From NCBI RefSeq assembly GCF_025717065.2, contig NZ_JAOVZO020000001.1:1-64000 (forward strand): DNA of 64,000 nt, read 5' to 3'. This DNA comes from Tahibacter soli (GTDB lineage Bacteria > Pseudomonadota > Gammaproteobacteria > Xanthomonadales > Rhodanobacteraceae). Of the stretch, positions 1 through 64,000 are shown piece after piece; position 1 is the stretch's first letter; every line of letters begins with the position of its first letter. Both the position numbers and the translations under genes were made by a program. The notes below the pieces were generated by a model, which had not been told where the DNA came from, did not search any database, and saw only the letters and a program-made list of their open reading frames with translations.

Positions 1-61
1 AGCTTGCGCTGGGATGACGAGCAACGGAGACGAGCAAAGAACGAGGAACCGCAGCGGACCG

Positions 62-1201
62 CTAGTTGCCCTGCCCGCCAATCCACGTTGCACGAATCGT
101 CAATTCGTCATCGAGCGCGACGAAATCGGCCGCGTAGCCGGCCGCGATGCGCCCGTGGCTGGCGCCAAGACCCAGGAATTGCGCGGGATACGTCGACGCC
201 ATGCGCGCGGCTTCCGCGAGCGGCAGCCCGACGTGCCGCACCGTGTTGCGGACCGCCGCGAGCATGTCGAGCGCCGAACCGGCAAGTACGCCGTCGGGAT
301 TGAGCAGCGCGCCGTCGACGAGCTCGACGCGGCGGCCGTCGAGTTCGAACCAGGGCCGGTCCGAGCCGACCGGCGGCATCGCATCGGTGACGAGAAACAT
401 CCGGCCGCGCGGTTTCGCCGCGATCGCGATGCGCAGCGTCGCCCAGTGCACATGGTGACCGTCGACGATCAGGCCGCACCAGCTGTCGGCGTGATCGAGC
501 GCCGCGCCGACGACGCCGGGCTCGCGGCTCGTCAGCGGCGTCATCGCGTTGAAAAGATGCGTCACGCCGCGCACGCCGGCGTCGAGCGCGCGCCGCGCGG
601 TTGCGTAGTCGGCGGCGGTGTGGCCGGCCGCGACGATCACGCCGCGCGCGATCAACGACGCGAGCTCTGCATCGCCCACGCGTTCGGGCGCGAGCGTCAC
701 GAGCGTCACGCCGCGCCGGCCCGAGGCGACCAGCGCCACGTCCTCGTCATCGGGACGCAGAAACTTCGTCGCGTCGTGCGTGCCCTTGCGCTCCGGCGCG
801 AGATAGGGGCCTTCCAGATGCACGCCGAGCACGCCCGGCACGCCGGCGTCGATCGCGGCGTCGGTCGCGTCGATGGCCGCGCGCATCACGTCGCGGTCGT
901 CCGAGATCAGCGTCGGCAGAAAACCCGTGGTGCCGTAGCGCCGATGCGCCGCGCCGATCGCGCGGATGCCTTCGACGGTCGGCTCGTCGTTGAACAGCAC
1001 GCCGCCGCCGCCGTTGACCTGGCAGTCGATGAAACCCGGCACGAGATACGCGCCTTCAAGATCGACGACGCTCGCCGCGGCCGCGCGCGGATCGTCGCGC
1101 GATACGACGGCGGCGATGCGCGCGCCGTCGACGAGTACGGCGAGCCCGGTCGCGAAGCCGTCGTCGGTCAGCACGCGGGCGTTGAGCAGCGCCTGTGTCA
1201 T
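62..1201 (-). CDS. nagA: N-acetylglucosamine-6-phosphate deacetylase
   Basis: The 379-residue product removes the acetyl group from GlcNAc-6-phosphate, giving glucosamine-6-phosphate and acetate in the cytoplasm. Visible family motifs are PGFIDCQVNGGGG near residues 55-66 (NagA form of the metal-binding strand), GVHLEGPY with the metal-binding Glu near residue 130, AAGHTAADY, THLFNAM and the catalytic-Asp motif LVTDAMPP. Length fits the family. The start ATG overlaps the stop of the upstream deaminase gene by one base (TGATG), so the two are probably translationally coupled. A much longer open frame extends upstream, but it lies antisense-free inside the deaminase gene and is spurious. Confidence 0.95.
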   Translation of the reverse strand: MTQALLNARVLTDDGFATGLAVLVDGARIAAVVSRDDPRAAAASVVDLEGAYLVPGFIDCQVNGGGGVLFNDEPTVEGIRAIGAAHRRYGTTGFLPTLISDDRDVMRAAIDATDAAIDAGVPGVLGVHLEGPYLAPERKGTHDATKFLRPDDEDVALVASGRRGVTLVTLAPERVGDAELASLIARGVIVAAGHTAADYATARRALDAGVRGVTHLFNAMTPLTSREPGVVGAALDHADSWCGLIVDGHHVHWATLRIAIAAKPRGRMFLVTDAMPPVGSDRPWFELDGRRVELVDGALLNPDGVLAGSALDMLAAVRNTVRHVGLPLAEAARMASTYPAQFLGLGASHGRIAAGYAADFVALDDELTIRATWIGGQGN

Positions 1202-2247
1202 CAGACGGTTTCCGTCACTTTGTTCAGATGCGGCGGCACGTCGGGATTGTGCCCGCGCCGCACTGCGAGCGCATTCACGGCGCGATAGAACTGGCGCACC
1301 GCGACGAGCGGCGCGCAGACCGGGTGCATGGGCGCGCCGAGCGGCAGGTTCGCGCCGACCGGATCGCCGGGCGCCGCGACCCACACGTGCGCGCCGCGCT
1401 TGCGGAATTCGTCGGCCACCGCGAGCGTGCCGGCGAGCGTGCCGTCGTCCTGGCCGAACGCGAGCACCGGAAAATCCGGGCCGACGAGTGCCATCGGACC
1501 GTGCTTCACCTCGGCCGAGCTGAAGCCTTCGGCGTGCAGGCCGCTCGTTTCCTTGAACTTGAGCGCGGCCTCCTGCGCGGCGCCCAGGCCCAGGCCGCGG
1601 CCGAGTACGAACAAGTTGCGCGCGTTCGCGAGACCGTCGACGAGCGACGCCCAGTCGTGGCGCCACGCGGCGCGCATCGCGTCGGGTACGCCCGCGAGCG
1701 CCGCGCGCAGCGTCGCGTCGCCTTTCCACTCTGCCGCAATGTGCACGATGGCCGACAGCGAACACAGATAGCTCTTCGTCGCGGCCACCGACAGCTCGGG
1801 GCCGGCATGCAGCGCGATCACGTCGTGCGCGGCCGCCGCGAGCGGCGAGTCGGCGACGTTGACGAGCGCGACGACGTGCGCGCCGGCGTCGCGCGCGCGT
1901 TCGGCGTTGCGCACGAGATCGGGGCTCTTGCCCGATTGCGAGATCGCGACGAACAGCGCGCCTTCCAGGCGCAGCGGCGAGGCGTAGACCGAACTGACCG
2001 ACGGCGACGCCGACGCGGTGGGGAAGCCCAGTTCGGTCTCGAACACGTATTTGGCGAACGTCGCGGCGTGATCGGAACTGCCGCGCGCGCAGGTCACGAC
2101 GAAGCGCGGCGGCGTCTCGCGCAGGCGGCGCGCGAGCGCGCCGACGGCTTGCGCGTTCGCCGCGAGCTGCGCGGCGATGCGGTCGGCGGCCTCTTCGGCT
2201 TCGCGGTACATGTGCGTGGATTGCGGATCGAGGGTCATGAGAGACAT
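1201..2247 (-). CDS. nagB-II: Glucosamine-6-phosphate deaminase, NagB-II (double SIS domain) type
   Basis: The 348-residue protein has two SIS phosphosugar-binding domains and lacks the glutaminase domain of GlmS. Motifs include TCARGSSDHAA near residue 50, AISQSGKSPD near 100, and ALKFKETSGLHAEGFSSAE, the GlmS-like isomerase active region. It is expected to convert glucosamine-6-phosphate to fructose-6-phosphate plus ammonia, as NagB-II does in Shewanella and Xanthomonas; the operon with nagA and a GntR regulator supports catabolism rather than synthesis. An alternative start ATG lies 9 bases downstream (2238). It begins 4 bases after the regulator stop. Confidence 0.88.
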   Translation of the reverse strand: MSLMTLDPQSTHMYREAEEAADRIAAQLAANAQAVGALARRLRETPPRFVVTCARGSSDHAATFAKYVFETELGFPTASASPSVSSVYASPLRLEGALFVAISQSGKSPDLVRNAERARDAGAHVVALVNVADSPLAAAAHDVIALHAGPELSVAATKSYLCSLSAIVHIAAEWKGDATLRAALAGVPDAMRAAWRHDWASLVDGLANARNLFVLGRGLGLGAAQEAALKFKETSGLHAEGFSSAEVKHGPMALVGPDFPVLAFGQDDGTLAGTLAVADEFRKRGAHVWVAAPGDPVGANLPLGAPMHPVCAPLVAVRQFYRAVNALAVRRGHNPDVPPHLNKVTETV

Positions 2248-2251
2248 CCGG

Positions 2252-3010
2252 TCAGGTCGCGTCGCCCGTCAGTTCGGCGACGAAGTCGTAGGCGTCGCCG
2301 CGATACCACGAGCATGTGAACTCGACGGCGCGGCCGTCGTCGAGAAAACTGCGGCGTTCGATCAGGAGGCCCGCGGCGCCCGCGGGCACGTTGAGCTGTG
2401 CGGCCTGGTCCGCGTCGAAATTCACCGCGCGCAGGCGCTGCAGCGCGCGTTGCGGACGGCAGCCGTATTTGTCGAGGGTTTCGTACAGCGAACTCGTCAC
2501 GAGCTGCGGATCGGGCAGAAACGACTGCGGCACCGCGGTGCGTTCGATCGCCAGCGGCTGCTCGCCGGCATAGCGCAGGCGAAAGATGCGCGCGACGCGC
2601 GTACCCGGCGACAGCGACAGCGCCATCGCCTCGTCCGGCGTCACCTCGCCGAGGCTGCGCTCGAGAAACACCGAGCGCGGCTTCATGCCGCGCGCGCGCA
2701 GGTCGTCGGAAAAACTCGTCAGACGCGAAAACGACTTGACGATGCGCCCGGCCACGAACGTGCCGGCGCCGTGACGCTGAATCAGCACGCCGTCGTCGAC
2801 GAGCCCGGCGATGGCCTTGCGCACCGTGACGCGCGACAGGTCGAGCAGGGTCGCCAGGTCGCGCTCGCTCGGCAGCGCCGAACCCGGCACGAGATCGCCG
2901 TCGCCGATCGCGCGCTCGATCAGGCGGCGCACGCGCAGCCACGCCAGATCGCGCTCGCCGGCCGTTTCGCGGCCGATGCGGTGCCAGGTTTCGAGGAGGG
3001 CGGTCGACAT
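2252..3010 (-). CDS. nagQ: GntR/HutC-family repressor of GlcNAc genes (NagQ/NagR type)
   Basis: A 252-residue GntR-family regulator: winged helix about residues 25-98 (SERDLATLLDLSRVTVRKA is the recognition region) followed by a UTRA ligand-binding domain to about residue 245 (FSRLTSFSDDLRARG opens it). First gene of the operon with the deaminase and nagA, so it probably senses an amino-sugar phosphate and represses its own operon. A tandem TGGTTAT/TGGTATT element lies 10 bases upstream of the start codon, and a matching one lies before zwf. The family assignment is firm; the name nagQ is inferred from context. Confidence 0.85.
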   Translation of the reverse strand: MSTALLETWHRIGRETAGERDLAWLRVRRLIERAIGDGDLVPGSALPSERDLATLLDLSRVTVRKAIAGLVDDGVLIQRHGAGTFVAGRIVKSFSRLTSFSDDLRARGMKPRSVFLERSLGEVTPDEAMALSLSPGTRVARIFRLRYAGEQPLAIERTAVPQSFLPDPQLVTSSLYETLDKYGCRPQRALQRLRAVNFDADQAAQLNVPAGAAGLLIERRSFLDDGRAVEFTCSWYRGDAYDFVAELTGDAT

Positions 3011-3019
3011 GTCCAGAAC

Positions 3020-3037
3020 AATACCAGTACATAACCA
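3020..3037 (-). promoter_or_regulatory. Candidate NagQ box upstream of the GntR gene
   Basis: Read on the minus strand the site is TGGTTAT-GTAC-TGGTATT, two direct half-sites 11 bases apart. It lies directly before the regulator start, where an autoregulatory operator is expected. The layout agrees, from memory, with NagQ boxes described in Xanthomonas (TGGTATT-N4-TGGTATT). Confidence 0.6.
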
Positions 3038-3112
3038 GTGCCGTAAAGCCGACCGATAGCAACGCTACCGTCTGTCGATAGGTATCGGTGTCAACGACGG
3101 GGTAGCGAGGCG

Positions 3113-3130
3113 TGGTATTTCAGTGGTATG
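3113..3130 (+). promoter_or_regulatory. Candidate NagQ box upstream of zwf
   Basis: The site reads TGGTATT-TCAG-TGGTATG, the same two half-sites and 4-base spacer as the box before the GntR gene, in the opposite orientation facing zwf. It ends 31 bases before the chosen zwf start, so a bound repressor would block the Entner-Doudoroff operon promoter. Confidence 0.6.
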
Positions 3131-3161
3131 TTCGTCGGCAATGCGGCGGCGAGGCGTATCC

Positions 3162-4640
3162 GTGACTACCCAGGCACCACCGGTCGAGGCGTTCGACCTC
3201 GTGATCTTCGGCGGCACCGGCGATCTCGCCGTGCGCAAGCTGCTGCCGGGGCTGTTTCATCGCTATACCGACGGGCAGATCCGGCCCGGCAGCCGCATCA
3301 TCGGCGTGGCGCGCGACGCGCTCGGCGAATCGGAGTACCGCGAACGCGTGCGCGCCGCCGTCGAGAAGGGCGCCGGCGACGAGGCGAAGAATGGCGACGC
3401 CGTCGCGACCTTTCTCGAACTCGTCGACTATGTGGCGCTCGACGCGCGTAAGGACGCCGGCTGGGCGCAGTTCGCGCAGAAGCTCGCGCTGACGCCCGAG
3501 CGGGTCTGCGTGTTTTATCTCGCGACCAGCCCCGAAATCTTCGTCGAGATCTGCGAGCGCCTGCGCGAGCACGGCCTCAACACGGGGCAGGTGCGCGTGG
3601 TCGTGGAAAAGCCGATCGGGCGCGATCTCGCCTCCGCCGCGGCGATCAACGACGCGGTCGGCCGCAGCTTCGGCGAGCACCAGACGTTTCGCATTGACCA
3701 CTACCTCGGCAAGGAAACGGTGCAGAACCTCATCGCGCTGCGCTTCGGCAACGCGCTGTTCGAGCCGTTGTGGAACGCCGAACATATCGACAACGTGCAG
3801 ATCACCGTCGCCGAATCGATCGGCGTGGAGATACGCGGCGCGTTCTACGACGGCGCCGGCGCGCTGCGCGACATGGTGCAGAACCATCTCCTGCAGCTGT
3901 TGTGCATGGTCGCGATGGAGCCGCCCGCATCGCTCGCGCCCGATGCGATCCGCGACGAAAAGCTCAAGGTGCTGCGCGCGTTGAAGCCGATCGACGAATC
4001 GAACGCGGCGCAGCTCTCGGTGCGCGGGCAGTATCGCGCCGGCGCGTCGAACGGCGGTGCGGTACCGGGCTATCTCGAGGAAATCGGCAAGCGCGAATCG
4101 CGCACCGAAACGTTCGTCGCGCTCAAGGCCGAAGTGCGCAACTGGCGCTGGGCCGGCGTGCCGTTCTACCTGCGCACCGGCAAGCGCATGCCCGAGCGCG
4201 TGTCGGAAATCGTCATCACGTTCCGCGCGATCCCGCATTCGATCTTCACCGAGCAGGCCGGGCCGATCTTCGCGAACAAGCTCGTCATCCGCCTGCAGCC
4301 CGACGAGGGCGTCAAGCTCATGGTGATGAACAAGTATCCGGGCCCCGGCGGCCTGCGTCTGCGCGAGGTGGCGCTCGACATGAGCTTCGCCGAGACGTTC
4401 GGCGTGCGCTATCCGGAAGCGTACGAGCGCCTGCTGATGGACGTCGTGCGCGGCAACCCCACGCTGTTCATGCGCCGCGACGAAGTGGAGGCGGCATGGG
4501 CGTGGGCCGATCCGATTCTCAAGGCGTGGGAAGGCATGCAGGACGGACCGAAGCCGTACACCGCGGGCACCTGGGGACCGAGCGCGGCGGTCGCCCTGAT
4601 CGAACGCGACGGACGCAACTGGCATGAAGACGGCTACTGA
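3162..4640 (+). CDS. zwf: Glucose-6-phosphate 1-dehydrogenase
   Basis: The 492-residue enzyme oxidises glucose-6-phosphate to 6-phosphogluconolactone with NADP. The N-terminal Rossmann motif is FGGTGDLAVRKLLPGL, and the substrate-binding/active-site motif RIDHYLGKETVQNL contains the catalytic His. The GTG at 3162 is preferred because GAGG lies 7 bases upstream; an ATG at 3141 is in frame but has no ribosome site. First gene of the zwf-pgl-edd-eda operon; its end overlaps the pgl start by 17 bases. Confidence 0.95.
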   Translation: MTTQAPPVEAFDLVIFGGTGDLAVRKLLPGLFHRYTDGQIRPGSRIIGVARDALGESEYRERVRAAVEKGAGDEAKNGDAVATFLELVDYVALDARKDAGWAQFAQKLALTPERVCVFYLATSPEIFVEICERLREHGLNTGQVRVVVEKPIGRDLASAAAINDAVGRSFGEHQTFRIDHYLGKETVQNLIALRFGNALFEPLWNAEHIDNVQITVAESIGVEIRGAFYDGAGALRDMVQNHLLQLLCMVAMEPPASLAPDAIRDEKLKVLRALKPIDESNAAQLSVRGQYRAGASNGGAVPGYLEEIGKRESRTETFVALKAEVRNWRWAGVPFYLRTGKRMPERVSEIVITFRAIPHSIFTEQAGPIFANKLVIRLQPDEGVKLMVMNKYPGPGGLRLREVALDMSFAETFGVRYPEAYERLLMDVVRGNPTLFMRRDEVEAAWAWADPILKAWEGMQDGPKPYTAGTWGPSAAVALIERDGRNWHEDGY

Positions 4641-5367
4641 CGGCGACTGCGCGCGCGATCTCGCCGCGAACATTCGCGAAGTGCGGCACGGCGGCCGCGA
4701 ACCGCTCGCGCAGGCGCTCGCCGCGGCCGTCGCGGACGATCTGCGCGCCGGCATCGCGCAGCGTGGCGTCGCGTCGCTCGCGGTATCGGGCGGCAGCACG
4801 CCGCGGCTGTTCTTCGATCATCTGGCACAGGAAGATCTCGACTGGTCGCGCGTCGTCGTGACGCTCGTCGACGAGCGCTGGGTGCCCGAAACCGACGCGC
4901 GCTCGAACGCCGCGATGGCGCGCAAGGCGCTGTTGTCGAACGGGTCGGGCCGCGCGCGCTTCGTACCGCTGTACGACGACGCGCCCGATCCCGAAAGTGC
5001 GCTCGACGTCGTCGACGCGCGCCTCGACGACGTGCCGCTGCCGTTCGACGCGGTCGTGCTCGGCATGGGGCTCGACGGCCACACCGCCTCGTTCTTTCCG
5101 CACGGCGACCGTCTGGCCGCGGCGCTCGATCCGCGCGGCGAAGCGCGCGTGATCTCGATGCGCGCCGAAGCCGCGGGCGAGCCGCGCATCACGCTGACGC
5201 TGCCGACCCTGCTTGCGACGCAGGCGCTGTATCTCCACATCGAAGGCGACACGAAGGCGCAAGTGCTGGCGCAGGCGCTGGCCGCCGATGCGACGGCCGA
5301 AGAGTTTCCGATCCGCGCCGTCGTGCGCTACGCCGGAGAGCCCGTGCGGCTCTACTGGTGTCCGTAA
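4624..5367 (+). CDS. pgl: 6-phosphogluconolactonase
   Basis: A 247-residue lactonase of the SOL/DevB family that hydrolyses 6-phosphogluconolactone to 6-phosphogluconate. Typical motifs are AVSGGSTPRLFF, TLVDERWVPETDARSN and VLGMGLDGHTASFFP. The start ATG sits inside the last codons of zwf in another frame, so translation of the two is likely coupled. It supplies the substrate for Edd, encoded next. Confidence 0.93.
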   Translation: MKTATDGDCARDLAANIREVRHGGREPLAQALAAAVADDLRAGIAQRGVASLAVSGGSTPRLFFDHLAQEDLDWSRVVVTLVDERWVPETDARSNAAMARKALLSNGSGRARFVPLYDDAPDPESALDVVDARLDDVPLPFDAVVLGMGLDGHTASFFPHGDRLAAALDPRGEARVISMRAEAAGEPRITLTLPTLLATQALYLHIEGDTKAQVLAQALAADATAEEFPIRAVVRYAGEPVRLYWCP

Positions 5368-5398
5368 CCCCCTTGCGCGCCACCCGCCGGAGAGCGCC

Positions 5399-7222
5399 AT
5401 GCCGCTGAATGCCATTGTAGAAAAAGTCACCAACGACATCGACGCGCGCAGCCGCGACACGCGCGAGCGGTATCTGTCGCGCATCGACGCGGCGCGCATC
5501 GACGGCTCGCGCCGCAATCGCCTGTCGTGCGGCAACCTCGCGCACGGATTCGCCGGCTGCGCGCCCGCCGACAAGGCGCGGCTGCGCGACGGGGTCGCGC
5601 CGAATCTCGGCATCGTCACCGCATACAACGACATGCTCTCGGCGCACCAGCCGTACGAGCGCTTTCCGGCGCTGATGCGCGAACACGCGTACGCGATCGG
5701 CGCGACGGCCGAAGTCGCCGGCGGCGTGCCGGCGATGTGCGACGGCGTGACGCAGGGCCGCATCGGCATGGAACTGTCGCTGTTCTCGCGCGACGTGATC
5801 GCGCTGGCGACCGGCATCGCGCTGTCGCACGACATGTTCGACGCGGCGCTGTACCTCGGCATCTGCGACAAGATCGTGCCGGGCCTGCTCGTCGGCGCGC
5901 TGCGCTTCGGCCATCTGCCGGCGGTGTTCGTGCCCTCGGGTCCGATGCCGAGCGGCGCGTCGAACGACGAGAAGGCGAAGGTGCGCCAGCGCTACGCCGA
6001 GGGCAAGGCCGACCGCGCCGAACTGCTCGACGTCGAGGCGCGCTCGTACCACGCGCCGGGCACGTGCACGTTCTACGGCACGGCCAATTCCAACCAGATG
6101 CTGATGGAGATCATGGGCCTGCAGCTGCCCGGATCGAGCTTCGTGCCGCCGAACAACGAACTGCGCGACGCGCTGACGCGCGCGGCGGTCGAACGCGCGG
6201 CGGCGCTGACGTCGCTCGGCGACGACTATCGGCCGGTCGGCCGCCAGATCGACGCGCGCGCGCTCGTCAACGGCGTGGTCGGCCTGCACGCCACCGGCGG
6301 ATCGACGAATCACCTGCTGCATCTCGTCGCGATCGCGCGGGCCGCGGCGTTCGACCTGCGCCTCGAAGACTTCGACGCGCTCGCGTCGGTCGTGCCGCTG
6401 CTCGCGCGCATCTACCCGAACGGCAGCGCCGACGTGAACCATTTCCACGTCGCGGGCGGCATGGGTTTCCTGATCGCGCAGCTGCTCGACGTGGGCCTGC
6501 TGCACGACATCCCGACCGTCGCCGGCGGCAGCCTCGATGCGTACCGGCAGACGCCGTTTCTGGACAAGGATAAAAAGCTCGGCTGGGGCATCACGACGCC
6601 GGCGACGCTCGATGCGTCCGTGCTGCGGCCGGTCGCCGAACCGTTCCGCGCCGACGGCGGGCTGCGCCTGCTCGAAGGCAACCTCGGCCGCGCGGTGATC
6701 AAGGTGTCGTCGGTACCGGAAGACCGCTACGTGATCGAAGCGCCGGCGCGCGTGTTCGAAGAACAGGAAGACGTCGAGCGCGCGTTCAAGGCCGGCGAGC
6801 TCGATCGCGACGTCGTCGCGGTCGTGCGCCATCAGGGGCCGCGCGCGAACGGCATGCCGGAGCTGCACAAGCTGACGCCGGCGCTCGGCGTGCTGCAGGC
6901 GCGCGGGCATCGCGTCGCGCTCGTGACCGACGGGCGTATGTCCGGCGCGTCCGGCAAGATTCCCGCGGCGATTCATCTCACGCCCGAAGCGTCGACCGGC
7001 GGCCCGATCGGCAAGCTGCGCGACGGCGACGTGATCCGTCTCGACGCGCGCGCCGGCACGCTCGAGGTGAAGGTCGATCCGGCCGAATGGGCCGCGCGCG
7101 TGCCGCACGGCCGCGACCTGTCGTCGCATCACCACGGGCTCGGCCGCGAGATGTTCGCGATCTTCCGCCAGGCGGTCGGTCCGGCCGACCGCGGCGCCAG
7201 CATTTTTGGAGAAATGGAATGA
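5399..7222 (+). CDS. edd: Phosphogluconate dehydratase
   Basis: A 607-residue IlvD/Edd-family [4Fe-4S] dehydratase that converts 6-phosphogluconate to 2-keto-3-deoxy-6-phosphogluconate. Recognised segments include [43 protein letters not shown] (cluster cysteines), [12 protein letters not shown] and [14 protein letters not shown]. The ATG at 5399 has GGAGAG 6 bases upstream; earlier in-frame sequence lies within pgl. The stop overlaps the eda start as ATGA. Confidence 0.95.
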
Positions 7223-7866
7223 GCGACGCGATCGCGGGCAAGCAGGCATCCGTCGAGCGCGTGCTGCGGCTCGGTCCGGTCGTAGCGGTCGTCGTCGTGC
7301 GCGAGCTGGCGCACGCCGTGCCGCTCGCGCGCGCGCTCGTCGCCGGCGGCGTGAAGGCGGTCGAAGTGACGCTGCGCACGCCGGTCGCGCTCGACGCGAT
7401 CCGCGCGATCGCGGCCGAAGTCGAAGGCGTCGCGCTCGGCGCCGGCACCTTGCTCGCGCCGCGCGATTTCGACGCGGCGCTCGCGGCCGGCGCGACGTTC
7501 GCGGTGTCGCCGGGATCGTCGCCGCTGCTGCTCGACGCGGCCGACGACAGCGCGCTGCCGTATCTGCCGGGCGCGGCGACCGCGACCGAGGCGATGACGC
7601 TCGCCGAGCGCGGCTACCGCTGGCAGAAATTCTTTCCGGCGGTGCCGGCCGGCGGCGTCGAATACCTCAAATCGCTCGCGAGCCCGCTGCCGGGCATCGG
7701 CTTCTGCGCGACGGGCGGCGTCAGCGCGAGCGCGACGCCGGCGTGGCTCGCGCTGCCGAACGTCGTCGCGGTCGGCGGCTCGTGGCTGACGCCGCACGAT
7801 CTCGTCGCCGCCGGCAACTGGCCGGCGATCGCGGCGCTGGCGCGCGAGGCCGCCGCATTGCGCTAA
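7219..7866 (+). CDS. eda: 2-keto-3-deoxy-6-phosphogluconate aldolase
   Basis: The 215-residue class I aldolase splits KDPG to pyruvate and glyceraldehyde-3-phosphate, finishing the Entner-Doudoroff route. Motifs: AVEVTLRTP (catalytic Glu), ALGAGTLL, and YRWQKFFPA with the Schiff-base Lys. TTTGGAG lies upstream of the ATG, which overlaps the edd stop (ATGA). Its own stop overlaps the stop of the convergent brnA by 4 bases. Confidence 0.94.
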   Translation: MSDAIAGKQASVERVLRLGPVVAVVVVRELAHAVPLARALVAGGVKAVEVTLRTPVALDAIRAIAAEVEGVALGAGTLLAPRDFDAALAAGATFAVSPGSSPLLLDAADDSALPYLPGAATATEAMTLAERGYRWQKFFPAVPAGGVEYLKSLASPLPGIGFCATGGVSASATPAWLALPNVVAVGGSWLTPHDLVAAGNWPAIAALAREAAALR

Positions 7867-8135
7867 ACCGCCTGCAGTTCCTCGCGCAACACCTGGCGCA
7901 GCCGCTCTTCGGTCAGCGGCACCTCGTGCGGCTTGAGGTACTCGCGCAGCGCACGGTTGATCTCGGTCTGGTAGCCGGTACCCGCGGCGGCCGCGCGTCG
8001 GCGGTATTCCTCGATCACGTCGCTGTCGAGCATGATCGTGATGCGGGTTTTCGGCCCGGCCTGTTCGCGCAGCTTGGTCAGATGCGGAACGTTCTTGGCG
8101 CGTTTGGCTTTGGAAAAGTCGTTGTCAGTTTTCAT
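7863..8135 (-). CDS. brnA: BrnA-family antitoxin
   Basis: A 90-residue protein starting MKTDNDFSKAKRAKN, with the BrnA-type segment ITIMLDSDVIEEYRRRA and GYQTEINRALREYL, a ribbon-helix-helix DNA-binding fold. It should neutralise BrnT and repress the pair. The start overlaps the end of brnT by 11 bases, so toxin is first, as usual for BrnTA. The stop TAG overlaps the eda stop of the convergent operon. Confidence 0.85.
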   Translation of the reverse strand: MKTDNDFSKAKRAKNVPHLTKLREQAGPKTRITIMLDSDVIEEYRRRAAAAGTGYQTEINRALREYLKPHEVPLTEERLRQVLREELQAV

Positions 8136-8388
8136 AGGCCCCGGTCTCATTCTTCGTTGCCTTGCGGGCGGAGATCAGTCGTACGGTTTCCTCGCGTAGC
8201 GTGTAAACCACGACCAACAATCGCCCTCGGGCGCTCATGCCGAGCACGATCCAGCGGTGCTCGCCCTCACAGTCGTCCTCCATCGCCAGCGCGTTTTCGT
8301 CGAGCAACGAGGATGCTGCCTCCTCGAAACTGACGCCGTGCTTGTGTTCGTTCGCGGCGGCTTTGAAAGGGACGAATGCGATCTGCAT
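8125..8388 (-). CDS. brnT: BrnT-family ribonuclease toxin
   Basis: An 87-residue RelE-fold toxin. Family signatures are NEHKHGVSFEEAASSLLD, HRWIVLGMSARGRLLVVVYT and RLISARKATKNE. BrnT cleaves RNA and is held by BrnA. The methionine at 8388 (MQIAFVPFKAAANE) matches family N-termini; an upstream ATG at 8403 is less likely because it lies within an operator-like palindrome. Confidence 0.85.
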   Translation of the reverse strand: MQIAFVPFKAAANEHKHGVSFEEAASSLLDENALAMEDDCEGEHRWIVLGMSARGRLLVVVYTLREETVRLISARKATKNETGAYEN

Positions 8389-8400
8389 GAGCAAACTATG

Positions 8401-8413
8401 CATATAAAATATG
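8401..8413. promoter_or_regulatory. AT-rich palindrome before brnTA
   Basis: CATAT-AAA-ATATG, a perfect 5-base inverted repeat in an AT-rich patch (8396-8416) 13 bases before the brnT start. It is a candidate BrnA/BrnTA autoregulatory operator or part of the promoter. Confidence 0.4.
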
Positions 8414-8561
8414 TATTGCGCAAGCGGCCACCAACGGTTCGTTCAGCCACCGTCTTGCAACGCGCGTCATGGAAACGCGCGCCGCGAACGGTCGAGAATC
8501 GGCGGATGTTCGCGGCGTCGCCGATGCTGCGGTTCGTACAAATCCGGAAGGGAACTCTGCC

Positions 8562-9545
8562 ATGAGCAAGAATTTTTACCGTTTGTCGGCGCTGGCCGTT
8601 CTTGTCGCGGGCACCACGCACGCGCAGACCATGCCGCCCGACGCGCCCGGCGCGCAGGACCACGCCGCGATCAGCCGCTACGCCGGCTCGTGGCTCGTCG
8701 CGCAGGAAACGCGTCCGTTCGACCAGGTGAAGCTGCCGTCGGGCAACGACGTCGCGACGGTCGAAGGCCGCGTGACGCGACTGTTCTACGTCGGTCCTGC
8801 CGGCAAGTCGGTGCTCGAAGTGCAGCGCAACTACGAGCAGGCGCTCGAAGCCGCCGGCGGCACGCGCCGCGACGGCTGCGCCGACGACGCGTGCGGACGC
8901 CGGCCGTTCAAGCCGCTGCGCGATCTGTTCGCCGATCCCAAGCTGCCGAAGGCGCAGCTCGAAGGCTGGAGTCCGATCACGCTGCTGCAGCAGTGGCAGG
9001 AGGCCGGCACCGAGCGCTACTGGTACGGCACGGTGAACACGCCGAACGGCGCGCTGCACGTCGCGGTGCTGACGGCAAAGCCCGGCACGATCGCGCTGTC
9101 GAGCAAGTACGCCGCGACCGTCATCGAAATCGTCGAGCCGAAGGCGATGGACGCGGGGAAAGTGACGGTCGATGCCGGTGCGCTGACGAAGGGGCTCGAA
9201 GCCGAGGGCAAGGTCGCGCTGTACGGCCTGACGTTCGACACCGGCAAGGCGACGATCAAGCCCGAGTCGGCCGCGCAGCTCGAACAGATGGCGCGCGTGC
9301 TGCAGGGCAACGCGTCGCTCAAGGTGCACATCGTCGGACACACCGACAACCAGGGCGCGCTCGACACGAACCTCGCGCTGTCGAAGGCGCGCGCGCAGGC
9401 CGTGGTCGACGCATTGGCGACGACGTACAAGGTCGACGCGCGGCGTCTTTCGGCCGCGGGCCTCGCGAGCTACGCGCCGGTCGCGAGCAACGCGAACGAT
9501 GCGGGCCGCGCGCGCAATCGCCGCGTCGAAATGGTGGTGCAGTAA
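8562..9545 (+). CDS. OmpA-family outer-membrane protein
   Basis: A 327-residue secreted protein. The signal peptide is about MSKNFYRLSALAVLVAGTTHA. Residues about 20-205 resemble the DUF4892-type domain found before OmpA domains. The OmpA/MotB peptidoglycan-binding domain follows at about 215-325 (LYGLTFDTGKATIKPES, VHIVGHTDNQG, NLALSKARAQAV, RARNRRVEM). It probably anchors the outer membrane to peptidoglycan. The start at 8562 has GGAAGGGA upstream; an upstream in-frame ATG gives no signal peptide. Confidence 0.85.
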   Translation: MSKNFYRLSALAVLVAGTTHAQTMPPDAPGAQDHAAISRYAGSWLVAQETRPFDQVKLPSGNDVATVEGRVTRLFYVGPAGKSVLEVQRNYEQALEAAGGTRRDGCADDACGRRPFKPLRDLFADPKLPKAQLEGWSPITLLQQWQEAGTERYWYGTVNTPNGALHVAVLTAKPGTIALSSKYAATVIEIVEPKAMDAGKVTVDAGALTKGLEAEGKVALYGLTFDTGKATIKPESAAQLEQMARVLQGNASLKVHIVGHTDNQGALDTNLALSKARAQAVVDALATTYKVDARRLSAAGLASYAPVASNANDAGRARNRRVEMVVQ

Positions 9546-9566
9546 CCGGTCGCGGCGGCCGGTTAC
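9542..9566. terminator. Hairpin between convergent genes
   Basis: GTAACCGG (9542-9549) pairs with CCGGTTAC (9559-9566), spanning the stop codons of the OmpA gene and the convergent GNAT gene. No T-run follows, so it may act as a bidirectional mRNA end or simple stem. Confidence 0.4.
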
Positions 9567-10225
9567 GCCGGCCGCTGCGTGCGCCAGAACGGCAGCGTCG
9601 CGTCGACGACGAAGCCGAGTCGGCGATACAACGCCACCGCGCGCGTATTCGACGCACTGACGTGCAGAAACGCGCGGTCGCCGCGCGCCTGCGCGCCGGC
9701 CGCGACGTGCAGTGTCAATCGCGCCGCGTAGCCGCGGCCGAGATGATCCGGATGCGTGCAGATCGCGCTGATCTCCTGCGCGTCGTGCGTCGCCATGCGT
9801 TCGCCGGCCATCGCGACGAGGCGTCCGTCGACGCGGATGCCGACGTAGCGGCCGAGCAGCCGCGTGCGCGGACGGAAGAAAAACGGATACGCGATGCCGG
9901 TGAGTTCGAGCATGTCGGGCACGTCGACGTCGCGCAGTTCGAGCACGGGTTCGTCCGGCGCCGCGACGGGCGTCGGCAGCCGCATCTGCAGGATGTCGCC
10001 GACGGGTTCGGCGACGAGGCCGTCGGGCAGCACGTCGACGACGAAGCCGGCTTCGCCGGGCGCCATCAGTGCGACGACGTCGGCCGCCGCGACCGAGGCG
10101 TCGGCCACCGCGAAAAACGGCGCGACATCGCCGGGATAGCGCCGCGCACGCGCGTCGCCGATCGCGAGCGGCGCATGGCGCGTGGTCAGCGCCTGCCAGA
10201 CGGGGTTGCGGATGATGGCGCTCAT
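9563..10225 (-). CDS. GNAT-family N-acetyltransferase
   Basis: A 220-residue protein whose C-terminal half is an FR47-like GNAT domain: the acetyl-CoA site EISAICTHPDHLGRGYAARL, then AFLHVSASNTRAVALYRRLGF. It transfers an acetyl group from acetyl-CoA to an unknown amine. The ATG at 10225 is chosen because the extra 16 residues to an upstream ATG do not look like family sequence. Stand-alone gene. Confidence 0.8.
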   Translation of the reverse strand: MSAIIRNPVWQALTTRHAPLAIGDARARRYPGDVAPFFAVADASVAAADVVALMAPGEAGFVVDVLPDGLVAEPVGDILQMRLPTPVAAPDEPVLELRDVDVPDMLELTGIAYPFFFRPRTRLLGRYVGIRVDGRLVAMAGERMATHDAQEISAICTHPDHLGRGYAARLTLHVAAGAQARGDRAFLHVSASNTRAVALYRRLGFVVDATLPFWRTQRPA

Positions 10226-10427
10226 GTCTCGAATCCGGTCGATATCAGTGCCTGTACTGTCGGGATCGGCCAACGCGGAGACAAGACCCGACGCGGAACT
10301 TCGCTCGATTCATCCGCTCGACTCGCCACCGGCGTACCTCGAGCCCGCGGCAGCAGGGCTGCGAGAACGCCAGTCGGCGCGCGTCGAGCGGCGCAATCCG
10401 GTTCGCGAGCAACGACGATTGAGCGAG

Positions 10428-12056
10428 TCACTGCTTGTGTTCGTCGAGCCATGCCACGACACGCGACCAATGCCTGGAAGTGGCGTACTCGCGAAAACTC
10501 GATTCGTGGTCGGAGAGCTTGGACAAATCCGATCCCGCGTCCAGCAGCAGCATCGCGACGTCTTCGTTTGCTGCGCCGCCGAGCGCGGGCAAACCGTATT
10601 TGCCGGGCGTCGATGCGTCCGCGCCTTCTTCAAGCAGGTAACGCACGAACGCGACGTCGCCGGCGCCGGCTGCTCGATGCAACAGCGTGTCGCCGTTCGC
10701 CGCGGCCGCGTGCAGGTCGCATCCCTGCGCCGCCAACCACTGCGCGATCTTCAGACCCTCCCATTTCGCCGCGCCGTAGGGCTTTTCCAACAGCAGCGTT
10801 ACCGGGACGCGTTTCGCGGTTTGTTTCCCGCTCTCGTCTTCGTCGTCGAATTCGAGCGACGGCGTTGCGGCGTTTGCGGCAGACCAGACGCGCTGAACCG
10901 ATGCCAGCCTTGCGCCTTTTATGGCGGCGCGAAATGCGGCGTCGACTTTCGCGCGATCTATCTGGCCGCGGGTTTCAAGCGCGCCGTTCGCGATCAGAGC
11001 ATCGGCAGTCTCGGCTTTGCCGTTTTCCAGCGCGATATCCAGCAGAGTGCCGGTACGCTGGCGCCATGCACCTTGCGACGGCTTGCCATCGTCACGCGCG
11101 CCGCGTTGCAGCAGGCGCAGCACGGCCTTGTCGCTGTCGCCCTCGCGTTCCGCCACCGATCGCCAGAGCAGGGCGGTGCCTTCGGGCGATGCGAAGTCGA
11201 ATCCTTCCTGATCGAGCAGGTCGACGGTTTCCACGGAGAGGCGTATCCAGCGATCGGTCTTTGCCGCCGCATCGATCTCGCGCTCGAATTCGCTGATCGC
11301 CACCGGCATGCCGACCATTTCGCCGACATAATCATGGATGCGATGCGAACGTTCGCCCGCCTTGATCGTGACGGTTTGGCTCGGATTGTCGGTGATCGGC
11401 GCGATGTATTCGGTTTTCGACGACCAGATGTTCTTCGTGTGCATGCTTTCGACCAGTCGCGCGACCTCGGCGGTCGGGATTCGATAGCGGTGTTCGCCTT
11501 CGACGTCCACGAACGCCCTGCCTTTGTACGTCACACTGCCGTCGCCGCGAATTTCGACCGTATAGCTCGGGCACGAGCCGAAACAGGCGGTGCGTTCGAG
11601 CCCGATCACGAACTGGTCGAGCGGCACGTCCACCGGCGACGCGGTCGATTCGACGCGTTCGACCTCGCGGACGTTCTCGGTAACGATCGCCGCCGCCGAT
11701 CGACCGTCGGCGAACGGTCGATAGCGCACGTCGGCGAGCTTTTCCAGCCAATTGCGCCGCTGCCTGTTCAGTGGCGCCTTCTTGCCGAAGTCGTTGACCA
11801 GTCGATAGCAATCCACGTTGCCGTTCGCGTTGATCCGCAAGGCCATCTCGAATCCCCAGAGATGCCCCGGACCGTCGCCACGGTCATATTCGACCGGCGG
11901 GATCGATCCCTCGCGATGTGACGCGACCTCGTCGTCGGACGGCACGTATCCGAGCAACTGGTCGGGCCGGCATTCCGGGATCGGCGGAGTCTCGGGCGCT
12001 GCAGTGATCGCGACGGCCCAAAGCATCGTGGTGGTGATTTCAAGAATCGATAGCAT
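10428..12056 (-). CDS. DUF6438-like and ankyrin-repeat protein
   Basis: About 542 residues. A hydrophobic N-terminus (MLSILEITTTMLWAVAITA) suggests a signal peptide or anchor. The middle (IGLERTACFGSCPSYTVEI to HTKNIWSS) matches the DUF6438 pattern of conserved CFGxCPxYxV. The C-terminal third carries ankyrin repeats (GDTLLHRAAGAGDVAFVRYL, GADASTPGKYGLPALGGAA). Function unknown; ankyrin repeats imply protein binding. Codon use is similar to neighbours. The start is uncertain: an ATG at 12128 is also in frame. Confidence 0.7.
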   Translation of the reverse strand: MLSILEITTTMLWAVAITAAPETPPIPECRPDQLLGYVPSDDEVASHREGSIPPVEYDRGDGPGHLWGFEMALRINANGNVDCYRLVNDFGKKAPLNRQRRNWLEKLADVRYRPFADGRSAAAIVTENVREVERVESTASPVDVPLDQFVIGLERTACFGSCPSYTVEIRGDGSVTYKGRAFVDVEGEHRYRIPTAEVARLVESMHTKNIWSSKTEYIAPITDNPSQTVTIKAGERSHRIHDYVGEMVGMPVAISEFEREIDAAAKTDRWIRLSVETVDLLDQEGFDFASPEGTALLWRSVAEREGDSDKAVLRLLQRGARDDGKPSQGAWRQRTGTLLDIALENGKAETADALIANGALETRGQIDRAKVDAAFRAAIKGARLASVQRVWSAANAATPSLEFDDEDESGKQTAKRVPVTLLLEKPYGAAKWEGLKIAQWLAAQGCDLHAAAANGDTLLHRAAGAGDVAFVRYLLEEGADASTPGKYGLPALGGAANEDVAMLLLDAGSDLSKLSDHESSFREYATSRHWSRVVAWLDEHKQ

Positions 12057-12296
12057 GGATGCGTGGCCCCGGTCGTCTGCCGCGTTGTCGATGCACGTCG
12101 TCGTAGCGCGAGTGCGCGAAATGCGCAAGTCGGACAGCTGAGCGCGCGTGTTCGTTCACGAGAGGCATCGAGGATCGGCTCGGGCGTTCGTGCCGGAATA
12201 CGAAAATGCGCGTAGTGCCAAGGTATACCGCGATCGGCGCGACGCCGTCGGCGCCCGGAGTCTGCGCGTTGCGATGCTGCTGAAGTTTTTGGTGCG

Positions 12297-12419
12297 CTAC
12301 TCTTTCACTTGGCCGGCGATGCGATCCAGATTCGCGTTCACGCGCGACAGCAGCGCGAACAGCTGATCACGTTCCTTCTCGCTGAAACCCGCCAGCGCCT
12401 TGAGGCTGGTCGACCGTTC
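12297..12419 (-). pseudogene. MarR-family regulator, C-terminal remnant
   Basis: The minus-strand frame ends LKALAGFSEKERDQLFALL then SRVNANLDRIAGQVKE, the characteristic last helices of a MarR-family regulator. Upstream of about 12419 the frame runs into sequence that is coding on the other strand for a monooxygenase, so the DNA-binding half is missing. It is the regulator half of a divergent pair that was fused by deletion. Confidence 0.6.
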
Positions 12420-13025
12420 GCATCCGACGCTGTCGCGACTGGTCGGGCGCGGCAAGATGAGCGCGGAGGGCGACGGCAAGGCGCTCATTGCGCAGCGCAA
12501 CGGCAACGCCCACATTCACGGCTACGCCATCTTCCGCGTGCCGGCCGACTGGATCGGCAAACGGTTCGACTTCGCGTCGCCGACGGCAATGCGGCAGGCG
12601 CTCCTGCAAGAGTTCCACGGCTACGCCGACGAGATACGCGATCTGTTCCGCGCGGCGAACGACTCGTTCGCGGAGCGGCCGATCTACGCGCTGCCGAGGG
12701 TCACTGCTGGACGAACCGGCGCGGCCTCACCTTGATCGGCAATGCGGCGCACGTCATGTCGCCATTCGGCGGCGACGGCGTCAACAATGCGATGCTCGAT
12801 GCCGCAGAGCTTGCGCGCCTGTTGAGCGAAAGGGCGGATTGGCTCGAAGCCGTCGCCGAATACGAACGCCTGATGTTCGTGCGCGTCGCGGAATCGGCAG
12901 AAGGCGCTGCCGACGCGGCGGCGACGTTGTTGTCGCAAGACGGGCAGGCGCTGACGCTCGCGACGTACCGCAGCCATGCCGCAACCGGGCAGCCGACCGC
13001 GTGCAGGGCGGTTCGCCGCGCATGA
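12406..13025 (+). pseudogene. FAD-dependent (TetX-like) monooxygenase remnant
   Basis: Two pieces of one flavin monooxygenase survive. The first (12406 to about 12700) contains RHP-like HPTLSRLVGRGKMSAEGDGK and ALIAQRNGNAHIHGY. The second, in another frame (from about 12702), contains LTLIGNAAHVMSPFGGDGVN, the second FAD-binding motif, and AMLDAAELARLL. A frameshift lies at 12697-12702. The N-terminal GxGxxG half is absent, and the last residues are unlike the family. Not functional as it stands. Confidence 0.65.
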
Positions 13026-13148
13026 TCGCTTCGCATCCGTACCGGCGCGGGCGCTTTCGCATATCCATTGCGACCCGCCCCGCGCTCATGCGACGCTGAA
13101 CCCTTCGCCGTGCCGCGACGTCCGCGGCGCGGCGCCCTCTGCGACGCG

Positions 13149-13736
13149 GTGAATCCCTTGCTTTTGATGATCGACAACTACGACAGCTTCACCTGGAACC
13201 TCGTGCAGTACTTCGGCGAGCTGGGGCAGGACGTCACCGTCGTGCGCAACGACGAGTGGACCGTCGACGCGATCGCCGCGTCCGGCGCGAGCCGCGTCGT
13301 CATTTCGCCCGGGCCGTGCACGCCGAACGAGGCCGGCGTGTCGCTCGAACTCCTCGCGCGGCTGTCCGGCACGCTGCCGATCTTCGGCGTGTGCCTGGGC
13401 CATCAGGCCATCGGTCAGGCGTTCGGCGGCAAGGTCGTGCGCGCGCGGCAGATCATGCACGGCAAGACCTCGATGATTCATCACGCCGGCCGCGGCGTGT
13501 TCCGCGACCTGCCGAACCCGTTCGAGGCCACGCGGTACCATTCTCTCGTCGTGGAAAAAGAATCCTTGCCCGACTGCCTGGAAGTCACCGCGTGGACGCA
13601 GCGCGACGACGGCGCTATCGACGAGATCATGGGCCTCAAGCACAAGACGCTCGCCGTCGAAGGCGTGCAGTTCCACCCCGAATCGATCCTGACGCAGCAC
13701 GGCCGCGAACTGCTCGGCAACTTTCTCGCCGCATGA
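13149..13736 (+). CDS. trpG: Anthranilate synthase component II (glutamine amidotransferase)
   Basis: A 195-residue class I amidotransferase giving ammonia for anthranilate synthesis (or, as PabA, aminodeoxychorismate). [18 protein letters not shown] starts the protein; the nucleophile lies in [15 protein letters not shown] and the His-Glu pair in [19 protein letters not shown] at 13149 is the likely start; the ATG at 13167 would remove conserved residues. Followed by a coupled TPR gene, not by trpD, which is 3.2 kb further on. Confidence 0.92.
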
Positions 13737-15511
13737 TTGCCGCCGCCGCGTGGTGGCTGGGCCTCGCGCTCGCCGCGTCCGACCCCGCGCCCGTCGAGCG
13801 CTGCCGCGCGCTGCAGCAGCGCGAACCGCGCGAGGCGATTGCCGCATGCGACGCGGCGTTCGCGTCGCTCGACGTGAAAACCAACGCCGAGCTCGCCGAG
13901 GAAATGCTGTTTCGCCGCAGCGACGCGCAGGCCGCGACCGGCGACTTTGCCGCGGCATCGGCGACGCTCGATCGCGCCGCCGCGATGCCGCCGGACCCCG
14001 CGCGCTGGATGCACGATTTCCGGCTCGAGCGCCGCCGCGGCATTCTCGAATACCGGCAGGGCCGCTACGCCGCCGCGCTGCCGCTGTTTCGCGCCGCGCG
14101 CGAGCGCGCCGCGGCGCACGACGACGCCACCGCGCTCGGCCAGAGCGACAACGATATCGGCAACGCGCTGCGCCGCATCGGCAGCTATCGCGAAGCGCTC
14201 GCGGCGTATCTGTCGAGCCTCGAGAACAAACGCCGCGCCGGCGACAAGCACCTCGGCGCGCTGCTGACGAACCTCGGCGATCTCTACCGCGACCTCGGCG
14301 ACATTCCGGCGTCGCGCACGCGCTACGAAGAAGCGCTCGTCGACTACGAACGCGACGGCCGCACGCTCGATCGCGCGCATACGCTCGACGCGCTCGGCAC
14401 GCTGATGCTCGACGCGAAGGACCACGACGCCGCCGCGCGGTATCTCGGCGACGCGCAGGCCGCGTTCGCGCAGCTCGGCGCGCGTTCGGACGAGATGCGC
14501 ATCTGCGCGCGGCTCGCGCGCCTCGCGCTCGATCGCGGCGATGCGCGTGCGGCCGACGCGGCGCTCGCGCGCGGCACGGCGCTCGCGACGGAACTGAACC
14601 TGCCGCCGTCGCCCGACCTGTCGCTGCAGGCCGCGCGCGCGAAACGCGCCGCCGGCGACATGCGGGGTGCCGAAACGCTGCTCGCGGCGGCCCTCGGCCG
14701 GCTCGCGGCCGACGCGCCCGAGCGCGTCGCGCTGCTCCAGGCGCGCGCGGAAACCGCCGCGGCGGCCGGCGATACGGCCGGTGCCTATCGCACCTACGTC
14801 GAGTTTCATGCGGCCGACGCCGCGCACCGCGATGCCGAACACGATCGCGAACTGACCGAACTGCGCGTGCGCTTCGACGTCGCCGAAAAGGAGCGCGCGC
14901 TGCAGCGCCTCGCCGACGAGAACGCGCTCGCGGCGCTGTCGCTGCGCTATCGCACGAGCCAGCTCGCGCTGGTCGGCGCGCTCGCGCTCGCGGGTTTCGC
15001 GGTGTTCGCCGCGCTGTTCTACCGCGTGCGGCAGCGCGCGCGGGCGCAGGCCGCGGCGCTCGAAGCCGAACGCGACGGCTATCGCCGCGCGCTCGAAGCG
15101 CTCGGCGGCGACGAACCGGCGGCGGCCGGCGACGCGGACAGCGAACCCGAAGCCGTCGCGGACGCCGCGCCCGTACCGTCCGGCGACGACGACACGTTCC
15201 GCCGCGATCTCGTCGAGCTCATGCTCGCGACGGTCGAGGCGTGGGAGCGCGCGACCGGCACGACGCGCATCGAACTCGCCGAAAAGAGCCGCGTCTGGCG
15301 CGTGACGATCGACGAGGGCCGGCTGCGCGTGCGCGCGATGGAGCGCTATCTGTCGCTGGCCAAGCTGCCGCGCCAGCCGCGCTGGCGCGAGGTGCTGCGG
15401 TCGGCGTATTTCGTCTTGTCCGAATGCGCGCTCGAGGCCGATGCGCGCGCCGATCTGCGCCGGCGCGCCGACGCCGTGCAGGCCGTCGTGCGCCGGCGCG
15501 CGTTGCGCTGA
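13733..15511 (+). CDS. TPR-repeat membrane protein with C-terminal regulatory-type domain
   Basis: A 592-residue protein. A short hydrophobic N-terminus ([19 protein letters not shown]) is a likely signal peptide, then TPR units fill about residues 40-360 (for example [39 protein letters not shown]). A coiled segment about 365-405 precedes one transmembrane helix ([20 protein letters not shown]) and a cytosolic domain about 490-590 ([40 protein letters not shown]) that recurs in Lysobacterales TPR proteins. The periplasmic sensor/cytosolic output layout is inferred. Its ATG overlaps the trpG stop (ATGA). Confidence 0.75.
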
Positions 15512-15515
15512 GCCG

Positions 15516-16028
15516 TCAGCTTTCCGGCGAGTTCCCCACCGGTATCGCCGGCGAGCATTTCGCGCAGACGCCCTGCACGCCGGCCGACTTTTTGTAGCGC
15601 GCGTGGTGAAGGGTCGACAGGAAAAACTGCGGACCGTAGACGATCGGTGCGACGCTGCCGAATTCTTGGCCGGGGCTGGACGTCGCAGGGCGTCCGGCGA
15701 CGGACGTCGTACCCGGAACCGGTTCGGCGTACTGGTCGCAATGCGCGACGACCATCAGCGCCGCCTTGCCGTAGTCGTCGTCGAAATTGCCGCACGATTT
15801 GAGGCTGTTGCAGGTCGGTGTCGGCGTCGTCTGCGCGTGCGGGCGCGGGTCGGGACAGTTGCCGGCCTCGACGCACGCGACCCAGGCGTTGATATCGGCC
15901 TCGGCGAACGCGAAAGACGCGACGTTCGTCGCCAGGCCGTTCTGGCACCAGTTCGCGCTCGGCAACGGATCGTGCGCCCAGGCCGACGTCGCGAACAGCG
16001 CGACCAGGCCGCTTGCCAGGTACTTCAT
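15516..16028 (-). CDS. Secreted cysteine-containing hypothetical protein
   Basis: A 170-residue protein with a clear signal peptide ([18 protein letters not shown], cleaved before HDPLP). The mature part has eight or so Cys ([36 protein letters not shown]), suggesting disulfides or metal binding in the periplasm. GGGAG-type ribosome site precedes the ATG. No family recognised. Its end lies 5 bases from the convergent TPR gene. Confidence 0.6.
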
Positions 16029-16369
16029 CGTTTCTCCCCTTGGAATGGTGCCCCGCGCCGCCCGCCGCGGCGCGAGGTGGCGCAAGCGTCCGGCGTGTCG
16101 CGCCGGACACGCAAGCGCCGGAGCGGGTCAACGCGGGAACGAACTCGCGCAAGCCGTTGTTTTTGTGGGAAGTCGGCGGGCGCGAGTCGCGAGAGACGTT
16201 AGCGCATGGAATCCCAGCGCGAAACAGCCGCTTGCGCGGCGAAACCGCCGCCGGCGTCCCGGCGCGTCCCGCTTCGACCCGGTTTTTCGCTCGCGGCGTG
16301 CCGCGCAGCCGGTCGAGCATGGATCACCGCGGCGCGGTCGCGTCGCCGGCTACCCACAGGAGATCGTTC
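16029..16369. other. Divergent intergenic region
   Basis: 341 bases between two divergent secreted-protein genes. It should hold both promoters, but I see no convincing -35/-10 pair, and the open frames through it have no coding character. Confidence 0.5.
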
Positions 16370-16792
16370 ATGCGTTCCATGCTTCGCCTCGCCGCCGCCG
16401 CGGCGCTCGTGCTGTCGATCGGTACCGCCCACGCCGACCAGGCGCCGAATTCGCCGTGGTACTACGCCGGCGGCGCCGACCTGATCGAGCCGGGCCATAC
16501 GGTTTGGACCAACGCCGGCATCACCGTTCAGAGCAACACGTACGCCGGTTGCGTCGCGCAGCTCAACTACGATCTCGACTACCGCCTCGACAACGGCTGG
16601 ACGCTGCACCAGCTCCATCCGTGCCACATCGTGCGTCCGGGCTTCGGGGTCGGCGTGCCGGCCGACCGCGTGCTCACGCGCGACGACCTCGCGGACATCG
16701 TCGAGGGCACGACGGTGCTGCGCGAGCGCTATCGCATCGACCAGTTCGAAACCGAGATCAACAAGCTGCTGGGCCTGCAGCCGCAGCGCTGA
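16370..16792 (+). CDS. Secreted hypothetical protein
   Basis: 140 residues: a signal peptide ([22 protein letters not shown]) and a mature domain of about 118 residues with two Cys ([29 protein letters not shown]). The ribosome site ACAGGAG is 7 bases before the ATG, which fixes the start. Unrecognised; probably periplasmic. It lies 107 bases upstream of trpD but is likely a separate unit. Confidence 0.65.
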
Positions 16793-16899
16793 TCCGCGGC
16801 GCGCCCGGCGGATGCCCGCCGGGCGCTTATGCCGTCGCCGCCGCTGACCTTTGCGGCGGGACTCCTTATCATGCCGCTTCGTTCCGACGGAGCCGGCCG

Positions 16900-17949
16900 G
16901 TGCCGATCACCCCGCAACAGGCGCTGCAGCGCACTATCGAACACCGCGAGATCTTCCATGACGAGATGGTCGATCTGATGCGCCAGATCATGCGCGGCGA
17001 GGTGTCGCCGACGATGGTCGCGGCGATCACGACCGGGCTGCGCGTCAAGAAGGAAACCGTCGGCGAAATCGCCGCGGCGGCGCAGGTGATGCGCGAAATG
17101 TCGCTCAAGGTCGACGCGCCCGCGTATCCGTATTTCGTCGACATCGTCGGCACCGGCGGCGACAGCGCCAATACGTTCAATATCTCGACGTGCTCGATGT
17201 TCGTCGTGGCCGCGGCCGGCGTGAACGTCGCCAAGCACGGCAATCGCAGCGTGTCGTCGAAATCCGGCAGCGCCGACGTGCTCGAAGCGCTCGGCGCGCG
17301 CATCGACCTCGACCCCGCGGCCGTCGCCGCGTGCCTCGCCGACACGCGCATCGGCTTCATGTTCGCGCCGAACCATCATCCCGCGATGAAGGTGGTCGCG
17401 CCGGTGCGCAAGGAAATGGGCGTGCGCACGCTGTTCAACATCCTGGGCCCGCTGACGAATCCGGCGGGCGCGCCGAACATGCTGATGGGCGTGTTCCATC
17501 CCGATCTCGTCGGCATCCAGGTGCGGGTGCTGCAGAAGCTCGGCGTGCGTCATGCGCTGGTGGTGCACGGCAAGGACGGCCTCGACGAAATCTCGCTCGG
17601 CGCGTCGACGCTCGTCGGCGAGCTGCGCGACGGGCAGGTGAGCGAATACGAAATCCATCCCGAAGAACTCGGCTTCGCGATGGCGTCGTCGCGCCAGCTC
17701 GCGGTGGCCGACGCCGACGAATCGCGCCGGCGCGTGATCGAAGTGCTCGACAACCAGCCCGGCGTCGCACGCGACATCGTCGCGCTGAACGCCGGCGCCG
17801 CGCTGTACGCGGCCGATCTCGCGGCGTCCATCGCCGAAGGCGTCGCGCTTGCCGACGAGGCCATCGCGACCGGCGAGGCGCGCGCGAAACTCGACCAGTT
17901 CGTCGTCGCCACGCGACGGCTGGCACCGGCAATCAAGGACGATCGATGA
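16900..17949 (+). CDS. trpD: Anthranilate phosphoribosyltransferase
   Basis: A 349-residue type III phosphoribosyltransferase joining anthranilate to PRPP, second step of tryptophan synthesis. Motifs: [17 protein letters not shown] (PRPP loop), [33 protein letters not shown] and [17 protein letters not shown] at 16900 has ACGGAG upstream and gives the usual N-terminus ([19 protein letters not shown]). Its stop overlaps the trpC start (ATGA). Confidence 0.95.
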
Positions 17950-18733
17950 GCGACATTCTGAAGAAGATCCTCGCGCGCAAGGCCGAGGAAATCCGGGCGC
18001 GCAGCGAAAAGTCTCGCTGCGCGAGCTGTCGGCACGCGCGGCCGACGCGCCGCCGGTACGCGGTTTCGTCGACGCGCTGCAGGCGAAAGTGGCGGCCGGG
18101 CAGGCCGCGGTGATCGCCGAGGTCAAGAAGGCGAGCCCGAGCAAGGGCGTGATCCGGCCCGACTTCGATCCGGCCGCGATCGCGAAGAGCTACGAAGCGG
18201 GCGGCGCGGCGTGCCTGTCGGTGCTGACCGACGTCGACTTTTTTCAGGGCAGCGACGCGTACCTGCAATCGGCGCGCGCGGCGTGCGCGCTGCCGGCACT
18301 GCGCAAGGATTTCACGATCGACGCGTACCAGGTGTACGAGGCGCGCGTGCTCGGCGCCGACTGCATCCTCTTGATCGTGGCCGCGCTCGGCGACGCGGCG
18401 CTGGCGGAGCTGTCGACGCTCGCGCTGGAACTCGGCATGGACGTGCTGGTGGAAGTGCACGACGCCGAAGAACTCGACCGCGCGCTCGCGGTGCCGGCGC
18501 CGCTCGTGGGCATCAACAACCGCAACCTGCGCACGTTCGACGTGACGTTGGAGACGACGCTGGCGCTGCGCGACCGCGTACCGGCGGATCGGCTGCTGGT
18601 GACGGAGAGCGGCATCGTTACGCCGGACGACGTGGCGTTGATGCGGGCGAACGACGTGCAGGCGTTTCTGGTGGGCGAGGCCTTCATGCGGGCGGCGGAG
18701 CCGGGTGAGGAATTGCGGCGGTTGTTTGCATGA
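17946..18733 (+). CDS. trpC: Indole-3-glycerol phosphate synthase, frameshifted in this sequence
   Basis: The fourth step of tryptophan synthesis (ring closure of CdRP). The first 22 residues ([20 protein letters not shown]) are read from 17946; from about 18011 the protein continues in another frame: [67 protein letters not shown] and [11 protein letters not shown], all standard TrpC motifs. One base (a G in GAAAAG-GTC) appears to be missing at 18007-18011. Restoring it gives a full 262-residue enzyme. Either an assembly error or a real loss causing tryptophan auxotrophy. Confidence 0.88.
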
Positions 18734-18763
18734 CTCGTGCGCCGACGGTGCGGCGCGAATACT

Positions 18764-18794
18764 CCCTCTCCCCCGACGCCGTCGGGGGAGAGGG
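18764..18794. repeat. REP-like palindrome
   Basis: CCCTCTCCCCCGAC (18764-18777) pairs exactly with GTCGGGGGAGAGGG (18781-18794) around a 3-base loop. Such C/G-rich palindromes are common dispersed repeats in Lysobacterales genomes. Confidence 0.7.
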
Positions 18795-18865
18795 GCGGGG
18801 TGAGGGGGCGGCGCCGGAGTCTGCGTCGATCTCGACGAAGTGCGAAGCGTCGCCCCCTCTCCCAG

Positions 18866-18895
18866 CCTCTCCCCCAAGCGAGCTTGGGGGAGAGG
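18866..18895. repeat. Second REP-like palindrome, next to the phosphatase start
   Basis: CCTCTCCCCCAAGC (18866-18879) pairs with GCTTGGGGGAGAGG (18882-18895) around 2 bases. Together with the copy 100 bases upstream it makes a REP pair. Its right arm contains GGGAGAGG, which also serves as the ribosome site for the GTG at 18900. Confidence 0.7.
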
Positions 18896-18899
18896 GGTC

Positions 18900-19553
18900 G
18901 TGACTCCCCGCACCATCCTCTTCGACTTCGACGGCGTCCTCGTCCGCAAGGACAGCTTCGGCAGCTGGCTGCGCGACCGTCTGCGCCGCGAGCGCTGGCG
19001 CATCCTGCCGCTGCTGCCGATCGTGCCTTTCATGCCGCTGTTCTTCGCCACCGTGCGCGGCACCGGGTGGATGGCGCGCGTCGCCGTGCGGCTCGCCACC
19101 GCCGGACTGACCGAGGCCGAATTCCTCGCCGACATCCGTACCTTCGGCCGCCGCTTCGTCGCGCGGCCCGGCATGCGCGTCGACGGTGCCGTCGCGCGCG
19201 TGCGCGAGCACGTCGCGGCCGGCGACCGCGTGCTCGTCGTCAGCGCCTGCGCGCAGCCGCTGCTCGATACGATCCTCGCCGAACTGGGTCTGGCCGACGT
19301 CGAGGCGATCGGCTCGGACGTCGCGATCGGGCGCTTCGGCGTGCGCGCCGCGTTTCACAACTACGGCGCGAACAAGCTCGTGGCGCTCGCGAAACGCGGC
19401 GTCGCCGCCCCGTGGGACGTCGCCTACAGCGATTCGCGCGCCGATCTGCCGATGCTGCGGCACGCGCAACAGGCGGTGCTGGTGAACCCGTCGGCGCGCG
19501 ACGAGCGCGCGGTGCGCGCCGTGCTCGGCGGCGTCGCCGTCGAGCGTCTGTAG
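18900..19553 (+). CDS. HAD-superfamily phosphatase (SerB/PGP-like)
   Basis: A 217-residue HAD hydrolase. Motif I is ILFDFDGVLVRKDSF with the Asp nucleophile; motif II is VLVVSACAQPLLD; motif III/IV is VAYSDSRADLPML. The cap segment (WRILPLLPIVPFMPLFF) is hydrophobic, as in Xanthomonas proteins at this locus that follow trpC. Substrate unknown. GTG at 18900 is chosen because the DNA before it is the REP palindrome. Confidence 0.8.
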   Translation: MTPRTILFDFDGVLVRKDSFGSWLRDRLRRERWRILPLLPIVPFMPLFFATVRGTGWMARVAVRLATAGLTEAEFLADIRTFGRRFVARPGMRVDGAVARVREHVAAGDRVLVVSACAQPLLDTILAELGLADVEAIGSDVAIGRFGVRAAFHNYGANKLVALAKRGVAAPWDVAYSDSRADLPMLRHAQQAVLVNPSARDERAVRAVLGGVAVERL

Positions 19554-19566
19554 GCCTTGCGGGGGA

Positions 19567-19592
19567 CGGAAAGCGGCGTGCGCCGCTTTCCG
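19567..19592. terminator. Hairpin between phosphatase and clp
   Basis: CGGAAAGCGGCG and CGCCGCTTTCCG form a perfect 12-base stem with a 2-base loop between convergent genes. No long T-run; likely a shared mRNA end for both. Confidence 0.5.
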
Positions 19593-19607
19593 GCGTAAAG
19601 CGATGCC

Positions 19608-20312
19608 TCAGCGCGTACCGAGCACCACGATCGTCTTGCCGGAGACCGTGATCATGCCGCTCTCCTCGAGCTGCTTGAGCACGCGGCCGACCATTTCGCG
19701 CGAGCAGCCGACGATGCGGCTGATTTCCTGGCGCGAGATGCGGATCTGGCTGCCTTTCGGGTGCGTCATCGCGTCGGGTTCTTCCGTCAGGTCGATCAGC
19801 GTCTTGGCGACGCGGCTCGTGACGTCCATGAACGCGAGGCGGCTGACCTTGCGCGAGGTGTGCAGGAGACGGTTGGACAGCTGCGAACCGATCGCGAACA
19901 GGATCTTCGGGCACTCGGCGGCGAGCGTGGTCTCGAACAGCTGGAACAGGCGTTCGTAGCTGATTTCGGCGAGCTCCACCGGCGTGCGCGAGCGCACCAT
20001 CACCTCGCGGCGCGGGGTTTCGACGAACAGGCCCATCTCGCCGATGAACTCGCCGCGGTTGATGTAGGCGAGGATCAGCTCGCGGCCTTCCTCGTCTTCG
20101 GTGAGGACGGTGAGCGAACCGTCGATGATGTAATAGAGGATGTTGGCCGAGTCGCCCGGCCGGATGATGGCCGTCTTGCTCGGATAGCGCCGGCGGTGGC
20201 ATTGGCCGAGAAAGCGCTCCATCGCCGGGCGATCGGGCACCAGCATCGGCGGCGCCTGAACCTTGTTGACGGCTTGCTGCAGGTTGTAGCGGAAATCGGC
20301 CACTTTCAACAT
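19608..20312 (-). CDS. clp: CRP-like transcriptional regulator Clp
   Basis: A 234-residue CRP/FNR-family regulator, close to Xanthomonas Clp. The cyclic-nucleotide fold spans about 25-145 (RRRYPSKTAIIRPGDSAN, GEFIGEMGLFVETPRRE), followed by a dimer helix and a helix-turn-helix (ISRQEISRIVGCSREMVGRV). In Xanthomonas Clp is a global activator of virulence and exoenzyme genes and is inhibited by c-di-GMP. Start at 20312 has GGGGAA upstream; ATG at 20336 is possible. Divergent from speD, as in Xanthomonas. Confidence 0.9.
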   Translation of the reverse strand: MLKVADFRYNLQQAVNKVQAPPMLVPDRPAMERFLGQCHRRRYPSKTAIIRPGDSANILYYIIDGSLTVLTEDEEGRELILAYINRGEFIGEMGLFVETPRREVMVRSRTPVELAEISYERLFQLFETTLAAECPKILFAIGSQLSNRLLHTSRKVSRLAFMDVTSRVAKTLIDLTEEPDAMTHPKGSQIRISRQEISRIVGCSREMVGRVLKQLEESGMITVSGKTIVVLGTR

Positions 20313-20594
20313 CCCCAAAGTTCCCCGGGTCGGCATCGTGCGAACGCGGCCTGCGGCCGCGAGTGGCGGGGGCCGGCGGCCGCCCGCGCGACGGACCGCC
20401 CCCCGGCAGGGTCCGACGCAAGCTGGCATCTTATTCGATAGCGAGCCGGCGCACGAGGCGCAGATTGCGTGCCGTATGGGCTACCTTGGTCGCTGTATGA
20501 ACGGGCTTGACGACAAAGCATGTAAACCGTAACCCAATTGGTCCATAATCCGCGCCCTTTCCTGCCACCCCCGGCCTGAGCGAGGAAATCCGCC

Positions 20595-21386
20595 GTGGTC
20601 AAACCGCTTCCGCGACTGAAGCTTCAGGGTTTCAACAACCTGACGAAAGCGCTCAGTTTCAACATCTACGATATCTGCTATGCGGTGACGCCGGAGCAGC
20701 GCGACCGCTACATCGAGTACATCGACGAGCAGTACGACGCGGACCGCCTGACGCAGATCCTGACGGACGTCGCCGAGATCATCGGCGCGAACATCCTGAA
20801 CATCGCGCGCCAGGACTACGACCCGCAGGGCGCGTCGGTCACGATCCTGATTTCCGAGCAGCCGGTCATCGACAAGAAGGCCGCCGGCAAGGACGTCATT
20901 TCCGACGCCGTGGTCGCGCACCTGGACAAGAGCCACATCACCGTCCACACGTATCCGGAAACGCATCCGCACAACGGCATCGCGACCTTCCGCGCGGACA
21001 TCGACGTGGCCACCTGCGGCGTCATCTCGCCGCTCAAGGCGCTCAACTACCTGATCGAAAGCTTCGAGTCCGACATCGTCACGATGGACTACCGCGTGCG
21101 CGGCTTCACGCGCGACGTGAAGGGCCGCAAGCACTACATCGACCACAAGATCAATTCGATCCAGGACTATCTGGCCAAGGGCATTCGCCAGAAGTACGAA
21201 ATGTTCGATGTGAACGTGTATCAGGAAAACATTTTCCACACGAAGATGCACGTCAAGGAGTTCGACCTCGACACGTACCTGTTCGAAGCCAACGCGTCGG
21301 ACCTGTCGTTCAAGGAGCGCCTGCGCATCGAGCAGCGCCTGAAACTCGAGATCGAAGAACTGTTTCACGGCCGCAACCTGACGTGA
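20595..21386 (+). CDS. speD: S-adenosylmethionine decarboxylase proenzyme, class 1A
   Basis: A 263-residue pyruvoyl enzyme giving decarboxylated SAM for spermidine synthesis. The self-cleavage Lys-Ser lies in [18 protein letters not shown] near residue 113; downstream [20 protein letters not shown] and YHID-like [15 protein letters not shown] are typical of the E. coli class. GTG at 20595 is preceded by GAGGAAAT. Divergent from clp across 280 bases. Confidence 0.95.
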
Positions 21387-21414
21387 TCTGAACGATCCTC
21401 GCAAGAACCGAAAC

Positions 21415-21440
21415 GAACCCCGCGCATCGCCGCGGGGTTC
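21415..21440 (+). terminator. Candidate terminator after speD
   Basis: GAACCCCGCG (21415-21424) pairs with CGCGGGGTTC (21431-21440), a strong 10-base stem 28 bases after the speD stop, followed by GTCGTTTC. Confidence 0.6.
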
Positions 21441-21551
21441 GTCGTTTCGGCAACCGGCGATACGCATTCGTGTCGAGTTTCATCGACGATTCGACATTCG
21501 CGCAACGCGAACGGACTAAGATTTCGCGTCAGCCCCGCACCGGACCGCGCC

Positions 21552-24062
21552 ATGCAAAACCCGCTCGTTCGCGCCGCGCTCGCGGCCGTGCTCTTCGTCG
21601 CCGCGCACGCCGCATCCGCCGTCGACGCGCCGCTCATGCCGACGCCGGACAAATCCGGCGTCGACGCCGTCGCCGCCAAGATCCACGCGCAGCTGCGCGA
21701 CGCGGCGTCGCCGCGCGGCGTGTCGCTGCCGCGCGCGATCGCCGGCGACGGCGCGCTGCTCGTCGAAGTGCGGTTCGCCGACGCCAAACGCGCGCGCGAC
21801 GTGCTCGCCGCGAGCGGCGCCGACGTGCGCAACGCACTCGGCGCGGCGACGTTCGAAGCGTCGATCGCGCCCGACCGCCTGCGCGACCTCGCCGGCGACG
21901 CCGACGTCGTGACGATCGCGCCGGCGCGCCTCGTGCGGCACCTCACCGGTTCGCGCAACAGCGAAGGCGTTGCGGCGTCGCGCGGCGACCGCTGGATTAC
22001 CGGCGGCTACGACGGCGCGGGCGTGGGTATCGCCGTGATCGACGGCTTCAACGGCAACGGCGCGATTTCGCTGCAGAACGCGAACGACTGGCCGCCGAGC
22101 AATCGCATCACCAAACTCGACTACAAGACCTTCGGCGGCACGCCGCCAGCGGGCTGCAACCCGACGTCGTTCGGCTGCCTCGGCGTGCCGCACGGCAACG
22201 CCGTGCTCGAAATCGTCTACGACCTCGCGCCCGCCGCGACGTACCGCGCGTACGACACGGTCACCGTCGGCGACTGGCGCCGCGCGATCCTCGACGCGGC
22301 CAATCTGTCCAACACCGGCGGCTCGCTCGGCGCGGTGCGCGCGAACATCATCACCGCGTCGCTCGGCGCGCCGCTCGACGGCAAGGGCGACGGCAGCGCG
22401 CTGCCGGGCTCGATCGCCGAAGCCGCCGGCTGGGCGCGCAATCGCGGCGTGTTCGTGATCAACGCGGCCGGCAACGAACGCGAAAACCACTGGGGCGGCG
22501 AGTTCCGCCTCGCGTCGGGCGGCGGCAACTTCCATACGTGGAACGGGTCGACCACACAGGTCAACGACTTCGTGTTCGGCAACGGCAACGACAACCTGCC
22601 GTGCCTGCCGGCCGGCGAAACGATCAGCGTCGATCTGTACTGGTCGAGCTGGCAGACGCCCGGCAGCACGCACGACTACGACCTGTTCCTGTATCGCCGG
22701 GTCAACAGTTCGACCTGGGAAGGCACGCCGGTCGCGCAGTCGACGTTCACGCAGAACGGCGGTTCGGGCCAGACGCCGCAGGAACAGGTGCAGTACGTCA
22801 CGACGAGCAGCGGTACCACGGCCGGCTGCCCGGCCGGCCAGGCGCGCTACGGCATCGCCGTGACGCGCGTGAACTCGACGTTCAATCAGGACAATTTGCA
22901 GGTTTTCTCCAATTTCCCTTTGCGCTATCGCGTCGCCGAACGCAGCCTCGGGTTTCCGGCCGACTCGCCGGAAGTGTTCACCGTGGCCGCGATCGACGTG
23001 ACCAACGGCACCACGACGCCGCAGGAGTGGTTCAGCTCGCAAGGCCCCGTGCTCGGCGCCGGCGGCGTGCTGCCGTCGAACCCGAATCCGCAGAGCGACA
23101 CGAACCTCAAGCCCGACGTCGCGAGCTACGACAACGTCACCACCGTCAGCTACGGCAACGGCGGCACGAGTCCGCCGCAGCCGACGGCGTTTCTCGGCAC
23201 GTCGGCCGCGACGCCGCACGTCGCCGGCATGGCCGCGGCGTACATGCAGCGCGTGGGCATACCGGCGACGGAATCGGCGCTCGACACGACGATCGTCACG
23301 CCGCTGCGCACGCTCGCCGCGCTCGGCACGAACGACCTCGGCACGTTCGGCAAGGACTACCAGTACGGCTACGGGCGCCTGCGCTTCCAGCGCGAAACGT
23401 CGCTCGCCTGGCAGCAGCAGCCGGGCAACGTCAGCGTCAACGCGGCGATTTCGCCGGCCGTGCAACTGCGCGTGCTCGACGACGAAAGCCAGCTCGTGCC
23501 CGTGGGCATACTCGGCAATGCGACCCTCGTGCTTGGCAACGATCCGACCGGCGTCGCCGTGCTGACCGGCGGCGGCAGCAAGCCGCTCGTGCAGGGCGTG
23601 GCGACGTGGAACGCGCTGTCGATCAACGTCGCCGGGAGCGGCTTCACGCTGCGCGCGAACGCGACCGGATTGCCGCAGACGACGAGTTCGGCGTTCAACG
23701 TGCTCGGCGGCAGCGCCGCGCGCCTGCGTTTCGTCGCCAGCCCCGGATCGGCGCTCGCCGGCGCCGCGATCGCGCCGGCGCTGCAGGTGCGCGTGGAAGA
23801 CAACGGCGGCAACCTCGTGACCGGCGACAACACCACGACGATCAACCTCTACAGCGCGCTGTGCAACGGCACGCCGGTGAAGGGCGGCACGGCGACGGCC
23901 GTCGGCGGTATCGCGACGTTTCCGAACGTGCGGCTGTACCGCACCGGCGTCGCGCAACTGCAGGCGACGTCCGGCGCGCTCAATCCCGCCACCACGCAGA
24001 CGTTCGCGGTGACGACGAATCCCGAGCTGATCTTCGCCGACGTGTTCGAATGCCTGCCCTGA
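21552..24062 (+). CDS. Secreted subtilisin-like (S8 family) serine peptidase
   Basis: An 836-residue protease. Signal peptide about 1-24 (MQNPLVRAALAAVLFVAA). The catalytic triad is visible: Asp164 in GIAVIDGFNGNG, His214 in GVPHGNAVLEIVYDLAP and Ser551 in FLGTSAATPHVAGMAAAYM; the oxyanion Asn is in VFVINAAGNERENHW. After the catalytic domain (to about 620), residues 630-820 hold beta-rich repeats, and the C-terminus is ELIFADVFECLP, like the IFxDGFE tail of secreted Lysobacterales proteins. Extracellular or cell-surface. Confidence 0.88.
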   Translation: MQNPLVRAALAAVLFVAAHAASAVDAPLMPTPDKSGVDAVAAKIHAQLRDAASPRGVSLPRAIAGDGALLVEVRFADAKRARDVLAASGADVRNALGAATFEASIAPDRLRDLAGDADVVTIAPARLVRHLTGSRNSEGVAASRGDRWITGGYDGAGVGIAVIDGFNGNGAISLQNANDWPPSNRITKLDYKTFGGTPPAGCNPTSFGCLGVPHGNAVLEIVYDLAPAATYRAYDTVTVGDWRRAILDAANLSNTGGSLGAVRANIITASLGAPLDGKGDGSALPGSIAEAAGWARNRGVFVINAAGNERENHWGGEFRLASGGGNFHTWNGSTTQVNDFVFGNGNDNLPCLPAGETISVDLYWSSWQTPGSTHDYDLFLYRRVNSSTWEGTPVAQSTFTQNGGSGQTPQEQVQYVTTSSGTTAGCPAGQARYGIAVTRVNSTFNQDNLQVFSNFPLRYRVAERSLGFPADSPEVFTVAAIDVTNGTTTPQEWFSSQGPVLGAGGVLPSNPNPQSDTNLKPDVASYDNVTTVSYGNGGTSPPQPTAFLGTSAATPHVAGMAAAYMQRVGIPATESALDTTIVTPLRTLAALGTNDLGTFGKDYQYGYGRLRFQRETSLAWQQQPGNVSVNAAISPAVQLRVLDDESQLVPVGILGNATLVLGNDPTGVAVLTGGGSKPLVQGVATWNALSINVAGSGFTLRANATGLPQTTSSAFNVLGGSAARLRFVASPGSALAGAAIAPALQVRVEDNGGNLVTGDNTTTINLYSALCNGTPVKGGTATAVGGIATFPNVRLYRTGVAQLQATSGALNPATTQTFAVTTNPELIFADVFECLP

Positions 24063-24066
24063 AGCA

Positions 24067-24717
24067 CTAGATGCGGTAAGCGACCTTCTTCATCGCCGTC
24101 GCCGCGAACCGCATCAGCGCGGGGATCGGCGACGGCAGCAACTTGGCGCCGGCCGCGAGCGCGTTGTCGGCGTGGCGCGCTTCGTCGTCCTTCATCACCG
24201 CGACGATCGCGCGGCTGCGGCGATCGTCGGTAGGCAGGCCGTCGTCGGCGAGATGCTCGTCGAGATGCGCTTCGACCTGACGCTCGGTCTCGACGACGAA
24301 CCCGAGATTCCAGCCGTCGCCGCGCAGACCGGCGACGAGGCCGATCGCGTACGAACCGGCGTACCACAGCGGGTTCAGCAGGCTCGGACGGCTGTCGAGC
24401 TCGTCCAGGCGCTCGTGGCACCACGCGAGGTGATCGGTTTCTTCCTGCGCCGCGTGCAGCAGCTGCTCGCGCGTATCCGCGTCGCGCGCGACGGCCGCCT
24501 GGCCCTGGTACAGCGCCTGTGCGCACACCTCGCCGGTGTGGTTGATGCGCATGAGGCCGGCGGCGTGGCGGCGCTGCGTGTCGTCGAGCGCGGCCTGCGG
24601 CAAGTCGGCGGCCGGGTTCGCGCGCTCGGCATGCGGACGCGCGCCGAGCGCGGTGGCGAGCGCGTGGTCGATTTCGGCGAAAACGCGATCGAGCGTCGAG
24701 TAGTGGCGGCTGAACAT
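24067..24717 (-). CDS. coq7: Ubiquinone biosynthesis hydroxylase Coq7
   Basis: A 216-residue diiron monooxygenase for C-6 hydroxylation of demethoxyubiquinol in ubiquinone synthesis. Iron ligands sit in [39 protein letters not shown] and [11 protein letters not shown]. Its stop is 5 bases from the convergent S8 peptidase stop. Membrane-associated on the inner side. Confidence 0.93.
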
Positions 24718-24768
24718 GGGGGTTCCGGCGAGGCGTATGGGTTCGAATTCGGGGCTGGGTCGCGCGAT

Positions 24769-25965
24769 TCAATCGTCGAGCTGTTCGGCGAGCACCGTCG
24801 CCGCGTGCACGACGCGAATCGTGCGCGGGCCGCGGCGCAGCGCATTGTCGAGAAACGCGCGGCAGCCGATATTGGCCGTGATCAAGAGATCGGGCGCAAG
24901 CGCTTCGACCTCGGTCACACGCTCGGCGCGCAACACGTCGGCGACGCGCGGGTGTTCCAGAAAGTAACTGCCGGCAGCGCCGCAGCAGCGCGGCTGATCG
25001 GCGAGCGGCGCGAGCGCCAGAGAAGGAATGCGGCGCAGCAGCGCGGTCATGGCCTTTGCCGACTTCGACACGTTCGCGACGCTGCACGGCACGTGTACCG
25101 CCGCGCGGCGCGTCAGCGGCCGAAAGCGCAAGGTATCGAGCGCCGCGTCGGCCGCGAGGAATTCGCCGATCTCGCGCACGCGCGACCCCGCGAGCGCGTG
25201 ATCGCGCAGGCTGCCGAAACAGCCCGAAGCGGTGACGACGACGGTATCGACACCCGCGAACGCCGCGCGCGTGGGCGCCGAATCGCACAGCGCCTGCGCA
25301 AGGTCACCCGCGTGACGCGAAAGCGCCCCGCAGCAATGCGGCGCATCGGGCACGACGACGTCGTAGCCGAGCGCGACGAGCAGGCGCCGCGCCGCCGCGT
25401 GCGTATCGCGATCGAACGCCGAGGCGATGCAGCCGAGAAACAGGCCGATGCGGCCGCGCGACGCGGCGGGCTTCGTCGCGGCATTGAAGCGTGGCACCGC
25501 CGGCACGCGAGGCAACTCCGCCGCGAGCCGGCCGAGCGACGAATCGCGCCCGACCACGCGCGGCAGCCAGCGCGGCGCTCCGATCGCGGCGCCGAGGCGC
25601 GCCAGCGAGCGCAACAGCCGCGGCCGGCGCGACAGCCAGGCGACGGCCGGCAGGCGGCGCGCCGGCGGATGGGCGGCGCGGGCGGCCACGATGATCTCGC
25701 CGTATTGCACTTTGGAAGGACACACCGCCTCGCAGCTCAGGCACGATAGGCACTGGTCCAGATGCGCCTGGGCGGCCGGCGAGGGCGCCAGGGTGCCGGT
25801 GGCGAGCGCCTTGGCCAGCGCGATGCGGCCGCGCGGCGACTCGGCCTCGACCGCTTCGACGCGGTAGGTAGGGCAATGAGGCAGGCAAAGGCCGCACATC
25901 ACGCATTGATCGGCCAGCGCGGCGAGGTCGGGCGGGGCGGGGGAGTGGACAGGCATCCGGATCAT
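24769..25965 (-). CDS. GlcF-like (Fe-S)-binding oxidoreductase subunit
   Basis: A 398-residue protein with two 4Fe-4S sites near the N-terminus (CVMCGLCLPHCPTYRV and CLSCLSCEAVCPSKVQYG) and two CCG cysteine-rich domains (PHCCGALSRHAGD, PRCCGAAGSYFLEHP). This is the plan of glycolate oxidase subunit GlcF and relatives; no FAD-subunit gene lies nearby, so the partner and substrate are unknown. Start at 25965 or 25956 (M-I-R-M-P). Upstream region shared with divergent rplM. Confidence 0.8.
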   Translation of the reverse strand: MIRMPVHSPAPPDLAALADQCVMCGLCLPHCPTYRVEAVEAESPRGRIALAKALATGTLAPSPAAQAHLDQCLSCLSCEAVCPSKVQYGEIIVAARAAHPPARRLPAVAWLSRRPRLLRSLARLGAAIGAPRWLPRVVGRDSSLGRLAAELPRVPAVPRFNAATKPAASRGRIGLFLGCIASAFDRDTHAAARRLLVALGYDVVVPDAPHCCGALSRHAGDLAQALCDSAPTRAAFAGVDTVVVTASGCFGSLRDHALAGSRVREIGEFLAADAALDTLRFRPLTRRAAVHVPCSVANVSKSAKAMTALLRRIPSLALAPLADQPRCCGAAGSYFLEHPRVADVLRAERVTEVEALAPDLLITANIGCRAFLDNALRRGPRTIRVVHAATVLAEQLDD

Positions 25966-26027
25966 GCTAGCATTCGCGCCCCCGGCCGCTCGGCCTGGGC
26001 GAATGTGTGGGATCAGCGCCCCGGGGC

Positions 26028-26056
26028 TTGCACGCACCGGTATCAGCCGCTATCAT
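26028..26056 (+). promoter_or_regulatory. Promoter of rplM-rpsI
   Basis: TTGCAC (26028-26033), 17 bases, TATCAT (26051-26056): a near-consensus sigma-70 promoter 41 bases before the rplM start. Confidence 0.7.
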
Positions 26057-26096
26057 CCCGCGCCTTTCCCTGCCCCTTTTGGCACAAGGTTTTGTC

Positions 26097-26525
26097 ATGA
26101 AAACGATCAGCGCGAAGCCTGAGAGCGTTAAGCGCGACTGGTACGTCGTCGACGCCAGCAACAAGACTCTCGGCCGTCTGTGTACTGAAATTGCGCTGCG
26201 TCTTCGTGGCAAGCACAAGACGATCTTCACCCCGCACGTGGACACCGGCGACTACATCGTCGTGGTCAACGCGGAAAAGATCCATGTCACCGGCGCGAAG
26301 CTGGACGACAAGAACTACCACCGCTTCACCGGCTACATCGGCAACCTCAAGACGACGTCGCTACGTGACATGCTGGCGACGCATCCGGAGCGCGTGATCG
26401 AAATCGGCGTGAAGGGCATGCTGCCGAAGAATCCGCTGGGCCGCGCGATGTTCAAGAAGCTCAAGGTTTACGCCGGCACCGAGCACCCGCACACCGCCCA
26501 GCAGCCGAAGGCGCTGGACATCTGA
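26097..26525 (+). CDS. rplM: 50S ribosomal protein L13
   Basis: 142 residues, full length, with the L13 motifs [36 protein letters not shown] and [18 protein letters not shown]. Start ATG at 26097 gives the standard [10 protein letters not shown]-terminus. Operon with rpsI 20 bases downstream. Confidence 0.98.
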
Positions 26526-26545
26526 TTCCCGCAGGAATAGATCAC

Positions 26546-26938
26546 ATGGCACTGCAACAGAACTACGGCACCGGCCGCCGCAAGACTTCCGCGGCTCGCG
26601 TTTTCCTGCGCCCGGGCACCGGCAACATCGTGGTGAACGGCAAGACGCTGGACACCTTCTTCGGCCGCGAAACGGCGCGCATGATCGTGCGTCAGCCGCT
26701 CGAGCTCACGAACTTCACCGAGAAGTTCGACGTGCTGGTGACGGTGGAAGGCGGCGGCACGACCGGCCAGGCCGGTGCGATCCGCCTCGGCATTTCGCGC
26801 GCGCTGGTCGAATACGACGAGTCGCTGAAGTCGCCGCTGCGCAAAGCCGGTTTCATGACGCGTGATGCGCGCGAAGTGGAACGCAAGAAGGTCGGCCTGC
26901 ACAAAGCCCGCCGCGCGACGCAGTTCTCGAAGCGCTAA
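26546..26938 (+). CDS. rpsI: 30S ribosomal protein S9
   Basis: 130 residues. Contains [37 protein letters not shown] and the conserved C-terminal [17 protein letters not shown] whose last Arg reaches the P site. Preceded by a GCAGGAATAG ribosome site. Transcribed with rplM. Confidence 0.98.
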
Positions 26939-26992
26939 TCGCGCTTCGGGTTTCAGTGCACGAAGGTCAGAGCGCACTGAAGCTCCCGGTTT

Positions 26993-27066
26993 TGGGAGAT
27001 CGTCTAACGGTAGGACAACGGACTCTGACTCCGTTTATCTAGGTTCGAATCCTAGTCTCCCAGCCA
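26993..27066 (+). tRNA. tRNA-Gln (anticodon CTG)
   Basis: A 74-base cloverleaf including an encoded CCA. The acceptor stem TGGGAGA pairs with TCTCCCA; the anticodon stem ACGGA/TCCGT encloses CTCTGAC with anticodon CTG (codon CAG); the T-arm is CTAGGTTCGAATCCTAG. Its 3' end is the attachment site of the mobile element that follows. Confidence 0.97.
27049..27066 (+). other. attL: 3' end of tRNA-Gln
   Basis: ATCCTAGTCTCCCAGCCA is repeated exactly at 57322-57339, flanking 30.3 kb of foreign DNA whose first gene is a tyrosine integrase. The tRNA is left intact, as in most integrations at tRNA 3' ends. Confidence 0.9.
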
Positions 27067-27071
27067 TAAAA

Positions 27072-27098
27072 AAGCCCTTGAGAAATCAAGGGCTTTTT
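27072..27098 (+). terminator. Terminator just inside attL
   Basis: AAGCCCTTGA, loop GAAA, TCAAGGGCTT, then TTT: a classical intrinsic terminator 6 bases after the tRNA CCA. It belongs to the element and ends tRNA-Gln transcription after integration. Confidence 0.9.
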
Positions 27099-27119
27099 CG
27101 TTTCTAGCCTTTGAGGTGG

Positions 27120-27141
27120 TCGCACAACCGGCTCGCACAAA
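27120..27141 (+). repeat. Candidate integrase arm sites, left end
   Basis: TCGCACAA (27120-27127) and CTCGCACAAA (27132-27141), 13 bases apart, 54 bases inside attL. The same decamer occurs three times at the right end, in the same orientation. Confidence 0.55.
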
Positions 27142-27150
27142 TGGAGCCCC

Positions 27151-28623
27151 ATGCGCCTCGCTCACCATCTCATCCGCGTCCCCAGCGGCGTCTACTACTT
27201 CCGCCAGTGGATCCCACTGGATTTGCAGCCCGTCATGGGCCGGCGGTTCGTCCAAACCAGCCTGCGGACCCGAGACACGCGCGCGGCCAAGGTCTACGCC
27301 CAGACGCTGTCGCTGCGCTACGCTCAAGTCTTCGCGGAGCTGAGGGGGACTGCGATGCCAAAGCCGCCCCGAGTGGACGACATCGTGGCTGGAGCCCAGC
27401 AAGGTGCGTTGCGCCCGTACGAGATGGACGTGGACCCCACCACGCTTATCCCCACCCGAATCCGCACCGACGGCACGCCGCAGGACAACCAGGCCGTGCT
27501 CGACGCATTGCAGGCGCTTGGAAACCTTCGGGTCGTGCTGGCGCAGCCGTTGCCCGACTTGCCCTCAGTATTGCCAGCGGCGGCGAGCAAGCCGGCGTCC
27601 GGCCTGACGCTCGCCGGCGCGATCAAGCTCTACGAAGAAGCCGAAGCCGCCACCCTGAAGCCCAACACCTGGTCGCAGAGGAAGCGCGCTTTCGAATCGC
27701 TGAAGGCGGTCATCGGTGGCACAACGCCCGTCGCCCACATCACGCGCGAAAAAGCTGGCGATTGGGCGCACGGGTTGATGACCCAGCCGTCCAGCAAGCT
27801 CAAAGACGCGCCGATGACCAAGCGATCGGCCGGCAACGCGGTGTCCCACGCCGCCCAGCTCTTCGTCTTCCTGGCCCAACGTGGCAAGTGGGCGGGGCCG
27901 AACCCGGTCAAGGGCGTGGTCGTCATGACCAAGAAGGAGAAAGCTCGGCGGAAGGCCGATGGCTTCCAGTGGGAAGCCCTGGACGTCCCGGCGCTCAAGC
28001 GCGCCTTCGACCCTTCCAACCTCGCCGGCATCCGCACCCTGCACACGAAGTGGGCGGCGTGCATTGGCCTGTTCACCGGCGCGCGGGTCGGTGAAGTTGC
28101 ACAGCTCTACCTCTCAGACTTCGTCGAGGAAGACGGTATCCCCTGCATCCGAATTGCCACGGATTCCGATGGCCAGTCGCTCAAGACCGAAGCGTCGCGG
28201 CGCCTCGTTCCCATCCATCCGGCACTGGTCGAACTAGGCCTGCTGGAGCGCGTGAAGGAACTGCGCCAGCGGGGTGAGGAGCGCCTGTTCCACGACATGC
28301 GCATCGATGGGCGCGCGGGAGCCGGAAACGCCATTTCGAAAGGCTTTGGCTACTACCTCGACAAGCTCGGCATCAAACCGCGCCGGGCCAACGGCATCGT
28401 CGGTTTCCATAGCTTAAGGAAGACGGTGATCCAGGAGTTGCAAGGCAGCCGGCTGCCTGCCGAACGGCGGCGGGCGTTCGTGGGGCACGAGCCGGGGGAC
28501 GATGTGCACGAGTCGGTCTACATGCGGCCGTGGACCGCGGCCGAACTCGCAGAGTTGTTCCCTGGGTTGGGCTGGGGGAACTGGTTGGAATTCGACCGTC
28601 TGAAGACGTTGTTGCGAGGTTGA
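27151..28623 (+). CDS. int: Tyrosine-type site-specific integrase
   Basis: A 490-residue integrase. An N-terminal DUF6538-like arm-binding domain (MRLAHHLIRVPSGVYYFRQW) is followed by a core-binding domain about 150-260 and the catalytic domain. Catalytic residues: Arg in LFTGARVGEVAQL, His-x-x-Arg in GFHSLRKTVIQE, His in FVGHEPGDDVHE and Tyr in SVYMRPW. It recombines the tRNA-Gln site with the element. The ATG lies within the arm-site region, suggesting autoregulation. Confidence 0.95.
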   Translation: MRLAHHLIRVPSGVYYFRQWIPLDLQPVMGRRFVQTSLRTRDTRAAKVYAQTLSLRYAQVFAELRGTAMPKPPRVDDIVAGAQQGALRPYEMDVDPTTLIPTRIRTDGTPQDNQAVLDALQALGNLRVVLAQPLPDLPSVLPAAASKPASGLTLAGAIKLYEEAEAATLKPNTWSQRKRAFESLKAVIGGTTPVAHITREKAGDWAHGLMTQPSSKLKDAPMTKRSAGNAVSHAAQLFVFLAQRGKWAGPNPVKGVVVMTKKEKARRKADGFQWEALDVPALKRAFDPSNLAGIRTLHTKWAACIGLFTGARVGEVAQLYLSDFVEEDGIPCIRIATDSDGQSLKTEASRRLVPIHPALVELGLLERVKELRQRGEERLFHDMRIDGRAGAGNAISKGFGYYLDKLGIKPRRANGIVGFHSLRKTVIQELQGSRLPAERRRAFVGHEPGDDVHESVYMRPWTAAELAELFPGLGWGNWLEFDRLKTLLRG

Positions 28624-28627
28624 GCGC

Positions 28628-29497
28628 ATGGACCAACAACAAGCCAAGAGGTTAGCAGTGTGGCTGAACCGGCTCCCTCGAAGCGGCAAACCTTACTCGG
28701 TTGCCGAGCACCTACCGGCGGGAAGACTCCAGGGCTTCCACCATTGGGCTCAGGGACCCTGTGAAGGAGCGTGGTTGGTTTCCGGACCAAACGTGTCGCT
28801 CTGGTTGTTGGTGATTCTGTGGGGGAACGAAGATCGACAGCGGTACTACCTGGTTGCGTTTCCAGAGAATCGGAGCGGACCCAAGGCCGAAATCCACGAA
28901 GTGCACCCTTCGACGTCAGGGCTGTTGCTCGGCTGGCGGTATGCGCCACGCAAGGGAGACGGCCGAAATCCTGAGCGCGTCGCCCTGTTCGAAAAGACAA
29001 TGGGCTCTGCAGTTGCCTATTTCGATGCGACCCTCAAAAGGAAGGATCTCACGGCGTTTCTGGACGACGTGTTCTTTGCAATTCGGTCCCGGTTGCTTGC
29101 GGACGACCTGCAGGCCGGCCGTCCGAAGCGCCGCGGCCAGCCTGGAAAAAGCGAGGGCTTTCCGGAAGGGCGCGTGATTGAGCGCTGGCACCATGCCCGG
29201 GAACGCGCGTCGAAAGCTGTTGCTCAAGCCAAGCGGCGGGCGCTGGCCGAGCACGGGCGCCTCGCGTGTGCGTGTTGTGCGTTCGATTTCCAAGAAACCT
29301 ATGGCGAGGTCGGGGTGGGCTTCATTGAAGCCCACCATGCTGTTCCTCTGAGCACACTCGGGCCAGAAGGTGCTACGACCAGACCCGAGGACTTAGTGCT
29401 GGTGTGTTCGAACTGCCACCGCATGCTGCACCGGCGAAGGCCGTGGCTTACGGCGGGCACCATCCAAAAGCTGGTACGTAGGAAAAAACATCTGTAG
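28628..29497 (+). CDS. HNH endonuclease domain protein
   Basis: A 289-residue protein 4 bases after the integrase stop. The C-terminal HNH domain is plain: CACCAFDFQETYGEVG, GFIEAHHAVPLS (catalytic His pair), DLVLVCSNCHRMLHR, with two Cys pairs binding zinc. The first about 165 residues (GFHHWAQGPCEGAWLVSGPN, RYYLVAFPENRSGPKAEIHE) are unrecognised, perhaps a target-recognition domain as in modification-dependent McrA-like enzymes. Probably co-transcribed with int. Confidence 0.75.
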   Translation: MDQQQAKRLAVWLNRLPRSGKPYSVAEHLPAGRLQGFHHWAQGPCEGAWLVSGPNVSLWLLVILWGNEDRQRYYLVAFPENRSGPKAEIHEVHPSTSGLLLGWRYAPRKGDGRNPERVALFEKTMGSAVAYFDATLKRKDLTAFLDDVFFAIRSRLLADDLQAGRPKRRGQPGKSEGFPEGRVIERWHHARERASKAVAQAKRRALAEHGRLACACCAFDFQETYGEVGVGFIEAHHAVPLSTLGPEGATTRPEDLVLVCSNCHRMLHRRRPWLTAGTIQKLVRRKKHL

Positions 29498-29570
29498 CTG
29501 TTCGGTTGCCACTATTGCGGTGATGAAACGGCCGGCATCGAGTCCTTTGAGTAGTCATTCATCAAAAAAA

Positions 29571-29604
29571 ATGTAGTATAATTACATTATTACTAAATAG
29601 TAAT
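29571..29604 (+). promoter_or_regulatory. AT-rich promoter with two palindromes
   Basis: Within an AT-rich patch, ATGTA-GTATAAT-TACAT (29571-29587) overlaps a TATAAT-like -10, and ATTACT-AAAT-AGTAAT (29589-29604) follows. The base composition is far from the rest of the window. Probably the operator/promoter of the small gene at 29622. Confidence 0.5.
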
Positions 29605-29621
29605 AGTCAAGGAAAATTTAT

Positions 29622-29927
29622 ATGAAATTAAAAGACATAGTTGAGGTAGGGGGCTTGGTTAAGGGGAGTGTTCTGCAGGGTTATATGGCATACAGCGTTG
29701 GCCGTTCTCTAAAGTCGAATGAATTGCATCTCTTTGAAGGCCGGTTCAGCGACGGCGGCTGCAGCACGAGCGACACCTCCGTATGCGGGAAAGTCGACAA
29801 GACGGACTGCAGCATGCAACCGGGGTGCCTGACTCTCGAAGAGGCGAGAGTACTCTGGGCAAAACTGGGAGAGCCGGCTTGTGGAGGCGGGTGCGCCGGG
29901 CACCAGTACGCTACGAAGGGGAATTAG
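29622..29927 (+). CDS. Small cysteine-rich protein of unknown function
   Basis: 101 residues with six Cys at 47, 55, 63, 69, 87 and 91 (GGCSTSDTSVCGKVDKTDC, CGGGCAGHQYATKGN). The N-terminal 40 residues lack Cys and look like a leader or fold domain. GGA precedes the ATG in an AT-rich leader. Regular Cys spacing suggests metal binding, disulfides or a modified peptide; I cannot assign it. It ends before an intrinsic terminator, so it is its own unit. Confidence 0.5.
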   Translation: MKLKDIVEVGGLVKGSVLQGYMAYSVGRSLKSNELHLFEGRFSDGGCSTSDTSVCGKVDKTDCSMQPGCLTLEEARVLWAKLGEPACGGGCAGHQYATKGN

Positions 29928-29954
29928 ATCTAAGTCAGGTATTTGTGTTGTCAG

Positions 29955-29997
29955 AGCAGTAGCCGGGTGGGGGATGCCCCCCACGGCTGCTTTTTCT
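29955..29997 (+). terminator. Terminator after the cysteine-rich gene
   Basis: AGCAG...CCGGGTGGGGG, loop, CCCCCCACGG...CTGCT, then TTTTT: a G/C-rich stem with T-run, 28 bases after the stop. Confidence 0.75.
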
Positions 29998-30020
29998 CGC
30001 TGTTTTAGGGACATGCGACG

Positions 30021-31271
30021 ATGATGCCCGGTAAGGAAATACAGCGGGAGCAACCCCCTGCGTTGACGCTGCGAGAGCACGACATTGAACGATGCATGAG
30101 CGGTTTCCGCACGTTCCTCGGGCAAGCAAATCTCGATGATGCGCGGCAGAAACTGACCACTCAGGACGCAGACGGCAACCTGTTTCGCCAATTGCTTCGC
30201 GGCGAGCAGATGCCATGGGTCAACGCCTTCGATGAGGTGGACCGCCTTACGCTGCGTGGCACACGCCGTCTATCTTGGCGGCGCTTGTCGGCAGAGGGCT
30301 GGAATGCGGCGTTGGCTGGGCGTGCTCTTCAGGAGGTGTTGCCCACACTGCCGGTTGCACTTCAGGAACGAATGCGCAACAACTTACTCGACACCACCGG
30401 CCGCGTGTGGCCCGTGCTCATGGAATGGGACGTCGCCCTATTCTACCTCCGCCGAGGGTTTCGGCTGAATTGGTTGGACGCCCAGCAACGCGGTTCTGAA
30501 TTTCAATGCGAGCGGGACGGGCTAGTTTTCCGGGTTGAGTGCAAACGGATTACCGAGGCTGCGAAAGAAAAACTCAGCAGGCGTCATGCGGCCATGTTGG
30601 GGCACGGTGTCATTCGGGCGCTGGCCGCAGCGGGGCTTTGCGGTGATGTAGTTCTGGACACCCCACACGAGAATGCACCCGAAGAAGACGAGGTGGTCCG
30701 CCTGGTCTCTGCGGCGCTGCCGGAGGTTCTTGCAAGTGGGGGAGTACTGGATGTTCAGGTCGCTGGAGTCGGGCACCTGACGGGAGCGGTGCAGCGCATC
30801 CCTGCGCAGCCGTCAGCGGGCATTCGTGAACACATTCTGCGAAGAATCAAGGCGAAGCCGCACGACCACCGTGGGTTTGGAGCCGGCGTGCCGCTGAGAA
30901 GCAATGCCCCCGCGGGTGCCATTGTTCTATGGGTGCGTGGTCCGCGCTATTCCCCCGAGCAGCATGCTTCCCTCATCTACAGGCGTGTTATTGAAGCCGC
31001 CGACCAACTGGCGGCTGATGTCCCCGGAGTAATCTTTGTAGACATTGAGGGAATTAGAGACGTAAGTCTCTTTGCGGAGACCTCGTTCTTCGGCGACGCA
31101 GGCACCAACGCTTTCGGGGCTCATCCGTCGTTAGCCGCAATAGTATGGCGGACGGAGCAATCCGTCGCTCTGGAAGCGACGGGCTTCAGCATCGGCCGTG
31201 AGGCTTTCGGTGATCGAAACACGGCGTGCGCTTTTCCCGCAACGAACGAAATACCGCTGATGGACGGATAG
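30021..31271 (+). CDS. PD-(D/E)XK-like nuclease candidate
   Basis: A 416-residue protein of no family I recognise. Near residues 135-180, LMEWDVALFYLRRGFRLNWL then GSEFQCERDGLVFRVECKRI give a Glu, a beta strand and an E-C-K triad, the pattern of the PD-(D/E)XK nuclease fold. The remainder (IVLWVRGPRYSPEQHASLIY, GVIFVDIEGIRDVSLF) looks like a compact C-terminal domain. A stand-alone restriction-like effector is plausible. ATG at 30021 has no strong ribosome site; the next ATG is one codon later. Confidence 0.6.
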   Translation: MMPGKEIQREQPPALTLREHDIERCMSGFRTFLGQANLDDARQKLTTQDADGNLFRQLLRGEQMPWVNAFDEVDRLTLRGTRRLSWRRLSAEGWNAALAGRALQEVLPTLPVALQERMRNNLLDTTGRVWPVLMEWDVALFYLRRGFRLNWLDAQQRGSEFQCERDGLVFRVECKRITEAAKEKLSRRHAAMLGHGVIRALAAAGLCGDVVLDTPHENAPEEDEVVRLVSAALPEVLASGGVLDVQVAGVGHLTGAVQRIPAQPSAGIREHILRRIKAKPHDHRGFGAGVPLRSNAPAGAIVLWVRGPRYSPEQHASLIYRRVIEAADQLAADVPGVIFVDIEGIRDVSLFAETSFFGDAGTNAFGAHPSLAAIVWRTEQSVALEATGFSIGREAFGDRNTACAFPATNEIPLMDG

Positions 31272-31297
31272 ATGACCCAGCGGTTCGTACCGCGGCG

Positions 31298-31639
31298 CTA
31301 CGATTCACCGGTCGGTTGTATACGCTTCTGCCGCTGGCTGGTTCGACGTGAGAGGTGCAGTTCCCCGCGTTGTTTCATGCCCAGTCTTTGGGTTGGCGAA
31401 TCACCGATGCGCTCGACCCCATCGAGCAGCAATCCAACGATTTCCGGCACGAGCCAATCGCCGCATCCGGCGGCGACGACCGCGCCCCCGAGTTCGAACC
31501 GCCGACGCAGTTCGAGCCGGCGGGCTTTTGTTTTTGCGCGTGCGCCGCGCGTCAGGTCCTTGAACAACCGCCGTGCTTCGAGTTGGCCGAGGTCCCGCGC
31601 GGCGCTTGCAATGCGTTCCTCCAGCGTGCGTCTGGTCAT
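31298..31639 (-). CDS. TraD-like mobilization accessory protein
   Basis: 113 residues, basic and helical: RTLEERIASAARDLGQLEARRL, RGARAKTKARRLELRRRFEL, GGAVVAAG. This follows the short TraD/MobC-type protein encoded beside MobA/MobL relaxases in IncQ-like and xanthomonad mobile elements, which assists relaxosome formation. Overlaps the upstream gene by ATGA. Convergent with the nuclease-like gene. Confidence 0.65.
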   Translation of the reverse strand: MTRRTLEERIASAARDLGQLEARRLFKDLTRGARAKTKARRLELRRRFELGGAVVAAGCGDWLVPEIVGLLLDGVERIGDSPTQRLGMKQRGELHLSRRTSQRQKRIQPTGES

Positions 31640-32160
31640 GGCCGCCGTTTCCTGACCGAGTGCCGTTCCACAACGATGGGGTTTTCGGCGTGCGGCCAGG
31701 CCATCGCGCGGCGCGCACGGATGCGTTCGCCCAATCCATCCGATGCCTTAGGGGCTACTTCATCGAAGCGGCCACCGTCGTCGGTCAGCAATTCTTGCTG
31801 TGGTCCGGCCTCTTCCTTTTCGGTCGAATCCGGCGAGTCTTCGAACGGGCTGGGTCCGTCGAACGGGTCGGAAGCATCCGCCGGTGGTGGGGCGGAAGCC
31901 GCCGCGCGGTTCGACGCGGGTTGAGGCCGCGGACGAGGTGCATGCGGCTTGCCGGTGCCGCGGAAATCGGGCAGCAGGATGGCCTTGCCTTCTTCGGCGG
32001 CCCATTCGCAGAAGGTGGCGAATTCGACGAGGGTGGCTTGGTGCGGACTCGGCTGCATATGCGGGAGCGAGCAACGGTAAACGTGCACGAGGTGTTCGAC
32101 GAGTCCGAGCGCTTCGAGGAGGACGGGTTGAGGGTAGAACGCGACGTGTTGCGGCTTCAT
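31636..32160 (-). CDS. Mobilization-region protein of unknown function
   Basis: 174 residues starting MKPQHVAFYPQPVLLEALGL. The N-terminal 70 residues are globular (FATFCEWAAEEGKAILLPDF), the rest is low-complexity, Pro- and acid-rich. It lies between oriT and the TraD-like gene, with which it overlaps by 4 bases, so a role in the relaxosome is inferred from position only. An extended upstream open frame runs through oriT and is rejected. Confidence 0.55.
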   Translation of the reverse strand: MKPQHVAFYPQPVLLEALGLVEHLVHVYRCSLPHMQPSPHQATLVEFATFCEWAAEEGKAILLPDFRGTGKPHAPRPRPQPASNRAAASAPPPADASDPFDGPSPFEDSPDSTEKEEAGPQQELLTDDGGRFDEVAPKASDGLGERIRARRAMAWPHAENPIVVERHSVRKRRP

Positions 32161-32316
32161 GCGGCGGTGCTCCGTGGGAGGTTCACTCCAGAGGTAGCAG
32201 AGCCGAGGGCGCGCACAAGTTGGCAAGAACATCAGATTTGATGCGGGTTCGCAGGCATCGCCGAAGCGGCGCCGTCGAGGCAAAACACGTTGGGGCGAGG
32301 GGCGTCGGAGTGGAGC

Positions 32317-32350
32317 AAGAGCGCACTTACCCAAACCGTGTCCGGTTTGG
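32317..32350 (-). other. oriT: Origin of transfer, IncQ/R1162-like
   Basis: On the minus strand: CCAAACCG, loop GACA, CGGTTTGG, then GTAAGTGCGCTC. This matches the IncQ plan of an inverted repeat followed by TAAGTGCG and a nick, to be cut by a MobA-type relaxase, which the element encodes 2.9 kb away. It precedes the mobilization genes 31298-32160. Confidence 0.75.
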
Positions 32351-32434
32351 GGCCGGCCGTTTGGCCGGCGAGCGCTGGGGCGTTGCCCCAGGCCCCGCCG
32401 CTGACGCGGCGCAAAAGAGCCAGCGTGGAGCCGC

Positions 32435-33550
32435 TTAGAAGCGTTCGGCGAAGGCGTCCACCAACTCGTCCGACGCGCGTTCGCGCTCGCCGAGTGCAAG
32501 GACGGCCTCGACTTGCTGCGCCACGTAGGTCAGGTGGTGGTTCATGTCGAGCCGAACCCACCGGCCGGTACTGCCCGTGTTGTCGCGCCCTTGAGCCACG
32601 GACCAGAAGAAATCGTCGGCGTTGCTGTACCCGGGCTTCTTGTAGACGTCCGATGCCACCAAGCGCCGGACGATATCGGGGTACTGGTCTTTCAGGGAAA
32701 TGTGGTCTTTTCGGCAGCCGCGGAAGTAGTGAATGCTTCCGCCGGCCGTGTACCGAACTTTTCCGTTGGTGTATTTGCTGCGGACGTTGTCCATGTGTTC
32801 CGGGCGGACGATGCCGTAGTCCGAGAACTGCAACCGACGGCCCCAACCGTAAGCGCGGATGAGGCGGGTCCAGATGGAAAACTCATCCCGACGCACAGAC
32901 CCTGTCGTGTGCTCTTCCGCTGCGGCCTCGCTGACGAAATCCACCACGGTGGAACCCGCGAAGATGACGTTGCGGAAGGAAAGACCGTAGCCATCGACGA
33001 GACCCAGAAAGCGCAAGACGGCGATGACCGCCGGGTCTCGCAGGTACCGGAGTTTCGCAAAGTCGATGAGCAGGTCCGCGTCGCGAGCAAGGATTCCGAT
33101 TTGGCCCACACGAGCGGAAAGGTCTTTGATCGCTTTTTCGGGGGCGAGGGCAACGTCCTCTCCGTCCAATCGAAGGCAAATGCCTTGGCGGTGTTTCTCG
33201 GCGGCGCCCACCAGAACGTCCAGCGATGAGGCGTCCGCATGCATCGAAAGAACGGGAATGACGCGTTTTTGCTTGCTGAAAATCGAGTCATAACCCCAAT
33301 CGGCGGGGTGCCTTTCGAAGACAGTTGTTTTTGGCAGAAAACGGTCCAAATCTACGATGGGCGTCGCCCCATCTCCATACAGGTCGAAGGCGCCGAGCGT
33401 CTTGGCCAGATGTTTTTCGGCGTCTCCGTCGTCCGGCATCCGCAGCATTTCGAAGATGGGGGACACCGTCCGGCGCAGCGGGGCCTTCAACAAGTTGAAC
33501 GCCTGCACGTCGTTCTGTTTGAGTTTTGCTATGGGTCGGTACGCGCTCAT
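32435..33550 (-). CDS. Beta-family (sce7725-like) protein
   Basis: A 371-residue protein with the pattern of the 'beta' family: YRPIAKLKQNDVQAFNLL at the N-terminus, TPIVDLDRFLP, CLRLDGEDVALAPEKAI, LIDFAKLRYLRDPAVIAV, and a C-terminal core GGSIHYFRGCRKDHISL. Members are found in defence islands and are of unknown biochemical activity. Third gene of an operon after a HigB-like toxin and a HigA-ImmA fusion, overlapping the latter by ATGA. Confidence 0.65.
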   Translation of the reverse strand: MSAYRPIAKLKQNDVQAFNLLKAPLRRTVSPIFEMLRMPDDGDAEKHLAKTLGAFDLYGDGATPIVDLDRFLPKTTVFERHPADWGYDSIFSKQKRVIPVLSMHADASSLDVLVGAAEKHRQGICLRLDGEDVALAPEKAIKDLSARVGQIGILARDADLLIDFAKLRYLRDPAVIAVLRFLGLVDGYGLSFRNVIFAGSTVVDFVSEAAAEEHTTGSVRRDEFSIWTRLIRAYGWGRRLQFSDYGIVRPEHMDNVRSKYTNGKVRYTAGGSIHYFRGCRKDHISLKDQYPDIVRRLVASDVYKKPGYSNADDFFWSVAQGRDNTGSTGRWVRLDMNHHLTYVAQQVEAVLALGERERASDELVDAFAERF

Positions 33551-34815
33551 GAAAACTTGCCTTTGGCAGCCTCTGGAAACAACGTCCTCACACGTCCTTG
33601 TCCCAACAATTCTCCGAAGCGGTCGTACCGCTTGCTTTCGAAGCGAACTCTTCCCGCAACTATAGCGGGGTGGATGTTAAGGTTTTTGGCGAACGCCAAG
33701 ATTCCGGTTTTCGTGGGATTGCTGGAAACACTGCTCGCCCGCCAGTAGGCCCGGGGAATCAAGGTGTCCCGGGCAATCAGGTCCGCTTCGCTTTCAACGG
33801 GGTCGTGGCCGTCTTCGTCGTCGGTTCGGTCGATGAAGGCTTCTTCCGATTCACTCAAATGGTGCTCGACGTGGGCCAATTCGTGGAAAAGCGTGAACCA
33901 GAAACTGTCGACGCGATCAAAACGCAGCGTCAATCCAATTACGGGGTGCCCGGCCTTGGACAGTAAGGCCGCACCGTCCACCAGTGTGCCAGGCAGGCCC
34001 GGCTCGACCAGCAGAACAATGCCGAGGTCCTTCAAAAATCCTTGCGCCAACCACGGGCCGTTGTCCTTCGTACTCAGTTCCGCCAAGTTTCGGAGCGCGG
34101 ACGCGCTCAGCGCAGTCCGGTCGAAGGCCGGATAGGTCCGTTCCAGCGTTTTGGCCCGGATGAGCAAGCGGCTCGTCCACGCAATCAGCGAATACCGGGA
34201 CGCACCCGTCGAACCGGGGCCGCGGAATGTGCGGCGGAACAGGGCGGGATGCAGGTTCGATTTTTCGCCCACCTGTTCTAAGAATTTCCGAACCAGGGTT
34301 TGCGGGTTGTCTTGGTCTGCAGAGGCGATGCCCTCAAACCAGCCGCGGCGCCGCATTTCGGAAACCGGAAATTCATTCCATTCGAACTGGTCGTCCGCTT
34401 CCGTCTTCTCATCCGCGGACGTACGTTCCCGCATCGGCGCAACGAGGGATTGCAGAGGGATGTGGAGGGCTTCGTGCAGCGCCCGAATCATGTCCAGGGT
34501 CAGGGAACGCTTTCGGGCGAGAATCTCAGAAGCCCGATTTTTCCCGCCCAGGTACGGAGCCAAGTCTTTTTGCCGAAGGCGTTGCTCCGACATTCGGTAT
34601 TCGATGGCGTCCACCGGGTCGGTGGGTTCGAACTTGAACGTCCGCGATTCGTACTCCCGGACCAGAACCGTCAGCAACTCCAACCGGTCCACTTCCGGGC
34701 TCTCCGGAGAGGGGTCAAGAACAATCAGGCTTTCCAGTTCGTTCAACGCCCCCTCATATTGCTCATTGGTCTTGAGCACTTTCAGCGGGAGCGTGGAGGT
34801 GTGGCGACCGAGCAC
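33547..34815 (-). CDS. HigA-like HTH / ImmA-IrrE metallopeptidase fusion
   Basis: 422 residues. Residues about 15-125 follow the HigA antitoxin pattern (DRLELLTVLVREYESRTF, DPVDAIEYRMSEQRLRQKDL, GGKNRASEILARKRSLTLDM). Residues about 270-390 hold an ImmA/IrrE domain with zinc motif FTLFHELAHVEHHL and a downstream EAD segment (VESEADLIARDTLIP). Such fusions cleave a repressor on signal. Starts GTG, 2 bases after the toxin stop. In an operon with a HigB-like toxin and a beta-family protein. Confidence 0.8.
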   Translation of the reverse strand: MLGRHTSTLPLKVLKTNEQYEGALNELESLIVLDPSPESPEVDRLELLTVLVREYESRTFKFEPTDPVDAIEYRMSEQRLRQKDLAPYLGGKNRASEILARKRSLTLDMIRALHEALHIPLQSLVAPMRERTSADEKTEADDQFEWNEFPVSEMRRRGWFEGIASADQDNPQTLVRKFLEQVGEKSNLHPALFRRTFRGPGSTGASRYSLIAWTSRLLIRAKTLERTYPAFDRTALSASALRNLAELSTKDNGPWLAQGFLKDLGIVLLVEPGLPGTLVDGAALLSKAGHPVIGLTLRFDRVDSFWFTLFHELAHVEHHLSESEEAFIDRTDDEDGHDPVESEADLIARDTLIPRAYWRASSVSSNPTKTGILAFAKNLNIHPAIVAGRVRFESKRYDRFGELLGQGRVRTLFPEAAKGKFS

Positions 34816-34817
34816 AG

Positions 34818-35099
34818 TCAGGACGCCGCAGAAGGAGCGTGGGGGAATTGCACGCGGGCATGGCGAATCAGAACGGTGTCGGCCTTGAACGAAAACAGCG
34901 CCTCCACCACCACGCCGTCAACCAGCGCGAAATCCGCGCAGTTGGGCCCCGTCGGCCGAGCCGAAGCGAATCGTTCCGTGATTTCGTCCATGTCGGACAT
35001 GTGCGCGTCCCCCAGTTCGGCAAGCCACGACACCAACCGGGGCTGAAACCGAGGGTTGGCGCAGAGGTTTGCCAGTCTTCCCAAGCCCACAATCTTCAT
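34818..35099 (-). CDS. HigB-like toxin
   Basis: 93 residues: MKIVGLGRLANLCANPRF, RLVSWLAELGDAHMSDMDEI, FALVDGVVVEALFSFKADTV, LIRHARVQFPHA. The order of helices then strands follows HigB/RelE mRNA interferases, though identity is low. Placed first in the operon, before the HigA-like gene, as in higBA. Two GTTCC-type palindromes lie just upstream. Confidence 0.6.
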   Translation of the reverse strand: MKIVGLGRLANLCANPRFQPRLVSWLAELGDAHMSDMDEITERFASARPTGPNCADFALVDGVVVEALFSFKADTVLIRHARVQFPHAPSAAS

Positions 35100-35113
35100 T
35101 GTTTGCCGCGTGA

Positions 35114-35155
35114 GTTCCCGACGTGGGAACCGCGATAGGTTCCATATTTGGGAAC
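35114..35155. promoter_or_regulatory. Two tandem 17-base operators of the higBA-like operon
   Basis: GTTCCC-GACGT-GGGAAC (35114-35130) and GTTCC-ATATTTG-GGAAC (35139-35155), centres 25 bases apart, 15 bases before the toxin start. Likely bound by the HigA-like HTH; they also lie in the promoter region of the divergent relaxase. Confidence 0.6.
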
Positions 35156-35256
35156 TCCGAGTCAAGGCCCACGCCTGCGGCGATGATGCTCTTGCCGTCT
35201 TGCGCTGAATCCAGGCCACCGTAGGCTGAAAATTTCCCCCGGGGCACCGAAGCGCC

Positions 35257-36861
35257 GTGGCCATTTTCCACGCCTCTCTCAGGAGTTTTTCCCGCTCCCG
35301 CGGCGAATCCGCCACGGCGGCCGTGGCCTACCGCGGCGGCCTGCGCGTGGCCGACGACCGCACGGGGTTGGTCCACGACTACCGCGCCCGGCTGGGTGTG
35401 GAAGCCGTTTTCACCTGCGCACCGAAATCGGCGCCGGCGTGGGCGACTACTCCGGAAACCCTGTGGAACGCGGTCGAGAAGTACGAGCGCCGGGTGAATT
35501 CGGTCCTGGCCCGCGAACTCGTCGTTGCGTTGCCGGCGGAACTCTCACCCGACCAGCGGCAGGGGCTGGCCCGACGGCTGACGGACATGGTGGTGGAGCG
35601 GTACGGCGTTGCCGCCACCGCCGCGGTCCATGATCCCAGCCGCAGCGGGGACGACCGCAACTTTCACACCCACATCCTCATGACGACCCGAGTCGTTGGG
35701 GCCAGCGGCTTTGGTGAAAAAATCCGCGTTCTGAATGACCCGCGCACGGGGCCGACGGAACTAAAAAATCTTCGCGCGCTGGTCGCGGAGCACACCAATT
35801 CCGCCTTAGCCATCGCCGGTCGTGCCGAGCGGGTAGACCACCGCACGCTGCGCGCCCAGGCGGCCGACGCCGCACGGCGCGGCGACTTGGACGCTGTGGT
35901 ACGTCTGGCCCGCGAGCCGACCCAGCACGAAGGCAAAGCAGCGACCGCCGCCCAGCGCCGGGGGGAACCTTCACCAAGGGCGGCCGCCAACATCACGACT
36001 CGCCGGGCCAACGACATCACCGTTGCGGCCGGCCGCAGCCGCGTACGGGCGTTCCGTGCGGCCCATGCTTCCCTCCCCATCACGCCCGCTCGCTCCCGTT
36101 CGGCAGTCCGCGAGCCATTCTTGGGAAGCATCGAGTTCCACGCCCGTGCAACGGGGCCGGGAGCGCGACTCCAGAACCAGGAAGCAACCCAACGTCAGCG
36201 CGCGCTGCGCATCGAGCGCAACAACCTGCGGGCCTACATCGAGGGGCTGCGGCGAACCGTTGAATTAGCGGAGGCTTCCTTCAACGCATACGTCCGGGCG
36301 TTGCGTCTGTCCTCAGCTGAGTTCGAGAGGTTGGCGGCCCTCATCCAAGTGAACGGCGAACGGGCTCGGGCCTTCCGCGAAGCGGCCGAGTGCTACAGCC
36401 TCTACGAACTGGCCGTGCAGACGCACGCCCAACGGCGAGCCGGGGTGGCCCGCGCCCAGGTGGCAGCCGACCGGGCACGGCATGCGGTCGAGCACACCGA
36501 ACAGGCCAGGCCGCCGGTTTTCAAACCGCTGAGCCGGCGGGCTTGGGCGGAGAAACGGCGCGCCGAGCGCCGCGCCTTGGTTGAGGCGGAAGGTCGCGAG
36601 TTGGCTGCGGCTCGCGGTGCCTCGTCGGACGACGTCGAGGCGGCCGAAGCCCGGTGGCGCGCTGCGGAAGCCCGGCGCCGTTCGGTCCTGCAATTGCCTG
36701 GAGACGGGCGGCGGGCGGCGGCGGATGGAATTCCGGCAGCGGCCACGTCGCCCGCGGTTCCCGAAGCGGGGCCGCCTGGCGGCGCCCCCGTCGAGCCGCG
36801 CCCGCCGCAACAGCGTCCGCCTGCGCCCCGGCCTCGGCCGGCGCGACGGCCCCGAATCTGA
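35257..36861 (+). CDS. mobA: MobA/MobL-family relaxase
   Basis: 534 residues. The relaxase domain covers about 1-215: MAIFHASLRSFSRSRGESAT then AAVAYRGGLRVAD, and the metal motif RNFHTHILMTTR preceded by AAVHDPSRSGDD. The rest is a long helical Arg/Ala-rich region (residues 300-470) ending in a Pro-rich tail. It should nick the oriT at 32.3 kb and pilot the strand to a recipient. GTG at 35257 is the only start that keeps the first strand. Confidence 0.85.
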   Translation: MAIFHASLRSFSRSRGESATAAVAYRGGLRVADDRTGLVHDYRARLGVEAVFTCAPKSAPAWATTPETLWNAVEKYERRVNSVLARELVVALPAELSPDQRQGLARRLTDMVVERYGVAATAAVHDPSRSGDDRNFHTHILMTTRVVGASGFGEKIRVLNDPRTGPTELKNLRALVAEHTNSALAIAGRAERVDHRTLRAQAADAARRGDLDAVVRLAREPTQHEGKAATAAQRRGEPSPRAAANITTRRANDITVAAGRSRVRAFRAAHASLPITPARSRSAVREPFLGSIEFHARATGPGARLQNQEATQRQRALRIERNNLRAYIEGLRRTVELAEASFNAYVRALRLSSAEFERLAALIQVNGERARAFREAAECYSLYELAVQTHAQRRAGVARAQVAADRARHAVEHTEQARPPVFKPLSRRAWAEKRRAERRALVEAEGRELAAARGASSDDVEAAEARWRAAEARRRSVLQLPGDGRRAAADGIPAAATSPAVPEAGPPGGAPVEPRPPQQRPPAPRPRPARRPRI

Positions 36862-37452
36862 AAGCGGTCGGCGACTTTTGGTCCTCCCACCTCCGTTCTC
36901 ACAAGAATGTGTGATGTCCATCACGTTTTGAGAAGTGCGTGAAGGCCGCATCGATGCCGTAACAAGCCCGTTATCCCTACTTCATCGGAAGAAAACGGAT
37001 TCCAAGCAAGGCCTTACCGTCGGCGTGAGGGACCGCTGATCATTCCAACCCCTTGATTCGGTGGGGGTCTTGACGGGTCGCGGCGGTCCACTAGGGTGGG
37101 GAACGCAATTTCGGAACGGGAGTGGGGGCGTCGCCGCCGGCGACGCGCGCCGCTGTCTCCGTTTCCCAAATCCCGAACCCCAGCCGCGCGAAGGCGCAGG
37201 AGGACCACCCATGACTTAGCCCCGACAACTGGTTTCGCTGTTTTTACGGCGGCCAGAAAGGACAACGCCCCGAAACGACTTCGCAGGTCGCCGGGGCGTC
37301 TGGCAGAGGTGAGACCCGTCTGCTGTGCCCCGCACATTACTTCCTTTCAAAGCCGAGTCAAGCTGCCCGCACCGGGCAGACGGATTCGTGCGGCCCGCCG
37401 TTTTCCTCCCCGCCCAGGGGCTTGCCCCTGGGTTCATTCGAGAGAAAACGCC
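36862..37452. other. Intergenic region with left end of the IS21-family element
   Basis: 591 bases without a gene. Visible structures: GTGATG-TC-CATCAC (36911-36924) and, near the end, a 9-base stem at 37413-37432. The IS left terminus must lie here, but I could not match it to a right terminus. Confidence 0.4.
37413..37432 (+). promoter_or_regulatory. Hairpin in the istA leader
   Basis: CCCAGGGGC, loop TT, GCCCCTGGG, 20 bases before the istA start. It may dampen readthrough transcription or translation of the transposase. Confidence 0.4.
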
Positions 37453-39006
37453 ATGAACAAACTGCCCGACCTCATCCGCTTGCTCTTCACCAGGCCGCGC
37501 CTCACCCACCGCGCCATCGCTGCGTCCTTGCAGAAGTCCCGCCGCACCGTGGACCGCTACCACCGCGAGATCCGCCTGCGGGGCTACCGCTGGGAGCAAT
37601 TGAAAGGCCTCACCGCGAAGCAGCTCCACAGCAAGTTCAACCGGCAGTGGGCGATCTCCAAAGTCCGCCCCGATTTCCCGGCCATCGACGCGGTGCTGCA
37701 GAAGCGCGGCATGACGTTGTACGCGGTGTGGTCCGACTACCGCTCCCGCCATAAATCCAAAGCCCTCGGCTACGCCCAGTACGCCGCGCTGTACCGCGGG
37801 CACCGAAAAACGCAGGGCCTCGCGATGCGGCGAGTCCACGTGCCGGGACAGGAAGTCTTGGTGGACTTCTCCGGCAAGCGGCCGTTCTACACCGACCGCG
37901 GGACCGGTCGGGAGGTGCCCGTCGAGCTGTTCGTGGCGGTGCTCGGCGCGAGCAACTACGTCTTCGCTACCTGCGTGCCCTCGCAGTCGGTGCCGGACTG
38001 GATCGACGCGCACACGCGCATGGCCGAGTTCTTCGGGGGGATGCCCGCGTGCGTCGTGCCCGACAACCTCCGGTCGGCCGTGTCGAAAAGCGGCCGAGAG
38101 CCCGTGCTGCAGCGGACGTACGAGGATTGGTGCCGGTTCTACCACACCGCGCCTTTGCCCGCCCGGGCAGGACGGCCGCGCGACAAAGGGGCGGTGGAGG
38201 GCGCGGTGCTGCTCGTGCAGCGAGCCATGCTGCCGACGCTGGACAGGCAGACCTTCTTCTCCCTGGACGACCTCAACGCCGAAGTGGCGAGGTTGCTGCA
38301 CGAACTGAACGAGCGGCCCTTCCAAAAGCGCCCGGGTTGCCGCCGCGAACTCTTCGAGCGCATCGAGAAGACTGCGCTGCAACCGCTGCCGCCAACGCGG
38401 TTCACCTACGGGCAATGGATGGCCCGCCAGGTGGTACCGAAGGACTACCACGTCGCCGTGCTCGGCCACCACTACTCCGTCCCGCACGAACTGGTGGGGA
38501 GGCGAGTTGAGGCCCGCGTGTCGCCGGCTACCGTGGAAATCCACTGCGAGGGCGAGTGCGTCGCCGAGCACGCGCGCTCCCAGGTGCGCGGCGGGGCCAC
38601 CACGCTGCCGGCGCACCAACCTGAGGCCCACCGGGCCGAAGCGGAGCGTACGCCCGAGGGTTTGCTGGCGTGGGCGGCCGAAGTCGGACCGAACCTGAAA
38701 CGGTACATGGAGTACCAGTTCAGCCGTCCAAACAAGTTCGAAGGGCTGCCAGCAGGCACGGTCATCCGCGACCTCGCAAAGCACTACACGGCGGAACAAC
38801 TGGAGGCGGGCGCCAAGCACGCCCTGGCGCTGCACCTGCGCTCCGCCACGGACCTCCGCCACCAGTTGAAAGCCCTCAACGAATCGCCCGCGGCGCCGGC
38901 AGGCACGCACCCGAAGCGGGGCGGCAAGCGGCGGAAGCACGCGGAGCCGATGGCGTTGCCGGCCAAGGGGCGGCGTTCGGTCCGCGGCGACGGGGGTGCG
39001 GCTTGA
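37453..39006 (+). CDS. istA: IS21-family transposase IstA
   Basis: 517 residues. HTH near the N-terminus (LTHRAIAASLQKSRRTVDRY), then the DDE catalytic core: Asp in EVLVDFSGKRPFYTDRG, Asp in CVVPDNLRSAVS and Glu in RDKGAVEGAVLLVQRAML. The C-terminal part (YHVAVLGHHYSVPHELVGRR) is standard for IstA. Overlaps the istB start. The gene extends in frame upstream but the leader hairpin and ribosome site fix the start. Confidence 0.9.
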   Translation: MNKLPDLIRLLFTRPRLTHRAIAASLQKSRRTVDRYHREIRLRGYRWEQLKGLTAKQLHSKFNRQWAISKVRPDFPAIDAVLQKRGMTLYAVWSDYRSRHKSKALGYAQYAALYRGHRKTQGLAMRRVHVPGQEVLVDFSGKRPFYTDRGTGREVPVELFVAVLGASNYVFATCVPSQSVPDWIDAHTRMAEFFGGMPACVVPDNLRSAVSKSGREPVLQRTYEDWCRFYHTAPLPARAGRPRDKGAVEGAVLLVQRAMLPTLDRQTFFSLDDLNAEVARLLHELNERPFQKRPGCRRELFERIEKTALQPLPPTRFTYGQWMARQVVPKDYHVAVLGHHYSVPHELVGRRVEARVSPATVEIHCEGECVAEHARSQVRGGATTLPAHQPEAHRAEAERTPEGLLAWAAEVGPNLKRYMEYQFSRPNKFEGLPAGTVIRDLAKHYTAEQLEAGAKHALALHLRSATDLRHQLKALNESPAAPAGTHPKRGGKRRKHAEPMALPAKGRRSVRGDGGAA

Positions 39007-39926
39007 GCCGGCGGGGCGTATACAGGGGGCGGCCGGCTTCGGCCGCCCCTCCCGCGAGTCAGGACGGCGTGGGTGCGTGGCGGGACGAACTGGTCCGGGC
39101 GCTGCGGGGCCTGCGGCTGAAGGCCACCGCGGACGCCGTCGAAGCGCTGCGTGCCGACGGCGGTGGGCCGCTCGCGGACGGACTGGGCGAGTTGGTCGCG
39201 GCGCTCCAGCACGGCAGCGTCACCCGCGCGCTGGAGCGGCGGTTCCGCGACGCGCGTCTGCCGTTGCCCAACGCGGCTCTGGAGGACGCCTGGACCGGCT
39301 TGGTCCGCGGTCTGCCGCCGGCCGTCGTCGCACAGTTGGCCGACGGGGCGTGGGCCACGCGGCACGAGAACGTATTGATCACCTCCGAGTGCGGCGGAGG
39401 AAAAACGTGGCTGGCGTGCGCGCTGGCCGCCGCGGTGCTCCGCGCGGGCGGCACGGTGGTCTGGTTCCACCAGGCCGACTTCTTGGCGGCGTGGGCATCG
39501 GCAGACGCGGCCGGCTCGCTCGCGGCGTTGCGGCGGCGGTTGGCCTCGGCCACCGTCGTGGTGCTCGAAGAGTTGGGTGTGGAACCGCTGGAAGACGGCG
39601 ACCTGGCGGTGTTGCGGCGACTGGTGGAGTCGCGGCCCGGCGGCTTCATCCTGACGTCGCCTTTCTCGCCCGCGCTCTGGCCAGGACATTGGTGCGGCAA
39701 AACCACGTCTTCGGCGGACGCCTACACCACGGAGGCGATATTGCGGCGGCTGGTGAACCCGGCCCACTGCATCGAACTGCGCGGCAAGGCGACCGAATTC
39801 AAACCGGGGAACGAGGCGCCGCCACCGGTGCCCCGGTCGTCGCTCTCGCCACCGAAGGCGAAGCGCTTGCCCCCGTCCAAGCGGAAGGCTCAGGCGGCCG
39901 GCAAGGCCGGGAGGGCGCGCGCATGA
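39003..39926 (+). CDS. istB: IS21-family helper ATPase IstB
   Basis: About 307 residues from a TTG at 39003 overlapping the istA stop (a GTG at 39069 is the alternative). AAA+ ATPase: Walker A variant TSECGGGKTWLACALA, Walker B VVVLEELGVEPLED, and EAILRRLVNPAHCIELRG near the end. IstB multimers remodel target DNA for IstA. It is more divergent than most IstB proteins and followed directly by a toxin-like gene in the same operon. Confidence 0.82.
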   Translation: MSRRGVYRGRPASAAPPASQDGVGAWRDELVRALRGLRLKATADAVEALRADGGGPLADGLGELVAALQHGSVTRALERRFRDARLPLPNAALEDAWTGLVRGLPPAVVAQLADGAWATRHENVLITSECGGGKTWLACALAAAVLRAGGTVVWFHQADFLAAWASADAAGSLAALRRRLASATVVVLEELGVEPLEDGDLAVLRRLVESRPGGFILTSPFSPALWPGHWCGKTTSSADAYTTEAILRRLVNPAHCIELRGKATEFKPGNEAPPPVPRSSLSPPKAKRLPPSKRKAQAAGKAGRARA

Positions 39927-40264
39927 AGGCATTCGCGTTCGTCAGCGAGGCAGCCCGGGCGGACTACCTCGCGCTGCCGCGGCCGGTGCAGCGGCGGTTC
40001 GGCCGTTGCCTGCGCGCCGTGCAGGAGGGCAAGCCCGCCCCTGCCGTGAAATGCGTCGCGCCGCTGGTCGGGCGCGGCGCCGCCGAACTCGTGCAGAACG
40101 GTTCGCCTGCATACCGGGTCATTTTCTCTTCAAAAGACCCCGAAACCGTGTGCGTGCTGCATGCGTTCACCAAGACCGCCCAAGGGGCGGACCGGCCCAA
40201 CCTGGAGACCGCGCGAAAGCGGTACCGGGAAAGGCAGCGGTGGGCCAGCTCACGCAAAGCGTGA
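39923..40264 (+). CDS. RelE/Gp49-like toxin carried by the IS operon
   Basis: 113 residues: FVSEAARADYLALPRPVQRR, AVQEGKPAPAVKCVAPL, ELVQNGSPAYRVIFSSKDPE, VCVLHAFTKTAQGADRPNLE, TARKRYRERQRW. The strand VCVLHAFTKK-like and the following helix are the signature of Gp49/HigB-type RelE toxins. The ATG overlaps the istB stop (ATGA), so it is translated from the transposase mRNA. No antitoxin gene follows on the same strand. Confidence 0.7.
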   Translation: MKAFAFVSEAARADYLALPRPVQRRFGRCLRAVQEGKPAPAVKCVAPLVGRGAAELVQNGSPAYRVIFSSKDPETVCVLHAFTKTAQGADRPNLETARKRYRERQRWASSRKA

Positions 40265-40370
40265 AGCGAGAAAGAAGCGGGCTGCTAGTCAGCCCTTACC
40301 CCCATGGGAGTCGGCGAACCGCTAACCCGCGAGCCGACTATTTCTCGTACACCGAGCAGCCGAAACCAAA

Positions 40371-40625
40371 CTACCTTAGATCTGCCGAGACAATTTGTAC
40401 TGGCAGCAACCCATCAACAATTTTCCGACGCGCAATTGACTCAAAAACGCTCCGGTTGGCAACGAACTGTTCTTCGGTTCCGCTGTTCCTAAGCGAAGGA
40501 TCTGCGTCCTCCAGCGCCTCCGTGGATACTGAGCAAGATAACGACTTTCCGTCCACTATTGCTTCAAAGTTAATGCCGAAGGTCTGGGAATTTGCGGCAT
40601 ATTTTCCACTAAATCGAATGTCCAC
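40371..40625 (-). CDS. DUF1488-like small protein
   Basis: 84 residues: FGINFEAIVDGKSLSCSVST, EALEDADPSLRNSG, RSVFESIARRKIVDG. The order matches the DUF1488 family. GTG start with a perfect AAGGAG 7 bases upstream. Lower GC than its neighbours. Function unknown. Confidence 0.65.
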   Translation of the reverse strand: MDIRFSGKYAANSQTFGINFEAIVDGKSLSCSVSTEALEDADPSLRNSGTEEQFVANRSVFESIARRKIVDGLLPVQIVSADLR

Positions 40626-40885
40626 CTGTTACTCCTTGAAATCTACTGATGCACCGAGAATGGCGCATGCTCTTCGTGGCGATTCTGCTTCACATTATCC
40701 TGAGAAATTTCCCTGCCGTGTAGGAGGTTGCTGCCTGCAGGGCAATGAAATTCAGAACTGGTGGGCAAGTCAGGCAGAATAGGCACGTGGGGAATACACA
40801 GGAACTGCCCGGGCATTCCAATTGCGGCGCCCCCTCATAGTGATAGCCGCTCCTGACTAGGTGGCCAATAGCGGAGTCTGCACAC

Positions 40886-41476
40886 TTAAGAGCGTCGGTG
40901 ATGTCGAGTCCGCACTAAATACGGCATGCGCTGATGATGCGAGCTATTTGCGCTCCATCTTAGAGCGCTGTAGCCACCCACGAGACGATGCCCCACCCAT
41001 CTTGTATCCACAACCTGGGGAAGGTTCGGCATGTTCAAAAGCAGCAGTCTCCCCATAAAAGCAATCCAATCACCTTTGCCGAGTAGCGTAGTGCTGTATG
41101 CATGAAAACTTCGACCGCTGTTGAACAAAGTAAGCTCGTTAGCAATTTCTCTGCCGACAATTTCATTGAAAGCAATAGAGTCGGTATCGGGATGATCGGC
41201 TGAAAAAAAGTCAATCATCGGTATGTGTGATATCCGGTTGCGAGGGTCGATGATTTTTGAGTTCAGCGCGAGCTCCCAGCCCGGCTTGAGACTACGGATT
41301 TTTTCGGCCACCCAATCTGGAGTTATCTCGACGATGGGAACGAAATATGTTGTTCTTTCATCAAGTGCGGCCTGAGGTCGATAGAAATATTCGGAGAAAC
41401 TCAACTTGAGTTCCAGACCATATCTGTCGGCCAAGTCATAGGCCACCTGTACGGGGTGCGCCGACAAGTCGATCAC
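40886..41476 (-). CDS. Archaeo-eukaryotic-primase-like protein paired with dGTPase
   Basis: 196 residues, overlapping the dGTPase stop by ATGA. The C-terminal half has SFHAYSTTLLGKGDWIAFMG, RLLLLNMPN and DTRWVGHRLVGGYSALRWS, resembling short primase/polymerase-like (AEP, 'primase 1D-like') proteins with the basic R-W...H-R...L-R-W pattern; the N-terminal half has VPIVEITPDWVAEKI. Assignment is tentative. The fixed link with a dNTP hydrolase suggests a two-gene anti-phage unit. Confidence 0.55.
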   Translation of the reverse strand: MIDLSAHPVQVAYDLADRYGLELKLSFSEYFYRPQAALDERTTYFVPIVEITPDWVAEKIRSLKPGWELALNSKIIDPRNRISHIPMIDFFSADHPDTDSIAFNEIVGREIANELTLFNSGRSFHAYSTTLLGKGDWIAFMGRLLLLNMPNLPQVVDTRWVGHRLVGGYSALRWSANSSHHQRMPYLVRTRHHRRS

Positions 41477-42882
41477 AGGCTTATGCCGGCCAGGGTTTGA
41501 TACGTGCGAAGGGCAAAGATGTCCGTCATGCCTGCAACAAAGTCCACGATTAGGTGAACGCGCAATGCATGCTCTTGTTCGTCGTCAACGTCTTCGGTTG
41601 CTTTCCTGTAGGCCGCAACGTGCTTGCCAGCCAGCAGTGAGAACAGCCGCATTTCCTCTTCAAGATTCTTGCTGCATCGTCCTCCACCGGAAATTGAGCC
41701 CATATTGTCTCGGTCTAATTTCAAGACGCATTCGAACTTGCTCAAGATTCCTTTGATCGCCGCATGACCAACGAGCTCCCTTTCGTGGGAACTTCGCTTT
41801 CCGTACAGCAAATGGCCGACTGATTTCTTGATGGCGCTGAGGATGTTGCCAGAATCAGAGCCCCGTTCCACCAAGCCCTTGTGGGTACCGGCCAAAACCT
41901 GGTCATGTTGCTGCACATATACGCTTGCGGCGTTTTGAACCAGAAAGCGGACGAGTTCCGACCTGAATACGACGGCCGCCTCAACGGTCTTGCCATATTT
42001 CGCGGAATTGTCTGTGGCTGTCTTTACGATTGATTGTGCGGAAGGATGCTTATCCAATCGAGAGACAAGGTCTGATGTGAAGAGCTCGTGGGTCAGTAGG
42101 CCTTTTTCGATGCCATCTTCAATGTCGCTTAGGCAATAAGAAATATCATCAGCTGCTTCCATCAAGTACGCCAACGGAAAGCGGGAGCCGTCCGACATTT
42201 GCAGCTCTTGTTTTACACACTCCCAAACCGCTGCCTCTGTTGTAAATATTCCAGCTTTTTTTGTCAGTGGCGATGCGTCGCTAATGCCAGATGGCGTGCA
42301 GGGGTATTTGACGGTGCTCGCGATTTGAGAAACGGTCAGATTCATTCCGGTTGATCCGTCGGCTCCGGCGAGTTTTGTTATCACTCGAAAGCCCTGCGGG
42401 TTTCCGTCGAAACTCTTGATGTTCTGGCTGTGTGCCTCTGAAGTCGCCCTGTATTCCGAGGCGCGACGAACATAGTCGGTGTACCAATTTGAGATGGCCG
42501 CTTCGCCGAAATGACCAAAAGGCGGATTGCCTATGTCATGTAGGAGGCATGCCGTCTCAACGATGTTCGTCATCGCGAGCTTGGAGTCGTCGGTTAAACC
42601 GAGGCTTTCCGCCTTGTCGCGTCCAAACTGAGAAAAAACGGAAGTGGTGAGGTATCTGCCAACGTGAGCAACTTCGAGGGAATGAGTGAGGCGCGACCTG
42701 ACTGCTGCATTTTCTTCGAGGGGGAATACTTGGGTTTTTCGCTGTAAGCGACGGAAAGCGGCTGAGTAAATGACCCTCGACCGGTCGCTTTCGGTTTCTT
42801 TCAACAGCTCTTCTTCCGGCCGCGTGCTGGGCCTCAACCGCTTCCGCGAAAGTAGTTTTTCATACGGTTTTGTCATGGCCAT
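41473..42882 (-). CDS. dgt: dGTPase-family HD-domain triphosphohydrolase
   Basis: 469 residues. HD-domain metal ligands: RLTHSLEVAHVGRYL (His), VETACLLHDIGNPPFGHFGE (HD) and YLMEAADDISYCLSDIEDGI (Asp). The start matches Dgt proteins (ETESDRSRVIYSAAFRRLQR KTQVF order). It hydrolyses dNTPs to nucleosides and triphosphate; on mobile elements such enzymes can starve phage replication. GC is lower than the chromosome. First gene of a two-gene operon. Confidence 0.88.
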   Translation of the reverse strand: MAMTKPYEKLLSRKRLRPSTRPEEELLKETESDRSRVIYSAAFRRLQRKTQVFPLEENAAVRSRLTHSLEVAHVGRYLTTSVFSQFGRDKAESLGLTDDSKLAMTNIVETACLLHDIGNPPFGHFGEAAISNWYTDYVRRASEYRATSEAHSQNIKSFDGNPQGFRVITKLAGADGSTGMNLTVSQIASTVKYPCTPSGISDASPLTKKAGIFTTEAAVWECVKQELQMSDGSRFPLAYLMEAADDISYCLSDIEDGIEKGLLTHELFTSDLVSRLDKHPSAQSIVKTATDNSAKYGKTVEAAVVFRSELVRFLVQNAASVYVQQHDQVLAGTHKGLVERGSDSGNILSAIKKSVGHLLYGKRSSHERELVGHAAIKGILSKFECVLKLDRDNMGSISGGGRCSKNLEEEMRLFSLLAGKHVAAYRKATEDVDDEQEHALRVHLIVDFVAGMTDIFALRTYQTLAGISL

Positions 42883-43093
42883 CCACTCTGCTGCGGTGAA
42901 TTGTGATACGGCGATTGGGGTCGAAGACGATTCAGGTAGAACGGGAACTTTCCTGGCATGCTTCGGTGCTGCTTGCTCCGGTTGCGGTACGGAGGGGCCT
43001 AAGTCGAAGTTCCTAGGGGCGAACTAAGCGGCTACACAGATACGATCGAGCACTAGACGAAGATTTCTCACGACGGCAACACGCCCGCCTGCC

Positions 43094-43735
43094 TCATGGG
43101 AATGAAAATTCCATTCCGCTGAACGCCGCTCCGACGTCTGGCGGAATGGGATAGGGCTCAATTTGCTTGAACGCTTTCAGGATGGATTTGTCCACACGGG
43201 CGTCTCCGGACCGCGAAATCCACTGAAGGTTGAGCAGGCGGCCGCGCTCGTCGAGTTTGACCCTCATGACGGTTCGTTGCCCGTTGCTGTACTCGGGAGG
43301 CTTCACCCACGCCTGTTGCAAGCGCCCCATCACTTGCTCTTTCCATGCCTCCATTTCTTTGGCCGCTTCTTCGCGATGATCTTCTACCTCAGCATCGGTT
43401 ATGCCCGCCGTCTGCGAGCACGAAATGGGGTCCGGGTATTTGTACGTACAGAAATACTCTCGCCCTTTGCAGTGGGCGGTGAAAGTATGAATCCCTCGGT
43501 GTGCCTCTTCGTTGGAGATGCCGATTTCGTTGGCCGGGCATCCGACCGACCCGGATGCGAGGCGCCTGGAGATTTCGGGATTCGTGCCGCCAAACAGACC
43601 AGCAACCACGATGCCGCGCTCACTGAGGATGCGCGTGGCGGGTTTGAGCTCGTCGCGCTCGGGCGGTACCGGAGTGCCCCGCGCCAAAGCCACCTGAGAA
43701 AGAACGAACAGCGCGAACACGGCGATGAGGCGCAT
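43094..43735 (-). CDS. Secreted TonB C-terminal-domain protein
   Basis: 213 residues. Signal peptide about MRLIAVFALFVLSQVALA. The final about 80 residues form a TonB/TolA C-terminal domain: VMGRLQQAWVKPPEYSNGQR, VMRVKLDERGRLLNLQWISR, VDKSILKAFKQIEPYPIP. Four Cys occur in the middle part (GCPANE, HCKGREYFCTY, SCSQ). No membrane anchor besides the signal sequence, so not a classical TonB; probably periplasmic. Confidence 0.7.
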   Translation of the reverse strand: MRLIAVFALFVLSQVALARGTPVPPERDELKPATRILSERGIVVAGLFGGTNPEISRRLASGSVGCPANEIGISNEEAHRGIHTFTAHCKGREYFCTYKYPDPISCSQTAGITDAEVEDHREEAAKEMEAWKEQVMGRLQQAWVKPPEYSNGQRTVMRVKLDERGRLLNLQWISRSGDARVDKSILKAFKQIEPYPIPPDVGAAFSGMEFSFP

Positions 43736-43908
43736 GGGTGGCTTCCTTGTTGTGGCCCGCTGCTGCGCTTCGCGGCGTTTCTCGGGGACTGACGCTCTGC
43801 AAAACCGCGCTGGCTGCCGGTGTTTCGGACGAACCAAGCATATCCCCGGCACTTGGCCTAGGTGAACCCTGCGCCGGCCTGGGCCGCCATTTCCGCGCCC
43901 GGACCGCC

Positions 43909-44985
43909 TCAGTCGGTCGTGCCGATCACCGCCCCCAGGCTCTTCACCAACGAGACCAGCGCGCTCTGGTTTCGCACCCCGGTTTTCCCATAGACCACTT
44001 TTAGACGGGTGCGAACCCCTTCGGTCGACACCCCCATGGTCGCCGCCACTTGCGACAGGTCCAGGCCATCGGCCAGCCGCACCGCCAGTTCTGCCTCCCG
44101 TGGGGTCAGTCCATAGGCGGCCAGCAGAGCGCGTCGCAGCCTCTCGGGTGCCTTGGAGTGTGTGGTTTCGATGAAGACGGCGGTACGGGCGGGGCCCAGC
44201 GCTCCATGCCCTGGCAGAGCGTGCGCGGTCGCGTGTCCCGCCACGGCGCCGTCCGGGCGGCGCAGGGCCGTCGGGCGCGTACCGGCTGCAAACACATCCC
44301 CGCTCCCGGGAGAGCGCGCAATGAGGCGGCCGCCGCGCAGACGAACCAGGCCGCCGTCCCGCAGCAGGTCGTCCGCCGCTGAATTCCAGCCGATGCACCG
44401 GTCGTGCTCGTCCAGGAAAAACGTCGCGGTGCCCAAACAGTCGAGGGCCTGTCTCGAAGCCCGGCCCAAGCCGTCGTCCGGAGCCAATCTGGCCCTCAGT
44501 GCGCATGCGTTGACCCAATGCGGGGCCAGACGGGCCAACCAGTCGCGCTCCCGCGCGTCGTACGGGCCGCGGCGGCTTGAGCGGAGTAGGGTCAGGCTGA
44601 TGACTTGATGCGCGTCCCGCAGGCCAATCACGCCGCCGCCGTGGTCCACATTCATGGGCCGCAAAAAGTCGGCCCAGAAGGCTGTCTTGCGCAAACGCGC
44701 GAGGGGCAAATCGTCATCGGGGACGACCACCGCGCCGGCAGGTGGACCCTTGCTTTCGTCGGGCGGACGCCAGGGGTTGCCGGCAGCATGGGTCAGTTCA
44801 AAGGCGGCGGCCATGTCCGAGCCCTGGCCGTAGTAGGCCGGCAGCGTCTGCCGCCTGGTCCCCACGTCCACCTGCAGAATCGCGGCGGCGTGGCTGCGGG
44901 TCTCGGCACATACCTCAGCCAGAAAGCCGGAAGCCCAATCCGGTTCCGCAAGGGTTTCGAACAAGGTGCCGATCATCCTTTCCAT
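43909..44985 (-). CDS. LuxR-family transcriptional regulator
   Basis: 358 residues with a C-terminal LuxR helix-turn-helix (YGLTPREAELAVRLADGLDL, AATMGVSTEGVRTRLKVVYG KTG). The first about 280 residues look like PAS/GAF-type sensing folds (TATFFLDEHDRCIGWNSAAD). Divergent from the BON-domain gene, which it may control. No autoinducer-binding signature seen. Confidence 0.8.
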   Translation of the reverse strand: MERMIGTLFETLAEPDWASGFLAEVCAETRSHAAAILQVDVGTRRQTLPAYYGQGSDMAAAFELTHAAGNPWRPPDESKGPPAGAVVVPDDDLPLARLRKTAFWADFLRPMNVDHGGGVIGLRDAHQVISLTLLRSSRRGPYDARERDWLARLAPHWVNACALRARLAPDDGLGRASRQALDCLGTATFFLDEHDRCIGWNSAADDLLRDGGLVRLRGGRLIARSPGSGDVFAAGTRPTALRRPDGAVAGHATAHALPGHGALGPARTAVFIETTHSKAPERLRRALLAAYGLTPREAELAVRLADGLDLSQVAATMGVSTEGVRTRLKVVYGKTGVRNQSALVSLVKSLGAVIGTTD

Positions 44986-45101
44986 GGCTGCTGCCTCGCA
45001 TCGTTGCCGATGTCCATTCCCATATGGGAATGCCGCGGACGACCCCGGATGCAGACGATCTCTCGTGCGCCAACGCCGGCGTTTCTTGGAGATTTCCCGT
45101 C

Positions 45102-45428
45102 ATGCAGACCACCCACTCCTCGCCGCTGCGCTGGCTGGTTGCGTTGCTGTTGACCCTCAGCCTGTTCCCGGCCTTTGCCGCCAAACCCCTCGACGAAACC
45201 GAAAGCCTCGACGCCGACGCCCAGACCGCGGCGCTGGTCGTCCGCCGGCTGGCTCGCGACGACCTGGAGGCCTACCACCGCATCGACGTGAAGGTCGTCG
45301 ATGGCCGTGCCGTCCTGACCGGCACCGCGCGCACGCGACAGGGGCTCGACGCCATCGTTCGGGAGGTCGGCAAAGTGCCGGGCGTTCGGTCGGTCGAGGA
45401 ACACGTCAAGGTCGAGCCGACCCCGTAG
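45102..45428 (+). CDS. Periplasmic BON-domain protein
   Basis: 108 residues: signal peptide (LRWLVALLLTLSLFPAFA) and one BON domain (RIDVKVVDGRAVLTGTARTR, VREVGKVPGVRSVEEHVKV). BON domains bind phospholipid or the outer membrane, as in OsmY. CTTGGAG lies 12 bases before the ATG. Confidence 0.75.
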   Translation: MQTTHSSPLRWLVALLLTLSLFPAFAAKPLDETESLDADAQTAALVVRRLARDDLEAYHRIDVKVVDGRAVLTGTARTRQGLDAIVREVGKVPGVRSVEEHVKVEPTP

Positions 45429-45440
45429 CGGAGGCGGCGG

Positions 45441-45690
45441 GTGTACTTCGAAATCCAGCGCATCGCGGCGTTGGTACAAGAGGCGGCCACTCCGCGACGG
45501 GCCGGCTTCGACCCCCGAACCCGGCTTGCCCAGGAACTTCGGCGCATCGCGGCCTCCCTCCCCCGAGGCCATCCCGGAAGCGCTGCGGACCGTCCTTCTG
45601 ACTGGTGAAGCCGTGGGACCCGAAGCCGGCCGATGGCTGCCGATCGTGCAGACCTGGCTTGCCGACGAGTGCGCCCGCACGGGCGTTTGA
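45441..45690 (+). pseudogene. Frameshifted small ORF
   Basis: GTG at 45441 follows GGAGG. The first frame reads VYFEIQRIAALVQEAATPRR then RTRLAQELRRIAASLP; after the C5 run at about 45560 the coding character continues in another frame: EAIPEALRTVLLTGEAVGPE, AGRWLPIVQTWLADECARTG, stop at 45690. Joined, it would be a small protein of about 82 residues. Unrecognised. Confidence 0.4.
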
Positions 45691-45888
45691 TTCGCGCGCT
45701 TCCCATTGCGTGCCTCGGCCGCTGACGTCCGTCGCGGCCGTTCCTTTTTCTGTGCTGGTTGCCATGGCGCCTGCCTCCGTGGGACGTTGGAGTCAAGCAT
45801 GACGTACTCGTTTATCAGGTACAAAGGGGCTTTTCGCGTACATCGGGAACGACTTCTAACCTGCTCGCCTCGCAAATGGGCAGGCGGC

Positions 45889-46191
45889 ATGAAGCGGACC
45901 TCGTTGCACACCCCCGAGTACGGAGCCGTCGTCGCGCTGCTCCGCGACCTCAGGCTGGAAGCAGGGCTGTCGCAGGCCGAGGTGGCCGAGCGCGTGGACC
46001 GGCCGCAAACGTGGCTGTCCGCAGTGGAGGTGGGCGGTCGGGGGCTGGACCTGCTGCAGATTCGTGAGCTGGTGGCCGTCTACGGCGTCGATTTTCCGAA
46101 CTTCGCGCGCCGGCTTGAGGAGCGCTTGAAGGAGCAACCGTACCGGCCGCCGCGGCGTCGGCGGGTCGATGCGGGGACCAGCAAGTCCTGA
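45889..46191 (+). CDS. XRE-family HTH protein
   Basis: 100 residues with a Cro/C1-type HTH: VVALLRDLRLEAGLSQAEVA, ERVDRPQTWLSAVEVGGRGL, DLLQIRELVAVYGVDF. The tail is Arg/Pro-rich. GGCAGGCGGC precedes the ATG. Alone between the BON gene and the RHS toxin; target unknown. Confidence 0.75.
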   Translation: MKRTSLHTPEYGAVVALLRDLRLEAGLSQAEVAERVDRPQTWLSAVEVGGRGLDLLQIRELVAVYGVDFPNFARRLEERLKEQPYRPPRRRRVDAGTSKS

Positions 46192-46393
46192 CACAACCAG
46201 GTCCTAACGCTCTTGGCGACTGCAATTACCCGATTATCGTGTTACAACGCGATGACGACTCGGTGTGAGAGAACGGCCGCTGCTGCGGCAGTAGGGTGAG
46301 CTGGCTACAGCCGTTCTTGCACGGCGAGGCGTTCGTGGCCGGCCCCCGGCGATTGCCGGCTGCCCCTTACGCCGTTCTTTTGGAGCGCACCGG

Positions 46394-48181
46394 ATGCGGC
46401 TCGCCTTTCTTCTGTTTTTAGCCTGGCTGCTGGCAATCCCTGCGTCGGCCGCCGAACGAAGCCGTTCGTTCGTCTACAACGCCCGCAACCAGCTGACCGA
46501 CGTCGTGGACGCCAGCGACCCGTCGCGGTCCATCAGCTTCACCTACGACGCCAACGGCAACCGCGAAACCAAAACGCAGGGGGGTACCACCACGACCTAC
46601 CGGTGGGACGCACGGGACCGCTTGGTTGAGGTTCTGCGCGACGGCGTGTGGGTCGCCCGATACGACTACAACGCCGGCGGGCAGCGCACCTTCAAAGAGG
46701 TCAACGGTCCGAGCCCGATGGCCGTCCGCTACGTGTACGACGGCCCGCTCCTGATCGCGGAAACCAACGTGATCGGGAACACCCTGGCCAAGTATCACTA
46801 CTCGGCAAGCGGCCGGCTGCTGTCGATGGAGCGCGCCGGCCAGCACTACTTCTACCTGCTGGATGGCTTGGGCACCCCCATCGCCATGACGAGCGCCGAA
46901 GGCCTCATCGTCGTCCGCTACCGGGTCGATGCCTGGGGCAACCCCGTCGCCACGGTGGGCGATTCCGCCAACATCTTCGGCTTCACGGGCTACCCCGTCG
47001 ATGACGAAACCGGGCTGCACTACGCCAATGCGCGGTACTACGACAGCGAACTCGGCGCCTTCCTCAGCGAGGACCCGGCGCAGGGCGACCCCACGCGCCC
47101 CGTAACGCTGCACCCCTACCTCTACGGCAACGGCAACCCGCTGATCTACCTCGACCGCAGCGGGCGCACGGCCGAGTTGGTCGAAGTCCTCGACGGCCAC
47201 GAGCGCAACCAGGCCGACATCGTCGCCCTTGCCGAACAAATAAAAGGGATGCGCGCCAGCGCCACTTGGTACGAGCGGCCGGTGGTGGAGGTCGGGATGC
47301 TGGGCACCGTCCTGCTGACGGCCGGCAACCGCCTGGGGGAAGGCGTGGTTACCATGGCGAACGCCGGCGCCAACGTGGTGCTGAACGCGGCGGACACCTA
47401 CATCGTGGACTTGGGCGAGGGCGCTGACCCGGCGAACGCCGAAGTCGCCGCGTTCGCCGAGGACGGCTTTGCGGCGGCCGAAGCTGCCTACCACGACCCG
47501 CGGGCCGCCGCGTATGGCGCGATGGCCGCGGCCGCCGAGCCGTACGAGAAGGCCTACGACGGCGACACGGGCGCCCAACTCGACCTGGCGGCCAGCCTCG
47601 ACCCCCGCAGCCTCAGCAAACGGGTATTGCGCGGGATGGCGCCCGCGCGCGGACCGCCTCACGTCGGCGGTTCGCAGGCGCACTACATCACCGAGGGCGC
47701 CGGCGGACGCCCGGAACTCACCGCCTCGCCCGGCGGCCCGTCCGTCAGCCTGGAGGAGGCCCTGGCGCCCCCGGGAAGCCAGTTCGGCGGCAGCCGGCAA
47801 AACTCGACCCCATACACGGGCGGCCCGCACAGCAGCACGAAGCTGCCGCCGGGCGACGGCCTCGACTCCCACCACATGCCGGCGAAGGCCATCAGCGGTC
47901 TGGGCGTGGACCCCGGTCCGGCCATCAAGATGGACCCGGCCGACCACCACGAAACCACGAGCAACGGCCGCCAAGGGTTGCGGGGCGAACGCTACCGGAT
48001 GGGGCTCAAGGCGATGATCGACCAGGGCCGGATGCGCGACGCCATGGCGATGGAGGTGCGCGACGTGCGCCGCGCCGCCCAGGTTGTTTCCAACAACATG
48101 AAAAAGTATAACCAGGCCATGCAGGAAATGCTGGACTACGCCAAAGGCAAGGGCTGGCTGGACAAGGGGAAAAAGGAATGA
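46394..48181 (+). CDS. Short RHS/YD-repeat protein with C-terminal nuclease-like toxin domain
   Basis: 595 residues. A Sec signal peptide (MRLAFLLFLAWLLAIPASAA), YD repeats about 25-215 (SFTYDANGNRETKTQGGTTT), the RHS core end FGFTGYPVDDETGLHYANAR, YYDSELGAFLSEDPAQGDP, PYLYGNGNPLIYLDRSGR (to about 257), and a variable tail. The last 110 residues contain GLDSHHMPAKAISGL and MDPADHHETTSNGRQGLRG, a His-rich HNH-like nuclease pattern. The RHS shell is far shorter than usual. An immunity gene follows with ATGA overlap. Confidence 0.78.
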   Translation: MRLAFLLFLAWLLAIPASAAERSRSFVYNARNQLTDVVDASDPSRSISFTYDANGNRETKTQGGTTTTYRWDARDRLVEVLRDGVWVARYDYNAGGQRTFKEVNGPSPMAVRYVYDGPLLIAETNVIGNTLAKYHYSASGRLLSMERAGQHYFYLLDGLGTPIAMTSAEGLIVVRYRVDAWGNPVATVGDSANIFGFTGYPVDDETGLHYANARYYDSELGAFLSEDPAQGDPTRPVTLHPYLYGNGNPLIYLDRSGRTAELVEVLDGHERNQADIVALAEQIKGMRASATWYERPVVEVGMLGTVLLTAGNRLGEGVVTMANAGANVVLNAADTYIVDLGEGADPANAEVAAFAEDGFAAAEAAYHDPRAAAYGAMAAAAEPYEKAYDGDTGAQLDLAASLDPRSLSKRVLRGMAPARGPPHVGGSQAHYITEGAGGRPELTASPGGPSVSLEEALAPPGSQFGGSRQNSTPYTGGPHSSTKLPPGDGLDSHHMPAKAISGLGVDPGPAIKMDPADHHETTSNGRQGLRGERYRMGLKAMIDQGRMRDAMAMEVRDVRRAAQVVSNNMKKYNQAMQEMLDYAKGKGWLDKGKKE

Positions 48182-48621
48182 TTTTCGACGTGCGGCCTTA
48201 TGAGGGCGCGGGACCGTTGGTGCTGGGCATGTCGCCGGAGGACGCGCGCGCCACTGTTGGCGAACCCTTGCGGTCGGCCATCAAAGAGGGCGAGCGGGTC
48301 GAGACCTACCGCGATTTCACCTTGGCGTATTCGGCGGACAACCGGCTCATCGAGGCCTCGTTCTCGGCGCCGGCGGATGTGCGGTTTCAGGGCGCAAACC
48401 TGTTCACGACTCCGGACGCTCTGGCGAGGCTGGTCGCGGCCGACGGTGCGCCGCTGGAAGGCTTCGGCAGCATCGTGTTTCCCGCCCTGGGGCTGGTCGT
48501 CGTGGACTTCGACAGCGACCAGGAAAGCGACCGGGCGGTGCAGGTTTTCGAGCGGGGGCGCTGGGATTCGATGACGCATTTGAGGCCCTACGAAGCAGGG
48601 GGTTCGGGAGTGGCACCTTAA
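48178..48621 (+). CDS. Probable immunity protein for the RHS toxin
   Basis: 147 residues, ATG overlapping the toxin stop. Compact alpha/beta protein (YEGAGPLVLGMSPEDARATV, VETYRDFTLAYSADNRLIEA, FPALGLVVVDFDSDQESDRA). No membrane segment, so a cytoplasmic inhibitor of a nuclease toxin is expected. The role is inferred from the position. Confidence 0.65.
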   Translation: MIFDVRPYEGAGPLVLGMSPEDARATVGEPLRSAIKEGERVETYRDFTLAYSADNRLIEASFSAPADVRFQGANLFTTPDALARLVAADGAPLEGFGSIVFPALGLVVVDFDSDQESDRAVQVFERGRWDSMTHLRPYEAGGSGVAP

Positions 48622-48754
48622 ATGCCCTCAGGCTCGCCTCTACTACCTCTCGACTGGGGCCCGCCTGTGAGAGTTCGGCGTACGTCGCGACAGTCAAAGG
48701 GTGCGAAAGCGCCTACGTGAAAGCGGACCGCGCCCGACCACCATGGGGAGTGGA

Positions 48755-50803
48755 ATGCGCATCGAAAGAGTGGAAGTCAAGAATTTCCGCCTGCTCAAGC
48801 AGGCAGCTGTTCTGCTCGAAGAGCAAACCACCGTCGTGGTGGGCCGAAACAACAGCGGCAAGACCTCGCTGACGGAGCTATTCCGGCGTCTGCTGAAAGA
48901 CACCACACCGCAGTTCCGCCTGGAAGACTTCGCGCTCCCCGTGCATGCGGATTTCTGGACCGCCGCCCAAAAGCTGTCCGATGGGGAAAAATTGGACGAC
49001 GTCCGGAAAACGCTGCCGTGCATCGAGGTGCGGATGACGTTCCGGTATTCAGCCGCCGAAGAACTCGGGCCGCTGACCCCGTTCGTGGTCGATTTGGACG
49101 AAGCCTGTTCCGAGGCGCTGGTGGTCGTCCGGTTTGAGCCGCGCGACGGCACCCTGACCGACCTCCTCGCGAAGGAGGGGGCGACGGACGCTCCGATTGA
49201 GGTCCAGCAGGACCGATTCTACCGAGCGCTCCAAGACCGCATCGGCAAATCGTATGGTTGCTCCGTACACGCCGAAGACCCGAACGACCCCACGAACCGA
49301 AAGGAACTCGACCTGGGTCATCTGCGGGCCATCGTTCGGGGAGACATCATCACCGCGCAGCGCGGGTTGGACGACATCACTGCCCGGGACCGGGACGTGC
49401 TGGGAAAGATTCTGCAAGACCTCTTCGACTCAGCCTCTGCGGACGGAGCAGACAAGGCCGGTAAGGACCTCATCGACGGGCTGACGAAAGCGGTCGATGG
49501 CATCCAGGAAACCCTTCGATCCCAGGTGAAGACCCACCTGCAGGGACTGCTGCCGCACTTTGAGGTGTTCAACTACCCGGGGTTTCACAACCCCAACCTC
49601 ACGACGGAGACGGGCTTCGACGTGGCGCGGTTGCTTCAGAACCACACGAAGGTCCGCTACCCGGGTGCGCATGGCCTGACGTTGCCAGAAACCTACAACG
49701 GTCTCGGTGCGCGGAACCTCATCTACATCCTGCTGCACCTCTACAGCTTCTTCAAGCAATTCCAGGTGGCGCCGGCCGCTCCGGCCGTCCACCTCGTCTT
49801 CATTGAGGAACCGGAAGCGCACCTGCACCCACAAATGCAGGAAGTGTTCGTTCGGCAACTCGGGGTCATCGCGAAGAAGTTCGCGGAACTCAACGGCGGC
49901 GGGCCCTGGCCGGTGCAGTTTCTCATCTCCACGCATTCGTCCCACATCGCAAACTCTGCCCCCATCAACGCGCTACGGTATTTCTTAGCTGGTGCGGAGG
50001 CTCCCGCATCTCCCTGGCGGGCGGCGCGGATCAAAGACCTGCGTGCAGGCCTCTCGGGCAAGGCCGCCGACGACCTGAAATTCCTTCAGCAGTATCTGAC
50101 GCTCACCCGCTGCGATCTGTTTTTTGCCGACAAGGCCATCCTCATCGAGGGCACCTGCGAGCGGCTGTTGCTGCCCGTCATGATGCGGTTGGTCGATGCC
50201 GAAGACGCGACCGCCCCGCAATTGGCCAGCCAATACTTCACGGTCCTGGAAGTGGGCGGGGCCTACGCGCACCTTTTCGACGACTTGCTTGCGTTTCTCG
50301 AACTGCCGGCGCTCGTCATCACCGACATCGATGCCGTTGATGGCAACGGGGAGGCTTGCCCTGTCGCTGGCGGTGAGAAATCGAGCAACGCCTGCATCAA
50401 GGCATGGTTTGACGGAAAGTCTTCGAAACCAAGCGACTTGGTTGCGTACGCGGAAGCTGATCGCGTGAAAGGCATCAAGCGCCTCGCTTACCAGATTCCG
50501 GAAGGCGACGGCGAGCCGTGCGCCCGGAGTTTGGAAGACGCCGTGATGCTCGCCAACAAAACCGCGTACGGCCTTCAGAACGTGCCAGTGGCAGACCTCG
50601 GCCAGCGGGCCGCGGATCTCGCCAAAAAGCAAAAGAAAACGGAGTTCGCCCTGAAGTTGGCGCTGGGTGGCCCAAAGTGGAACGTGCCGCGGTACATCGC
50701 TGAAGGCCTGCGCTGGCTGGCCCGAACGAATGCACCCGAATCGCCTGCACCGCCGGCAGCTGCAGCCGCCGCGATGCCGGCAGCAGCGGGAGCAGGGGCG
50801 TGA
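48755..50803 (+). CDS. gajA: OLD-family ATP-dependent nuclease, GajA-like
   Basis: 682 residues. ABC-type ATPase: Walker A TVVVGRNNSGKTSLTELF, Walker B HLVFIEEPEAHLHPQMQEV and FLISTHSSHIANSAP; C-terminal TOPRIM with ILIEGTCERLLLPVMMR (Glu) and ALVITDIDAVDGNG (D-x-D). This architecture next to a UvrD-like helicase defines Gabija / class 2 OLD. It is about 100 residues longer than B. cereus GajA. Start at 48755 (MRIERVEVKNFRLL) has GGGGAGTGG upstream. Confidence 0.85.
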   Translation: MRIERVEVKNFRLLKQAAVLLEEQTTVVVGRNNSGKTSLTELFRRLLKDTTPQFRLEDFALPVHADFWTAAQKLSDGEKLDDVRKTLPCIEVRMTFRYSAAEELGPLTPFVVDLDEACSEALVVVRFEPRDGTLTDLLAKEGATDAPIEVQQDRFYRALQDRIGKSYGCSVHAEDPNDPTNRKELDLGHLRAIVRGDIITAQRGLDDITARDRDVLGKILQDLFDSASADGADKAGKDLIDGLTKAVDGIQETLRSQVKTHLQGLLPHFEVFNYPGFHNPNLTTETGFDVARLLQNHTKVRYPGAHGLTLPETYNGLGARNLIYILLHLYSFFKQFQVAPAAPAVHLVFIEEPEAHLHPQMQEVFVRQLGVIAKKFAELNGGGPWPVQFLISTHSSHIANSAPINALRYFLAGAEAPASPWRAARIKDLRAGLSGKAADDLKFLQQYLTLTRCDLFFADKAILIEGTCERLLLPVMMRLVDAEDATAPQLASQYFTVLEVGGAYAHLFDDLLAFLELPALVITDIDAVDGNGEACPVAGGEKSSNACIKAWFDGKSSKPSDLVAYAEADRVKGIKRLAYQIPEGDGEPCARSLEDAVMLANKTAYGLQNVPVADLGQRAADLAKKQKKTEFALKLALGGPKWNVPRYIAEGLRWLARTNAPESPAPPAAAAAAMPAAAGAGA

Positions 50804-52599
50804 ACCAGCCGGCCCCTCTTAATCCCGCGAAAGCAGAGGCCGAAAAAGCCATGGCACAACTGTTCGAGTGCATCCGCACCGGGCAGAGCTTTGTGTTCGA
50901 GGCCGGCGCGGGCGCCGGTAAAACCTATTCGCTCATCGAAGCATTGGAACGGTTGCTGGCCGAGCGCGGGCGCTCTCTGGTCCGCCAACACCAGCAGATT
51001 GCCTGCATCACGTTCACCAACGTGGCGAAGAACGAAATCGACACGCGCACGGACCGCCACCCCGCGGTGTACTCGGACACCATCCACGGCTTCTGCTGGT
51101 CGCTTCTGAAAGACCAACAGGGCGAATTACGCCGGCTGATTCCCGAGTTGAAGAAGTGGCCGGAGCGCCTGGCGGAAGCCGGCGAAATCGGAACCCGGCA
51201 AATCAATTACGAACTTGGCTTTCCGCGTGTCGAAGACGACGTCCTCTCCTTGAGCCACGACGACGTGCTCGACCTGATGACTGCATGCTTGAGCAAGCCC
51301 AAGTTCCGACGCATGATGACGGCCCGCTACCCCATCCTGTTCATCGACGAGTACCAGGACACCGACGCGGACTTTGTGAATGCGTTGATGACCCACTTCC
51401 TGGGCCAGCCGGGGGCGCCGCTCATCGGGCTATTCGGTGATGGCTGGCAGAAAATTTACGGCGACGGATGCGGCACGGTTTCTTACGAGGGCCTGGCATC
51501 CATTGGCAAGGGCGCCAATTTCCGCTCGGTCCCCGCCGTGGTGAGCGTCCTCAACAAGATGCGGCCCGAACTTCCCCAGGCAGTGGAAGACGAAGACGCC
51601 CCCGGCAGCGCCGTCGTCTACCACACGAACGGGTGGACCGGGGCGCGGCGAACGGAGGCCCATTGGAAGGGCGATGTCAGCCCGGACGCGGCCAAGGCCT
51701 ACATGGACCGCGTCAAAGCGCTTCTAACCGAAGACGGGTGGCGCTTCGAATCCGGTGAGACCAAGGTACTGATGCTCACGCACAACTTGCTGGCCCAGGA
51801 GCAGGGATACGCCGGGATCGCAGCGGTCTTTGCGGGACGCACGGACGCCTTCGTGAAAAAAGAAGACGCCCACATCGCGTTCCTGGTGGACGTCGTGGAA
51901 CCCGCGTGCGCTGCCTTCGCCGCCAAACGCTACGGTGAAATGGTCGCAATATTGGGCGGGGCGATGCCCCGGATCACCAGTCCCCAGCGGAAGGCGGCTA
52001 TCCGCGCTTCCATGGAGCGCCTTGTGGCGTTGCGGACAGCCGGCACCATCGGTGAGGTCATCGACTACCTCCGTGCCGAGGATGGCTTTCATCTGCCGGA
52101 GAAAGTCGAAGGGAAGGAAACGGGCTTGCTGCTTGATGCAGCAAAGAATGCGGATGGCACGGCTCTACCCGAAACCGGGACCGCCGAAGAGAACGAGGGC
52201 GGCGAGCAACAGGCCGCGGCCTGGATGGAACGGCTTCGGCAGCTGCGGCAGGTTCCTTATGCCGAGGTCGTGGTGCTCGAACGGTTCATCAACGGTATGA
52301 CGCCCTTTGCAACCAAGCACGGCGTTAAGGGAGCGCAATTCAACAACGTTTTGGTGGTCGTCGGCCGAGGCTGGAATCAGTACAACTTTGACCAGATGCT
52401 GGCCTGGGTGAGTAAGGGGGTTCCCAAGGGTAAGGCCGAGACCTTTGAGCGAAGCCGCAATCTGTTTTACGTGGCTTGCTCTCGGCCGCGGAAAAGACTC
52501 GCGGTGCTGTTCACTCAGGAGGTTTCTCCGCCCGCGATGGAAACACTGAAATCGTGGTTTGGTGCGGGCAGCGTGCATGAGATGACCGACGTAGGCTGA
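50800..52599 (+). CDS. gajB: UvrD-like helicase, GajB-like
   Basis: 599 residues of helicase superfamily 1. Motif I FEAGAGAGKTYSLIEALE, motif II PILFIDEYQDTDADFV, motif III-like LFGDGWQKIYG, and motifs V-VI ATKHGVKGAQFNNVLVV and NLFYVACSRPRKRLAVLF. The GTG start overlaps the gajA stop (GTGA), so the two are coupled. In Gabija, nucleotide loss or DNA ends activate the GajA nuclease via GajB. Confidence 0.85.
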   Translation: MNQPAPLNPAKAEAEKAMAQLFECIRTGQSFVFEAGAGAGKTYSLIEALERLLAERGRSLVRQHQQIACITFTNVAKNEIDTRTDRHPAVYSDTIHGFCWSLLKDQQGELRRLIPELKKWPERLAEAGEIGTRQINYELGFPRVEDDVLSLSHDDVLDLMTACLSKPKFRRMMTARYPILFIDEYQDTDADFVNALMTHFLGQPGAPLIGLFGDGWQKIYGDGCGTVSYEGLASIGKGANFRSVPAVVSVLNKMRPELPQAVEDEDAPGSAVVYHTNGWTGARRTEAHWKGDVSPDAAKAYMDRVKALLTEDGWRFESGETKVLMLTHNLLAQEQGYAGIAAVFAGRTDAFVKKEDAHIAFLVDVVEPACAAFAAKRYGEMVAILGGAMPRITSPQRKAAIRASMERLVALRTAGTIGEVIDYLRAEDGFHLPEKVEGKETGLLLDAAKNADGTALPETGTAEENEGGEQQAAAWMERLRQLRQVPYAEVVVLERFINGMTPFATKHGVKGAQFNNVLVVVGRGWNQYNFDQMLAWVSKGVPKGKAETFERSRNLFYVACSRPRKRLAVLFTQEVSPPAMETLKSWFGAGSVHEMTDVG

Positions 52600-52732
52600 C
52601 TCCGATTGGTCGTTTGGGCGAAGCGTGCCTCTCCTTCTGGTTCAAGTGTGTGGATCTTGAGTGCGCTCGGCCCTGGTTTGGGCTTGTTCGTCTGAATTCC
52701 GATAGGTTTTGATTGGTGTACTATAATTCGTT

Positions 52733-52755
52733 GTGGACTATAAAAATTCGTCCAC
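52733..52755. promoter_or_regulatory. Inverted repeat before a small gene
   Basis: GTGGAC (52733-52738) and GTCCAC (52750-52755) around 11 bases, following an AT-rich TATAAT at 52722-52727. Candidate operator for the gene at 52769. Confidence 0.4.
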
Positions 52756-52768
52756 GGGAGCGTAAAAT

Positions 52769-52996
52769 ATGGCCACAACCATGTTTTTTGAAGGTGAGCT
52801 AGTCGACAAGGGCGGTAAGCAGAAAAATCGCATCCACCTGGAGTTTGGGCGGTCATCCTACTATGACGGCGAGAGCCTGATTTACATTGCTATCAACGGC
52901 GAATGGGTGATCCTTGACGAAGCGCAGGGGCGGGAGGTTTATGAGGCTATGGACAACCTTGGGGGGTACTTAGGCTACGACAGAAAGCCGCGCTAA
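52769..52996 (+). CDS. Small unknown protein downstream of Gabija-like genes
   Basis: 75 residues (MFFEGELVDKGGKQKNRIHL, SSYYDGESLIYIAINGEWVI, LDEAQGREVYEAMDNLGGYL). A beta-rich acidic protein with no recognised family. CGGGAG is 8 bases before the ATG, and its own AT-rich promoter region suggests independent expression. Confidence 0.55.
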   Translation: MATTMFFEGELVDKGGKQKNRIHLEFGRSSYYDGESLIYIAINGEWVILDEAQGREVYEAMDNLGGYLGYDRKPR

Positions 52997-53106
52997 AGTC
53001 GCGCTGCGAACGAAAAGTGCTGGGCACAATAAAAAACCCCACCAAAGATCTTGGCGGGATTGAATTATCTCGTAGTCAATAAAAAATGATTCTTAAGGAG
53101 CTGGAG

Positions 53107-53382
53107 ATGAGCAGCCTTTACAGTAATTTTGATCCAAATTTCGTTTGCACTACCAGGATTACGCGAAAGAGTGCGAAAGGAACGGAAAACGAAGTGGTTG
53201 AGGTTCAGACGGTAACCGGGCAATTGTCGAAAGTTTCACGCATTAATGAAAAAATCGAGCCGACAATATGGGAGGTTCATCATAAGAGAATAAATATTCG
53301 CGGCAAAGTTGAAACTATCTCTGTCGAAACCTTTGATAGCGTAATTGCTGCAAATGCGAGATTCGCAGAGATCGAGCGATAG
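53107..53382 (+). CDS. Small unknown protein
   Basis: 91 residues from the ATG at 53107, which has GGAG 3-4 bases upstream and AAGGAG further back; an ATG at 53086 is in frame. Sequence FVCTTRITRKSAKGTENEVV, EVQTVTGQLSKVSRINEKIE, ISVETFDSVIAANARFAEI. Low GC. No family recognised. Confidence 0.5.
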   Translation: MSSLYSNFDPNFVCTTRITRKSAKGTENEVVEVQTVTGQLSKVSRINEKIEPTIWEVHHKRINIRGKVETISVETFDSVIAANARFAEIER

Positions 53383-53893
53383 TGCTTTCTGTGTTTGCGA
53401 GTACTGCATACCCATTCTTCAATCTGCAGTTGATCTGCAAAGGCTCTTTGGGATGGGCTCGCCCTGATAATCGATGTAGTTCAGCGAATCAGTCGCGAAA
53501 TTCGTAACCAACAGGGCAGTCGTGCAGGTAGACGCTTGCTGTTCCTTTTTCTGCCCCTCTCCATCGCAAATCGCAAACAGAGAGCGCCGCGTCGGCCAGA
53601 TCACGAGCTTCGTCTGGCGAGGCGCGCGCGAGCAAAGAAACGTAGCAGGCGAGCCACAAACCTTTTCGGCTCGTGTCACCATTCAGGTTCGGCGTCGCAA
53701 CTGGCAGGGTAGATGGGGTAGGCATAGTTACGCTCTCGCGGGACCATGAACGTAGCAGGTTTTCGAGGGCGCGCAAGCCGCTCCTTCCGACTTCGGCCAT
53801 GCCAAATTCGATATTGCTTTCCACAGGGGCGAGTGGTGTTCCCGCACTGCCTGCACTATCAGTTGGAATTCCGTTCAGGACTATGGGCAAGGC

Positions 53894-55459
53894 ATGGACG
53901 AACGCGTCGCACGTCTAAAGACATCCCAGGACGCCTGCAAATTTGCGGTGAACGCCCGACAGAAGGGACGTCCGGACCTGGAAGCAGAAGCCCTGCAGCG
54001 CGCCAGCGAACTGAAGGCCGCAGAGGAGGGCTACACAAGCCCGGCGCAGCAGGCGATCGCGCTCGCCTTGTATGCCTACGAGGACGAGCAAAGCCGCAGG
54101 AAGGGTCGCACCTCTCGTGCGCACCGAACCCGCCGAATGCTGAAGGAATACGGCGTGCTTGCTGCTGCCGAACGCATGGTGCTCACCCGGAAGCCGTCCA
54201 CGGGCTACGAAGTGCTCGAAGAAGCGGGGCTGCAGGAACTGAGTTTCGAGTCCATCATCGACCGGTTCCCGACCGAGTTCTCGCCCATTGCGGTGGAGGC
54301 CGCGCGGGCTCGGCTGGAAGGCCGTCCTCCGCCGCCAGGGGCGCGAGCGGCTGCCTTGCTGTCCGAGCCGTCGGCCGCAGCGGCTGAAGAAGAACTTCCC
54401 AACCCTGACCCTGTGTTCGACGACGAAGCACGGATGTTCCTGGAGGGGTTCATGGACCCCGGTGCATGGTCCCTGGCGGGTTGGCTGCCGCTCTATCGGG
54501 CGACCGTCCAGGCCATTGACCGAGCACTGTCCGAAGGCCGTCCTCAAGACACGTTCGAAACCCTGTGGCGCAACCAGGACAACGCCATCAGCCACGCAGG
54601 GCAGGGGCTGTTGAAGTACGAGACCGTGGATGCGATGCGCGACGAGTTCGTCCAGGTCATTCGCGACATCCACGAGGACGGCAGCCCGGCGAACTTCGAG
54701 CGCATCGTGGAACGGTTCGAGGGCTGGAGGGCCGAAGGTCGCATCGGCATGGTGCCGCGCCTGCTCATCGCCCGTGCCTTCGCTGGGATACACCCCGAGC
54801 GCTACCACACGACGGTCGATGCGACCCGGCAGAACCAGGCGCTGGACTGGTTCGCGACGCACACCGGCTTCGTCGTTCCTCGCTCGACCAGTTGGGCGGT
54901 GCGGGCCCAGGCACTGACCGCACATTTGGACCGAGCCGGCGTCTTTGAGGACGTCTTGGCCCGCAACATCTTCCCGTGGTTCGTGGTGGATCAGTTGCGC
55001 GCCCGCACCATGCCCCCTGGCATCCCGCCAGGGCATACGCCGCGGCCGGAGTTGGCGCTTGTCGACCTGCCGCCGGCGCGCCGCGTGATCGTGTTGCGGC
55101 ACAACGCCGTGCAGACGGCTTTGTTTGCTTGGTTGGCGGCCGAATTCGGGAATCAAAACGTGTGGACCGAATACCCGACGGGGACGGGCGGTTATGCCGA
55201 TGCGGTCGCGCGGCGTCCCGATGGCCGCTGGCAGGTCTACGAAATCAAGATTGCCGACACCGCCGGCGAGGTGGTCCGACAGGCTATGGGCCAACTGCTC
55301 GAATACAGTTTCCGGACGGGTGGCCTGGAGCCGTTGAAGCTGGTGGTCGTTGGCGAGCCCGTGTTGGACGGCATCACTGGCCGCTTCTTGGCGCGCCTCC
55401 GCACGGACTTCCATCTGGACATCGACTACCTGCGGATCGAAGTGCCGGCCCTCACATAA
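53894..55459 (+). CDS. Protein with C-terminal PD-(D/E)XK nuclease-like domain
   Basis: 521 residues. The C-terminal domain has NVWTEYPTGTGGYADAVARR, then WQVYEIKIADTAGEVVRQAM GQLLEY: an Asp followed by E-I-K and a helix with Gln, the PD-(D/E)XK nuclease core. Residues about 180-400 are helical (NNxxY-like THTGFVVPRSTSWAVRAQAL), and 1-150 form another helical domain with an acid/Ala linker. Placed after the Gabija-like pair in a defence-rich element; it may be a single-gene effector. Confidence 0.6.
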   Translation: MDERVARLKTSQDACKFAVNARQKGRPDLEAEALQRASELKAAEEGYTSPAQQAIALALYAYEDEQSRRKGRTSRAHRTRRMLKEYGVLAAAERMVLTRKPSTGYEVLEEAGLQELSFESIIDRFPTEFSPIAVEAARARLEGRPPPPGARAAALLSEPSAAAAEEELPNPDPVFDDEARMFLEGFMDPGAWSLAGWLPLYRATVQAIDRALSEGRPQDTFETLWRNQDNAISHAGQGLLKYETVDAMRDEFVQVIRDIHEDGSPANFERIVERFEGWRAEGRIGMVPRLLIARAFAGIHPERYHTTVDATRQNQALDWFATHTGFVVPRSTSWAVRAQALTAHLDRAGVFEDVLARNIFPWFVVDQLRARTMPPGIPPGHTPRPELALVDLPPARRVIVLRHNAVQTALFAWLAAEFGNQNVWTEYPTGTGGYADAVARRPDGRWQVYEIKIADTAGEVVRQAMGQLLEYSFRTGGLEPLKLVVVGEPVLDGITGRFLARLRTDFHLDIDYLRIEVPALT

Positions 55460-55720
55460 TCAGTCGCCACTCTAAACAAACTTGCCGCGAATCGACCAAT
55501 CGCCAAAACCAGCCCTCACGCTCGGCTTTTACGGTCCGCACCACGCGCAGGCCCGCGTACTCGGCGCTGTATTCTTGTGTGCTGCGCCAACTGCGAGTGT
55601 GCGGTCAGCGCATGCCGATGACCGCGCGATGTTCACCGCACCTGTGGCGTACTTGCCGATATCGGTTGCCTGGGCGGCGAGGTCGGCTTCCGCATTTACG
55701 CGACGGATACCGACGAATTG

Positions 55721-56242
55721 TCATGTTGCGCTCATATGCAAATCGCTCTGCTGCTCAAAAGGTGGAACTCCATCCCGCATGCAGATAATCAGATAGATTG
55801 CCGCCACGCCATTGAGGAATCGCTCGCGCGGATTGATTGGTGCAGGACCATTGACCTGAAATCGCTCATAGATTTTCAGTCGCGAGAGATGGTCAATCAC
55901 ATCAGCGTGGTCAAACGCCAATGACTCCATTGCCTTATGAGCGAACCAATTCCTGATCTTGATGAGTACTTTTAAATCATCTCTCTCCGCCGGAGAAAGC
56001 AACCCTAGCATGGTAGCCGCATCTGCCAAGACACTCCATCGGCCCGGAGGCGCAAGTACTTTGACCATCTCCGGCGAATGAGTTCCAACAATATTGCTTA
56101 TGCGTTCGTTTAGCAGTTCCTCTATTACACACATCGAGAGAACTGCTACCCCACGATCCGATTCAGTCCTGAATGCATCTTCGAATTGTGCAAAATGGGC
56201 ATATGCATCGGGATGGCCTGGATAAACCTGCTGTCCTCGCAT
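55721..56242 (-). CDS. MltR-like domain protein
   Basis: 173 residues: AFRTESDRGVAVLSMCVIEE, LLNERISNIVG, MLGLLSPAERDDLKVLIKIR, NWFAHKAMESLAFDHADVI. This follows the MltR (mannitol repressor) fold, which in fact lacks a DNA-binding domain and is widespread in mobile DNA. A perfect AGGAGG lies before the ATG. No mannitol genes nearby, so the role is unknown. Confidence 0.65.
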   Translation of the reverse strand: MRGQQVYPGHPDAYAHFAQFEDAFRTESDRGVAVLSMCVIEELLNERISNIVGTHSPEMVKVLAPPGRWSVLADAATMLGLLSPAERDDLKVLIKIRNWFAHKAMESLAFDHADVIDHLSRLKIYERFQVNGPAPINPRERFLNGVAAIYLIICMRDGVPPFEQQSDLHMSAT

Positions 56243-56774
56243 AGTTTCCTCCTGTCGATTTCAGTAGCGCATTACAAACCGCGCATGCAATGCGGTAAAT
56301 CCCGCTTTTCGGCTGAGTGAAAACGGCGAAAGCCTTCATCGGAAGCCGCGGAGCGCGCTCTACAGCATCAGCATTGCAAATATGTTCGACGCGAAGGGCC
56401 ATGGTGTCCGGGTAGGCAACCGATGCCGGGCCACGGGCGCCTGGGTTCCGCGCAGAAGCGTTGTTATCACATCCGGCGTTAAGGTGAGAATGAGGCTTTA
56501 CACGCGCGGTCATTCACGTCTGCGCCGCGAGTACGGGGGCTAAAGCCAGCTACGAAGGTAGAGCACCCCTCACGCTCGGCTTCCCCGGTCAAGGGCCGGC
56601 TCCCGGCCCGAGTCGTCGCTCCCTTCGTTCGCTCCAGCCCGCGCCAGCCGTGGGCCTGCGCCGGCCTGCCGCCGCCGCTCCCTTGACCTCGCCTCGCTCC
56701 GGGCGGGGGTTCGCCCATTCCGGGCATCGGGACCCCGATGCCCGGGGACCGAGCCAACCGATAAGGAGCGAAGC
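56243..56774. other. Non-coding stretch with a strong hairpin
   Basis: 532 bases without a supportable gene. It ends in a perfect stem, CCGGGCATCGGG (56720-56731) with CCCGATGCCCGG (56734-56745), 29 bases before the DUF6573 start; it may be a leader structure or a terminator for upstream transcription. Confidence 0.45.
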
Positions 56775-57164
56775 ATGTTTACCGACGCCGATGTGATTCA
56801 CACCTACACCCGCCGCGAGGCCCTGGACGACGGAGTGCTCATGGATGCGGGTTCCGCGGCGAGCGAGGCCGGGTTCAAAGTGCCGGTCGCCTTGACCGCG
56901 AAAGTCTGGGCGACCTGTGTCAGCTGGAGCACGGACGAGAGAACGCCGCAGGACGAATCGGGCCGACTTTGGGATGTCGTCTGGATGGCTTCGCTGGCCG
57001 CCCGAGCGGCAGCCCGCCGGGGCGATTCCGGGCGAGTCGAGTTTCAAGTATTGGTCGTGCCACGAGGCGGTCGCCGCCCTCTTTTAACCCAACTGGCTCT
57101 CCTCATCGGTCAGGGCGATCAGGGCGAATGCGTCGCCACCATCTTGACCCCCGACGAAGACTGA
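56775..57164 (+). CDS. DUF6573-family protein
   Basis: 129 residues. DVIHTYTRREALDDGVLMDA and AGFKVPVALTAKVWATCVSW are the family's N-terminal pattern; these proteins are common on plasmids and integrative elements near tra genes and have no known function. TAAGGAG is 7 bases before the ATG. Last gene before the right end of the element. Confidence 0.75.
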   Translation: MFTDADVIHTYTRREALDDGVLMDAGSAASEAGFKVPVALTAKVWATCVSWSTDERTPQDESGRLWDVVWMASLAARAAARRGDSGRVEFQVLVVPRGGRRPLLTQLALLIGQGDQGECVATILTPDED

Positions 57165-57222
57165 CTGACGCGGGCGAGGAGGGGTACCGGCGGCCACCTC
57201 GCCGCTGGTAGCATCCCGCCCG

Positions 57223-57257
57223 CTCGCACAAAAGCTCGCACAAACGCCTCGCACAAA
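57223..57257 (+). repeat. Candidate integrase arm sites, right end
   Basis: CTCGCACAAA occurs at 57223-57232, 57235-57244 and 57248-57257, 12-13 bases apart, 65 bases inside attR. Matching copies flank the left end with the same spacing. Confidence 0.6.
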
Positions 57258-57321
57258 TGAGGCCGGAAACTGCGACCGCTCAAAGGCTTACGGGTGCAGG
57301 GATTCGGACCAAGTACAACTG

Positions 57322-57339
57322 ATCCTAGTCTCCCAGCCA
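57322..57339 (+). other. attR
   Basis: ATCCTAGTCTCCCAGCCA, identical to the last 18 bases of tRNA-Gln at 27049-27066. It marks the right boundary of the element and the original chromosomal tRNA 3' end. Confidence 0.9.
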
Positions 57340-57381
57340 AAACAAAAAGGGGCGCCCCAAAAGGGCGCCCCTTTTTGTTTT
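57339..57381 (+). terminator. Original tRNA-Gln terminator
   Basis: AAAACAAAAAGGGGCGCCC pairs with GGGCGCCCCTTTTTGTTTT (57363-57381), a 19-base perfect stem. Before integration it directly followed the tRNA-Gln CCA end. Confidence 0.85.
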
Positions 57382-57408
57382 GGCGTGGGGAGACCAGGAT
57401 CGAACCGT

Positions 57409-57973
57409 CAGGTTCGACGAAATCGGCAGGACAGCCGATTTCGAACAGCGGAGCGAAGCGTAGCTGGCCCCGAAGGGGCGGCGCACATGGATGTGCGCCG
57501 TATATCCTGGTCTCCCGAAGCAAGAGCGCCCCTTCCGGGGCGTTCTCGCTTCTAGCGTCAGGTTGCGTCGACGCAGAACGAAGACGAGGCTGGTTCGACG
57601 AGTTCGGCAGGAAAGCCGAAATCGAACGGCGGAGCGAAGCGGAGCCGGCCCCCGAAGGGGGCGGCGCACAGGGATGTGCGCCGTATATCCTAGTCTCCCG
57701 AAGCAAGAGCGCCCCTTCCGGGGCGTTCTTGCTTCTGGCGTCAGGTTGTGTCGATGCCAAACGAAGACGGGGGCAGGTTCGACGATTTCGGCAGGAAAGC
57801 CGAAATCGAATGGCCGAGCGAAGCGTAGCCGGCCCCGAAGGGGCGGAGCACAGGGATGTGCGCCGTATATCTTGGTCACCCAGGAGGCGGAATGCCTCTA
57901 CCGGGGCGTTCCGGCTCCTGCATCAGGTTGAGTCGACGAACGAAGAATGGCAGGTTCGACGATTTCGCCGGGA
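57409..57973 (+). repeat. 183-bp tandem repeats carrying tRNA-Gln 3' ends
   Basis: About three units. The tRNA-like core ATCCTRGTCTCCC occurs at 57504-57516 and 57687-57699 and, degraded, at 57869-57881, so the period is 183 then 182 bases. Each unit also has several stems: TTCGGC/GCCGAA, CCCC-GAA-GGGG, GCGCACA/TGTGCGC, and AAGCAAGAGCGCCCC paired with GGGGCGTTCTTGCTT. Open frames of about 61 codons per unit exist on both strands, without recognisable protein. The plan is that of the E. coli tyrT repeats (178-base units with 19 tRNA bases). Confidence 0.85.
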
Positions 57974-58181
57974 AATGCAGTGCCGCTGCTTTTCGTCAGT
58001 CTTCGTAAAGTCCATCAAGCAGTTGCTCGTCTTCTGAGAAGTGAAGCAGTTCAGGGCTAGTCAGAGCCAGCGGCTTGAGAATCAAATCCTCAACTGTCCG
58101 CGGAAGTGGGGGTCACACCACTTTCGGACGGCGCTAGGGCGTTGCCCCAGACCCCGCCTCTCGGCGCAAACCTGCACAAGG

Positions 58182-58418
58182 TCAGGCCTGTTGTTGTGCG
58201 TATACCAGCAACTGCCAGCGAATTGCCCCCTGGGACACTCCATGCTGCTTGTGGTTTTGGGACGGCAACGGATTTCCGGCGTTCGAGGCGATCTCATCTC
58301 CGCAGCCGGTGCAGCGGTAAATACCGGAATGCGGCGTGGCGGTTCCCGGTGTATACGTCGCATCAAAAGCAACATCTTTGGAATGAATCAGATGGTTCCC
58401 GTGCTTGTAGAGCGCCAT
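58182..58418 (-). CDS. Small zinc-ribbon-like protein
   Basis: 78 residues: MALYKHGNHLIHSKDVAFDA, GIYRCTGCGDEIASNAGNPL, PSQNHKQHGVSQGAIRWQLL. One CxxC plus His residues suggest a small metal-binding fold. It resembles small conserved proteins seen across soil bacteria, often beside a YjzC-like gene as here. Function unknown. Confidence 0.65.
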   Translation of the reverse strand: MALYKHGNHLIHSKDVAFDATYTPGTATPHSGIYRCTGCGDEIASNAGNPLPSQNHKQHGVSQGAIRWQLLVYAQQQA

Positions 58419-58462
58419 ATCTGTCTCCAAAAAAGCCCGGCGATCAGCCGGGCTCTGGTTGC

Positions 58463-58627
58463 TTACTTTTCCTGGAAGTGGTGGTTGTTCTTGCTCGGCG
58501 GGAAGGTTTTGTCCTTTTCGACGTAACGGTCAAATTCCGTGCCGGCGTACTTGTCGTCGGGGTCGTGATACTGACCATAGGTAGCGGACTTGGGGCAGGT
58601 GTCGCCAGACCAGTATTTCTTTGCCAT
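58463..58627 (-). CDS. YjzC-like small protein
   Basis: 54 residues: MAKKYWSGDTCPKSATYGQY, HDPDDKYAGTEFDRYVEKDK, FPPSKNNHHFQEK. The GxTCPKSGxYxQY and F-P-P...N-H-H pattern is that of YjzC-family proteins. Start at 58627; the extended N-terminus to 58669 is not conserved. Function unknown. Confidence 0.7.
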   Translation of the reverse strand: MAKKYWSGDTCPKSATYGQYHDPDDKYAGTEFDRYVEKDKTFPPSKNNHHFQEK

Positions 58628-58673
58628 GAGGGGTCTCAGAAAATAGTTGCTATGAGCGATATGCAGCATAGCG

Positions 58674-58696
58674 TTTGTGCCGTTTCATGGCACAAA
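58674..58696. promoter_or_regulatory. Inverted repeat between yjzC-like and brxR-like genes
   Basis: TTTGTGCC-GTTTCAT-GGCACAAA, a perfect 8-base inverted repeat of 23 bases in the divergent promoter region, 87 bases before the WYL regulator start. A candidate operator for that regulator. Confidence 0.5.
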
Positions 58697-58782
58697 GTGA
58701 TAGAAACTATATTCATATGGATTCCGCGTTGCAACTGACCATACAATGGCCTTGAATTTTTCCTCGGAAGTAGCTGATTTCT

Positions 58783-59648
58783 ATGCAAACTGAGCAATTG
58801 CGCTGGAGCGTGATCCAACGCCTGGCCTTCATCGAGCAGCGCTTGTATTGGGAAGGCCGCCTTCAGAAGGTGGACTTGATGGAGCACTTTTCGATCTCGC
58901 TACCCCAGGCGAGTGCCGACATCGCCCAGTATCAGAAGATGTTTCCGGGAAACATGGGCTATGACTTAGGGGAAAAAGCGTTTACGCCCAGCTCCGCGTT
59001 CCAGCCGGCTCTGACCACGCCTGATGCTCGTTCTTACCTGAGCCAGTTGCTGCTGCTCGCGGACGACGCCATGGATGCCAAGAGTTCGTGGCTGGGGTCT
59101 GTGCCCCCCATGCAGCCATCCCGAAGGTCCGGCGTCGCCTGAATCCTGAGGTGTTGCGCTCCATCGTAAGAGCGATCCGAACGAAGAAGGCGCTAGAGGT
59201 CGTGTACCAATCCTTCAGCTCGCCTGAACCTACGGCGCGTTGGATTGCACCGCACGGACTGGCATTTGATGGGTTTCGTTGGCATGCGCGTGCATGGTGC
59301 TACAAAAATTCAAGTTTTATAGATTTGGTTCTTGCGCGATTTATCAGTATTGGATCTTCCCGGGCAGCCGAAATAGATGGTTCTGTTGATCGTCAATGGA
59401 ACGAGATTGTTGTAGTCAAGTTAGCCCCGCATCCGGATCTTCCAGATGCTCACAAGCGCGCTATTGAACTTGACTATGGAATGGAAAGAAACGGATTCAT
59501 CGCCGTGCCGATGCGGATCGCCTTGTATTACTACTTTGAGCGTCAACTCTGCCTGGACATTGATGCCCCTCCAGCGCGCAAACAGGTTGTGGTGACCAAT
59601 CCTGAAGAGGTCCAGGCGGCAATTTCTGGTCAATCTGATTCGACTTGA
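58783..59648 (+). pseudogene. BrxR/CapW-like WYL-domain regulator, frameshifted
   Basis: Part one (58783 to about 59105) has the N-terminal wHTH typical of BrxR/CapW: LRWSVIQRLAFIEQRLYWEG, HFSISLPQASADIAQYQKMF. Part two, in another frame to 59648, has the WYL domain and C-terminal domain: RRRLNPEVLRSIVRAIRTKK, ALEVVYQSFSSPEPTARWIA, HGLAFDGFRWHARAWC and the tail YYYFERQLCLDIDAPPARKQ. The break is at a run of six C (59104-59109); one more C restores a protein of about 288 residues. Such regulators repress BREX, CBASS and other anti-phage loci. Confidence 0.8.
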
Positions 59649-59773
59649 CGGAAAATCAGCAAAGGGCTGCTTGATTCTCGTTTAGTTTCCAATAGCTTGA
59701 CTCGGCATGCCCGTCTACCGCGCCAGCCTTCGTCCCCTGTCGCGCTCGGATGGCCGGGCACTCCCGGTCGAAC

Positions 59774-60140
59774 GGTCAATACCCCTCAAGCGCTGCCATT
59801 CGAAAGTAGAGACTGACGTTCCTGCCAACGCCGTCGTAGCGAAGCGGTGCAGAAATGGGCGAGTACGAACGGTGTTGCGTGGCAATTCATCGAGCCGGGT
59901 TGTCCGGCGCAGAACGCGTACGTGGAGCGATTCAACGGCACGTTTCGAGTCGAAGTCCTCGACGCGAACCGCTTCCAGACACTGCGCGATGCGCGAGAAC
60001 AAATAGCGCATTGGATACCGATCTACAACGAGCAGCGATCACACAAAGCCATCGGCAACCTGCCGCCAATGGTCTTCAAGCAGCGATGGCAGGAACGTCA
60101 GTCTCTACTTTCGATTGGTAGCGCTTGAGGGGTATTGACC
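59774..60140 (+). mobile_element. IS3-family transposase remnant with long inverted ends
   Basis: Residues PGCPAQNAYVERFNGTFRVE and REQIAHWIPIYNEQRSHKAI (59847-60128) are the C-terminal catalytic part of an IS3-type OrfB (rve domain, last Glu). The DNA is bounded by inverted copies of about 53 bases: 59774-59826 and 60087-60140, starting GGTCAATACCCCTCAAGCGC. The 5' part of the transposase is missing. A non-functional 367-base derivative. Confidence 0.75.
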
Positions 60141-60434
60141 ATCTATAGGCGTTCTCTTCCATGTCATCCTAGAATAAATGCATGATTTTAGAAGTCGCTA
60201 TTGAACGATACCGACCTACGTTACGCTTGTCGGGAGGCGGTCTCACTTTGTAAGATCGATCGATCGCCTGATTGCTGAAATGCGCTCGTCCGGAGAGGCT
60301 TGCGGCAACCTCGAGCATTCCCTCTTCGGCCCTCCTCTTTCGACAGGTTCGACGCTGGCACTAGCGATGTCCGTGGCAAATATAGTGACTTTTGTGGACT
60401 GGCCGAATAGTTTCGAAGGCAGCTGCCTAGCGCC

Positions 60435-62185
60435 ATGATCATCCCTGACGCTCGCCTCAAATTCTTTCGACGCGTGAAGTCGATCAGGACCTCCACGGGC
60501 GACGATCCTGATGCCGGTAGGATCATTCGAGCGATCCTTCATCTTTGGCAGGCACGCAAGTTCCCTGAATTGAAATCTGCGCGTGTGCCTTGGGGTACAG
60601 CAGCTTACGTCGCTGACCCCGCGGTCGAGGAGCTTGCGGATTGGGTTAGTCGCCAATCGTTTGGAGATGCCGCGTACTGGATTGCGACGGCGTACGCACT
60701 CTTAGTCGACAAGCATACTCGGTCAGAACGCGCCTTGTTCTTCACGCCTCCAATTCTGGCGGACAGGTTGATAAGCAAATTGGTAAGCGCGGGCGCCGAT
60801 TTAGTAAAAAAACTTGGCACGATCCCGCTTGCGGAGGTTCCGCGTTTCTTGTTCCACTCGCTCTTCGGATGATGAAGGGACTCGAGGAGACCAAGCTCAC
60901 GGCCAAGCAAAAACTGATCTCGATCGAGAATGCTCTTAGTGGAAATGACATTGACGCAGAGCTGCTCCATCTATCGGCAGCACTTCTTGAGATGGCGACA
61001 TTTCCACTCATCAGGGAGTCGGGCTACACGCCGACGTTCAATCTGACGATTGGGGACGGCCTGCTTGCTGCCGGATCAGGACCGTATGACACGGTCATTT
61101 GCAATCCCCCCTATCGAAAGTTGAAAGCCAATGAGGTTCATGGCTATCGCGAAGCACATCGCGATGTCATCGGAGGTCAGCCAAATATCTACGGGCTTTT
61201 CATAAATCGCTCGTTGACTCTTGCAAATCCGAATGGCTTGATTGGCCTTCTAACACCGACAAGTTTCCTATCTGGTGACTCGTTTTCGAAACTGAGAGCG
61301 AAGCTTCTAAGGAAAGCCAATGTACTGAGCGTCGATATGCTTGGAAACAGAAAGTCGATGTTCATCGACGTTCTCCAAGAGACGGCAATCACCCTACTCA
61401 GGCCCACGGAGGCTGCTCGCGCCGACGCTACGACTCAGATTGTGATCCTCACGGACGACGGAGAGTACCGAGATATTGGAAGATTTCCCCTGCCAAACTC
61501 GGGAGGCCCTTGGCCGATTCCTCGGAGCGCAGACGACGCGGCACTAGTAGCTGCCGCCGAGCGTGGTCAATACACGCTCGCGGACTATGGGTACGTGGCT
61601 CGCGTCGGCAGCCTTGTGGCCTACAGAGACAAGCGCCCGCGCTTTGCCAAGCGCCCTATTGATCCGAAAGGGCGCCTCGTTGTTCCGCTTGTCTGGGCCA
61701 CCGACATTGCTCCGAATGGGGCGTTTGAGCATGGGCGGCAACATCGGTCAAGAAAGAGCAGCCCCTTTGTGCAGATCAATGGACTCAATGAGGCAGGAGT
61801 AGTCAAGGTCAGATCGGTTCTCTTGCAGCGGCTTACATCGAGTGATCAGCGCAGTCGACTGATTGCAGCTCCGATTTCACCGACGTGGCACACAGAGAAC
61901 AAAGCGTACGTTTGCGAGAACCATGTCATCGTACTTGAGCCGTCGGATCAGGCGGCCGTTTCAGTTGAACTCATGGCCGCATTACTCAATACGAACGCCA
62001 TTGACCGCGTTTTTAGAACGATTTCAAGCGCTACAAATGTTGCTTTGTCGGAGCTAAATGTTCTGCTCCTACCCGCCCCTAAGGCTTGGATTGCGGCAAC
62101 TAGAGAGACGACAGATTTTGAAGCGGCCGCGAGAGCCGCGTATGAGGGCAGTGTTTCCTCGACGAAGAGCGGGGTGAAGCCGTGA
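60435..62185 (+). pseudogene. Eco57I-type adenine DNA methyltransferase, broken at motif I
   Basis: Two frames: 60435-60872 (N-terminal, FFTPPILADRLISKLVSAGA) and 60869-62185, with the catalytic motif YDTVICNPPYRKLKANEVHG, then TFNLTIGDGLL, LTPTSFLSGDSFSKLR and a target-recognition tail. Between them the SAM-binding motif (DPACGGxxF in relatives, after PRFL) is absent, and the frame shifts at about 60849. A deletion between short TTCTTG repeats would explain both. Inactive as it stands. Confidence 0.7.
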
Positions 62186-62255
62186 AGGGGGGCGGAGCTC
62201 CCCGGGAGGGTCGCAGCTGCAAAGCATTCGCTCGGCCCAAGAGCGAAAGGCAAGG

Positions 62256-64000
62256 ATGGCTGCGAGCCTGCTGGGAAAGGCCAAGAGCCAGGAGTCGCCG
62301 ACAGAAGAGAGTAGGAAGTTGGAGCCGAAGCAAGAGAAGGCTCCAAAAGTTGCCTACCGGCTTCCCGTCGTTGATCGCGCCAGCCTCGGCTTGAGGCTGA
62401 GAACGGACGACGTTGATGTTGAGGTCCGCCCAATAATCGCGATCGAAGGCGTGGCCGGCCATCTAATCAATTCCTCCCGGACACGTCATTCTTCCTTCCT
62501 ATTGCTTTGGCCTGGCTCGCTGCGTTCCCTAACGTTGGCGCACGCCGTAGGCACTGCGTCGCTGTGGCAATCAGGGAATAAGCAAGGGCTGAGGACGATG
62601 ATCTATCCGGCGAAGGCCAATTTCCTGCATGCGTTGAACCACGCGCACTTGGACAAGTCTGATCTTGTGAAGTTGGCGCTCGATCTGTACGAAAACGCCC
62701 AAAAGGCTAACCCAAGAGTCACTGTTTCCTTCCGGGAGAAGGATGCACTCTGGCTTTCCCTCAATAACATCAAAGCGAGCGATGCGGAGCGAGTTCACCC
62801 AAGCCTTGCAGAGCTGATCCCACACTTCTTCGCTGATTCTGGTTTCGAAAAGTGGCAGACCTGCGACGGCGACATGCTGCGGCACGTCAAGAGCAGCCTA
62901 AAATCTGTGAAGGACAAGCGTCTGTTGGGGAGTTTGGCGACTCAAAGTCTGAGCGAGCCAGATACGGCACCAGACGCCATATTTGCCCTGAGTTGGAGGG
63001 CGACGCGCCAAGACATCAGAAATGCGTTGCGCGCCTTGGAGAGGGCGCGGAGGCCAGACGTACTTCTGGTTGATCTGACGAGGGCACTGCGCAAGAAGAA
63101 TCCGGGATGGAAGGCCAACGCCGTCATGTTCCTTGAGTGCGCGCGCAAGGCTTGGCCAGTCGACACCCCGCCCGTGGTTTTTGTTTCCGATGAGCCGTGG
63201 GTGCGCGGCCAACTGCAGCGTCAACTGCTAAAGGCCTCTGTCAAGAAGAGCGATATCCACACCTGGCTAAGTGATGCGGACGTGCCTCTGTATGGCGAGA
63301 TATGTACGCTCGGCATGGACGGGCTGCTTGAATCTCGCCTCCCCGAAGCAGACAAGCCCTCGGCTAAGGAAATACAGGTAGCTATTACAGATACGGAGGC
63401 AGCGGAACTTGTCGCGCAAATCGAGAAGCTGAGCTCCGAACTTGCAGAGGAGCAGTGGATCAGGGCTATAGAGGCGGCTTCTTCCTACGTGGAAACGCTC
63501 ACTGCTCTGCCGTCGAGCACGAAAATGCTGGTGGCATGGCTTGGCGAGGCAGATGTTCCAATGGCAATCAGGCAGAACTACGCCTGGCCAGTCTATCGAT
63601 CTCGCCTGGAACAGATCCTCAATGATCCGACGTTTCGGAAGCGAGCGGCACTGAAGCGGATCATTGACCGTGGAAATGCGCTTTGGGAAAACTACTCCAA
63701 CGGGACACCACTAGCTCGCAAGTTGGCTGACCTGATCGAAGAGCATACGCGAGGCCATGAGAAGTGCAGAGTGGTATTTACTAGGCCAACTGCGAGGCGT
63801 CTGGCGGAGCGGTACTTTGAGGAGTACGACGGCTATCCAGAGGGCGCCGGCTTCGAAGTGCTCCGTGACTGCGTTAAGTTCATGGTTTCCCGGGAGCTGG
63901 AAACCGAGCTCAAATACGCATCCGGCGACACGCTTATCTTTGCCGGACTAGACGAGGAGTCGCTTCGAACGCTAATACTTAGTGACCGCATTTCGTCGCC
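62256..64000 (+). CDS. Large unrecognised protein, 3' end outside window
   Basis: Open from ATG 62256 (GGCAAGG upstream) to the window end: at least 581 residues. A charged linker (residues 8-32) is followed by YRLPVVDRASLGLRLRTDDV, IIAIEGVAGHLINSSRTRHS, FLLLWPGSLRSLTLAHAVGT, MIYPAKANFLHALNHAHLDK, and an alpha/beta segment RRPDVLLVDLTRALRKKNPG, PPVVFVSDEPWVRGQLQRQL. No Walker motif seen so far. It follows the methyltransferase by 71 bases, so it is probably part of the same anti-phage locus; the DISARM protein DrmE is one family to compare. Confidence 0.55.
   Translation, partial: MAASLLGKAKSQESPTEESRKLEPKQEKAPKVAYRLPVVDRASLGLRLRTDDVDVEVRPIIAIEGVAGHLINSSRTRHSSFLLLWPGSLRSLTLAHAVGTASLWQSGNKQGLRTMIYPAKANFLHALNHAHLDKSDLVKLALDLYENAQKANPRVTVSFREKDALWLSLNNIKASDAERVHPSLAELIPHFFADSGFEKWQTCDGDMLRHVKSSLKSVKDKRLLGSLATQSLSEPDTAPDAIFALSWRATRQDIRNALRALERARRPDVLLVDLTRALRKKNPGWKANAVMFLECARKAWPVDTPPVVFVSDEPWVRGQLQRQLLKASVKKSDIHTWLSDADVPLYGEICTLGMDGLLESRLPEADKPSAKEIQVAITDTEAAELVAQIEKLSSELAEEQWIRAIEAASSYVETLTALPSSTKMLVAWLGEADVPMAIRQNYAWPVYRSRLEQILNDPTFRKRAALKRIIDRGNALWENYSNGTPLARKLADLIEEHTRGHEKCRVVFTRPTARRLAERYFEEYDGYPEGAGFEVLRDCVKFMVSRELETELKYASGDTLIFAGLDEESLRTLILSDRISS

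Follow-up and report, generated by a model that had tools for sequence, protein, structure and literature searches.

The RNA rtT has so far mostly been viewed as an RNA of E. coli and the Pasteurellaceae, with a loosely defined role. The tyrT repeats of E. coli (rtT, rttR; Rfam RtT, RF00391) stand as tandem units behind a tRNA-Tyr gene, each ending in the tRNA 3' end. In the Pasteurellaceae, the RtT-family RNAs Arrc20 and Arrc21 lie near tRNA-Asn and tRNA-Lys and have Northern blot support, and RtT RNAs have been ascribed a modulating role in the stringent response and in the reaction to amino-acid limitation (PMC4986893). Elements resembling rtT have also been classed among the BIMEs (PMC2965389). 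A second point of comparison is provided by the Csr/Rsm decoy RNAs (CsrB, CsrC, RsmX/Y/Z). The SELEX consensus of CsrA is RUACARGGAUGU, with the GGA in a hairpin loop (PMC7652899, PMC5694010), and a CsrA dimer bridges GGA sites 10–63 nt apart (PMC7652899). According to one report, homologues of CsrB, CsrC and RsmV-Z are absent in relatives of Xanthomonas, and another RsmA-binding RNA, RsmU, is described (PMC7694677). Among the openly licensed papers listed, most subscription papers lying outside the search, nothing was found on binding of CsrA to rtT or on cassettes in tRNA loops.

In the window, the whole 64,000-nt stretch of Tahibacter soli DNA that was analysed, three tandem units of ~183 bp and a fragment of a fourth adjoin the attR of a ~30-kb integrative element, the full units spanning 57,409-57,881. 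The three units of about 183 bases that the sequence-only reading had described were recovered as direct repeats of 108 nt starting at 57409, 57590 and 57774 (spacing 181 and 184) and of 122 nt starting at 57468, 57651 and 57833 (spacing 183 and 182). Its further claim that each unit ends in a copy of the tRNA-Gln 3' end holds exactly for two of the three. Direct-repeat analysis placed the tail copy ATCCTRGTCTCCC, without mismatch, at 57504-57516 (ATCCTGGTCTCCC) and 57687-57699 (ATCCTAGTCTCCC), whereas the third, degenerate copy at 57869-57881 (ATCTTGGTCACCC) departs from the consensus tail at two positions. The source of these tails is the tRNA-Gln(CTG) gene at 26993-27066 (ARAGORN; Rfam tRNA, 64.5 bits), on the plus strand like all parts of the array. 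The 3' end of this tRNA, ATCCTAGTCTCCCAGCCA (27049-27066, +), forms the attL core, and an 18-bp copy of it, again ATCCTAGTCTCCCAGCCA, the attR core (57322-57339, +); the element between tRNA-Gln and array (27067-57321, unstranded) is delimited by these identical cores at both flanks. It sits at the own end of tRNA-Gln, not in any unit tail.

As read from unit 1 of the window and from relatives, a full unit consists of the tRNA tail, a terminator-like hairpin, an inverted tail copy, GGTTCGA, a cassette and a tail copy. In unit 1 the GC-rich terminator-like hairpin lies at 57340-57384 and the inverted copy of the tRNA-Gln tail at 57387-57406. By eye, the complement of the latter is the downstream tail copy (CCTGG) and not that upstream (CCTAG), and no clear inverted copy was seen in units 2 and 3. 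The cassette is ~70-90 nt long and is ordered C-H1-H2-H3-H4-GAGT, with four hairpins, before the tail copy starts at ATCC. Leaving the cassette out restores GGTTCGA-ATCC, so it interrupts the T-loop of the copied tRNA part, with GA^A as the interruption point.

A covariance model, R1, was built from 12 cassettes of the order with the tails left out, and because it includes the T-arm start, a second, tRNA-blind model, R2, was made. RNAalifold gave no pairs on a first mixed alignment, so the structures of both models were set by hand. Cassette 1 (57411-57501), comprising the T-arm start GGTTCGA and four hairpins, scored 96.5 bits with R1, cassette 2 (57592-57684) 86.3 bits and cassette 3 (57776-57866) 86.4 bits, all three being high by construction because these cassettes sit in the model. 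The corresponding R2 scores were 47.6 bits (for 57418-57501), 41.2 bits and 40.3 bits. The fourth-unit fragment, a cassette start, was assigned through direct-repeat family D3 to 57953-57975. A consensus scan found no promoter in 56900-58100, the window compared with Rfam at gathering score gave tRNA as the sole match, and blastn of the array against phage and plasmid records gave none.

Adjoining attL is a probable integrase gene (27151-28623, +), named so from its position; its sole Pfam match is DUF6538. The predicted defence cargo of the element comprises a Gabija pair at 48701-50803 and 50800-52599 (PADLOC; GajA 857 bits, GajB 813 bits) and matches to PD-Lambda-2_B (33547-34815, minus) and a dGTPase (41473-42882, minus). 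Of two other proteins in the element (37096-39006, 46394-48181), one has rve and Mu-transposase C-terminal domains and one an RHS repeat. Because the element cuts the array off from the tRNA promoter, its insertion has probably silenced the array. Two other tRNA-linked cassette sites in T. soli still adjoin their tRNAs, one behind csrA-tRNA-Ser(GCT) and the other at tRNA-Ser(TGA).

Searching 61 genomes with the window units by blastn gave matches in 19. The best (76-77% identity over ~195 nt, best E 4e-26) was to units that follow tRNA-Gln in another member of the order, and the similarity of the window units to those of relatives is, as judged from these alignments, not a matter of chance. 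Long matches were obtained in G050, G036, G015 and G022; the units follow tRNA-Gln(CTG) directly in the first three, and for those of G022 no adjoining tRNA was found. Shorter matches recovered the same layout in G047, G009, G043 and G053, the last two having another tRNA-Gln 3' end, which the unit copies fully in G043 and partly in G053. The arrangement in G015, G036, G047 and G050 bears out the proposal that, without the element, the units would stand directly behind tRNA-Gln.

In several of the other genomes with a match, no unit accompanies tRNA-Gln (five loci: L009, L011, L016, L018, L019). Within the genus, tRNA-Gln is present in 8/8 genomes, but reading ~330 nt behind it and searching the whole genomes with R1 revealed no unit there in 7/7 congeners. 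The comparison with relatives that had been proposed as a refuting check was therefore divided: it went against the first reading within the genus, with no unit found behind tRNA-Gln in the congeners, but not in the wider family and order, where units are present there. Since no units were found at tRNA-Gln of the congeners and of several relatives, the array is patchy. In four of the seven congeners (L238, L239, L240, L244) an integrase-like gene similar to the one in the window stands directly behind tRNA-Gln, and on these genes, read by eye, tRNA-Gln is an integration hotspot in the genus. The three other congeners have neither unit nor integrase gene there; one of them (G005) carries a second partial tRNA-Gln copy ~1.5 kb on.

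The closest relationship is with the tyrT repeats. R1 recovered 4/4 E. coli tyrT (rtT) units (E 0.002-0.013), in which the inverted tail copy, GGTTCGA, the CCCGAAGGG hairpin and GAGTAATCC before the tail are shared, and the order of parts in E. coli K-12 tyrT is that of the window units. As lower bounds, given the limited candidates scored per genome, R1 matched in at least 131/250 genomes of the order, and Rfam RtT in at least 50/274 genomes, 18 of them over its gathering cut-off of 45 bits. Matches of the two models coincide in place and strand in at least 14 contigs, twice over the Rfam cut-off (G468:C61, G449:C131), and R1 matches (E<0.01) were found in 26 of 30 loci fetched with RtT. The comparison with tyrT drawn in the sequence-only reading is thus more than an analogy: these matches argue strongly that the units of this order are related to the E. 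coli repeats and share common descent with rtT. On this evidence rtT is one branch of a family matched in at least 140/369 genomes of the class (again a lower bound) and sited in loops of tRNA and tmRNA copies.

Differences from the E. coli repeats are also apparent. The host there is tRNA-Tyr, compared with tRNA-Gln and many other RNAs here; GGA loops in hairpins 1 and 4 are a feature of the window cassettes; and the window array is parted from its tRNA by an element, so that its likeness to the tandem layout behind a tRNA holds only once the element is discounted. Rfam RtT gave no match in the window and none in the own genome at E<=1e-3, and relatives' units behind tRNA-Gln (L002, L010) scored 26.7-29.5 bits, below 45. 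Missing the RF00391 cut-off, the window array is classed as a relative of RtT, not as a member. Arrc20 and Arrc21 resemble the window units by description, as RtT-family RNAs near tRNAs; the available text of their report describes no link to CsrA (PMC4986893). REP and BIME sequences are likewise short palindromic intergenic repeats, and by eye one cassette lies in a REP-like palindrome (L045). In contrast to these, the cassettes are often tied to tRNA copies with matching tails and have four ordered, covarying hairpins.

In alignment A6 (109 distinct rows), both partners have changed in 22 of 23 pairs. The covariation score was 0.409, compared with 0.132 for shuffled alignments (0/500 shuffles) and 0.04-0.11 when the structure was slid, in an alignment that was fitted to the model and so favours the structure. 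These compensatory changes show a conserved four-hairpin structure, in agreement with the earlier suggestion of an RNA family. At the outer pair of hairpin 3, GU/UG was found at 37 and AC/CA at 5 of 191 sites, an excess that points to an RNA of the tRNA strand. Counts over all helix cells had opposite signs in two alignments, with GU 105 vs AC 46 in A4 and 80 vs 98 in A6, where the register is poorer and shifts between cassette types add mismatches.

Association with tRNA-Gln is not a rule, and units also follow Ser, Arg, Tyr and Glu tRNAs and tmRNA. Of the 121 unique R1 cassettes (93 loci), 87 are preceded at a distance below 800 nt by a tRNA or tmRNA on the same strand (Gln 26, Ser 26, Arg 12, Tyr 9, Glu 8, tmRNA 5 and Asp 1, the tail of the single Asp case not matching). 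The local tail is copied at 14/14 bases in 38 of 67 first units and at 12/14 or more in 48; a match of 12 is attained in 4.6% of comparisons with the tails of other tRNA kinds, and the own tail matches better than that of every other kind in 50 of the 67. How the cassette acquires copies of the end of whichever tRNA is its neighbour is a testable question. Four loci have tmRNA-linked units (L042, L052, L074, L104), with the tmRNA tail copied fully in L104 and partly in L042 and L074; no clear copy was seen in L052.

With the tRNA-blind model, matches were found in at least 98/229 genomes. Contexts were read for 103 unique R2 matches at 70 loci (the 30 top loci and 40 further stretches among the matches listed): the T-loop was recognised on both sides in 41 and on the 5' side only in 6, the D-loop in 1, other tRNA-derived sequence in 3 and other contexts in 52. 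By eye, insertions were identified in the D-loop at five loci (L127, L128, L131, L093, L219) and in the anticodon loop at two (L028, L194). In T. soli, two tRNA-Ser(TGA) bodies with a T-loop cassette lie upstream of the intact gene (L114, L115), and in a congener (L236) a unit lies downstream of tRNA-Ser(TGA). The RNA sX4 (RF02223) was rejected as the identity of the cassette, its matches covering tRNA-Ser genes, not cassettes.

The window array contains six GGA hairpin loops, at 57429-57431 and 57489-57491 in cassette 1, 57610-57612 and 57672-57674 in cassette 2, and 57794-57796 and 57854-57856 in cassette 3. The loops of hairpin 1 read AGGACA or AGGAAA. In hairpin 4 the sequence is ACATGGATGT in one cassette and ACAGGGATGT in two. 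Across 218 cassettes, hairpin 4 has GGA in 181, of which 139 read CA(N)GGA(T/C)G, counts that are biased upward because R1 and R2 were built from GGA cassettes and most of the 218 were found with these GGA-trained models. The distance between the two GGAs in 99 cassettes is 26-92 nt (median 50), and 98 of the 99 fall within 10-63 nt. In 31 cassettes found with RtT, and hence not selected for GGA, it occurs in both hairpins in 7, in neither in 16, in hairpin 1 only in 7 and in hairpin 4 only in 1. The two tend to co-occur (Fisher p 0.011, n=31, shared ancestry ignored); automatic hairpin calls are rough and give 14 and 8, or 11 and 9 with RNAfold loops, for hairpins 1 and 4 of the 31. GGA is therefore not needed family-wide, as the E. 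coli tyrT units and 16 of these 31 cassettes lack it in both hairpins. Many non-GGA cassettes have GNA triloops, as in hairpin 4 of E. coli. GGA in a middle loop was seen in 5/145 of the R1-found set and 10/46 of the RtT-found set, the latter largely GNA-type triloops.

All 40 tested genomes with cassettes have csrA, which is present once in T. soli. An R1 match (E<0.01) was found downstream of csrA in 18 of the 40, T. soli included, within a neighbourhood of up to ~2.7 kb (four of the 40 stretches being shortened by contig ends). In the T. soli neighbourhood the cassette follows tRNA-Ser(GCT). Since this preferred host tRNA was found downstream of csrA in 36/40, the proximity of cassette and csrA may only reflect that tRNA. 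Rfam CsrB was over its cut-off in 0/229 genomes and RsmY in 1/229, which left no usable contrast with cassette presence; the own genome gave no match to either, and the window none to models of decoy families. RsmY matches on two cassettes (24 bits) were dismissed as chance level, as sub-cut-off matches to RsmY also occur in unrelated control genomes. In having several GGA hairpin loops near the CsrA consensus, at a dimer-bridging spacing and in a host that encodes csrA, the window array resembles the Csr/Rsm decoys. It differs from them in its tie to tRNA genes and in its repeated four-hairpin cassette with two GGA loops each.

With a probability of about 0.5, the units are rtT relatives that serve as a tRNA-coupled RsmA/CsrA decoy RNA. 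The decoy function is a prediction in which the GGA loops are candidate RsmA/CsrA sites. Each unit copies part of the neighbouring tRNA and carries the four-hairpin cassette in its T-loop. Units would be transcribed from the tRNA promoter by readthrough, which the terminator-like hairpin between the tRNA and the first cassette makes necessary, and tRNA processing may free the unit RNAs. An RsmA/CsrA dimer would then be bound by the GGA loops of hairpins 1 and 4, and tandem units could sequester RsmA as a decoy coupled to tRNA transcription.

It is possible, though not probable, that the cassette is instead a selfish, non-autonomous hairpin element spreading into the loops of duplicated tRNAs and into other repeats, its structure serving its own copying with no gain to the host. 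The range of settings fits such an element: besides T-, D- and anticodon loops of tRNA copies, the cassette occupies a REP-like palindrome, a MITE-like repeat and an apparent coding sequence. So do the patchy distribution, with none found at tRNA-Gln of the 7 congeners, and the 51-56 nt of one cassette that two further genera of the family share at 93-96% identity. The 52 of 103 R2 matches in other contexts fit a spreading repeat as well. Nevertheless, GGA and its CA...TG context are kept while the stems vary, no mobility protein was found, and a search for an exact empty site of a dispersed cassette gave none; the G-U excess in hairpin 3 also points to selection as an RNA of the tRNA strand, although the result over all cells is mixed. 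An rtT-like RNA with some other host role, in 3' processing of tRNA operons, in termination or in modulation of the stringent response and not through RsmA/CsrA, appears improbable. It would accord with the description of RtT RNAs as stringent-response modulators (PMC4986893), with the existence of a non-GGA cassette class and with the terminator-like hairpin ahead of cassette 1, but it leaves unexplained why hairpins 1 and 4 have GGA closed by CA...TG pairs and why this is rare in the middle loops of the R1-found set.

The sequence-only reading had also offered decoy attachment sites, that is, spare sites diverting integrases from the tRNA. The tail copies do repeat the att core (13/18 bp in the window, the whole tail in several relatives), and tRNA-Gln is a hotspot with an integrase-like gene behind it in some congeners. 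Beyond the copied tail, nothing was found in favour of this role: the conserved part is the cassette, which covaries whereas the tail does not, the window element used the tRNA's own end and not a unit tail, and insertions were likewise seen in D-loops, in anticodon loops and away from tRNA sequence. An integrase-decoy role is accordingly unlikely, and spare attachment sites are the least probable account of the array.

A broader form of the decoy reading extends it to the class. The cassette would insert at GA^A in T-, D- and anticodon loops of duplicated tRNA or tmRNA sequence, gain the ends of local tRNAs and act as a tRNA-coupled RsmA/CsrA decoy in many lineages; this generalization is tentative and lies on the doubtful side of possible. 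If the decoy reading is true, a class of Csr-sequestering RNAs would be tied to tRNA synthesis, including in relatives of Xanthomonas without a known CsrB-type RNA, and integrative elements would switch the decoy off by severing an array from its tRNA. Should the GGA class bind RsmA/CsrA, tRNA transcription would be linked to a global regulator, and its members would be decoy candidates for the relatives of Xanthomonas.

Several cassettes and hairpins were seen in other settings. In a congener (L235, ~1500-1581) a cassette lies, by eye, in an apparent coding sequence; this is the cassette behind the 51-56-nt matches. One genome (G386) has seven dispersed loci (L184, L200-L204, L207) at which a nearly identical cassette stands in the middle of a ~300-350-bp repeat; among four of the seven rows viewed, three have terminal inverted repeats CTAGCCCGGATATTGCACCAAGG, and L184 is without the left one. 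Dispersed hairpins with GGA loops, with no tRNA found nearby, were noted at L007, L008 and L017, those at L007 and L008 adjoining, by eye, repeats of the kind CTTTCTTTG...CAAAGAAAG. Finally, three genomes (L029, L031, L049) preserve, again as read by eye, a lone 3' portion of a tRNA-Lys-like sequence whose T-loop holds a cassette.
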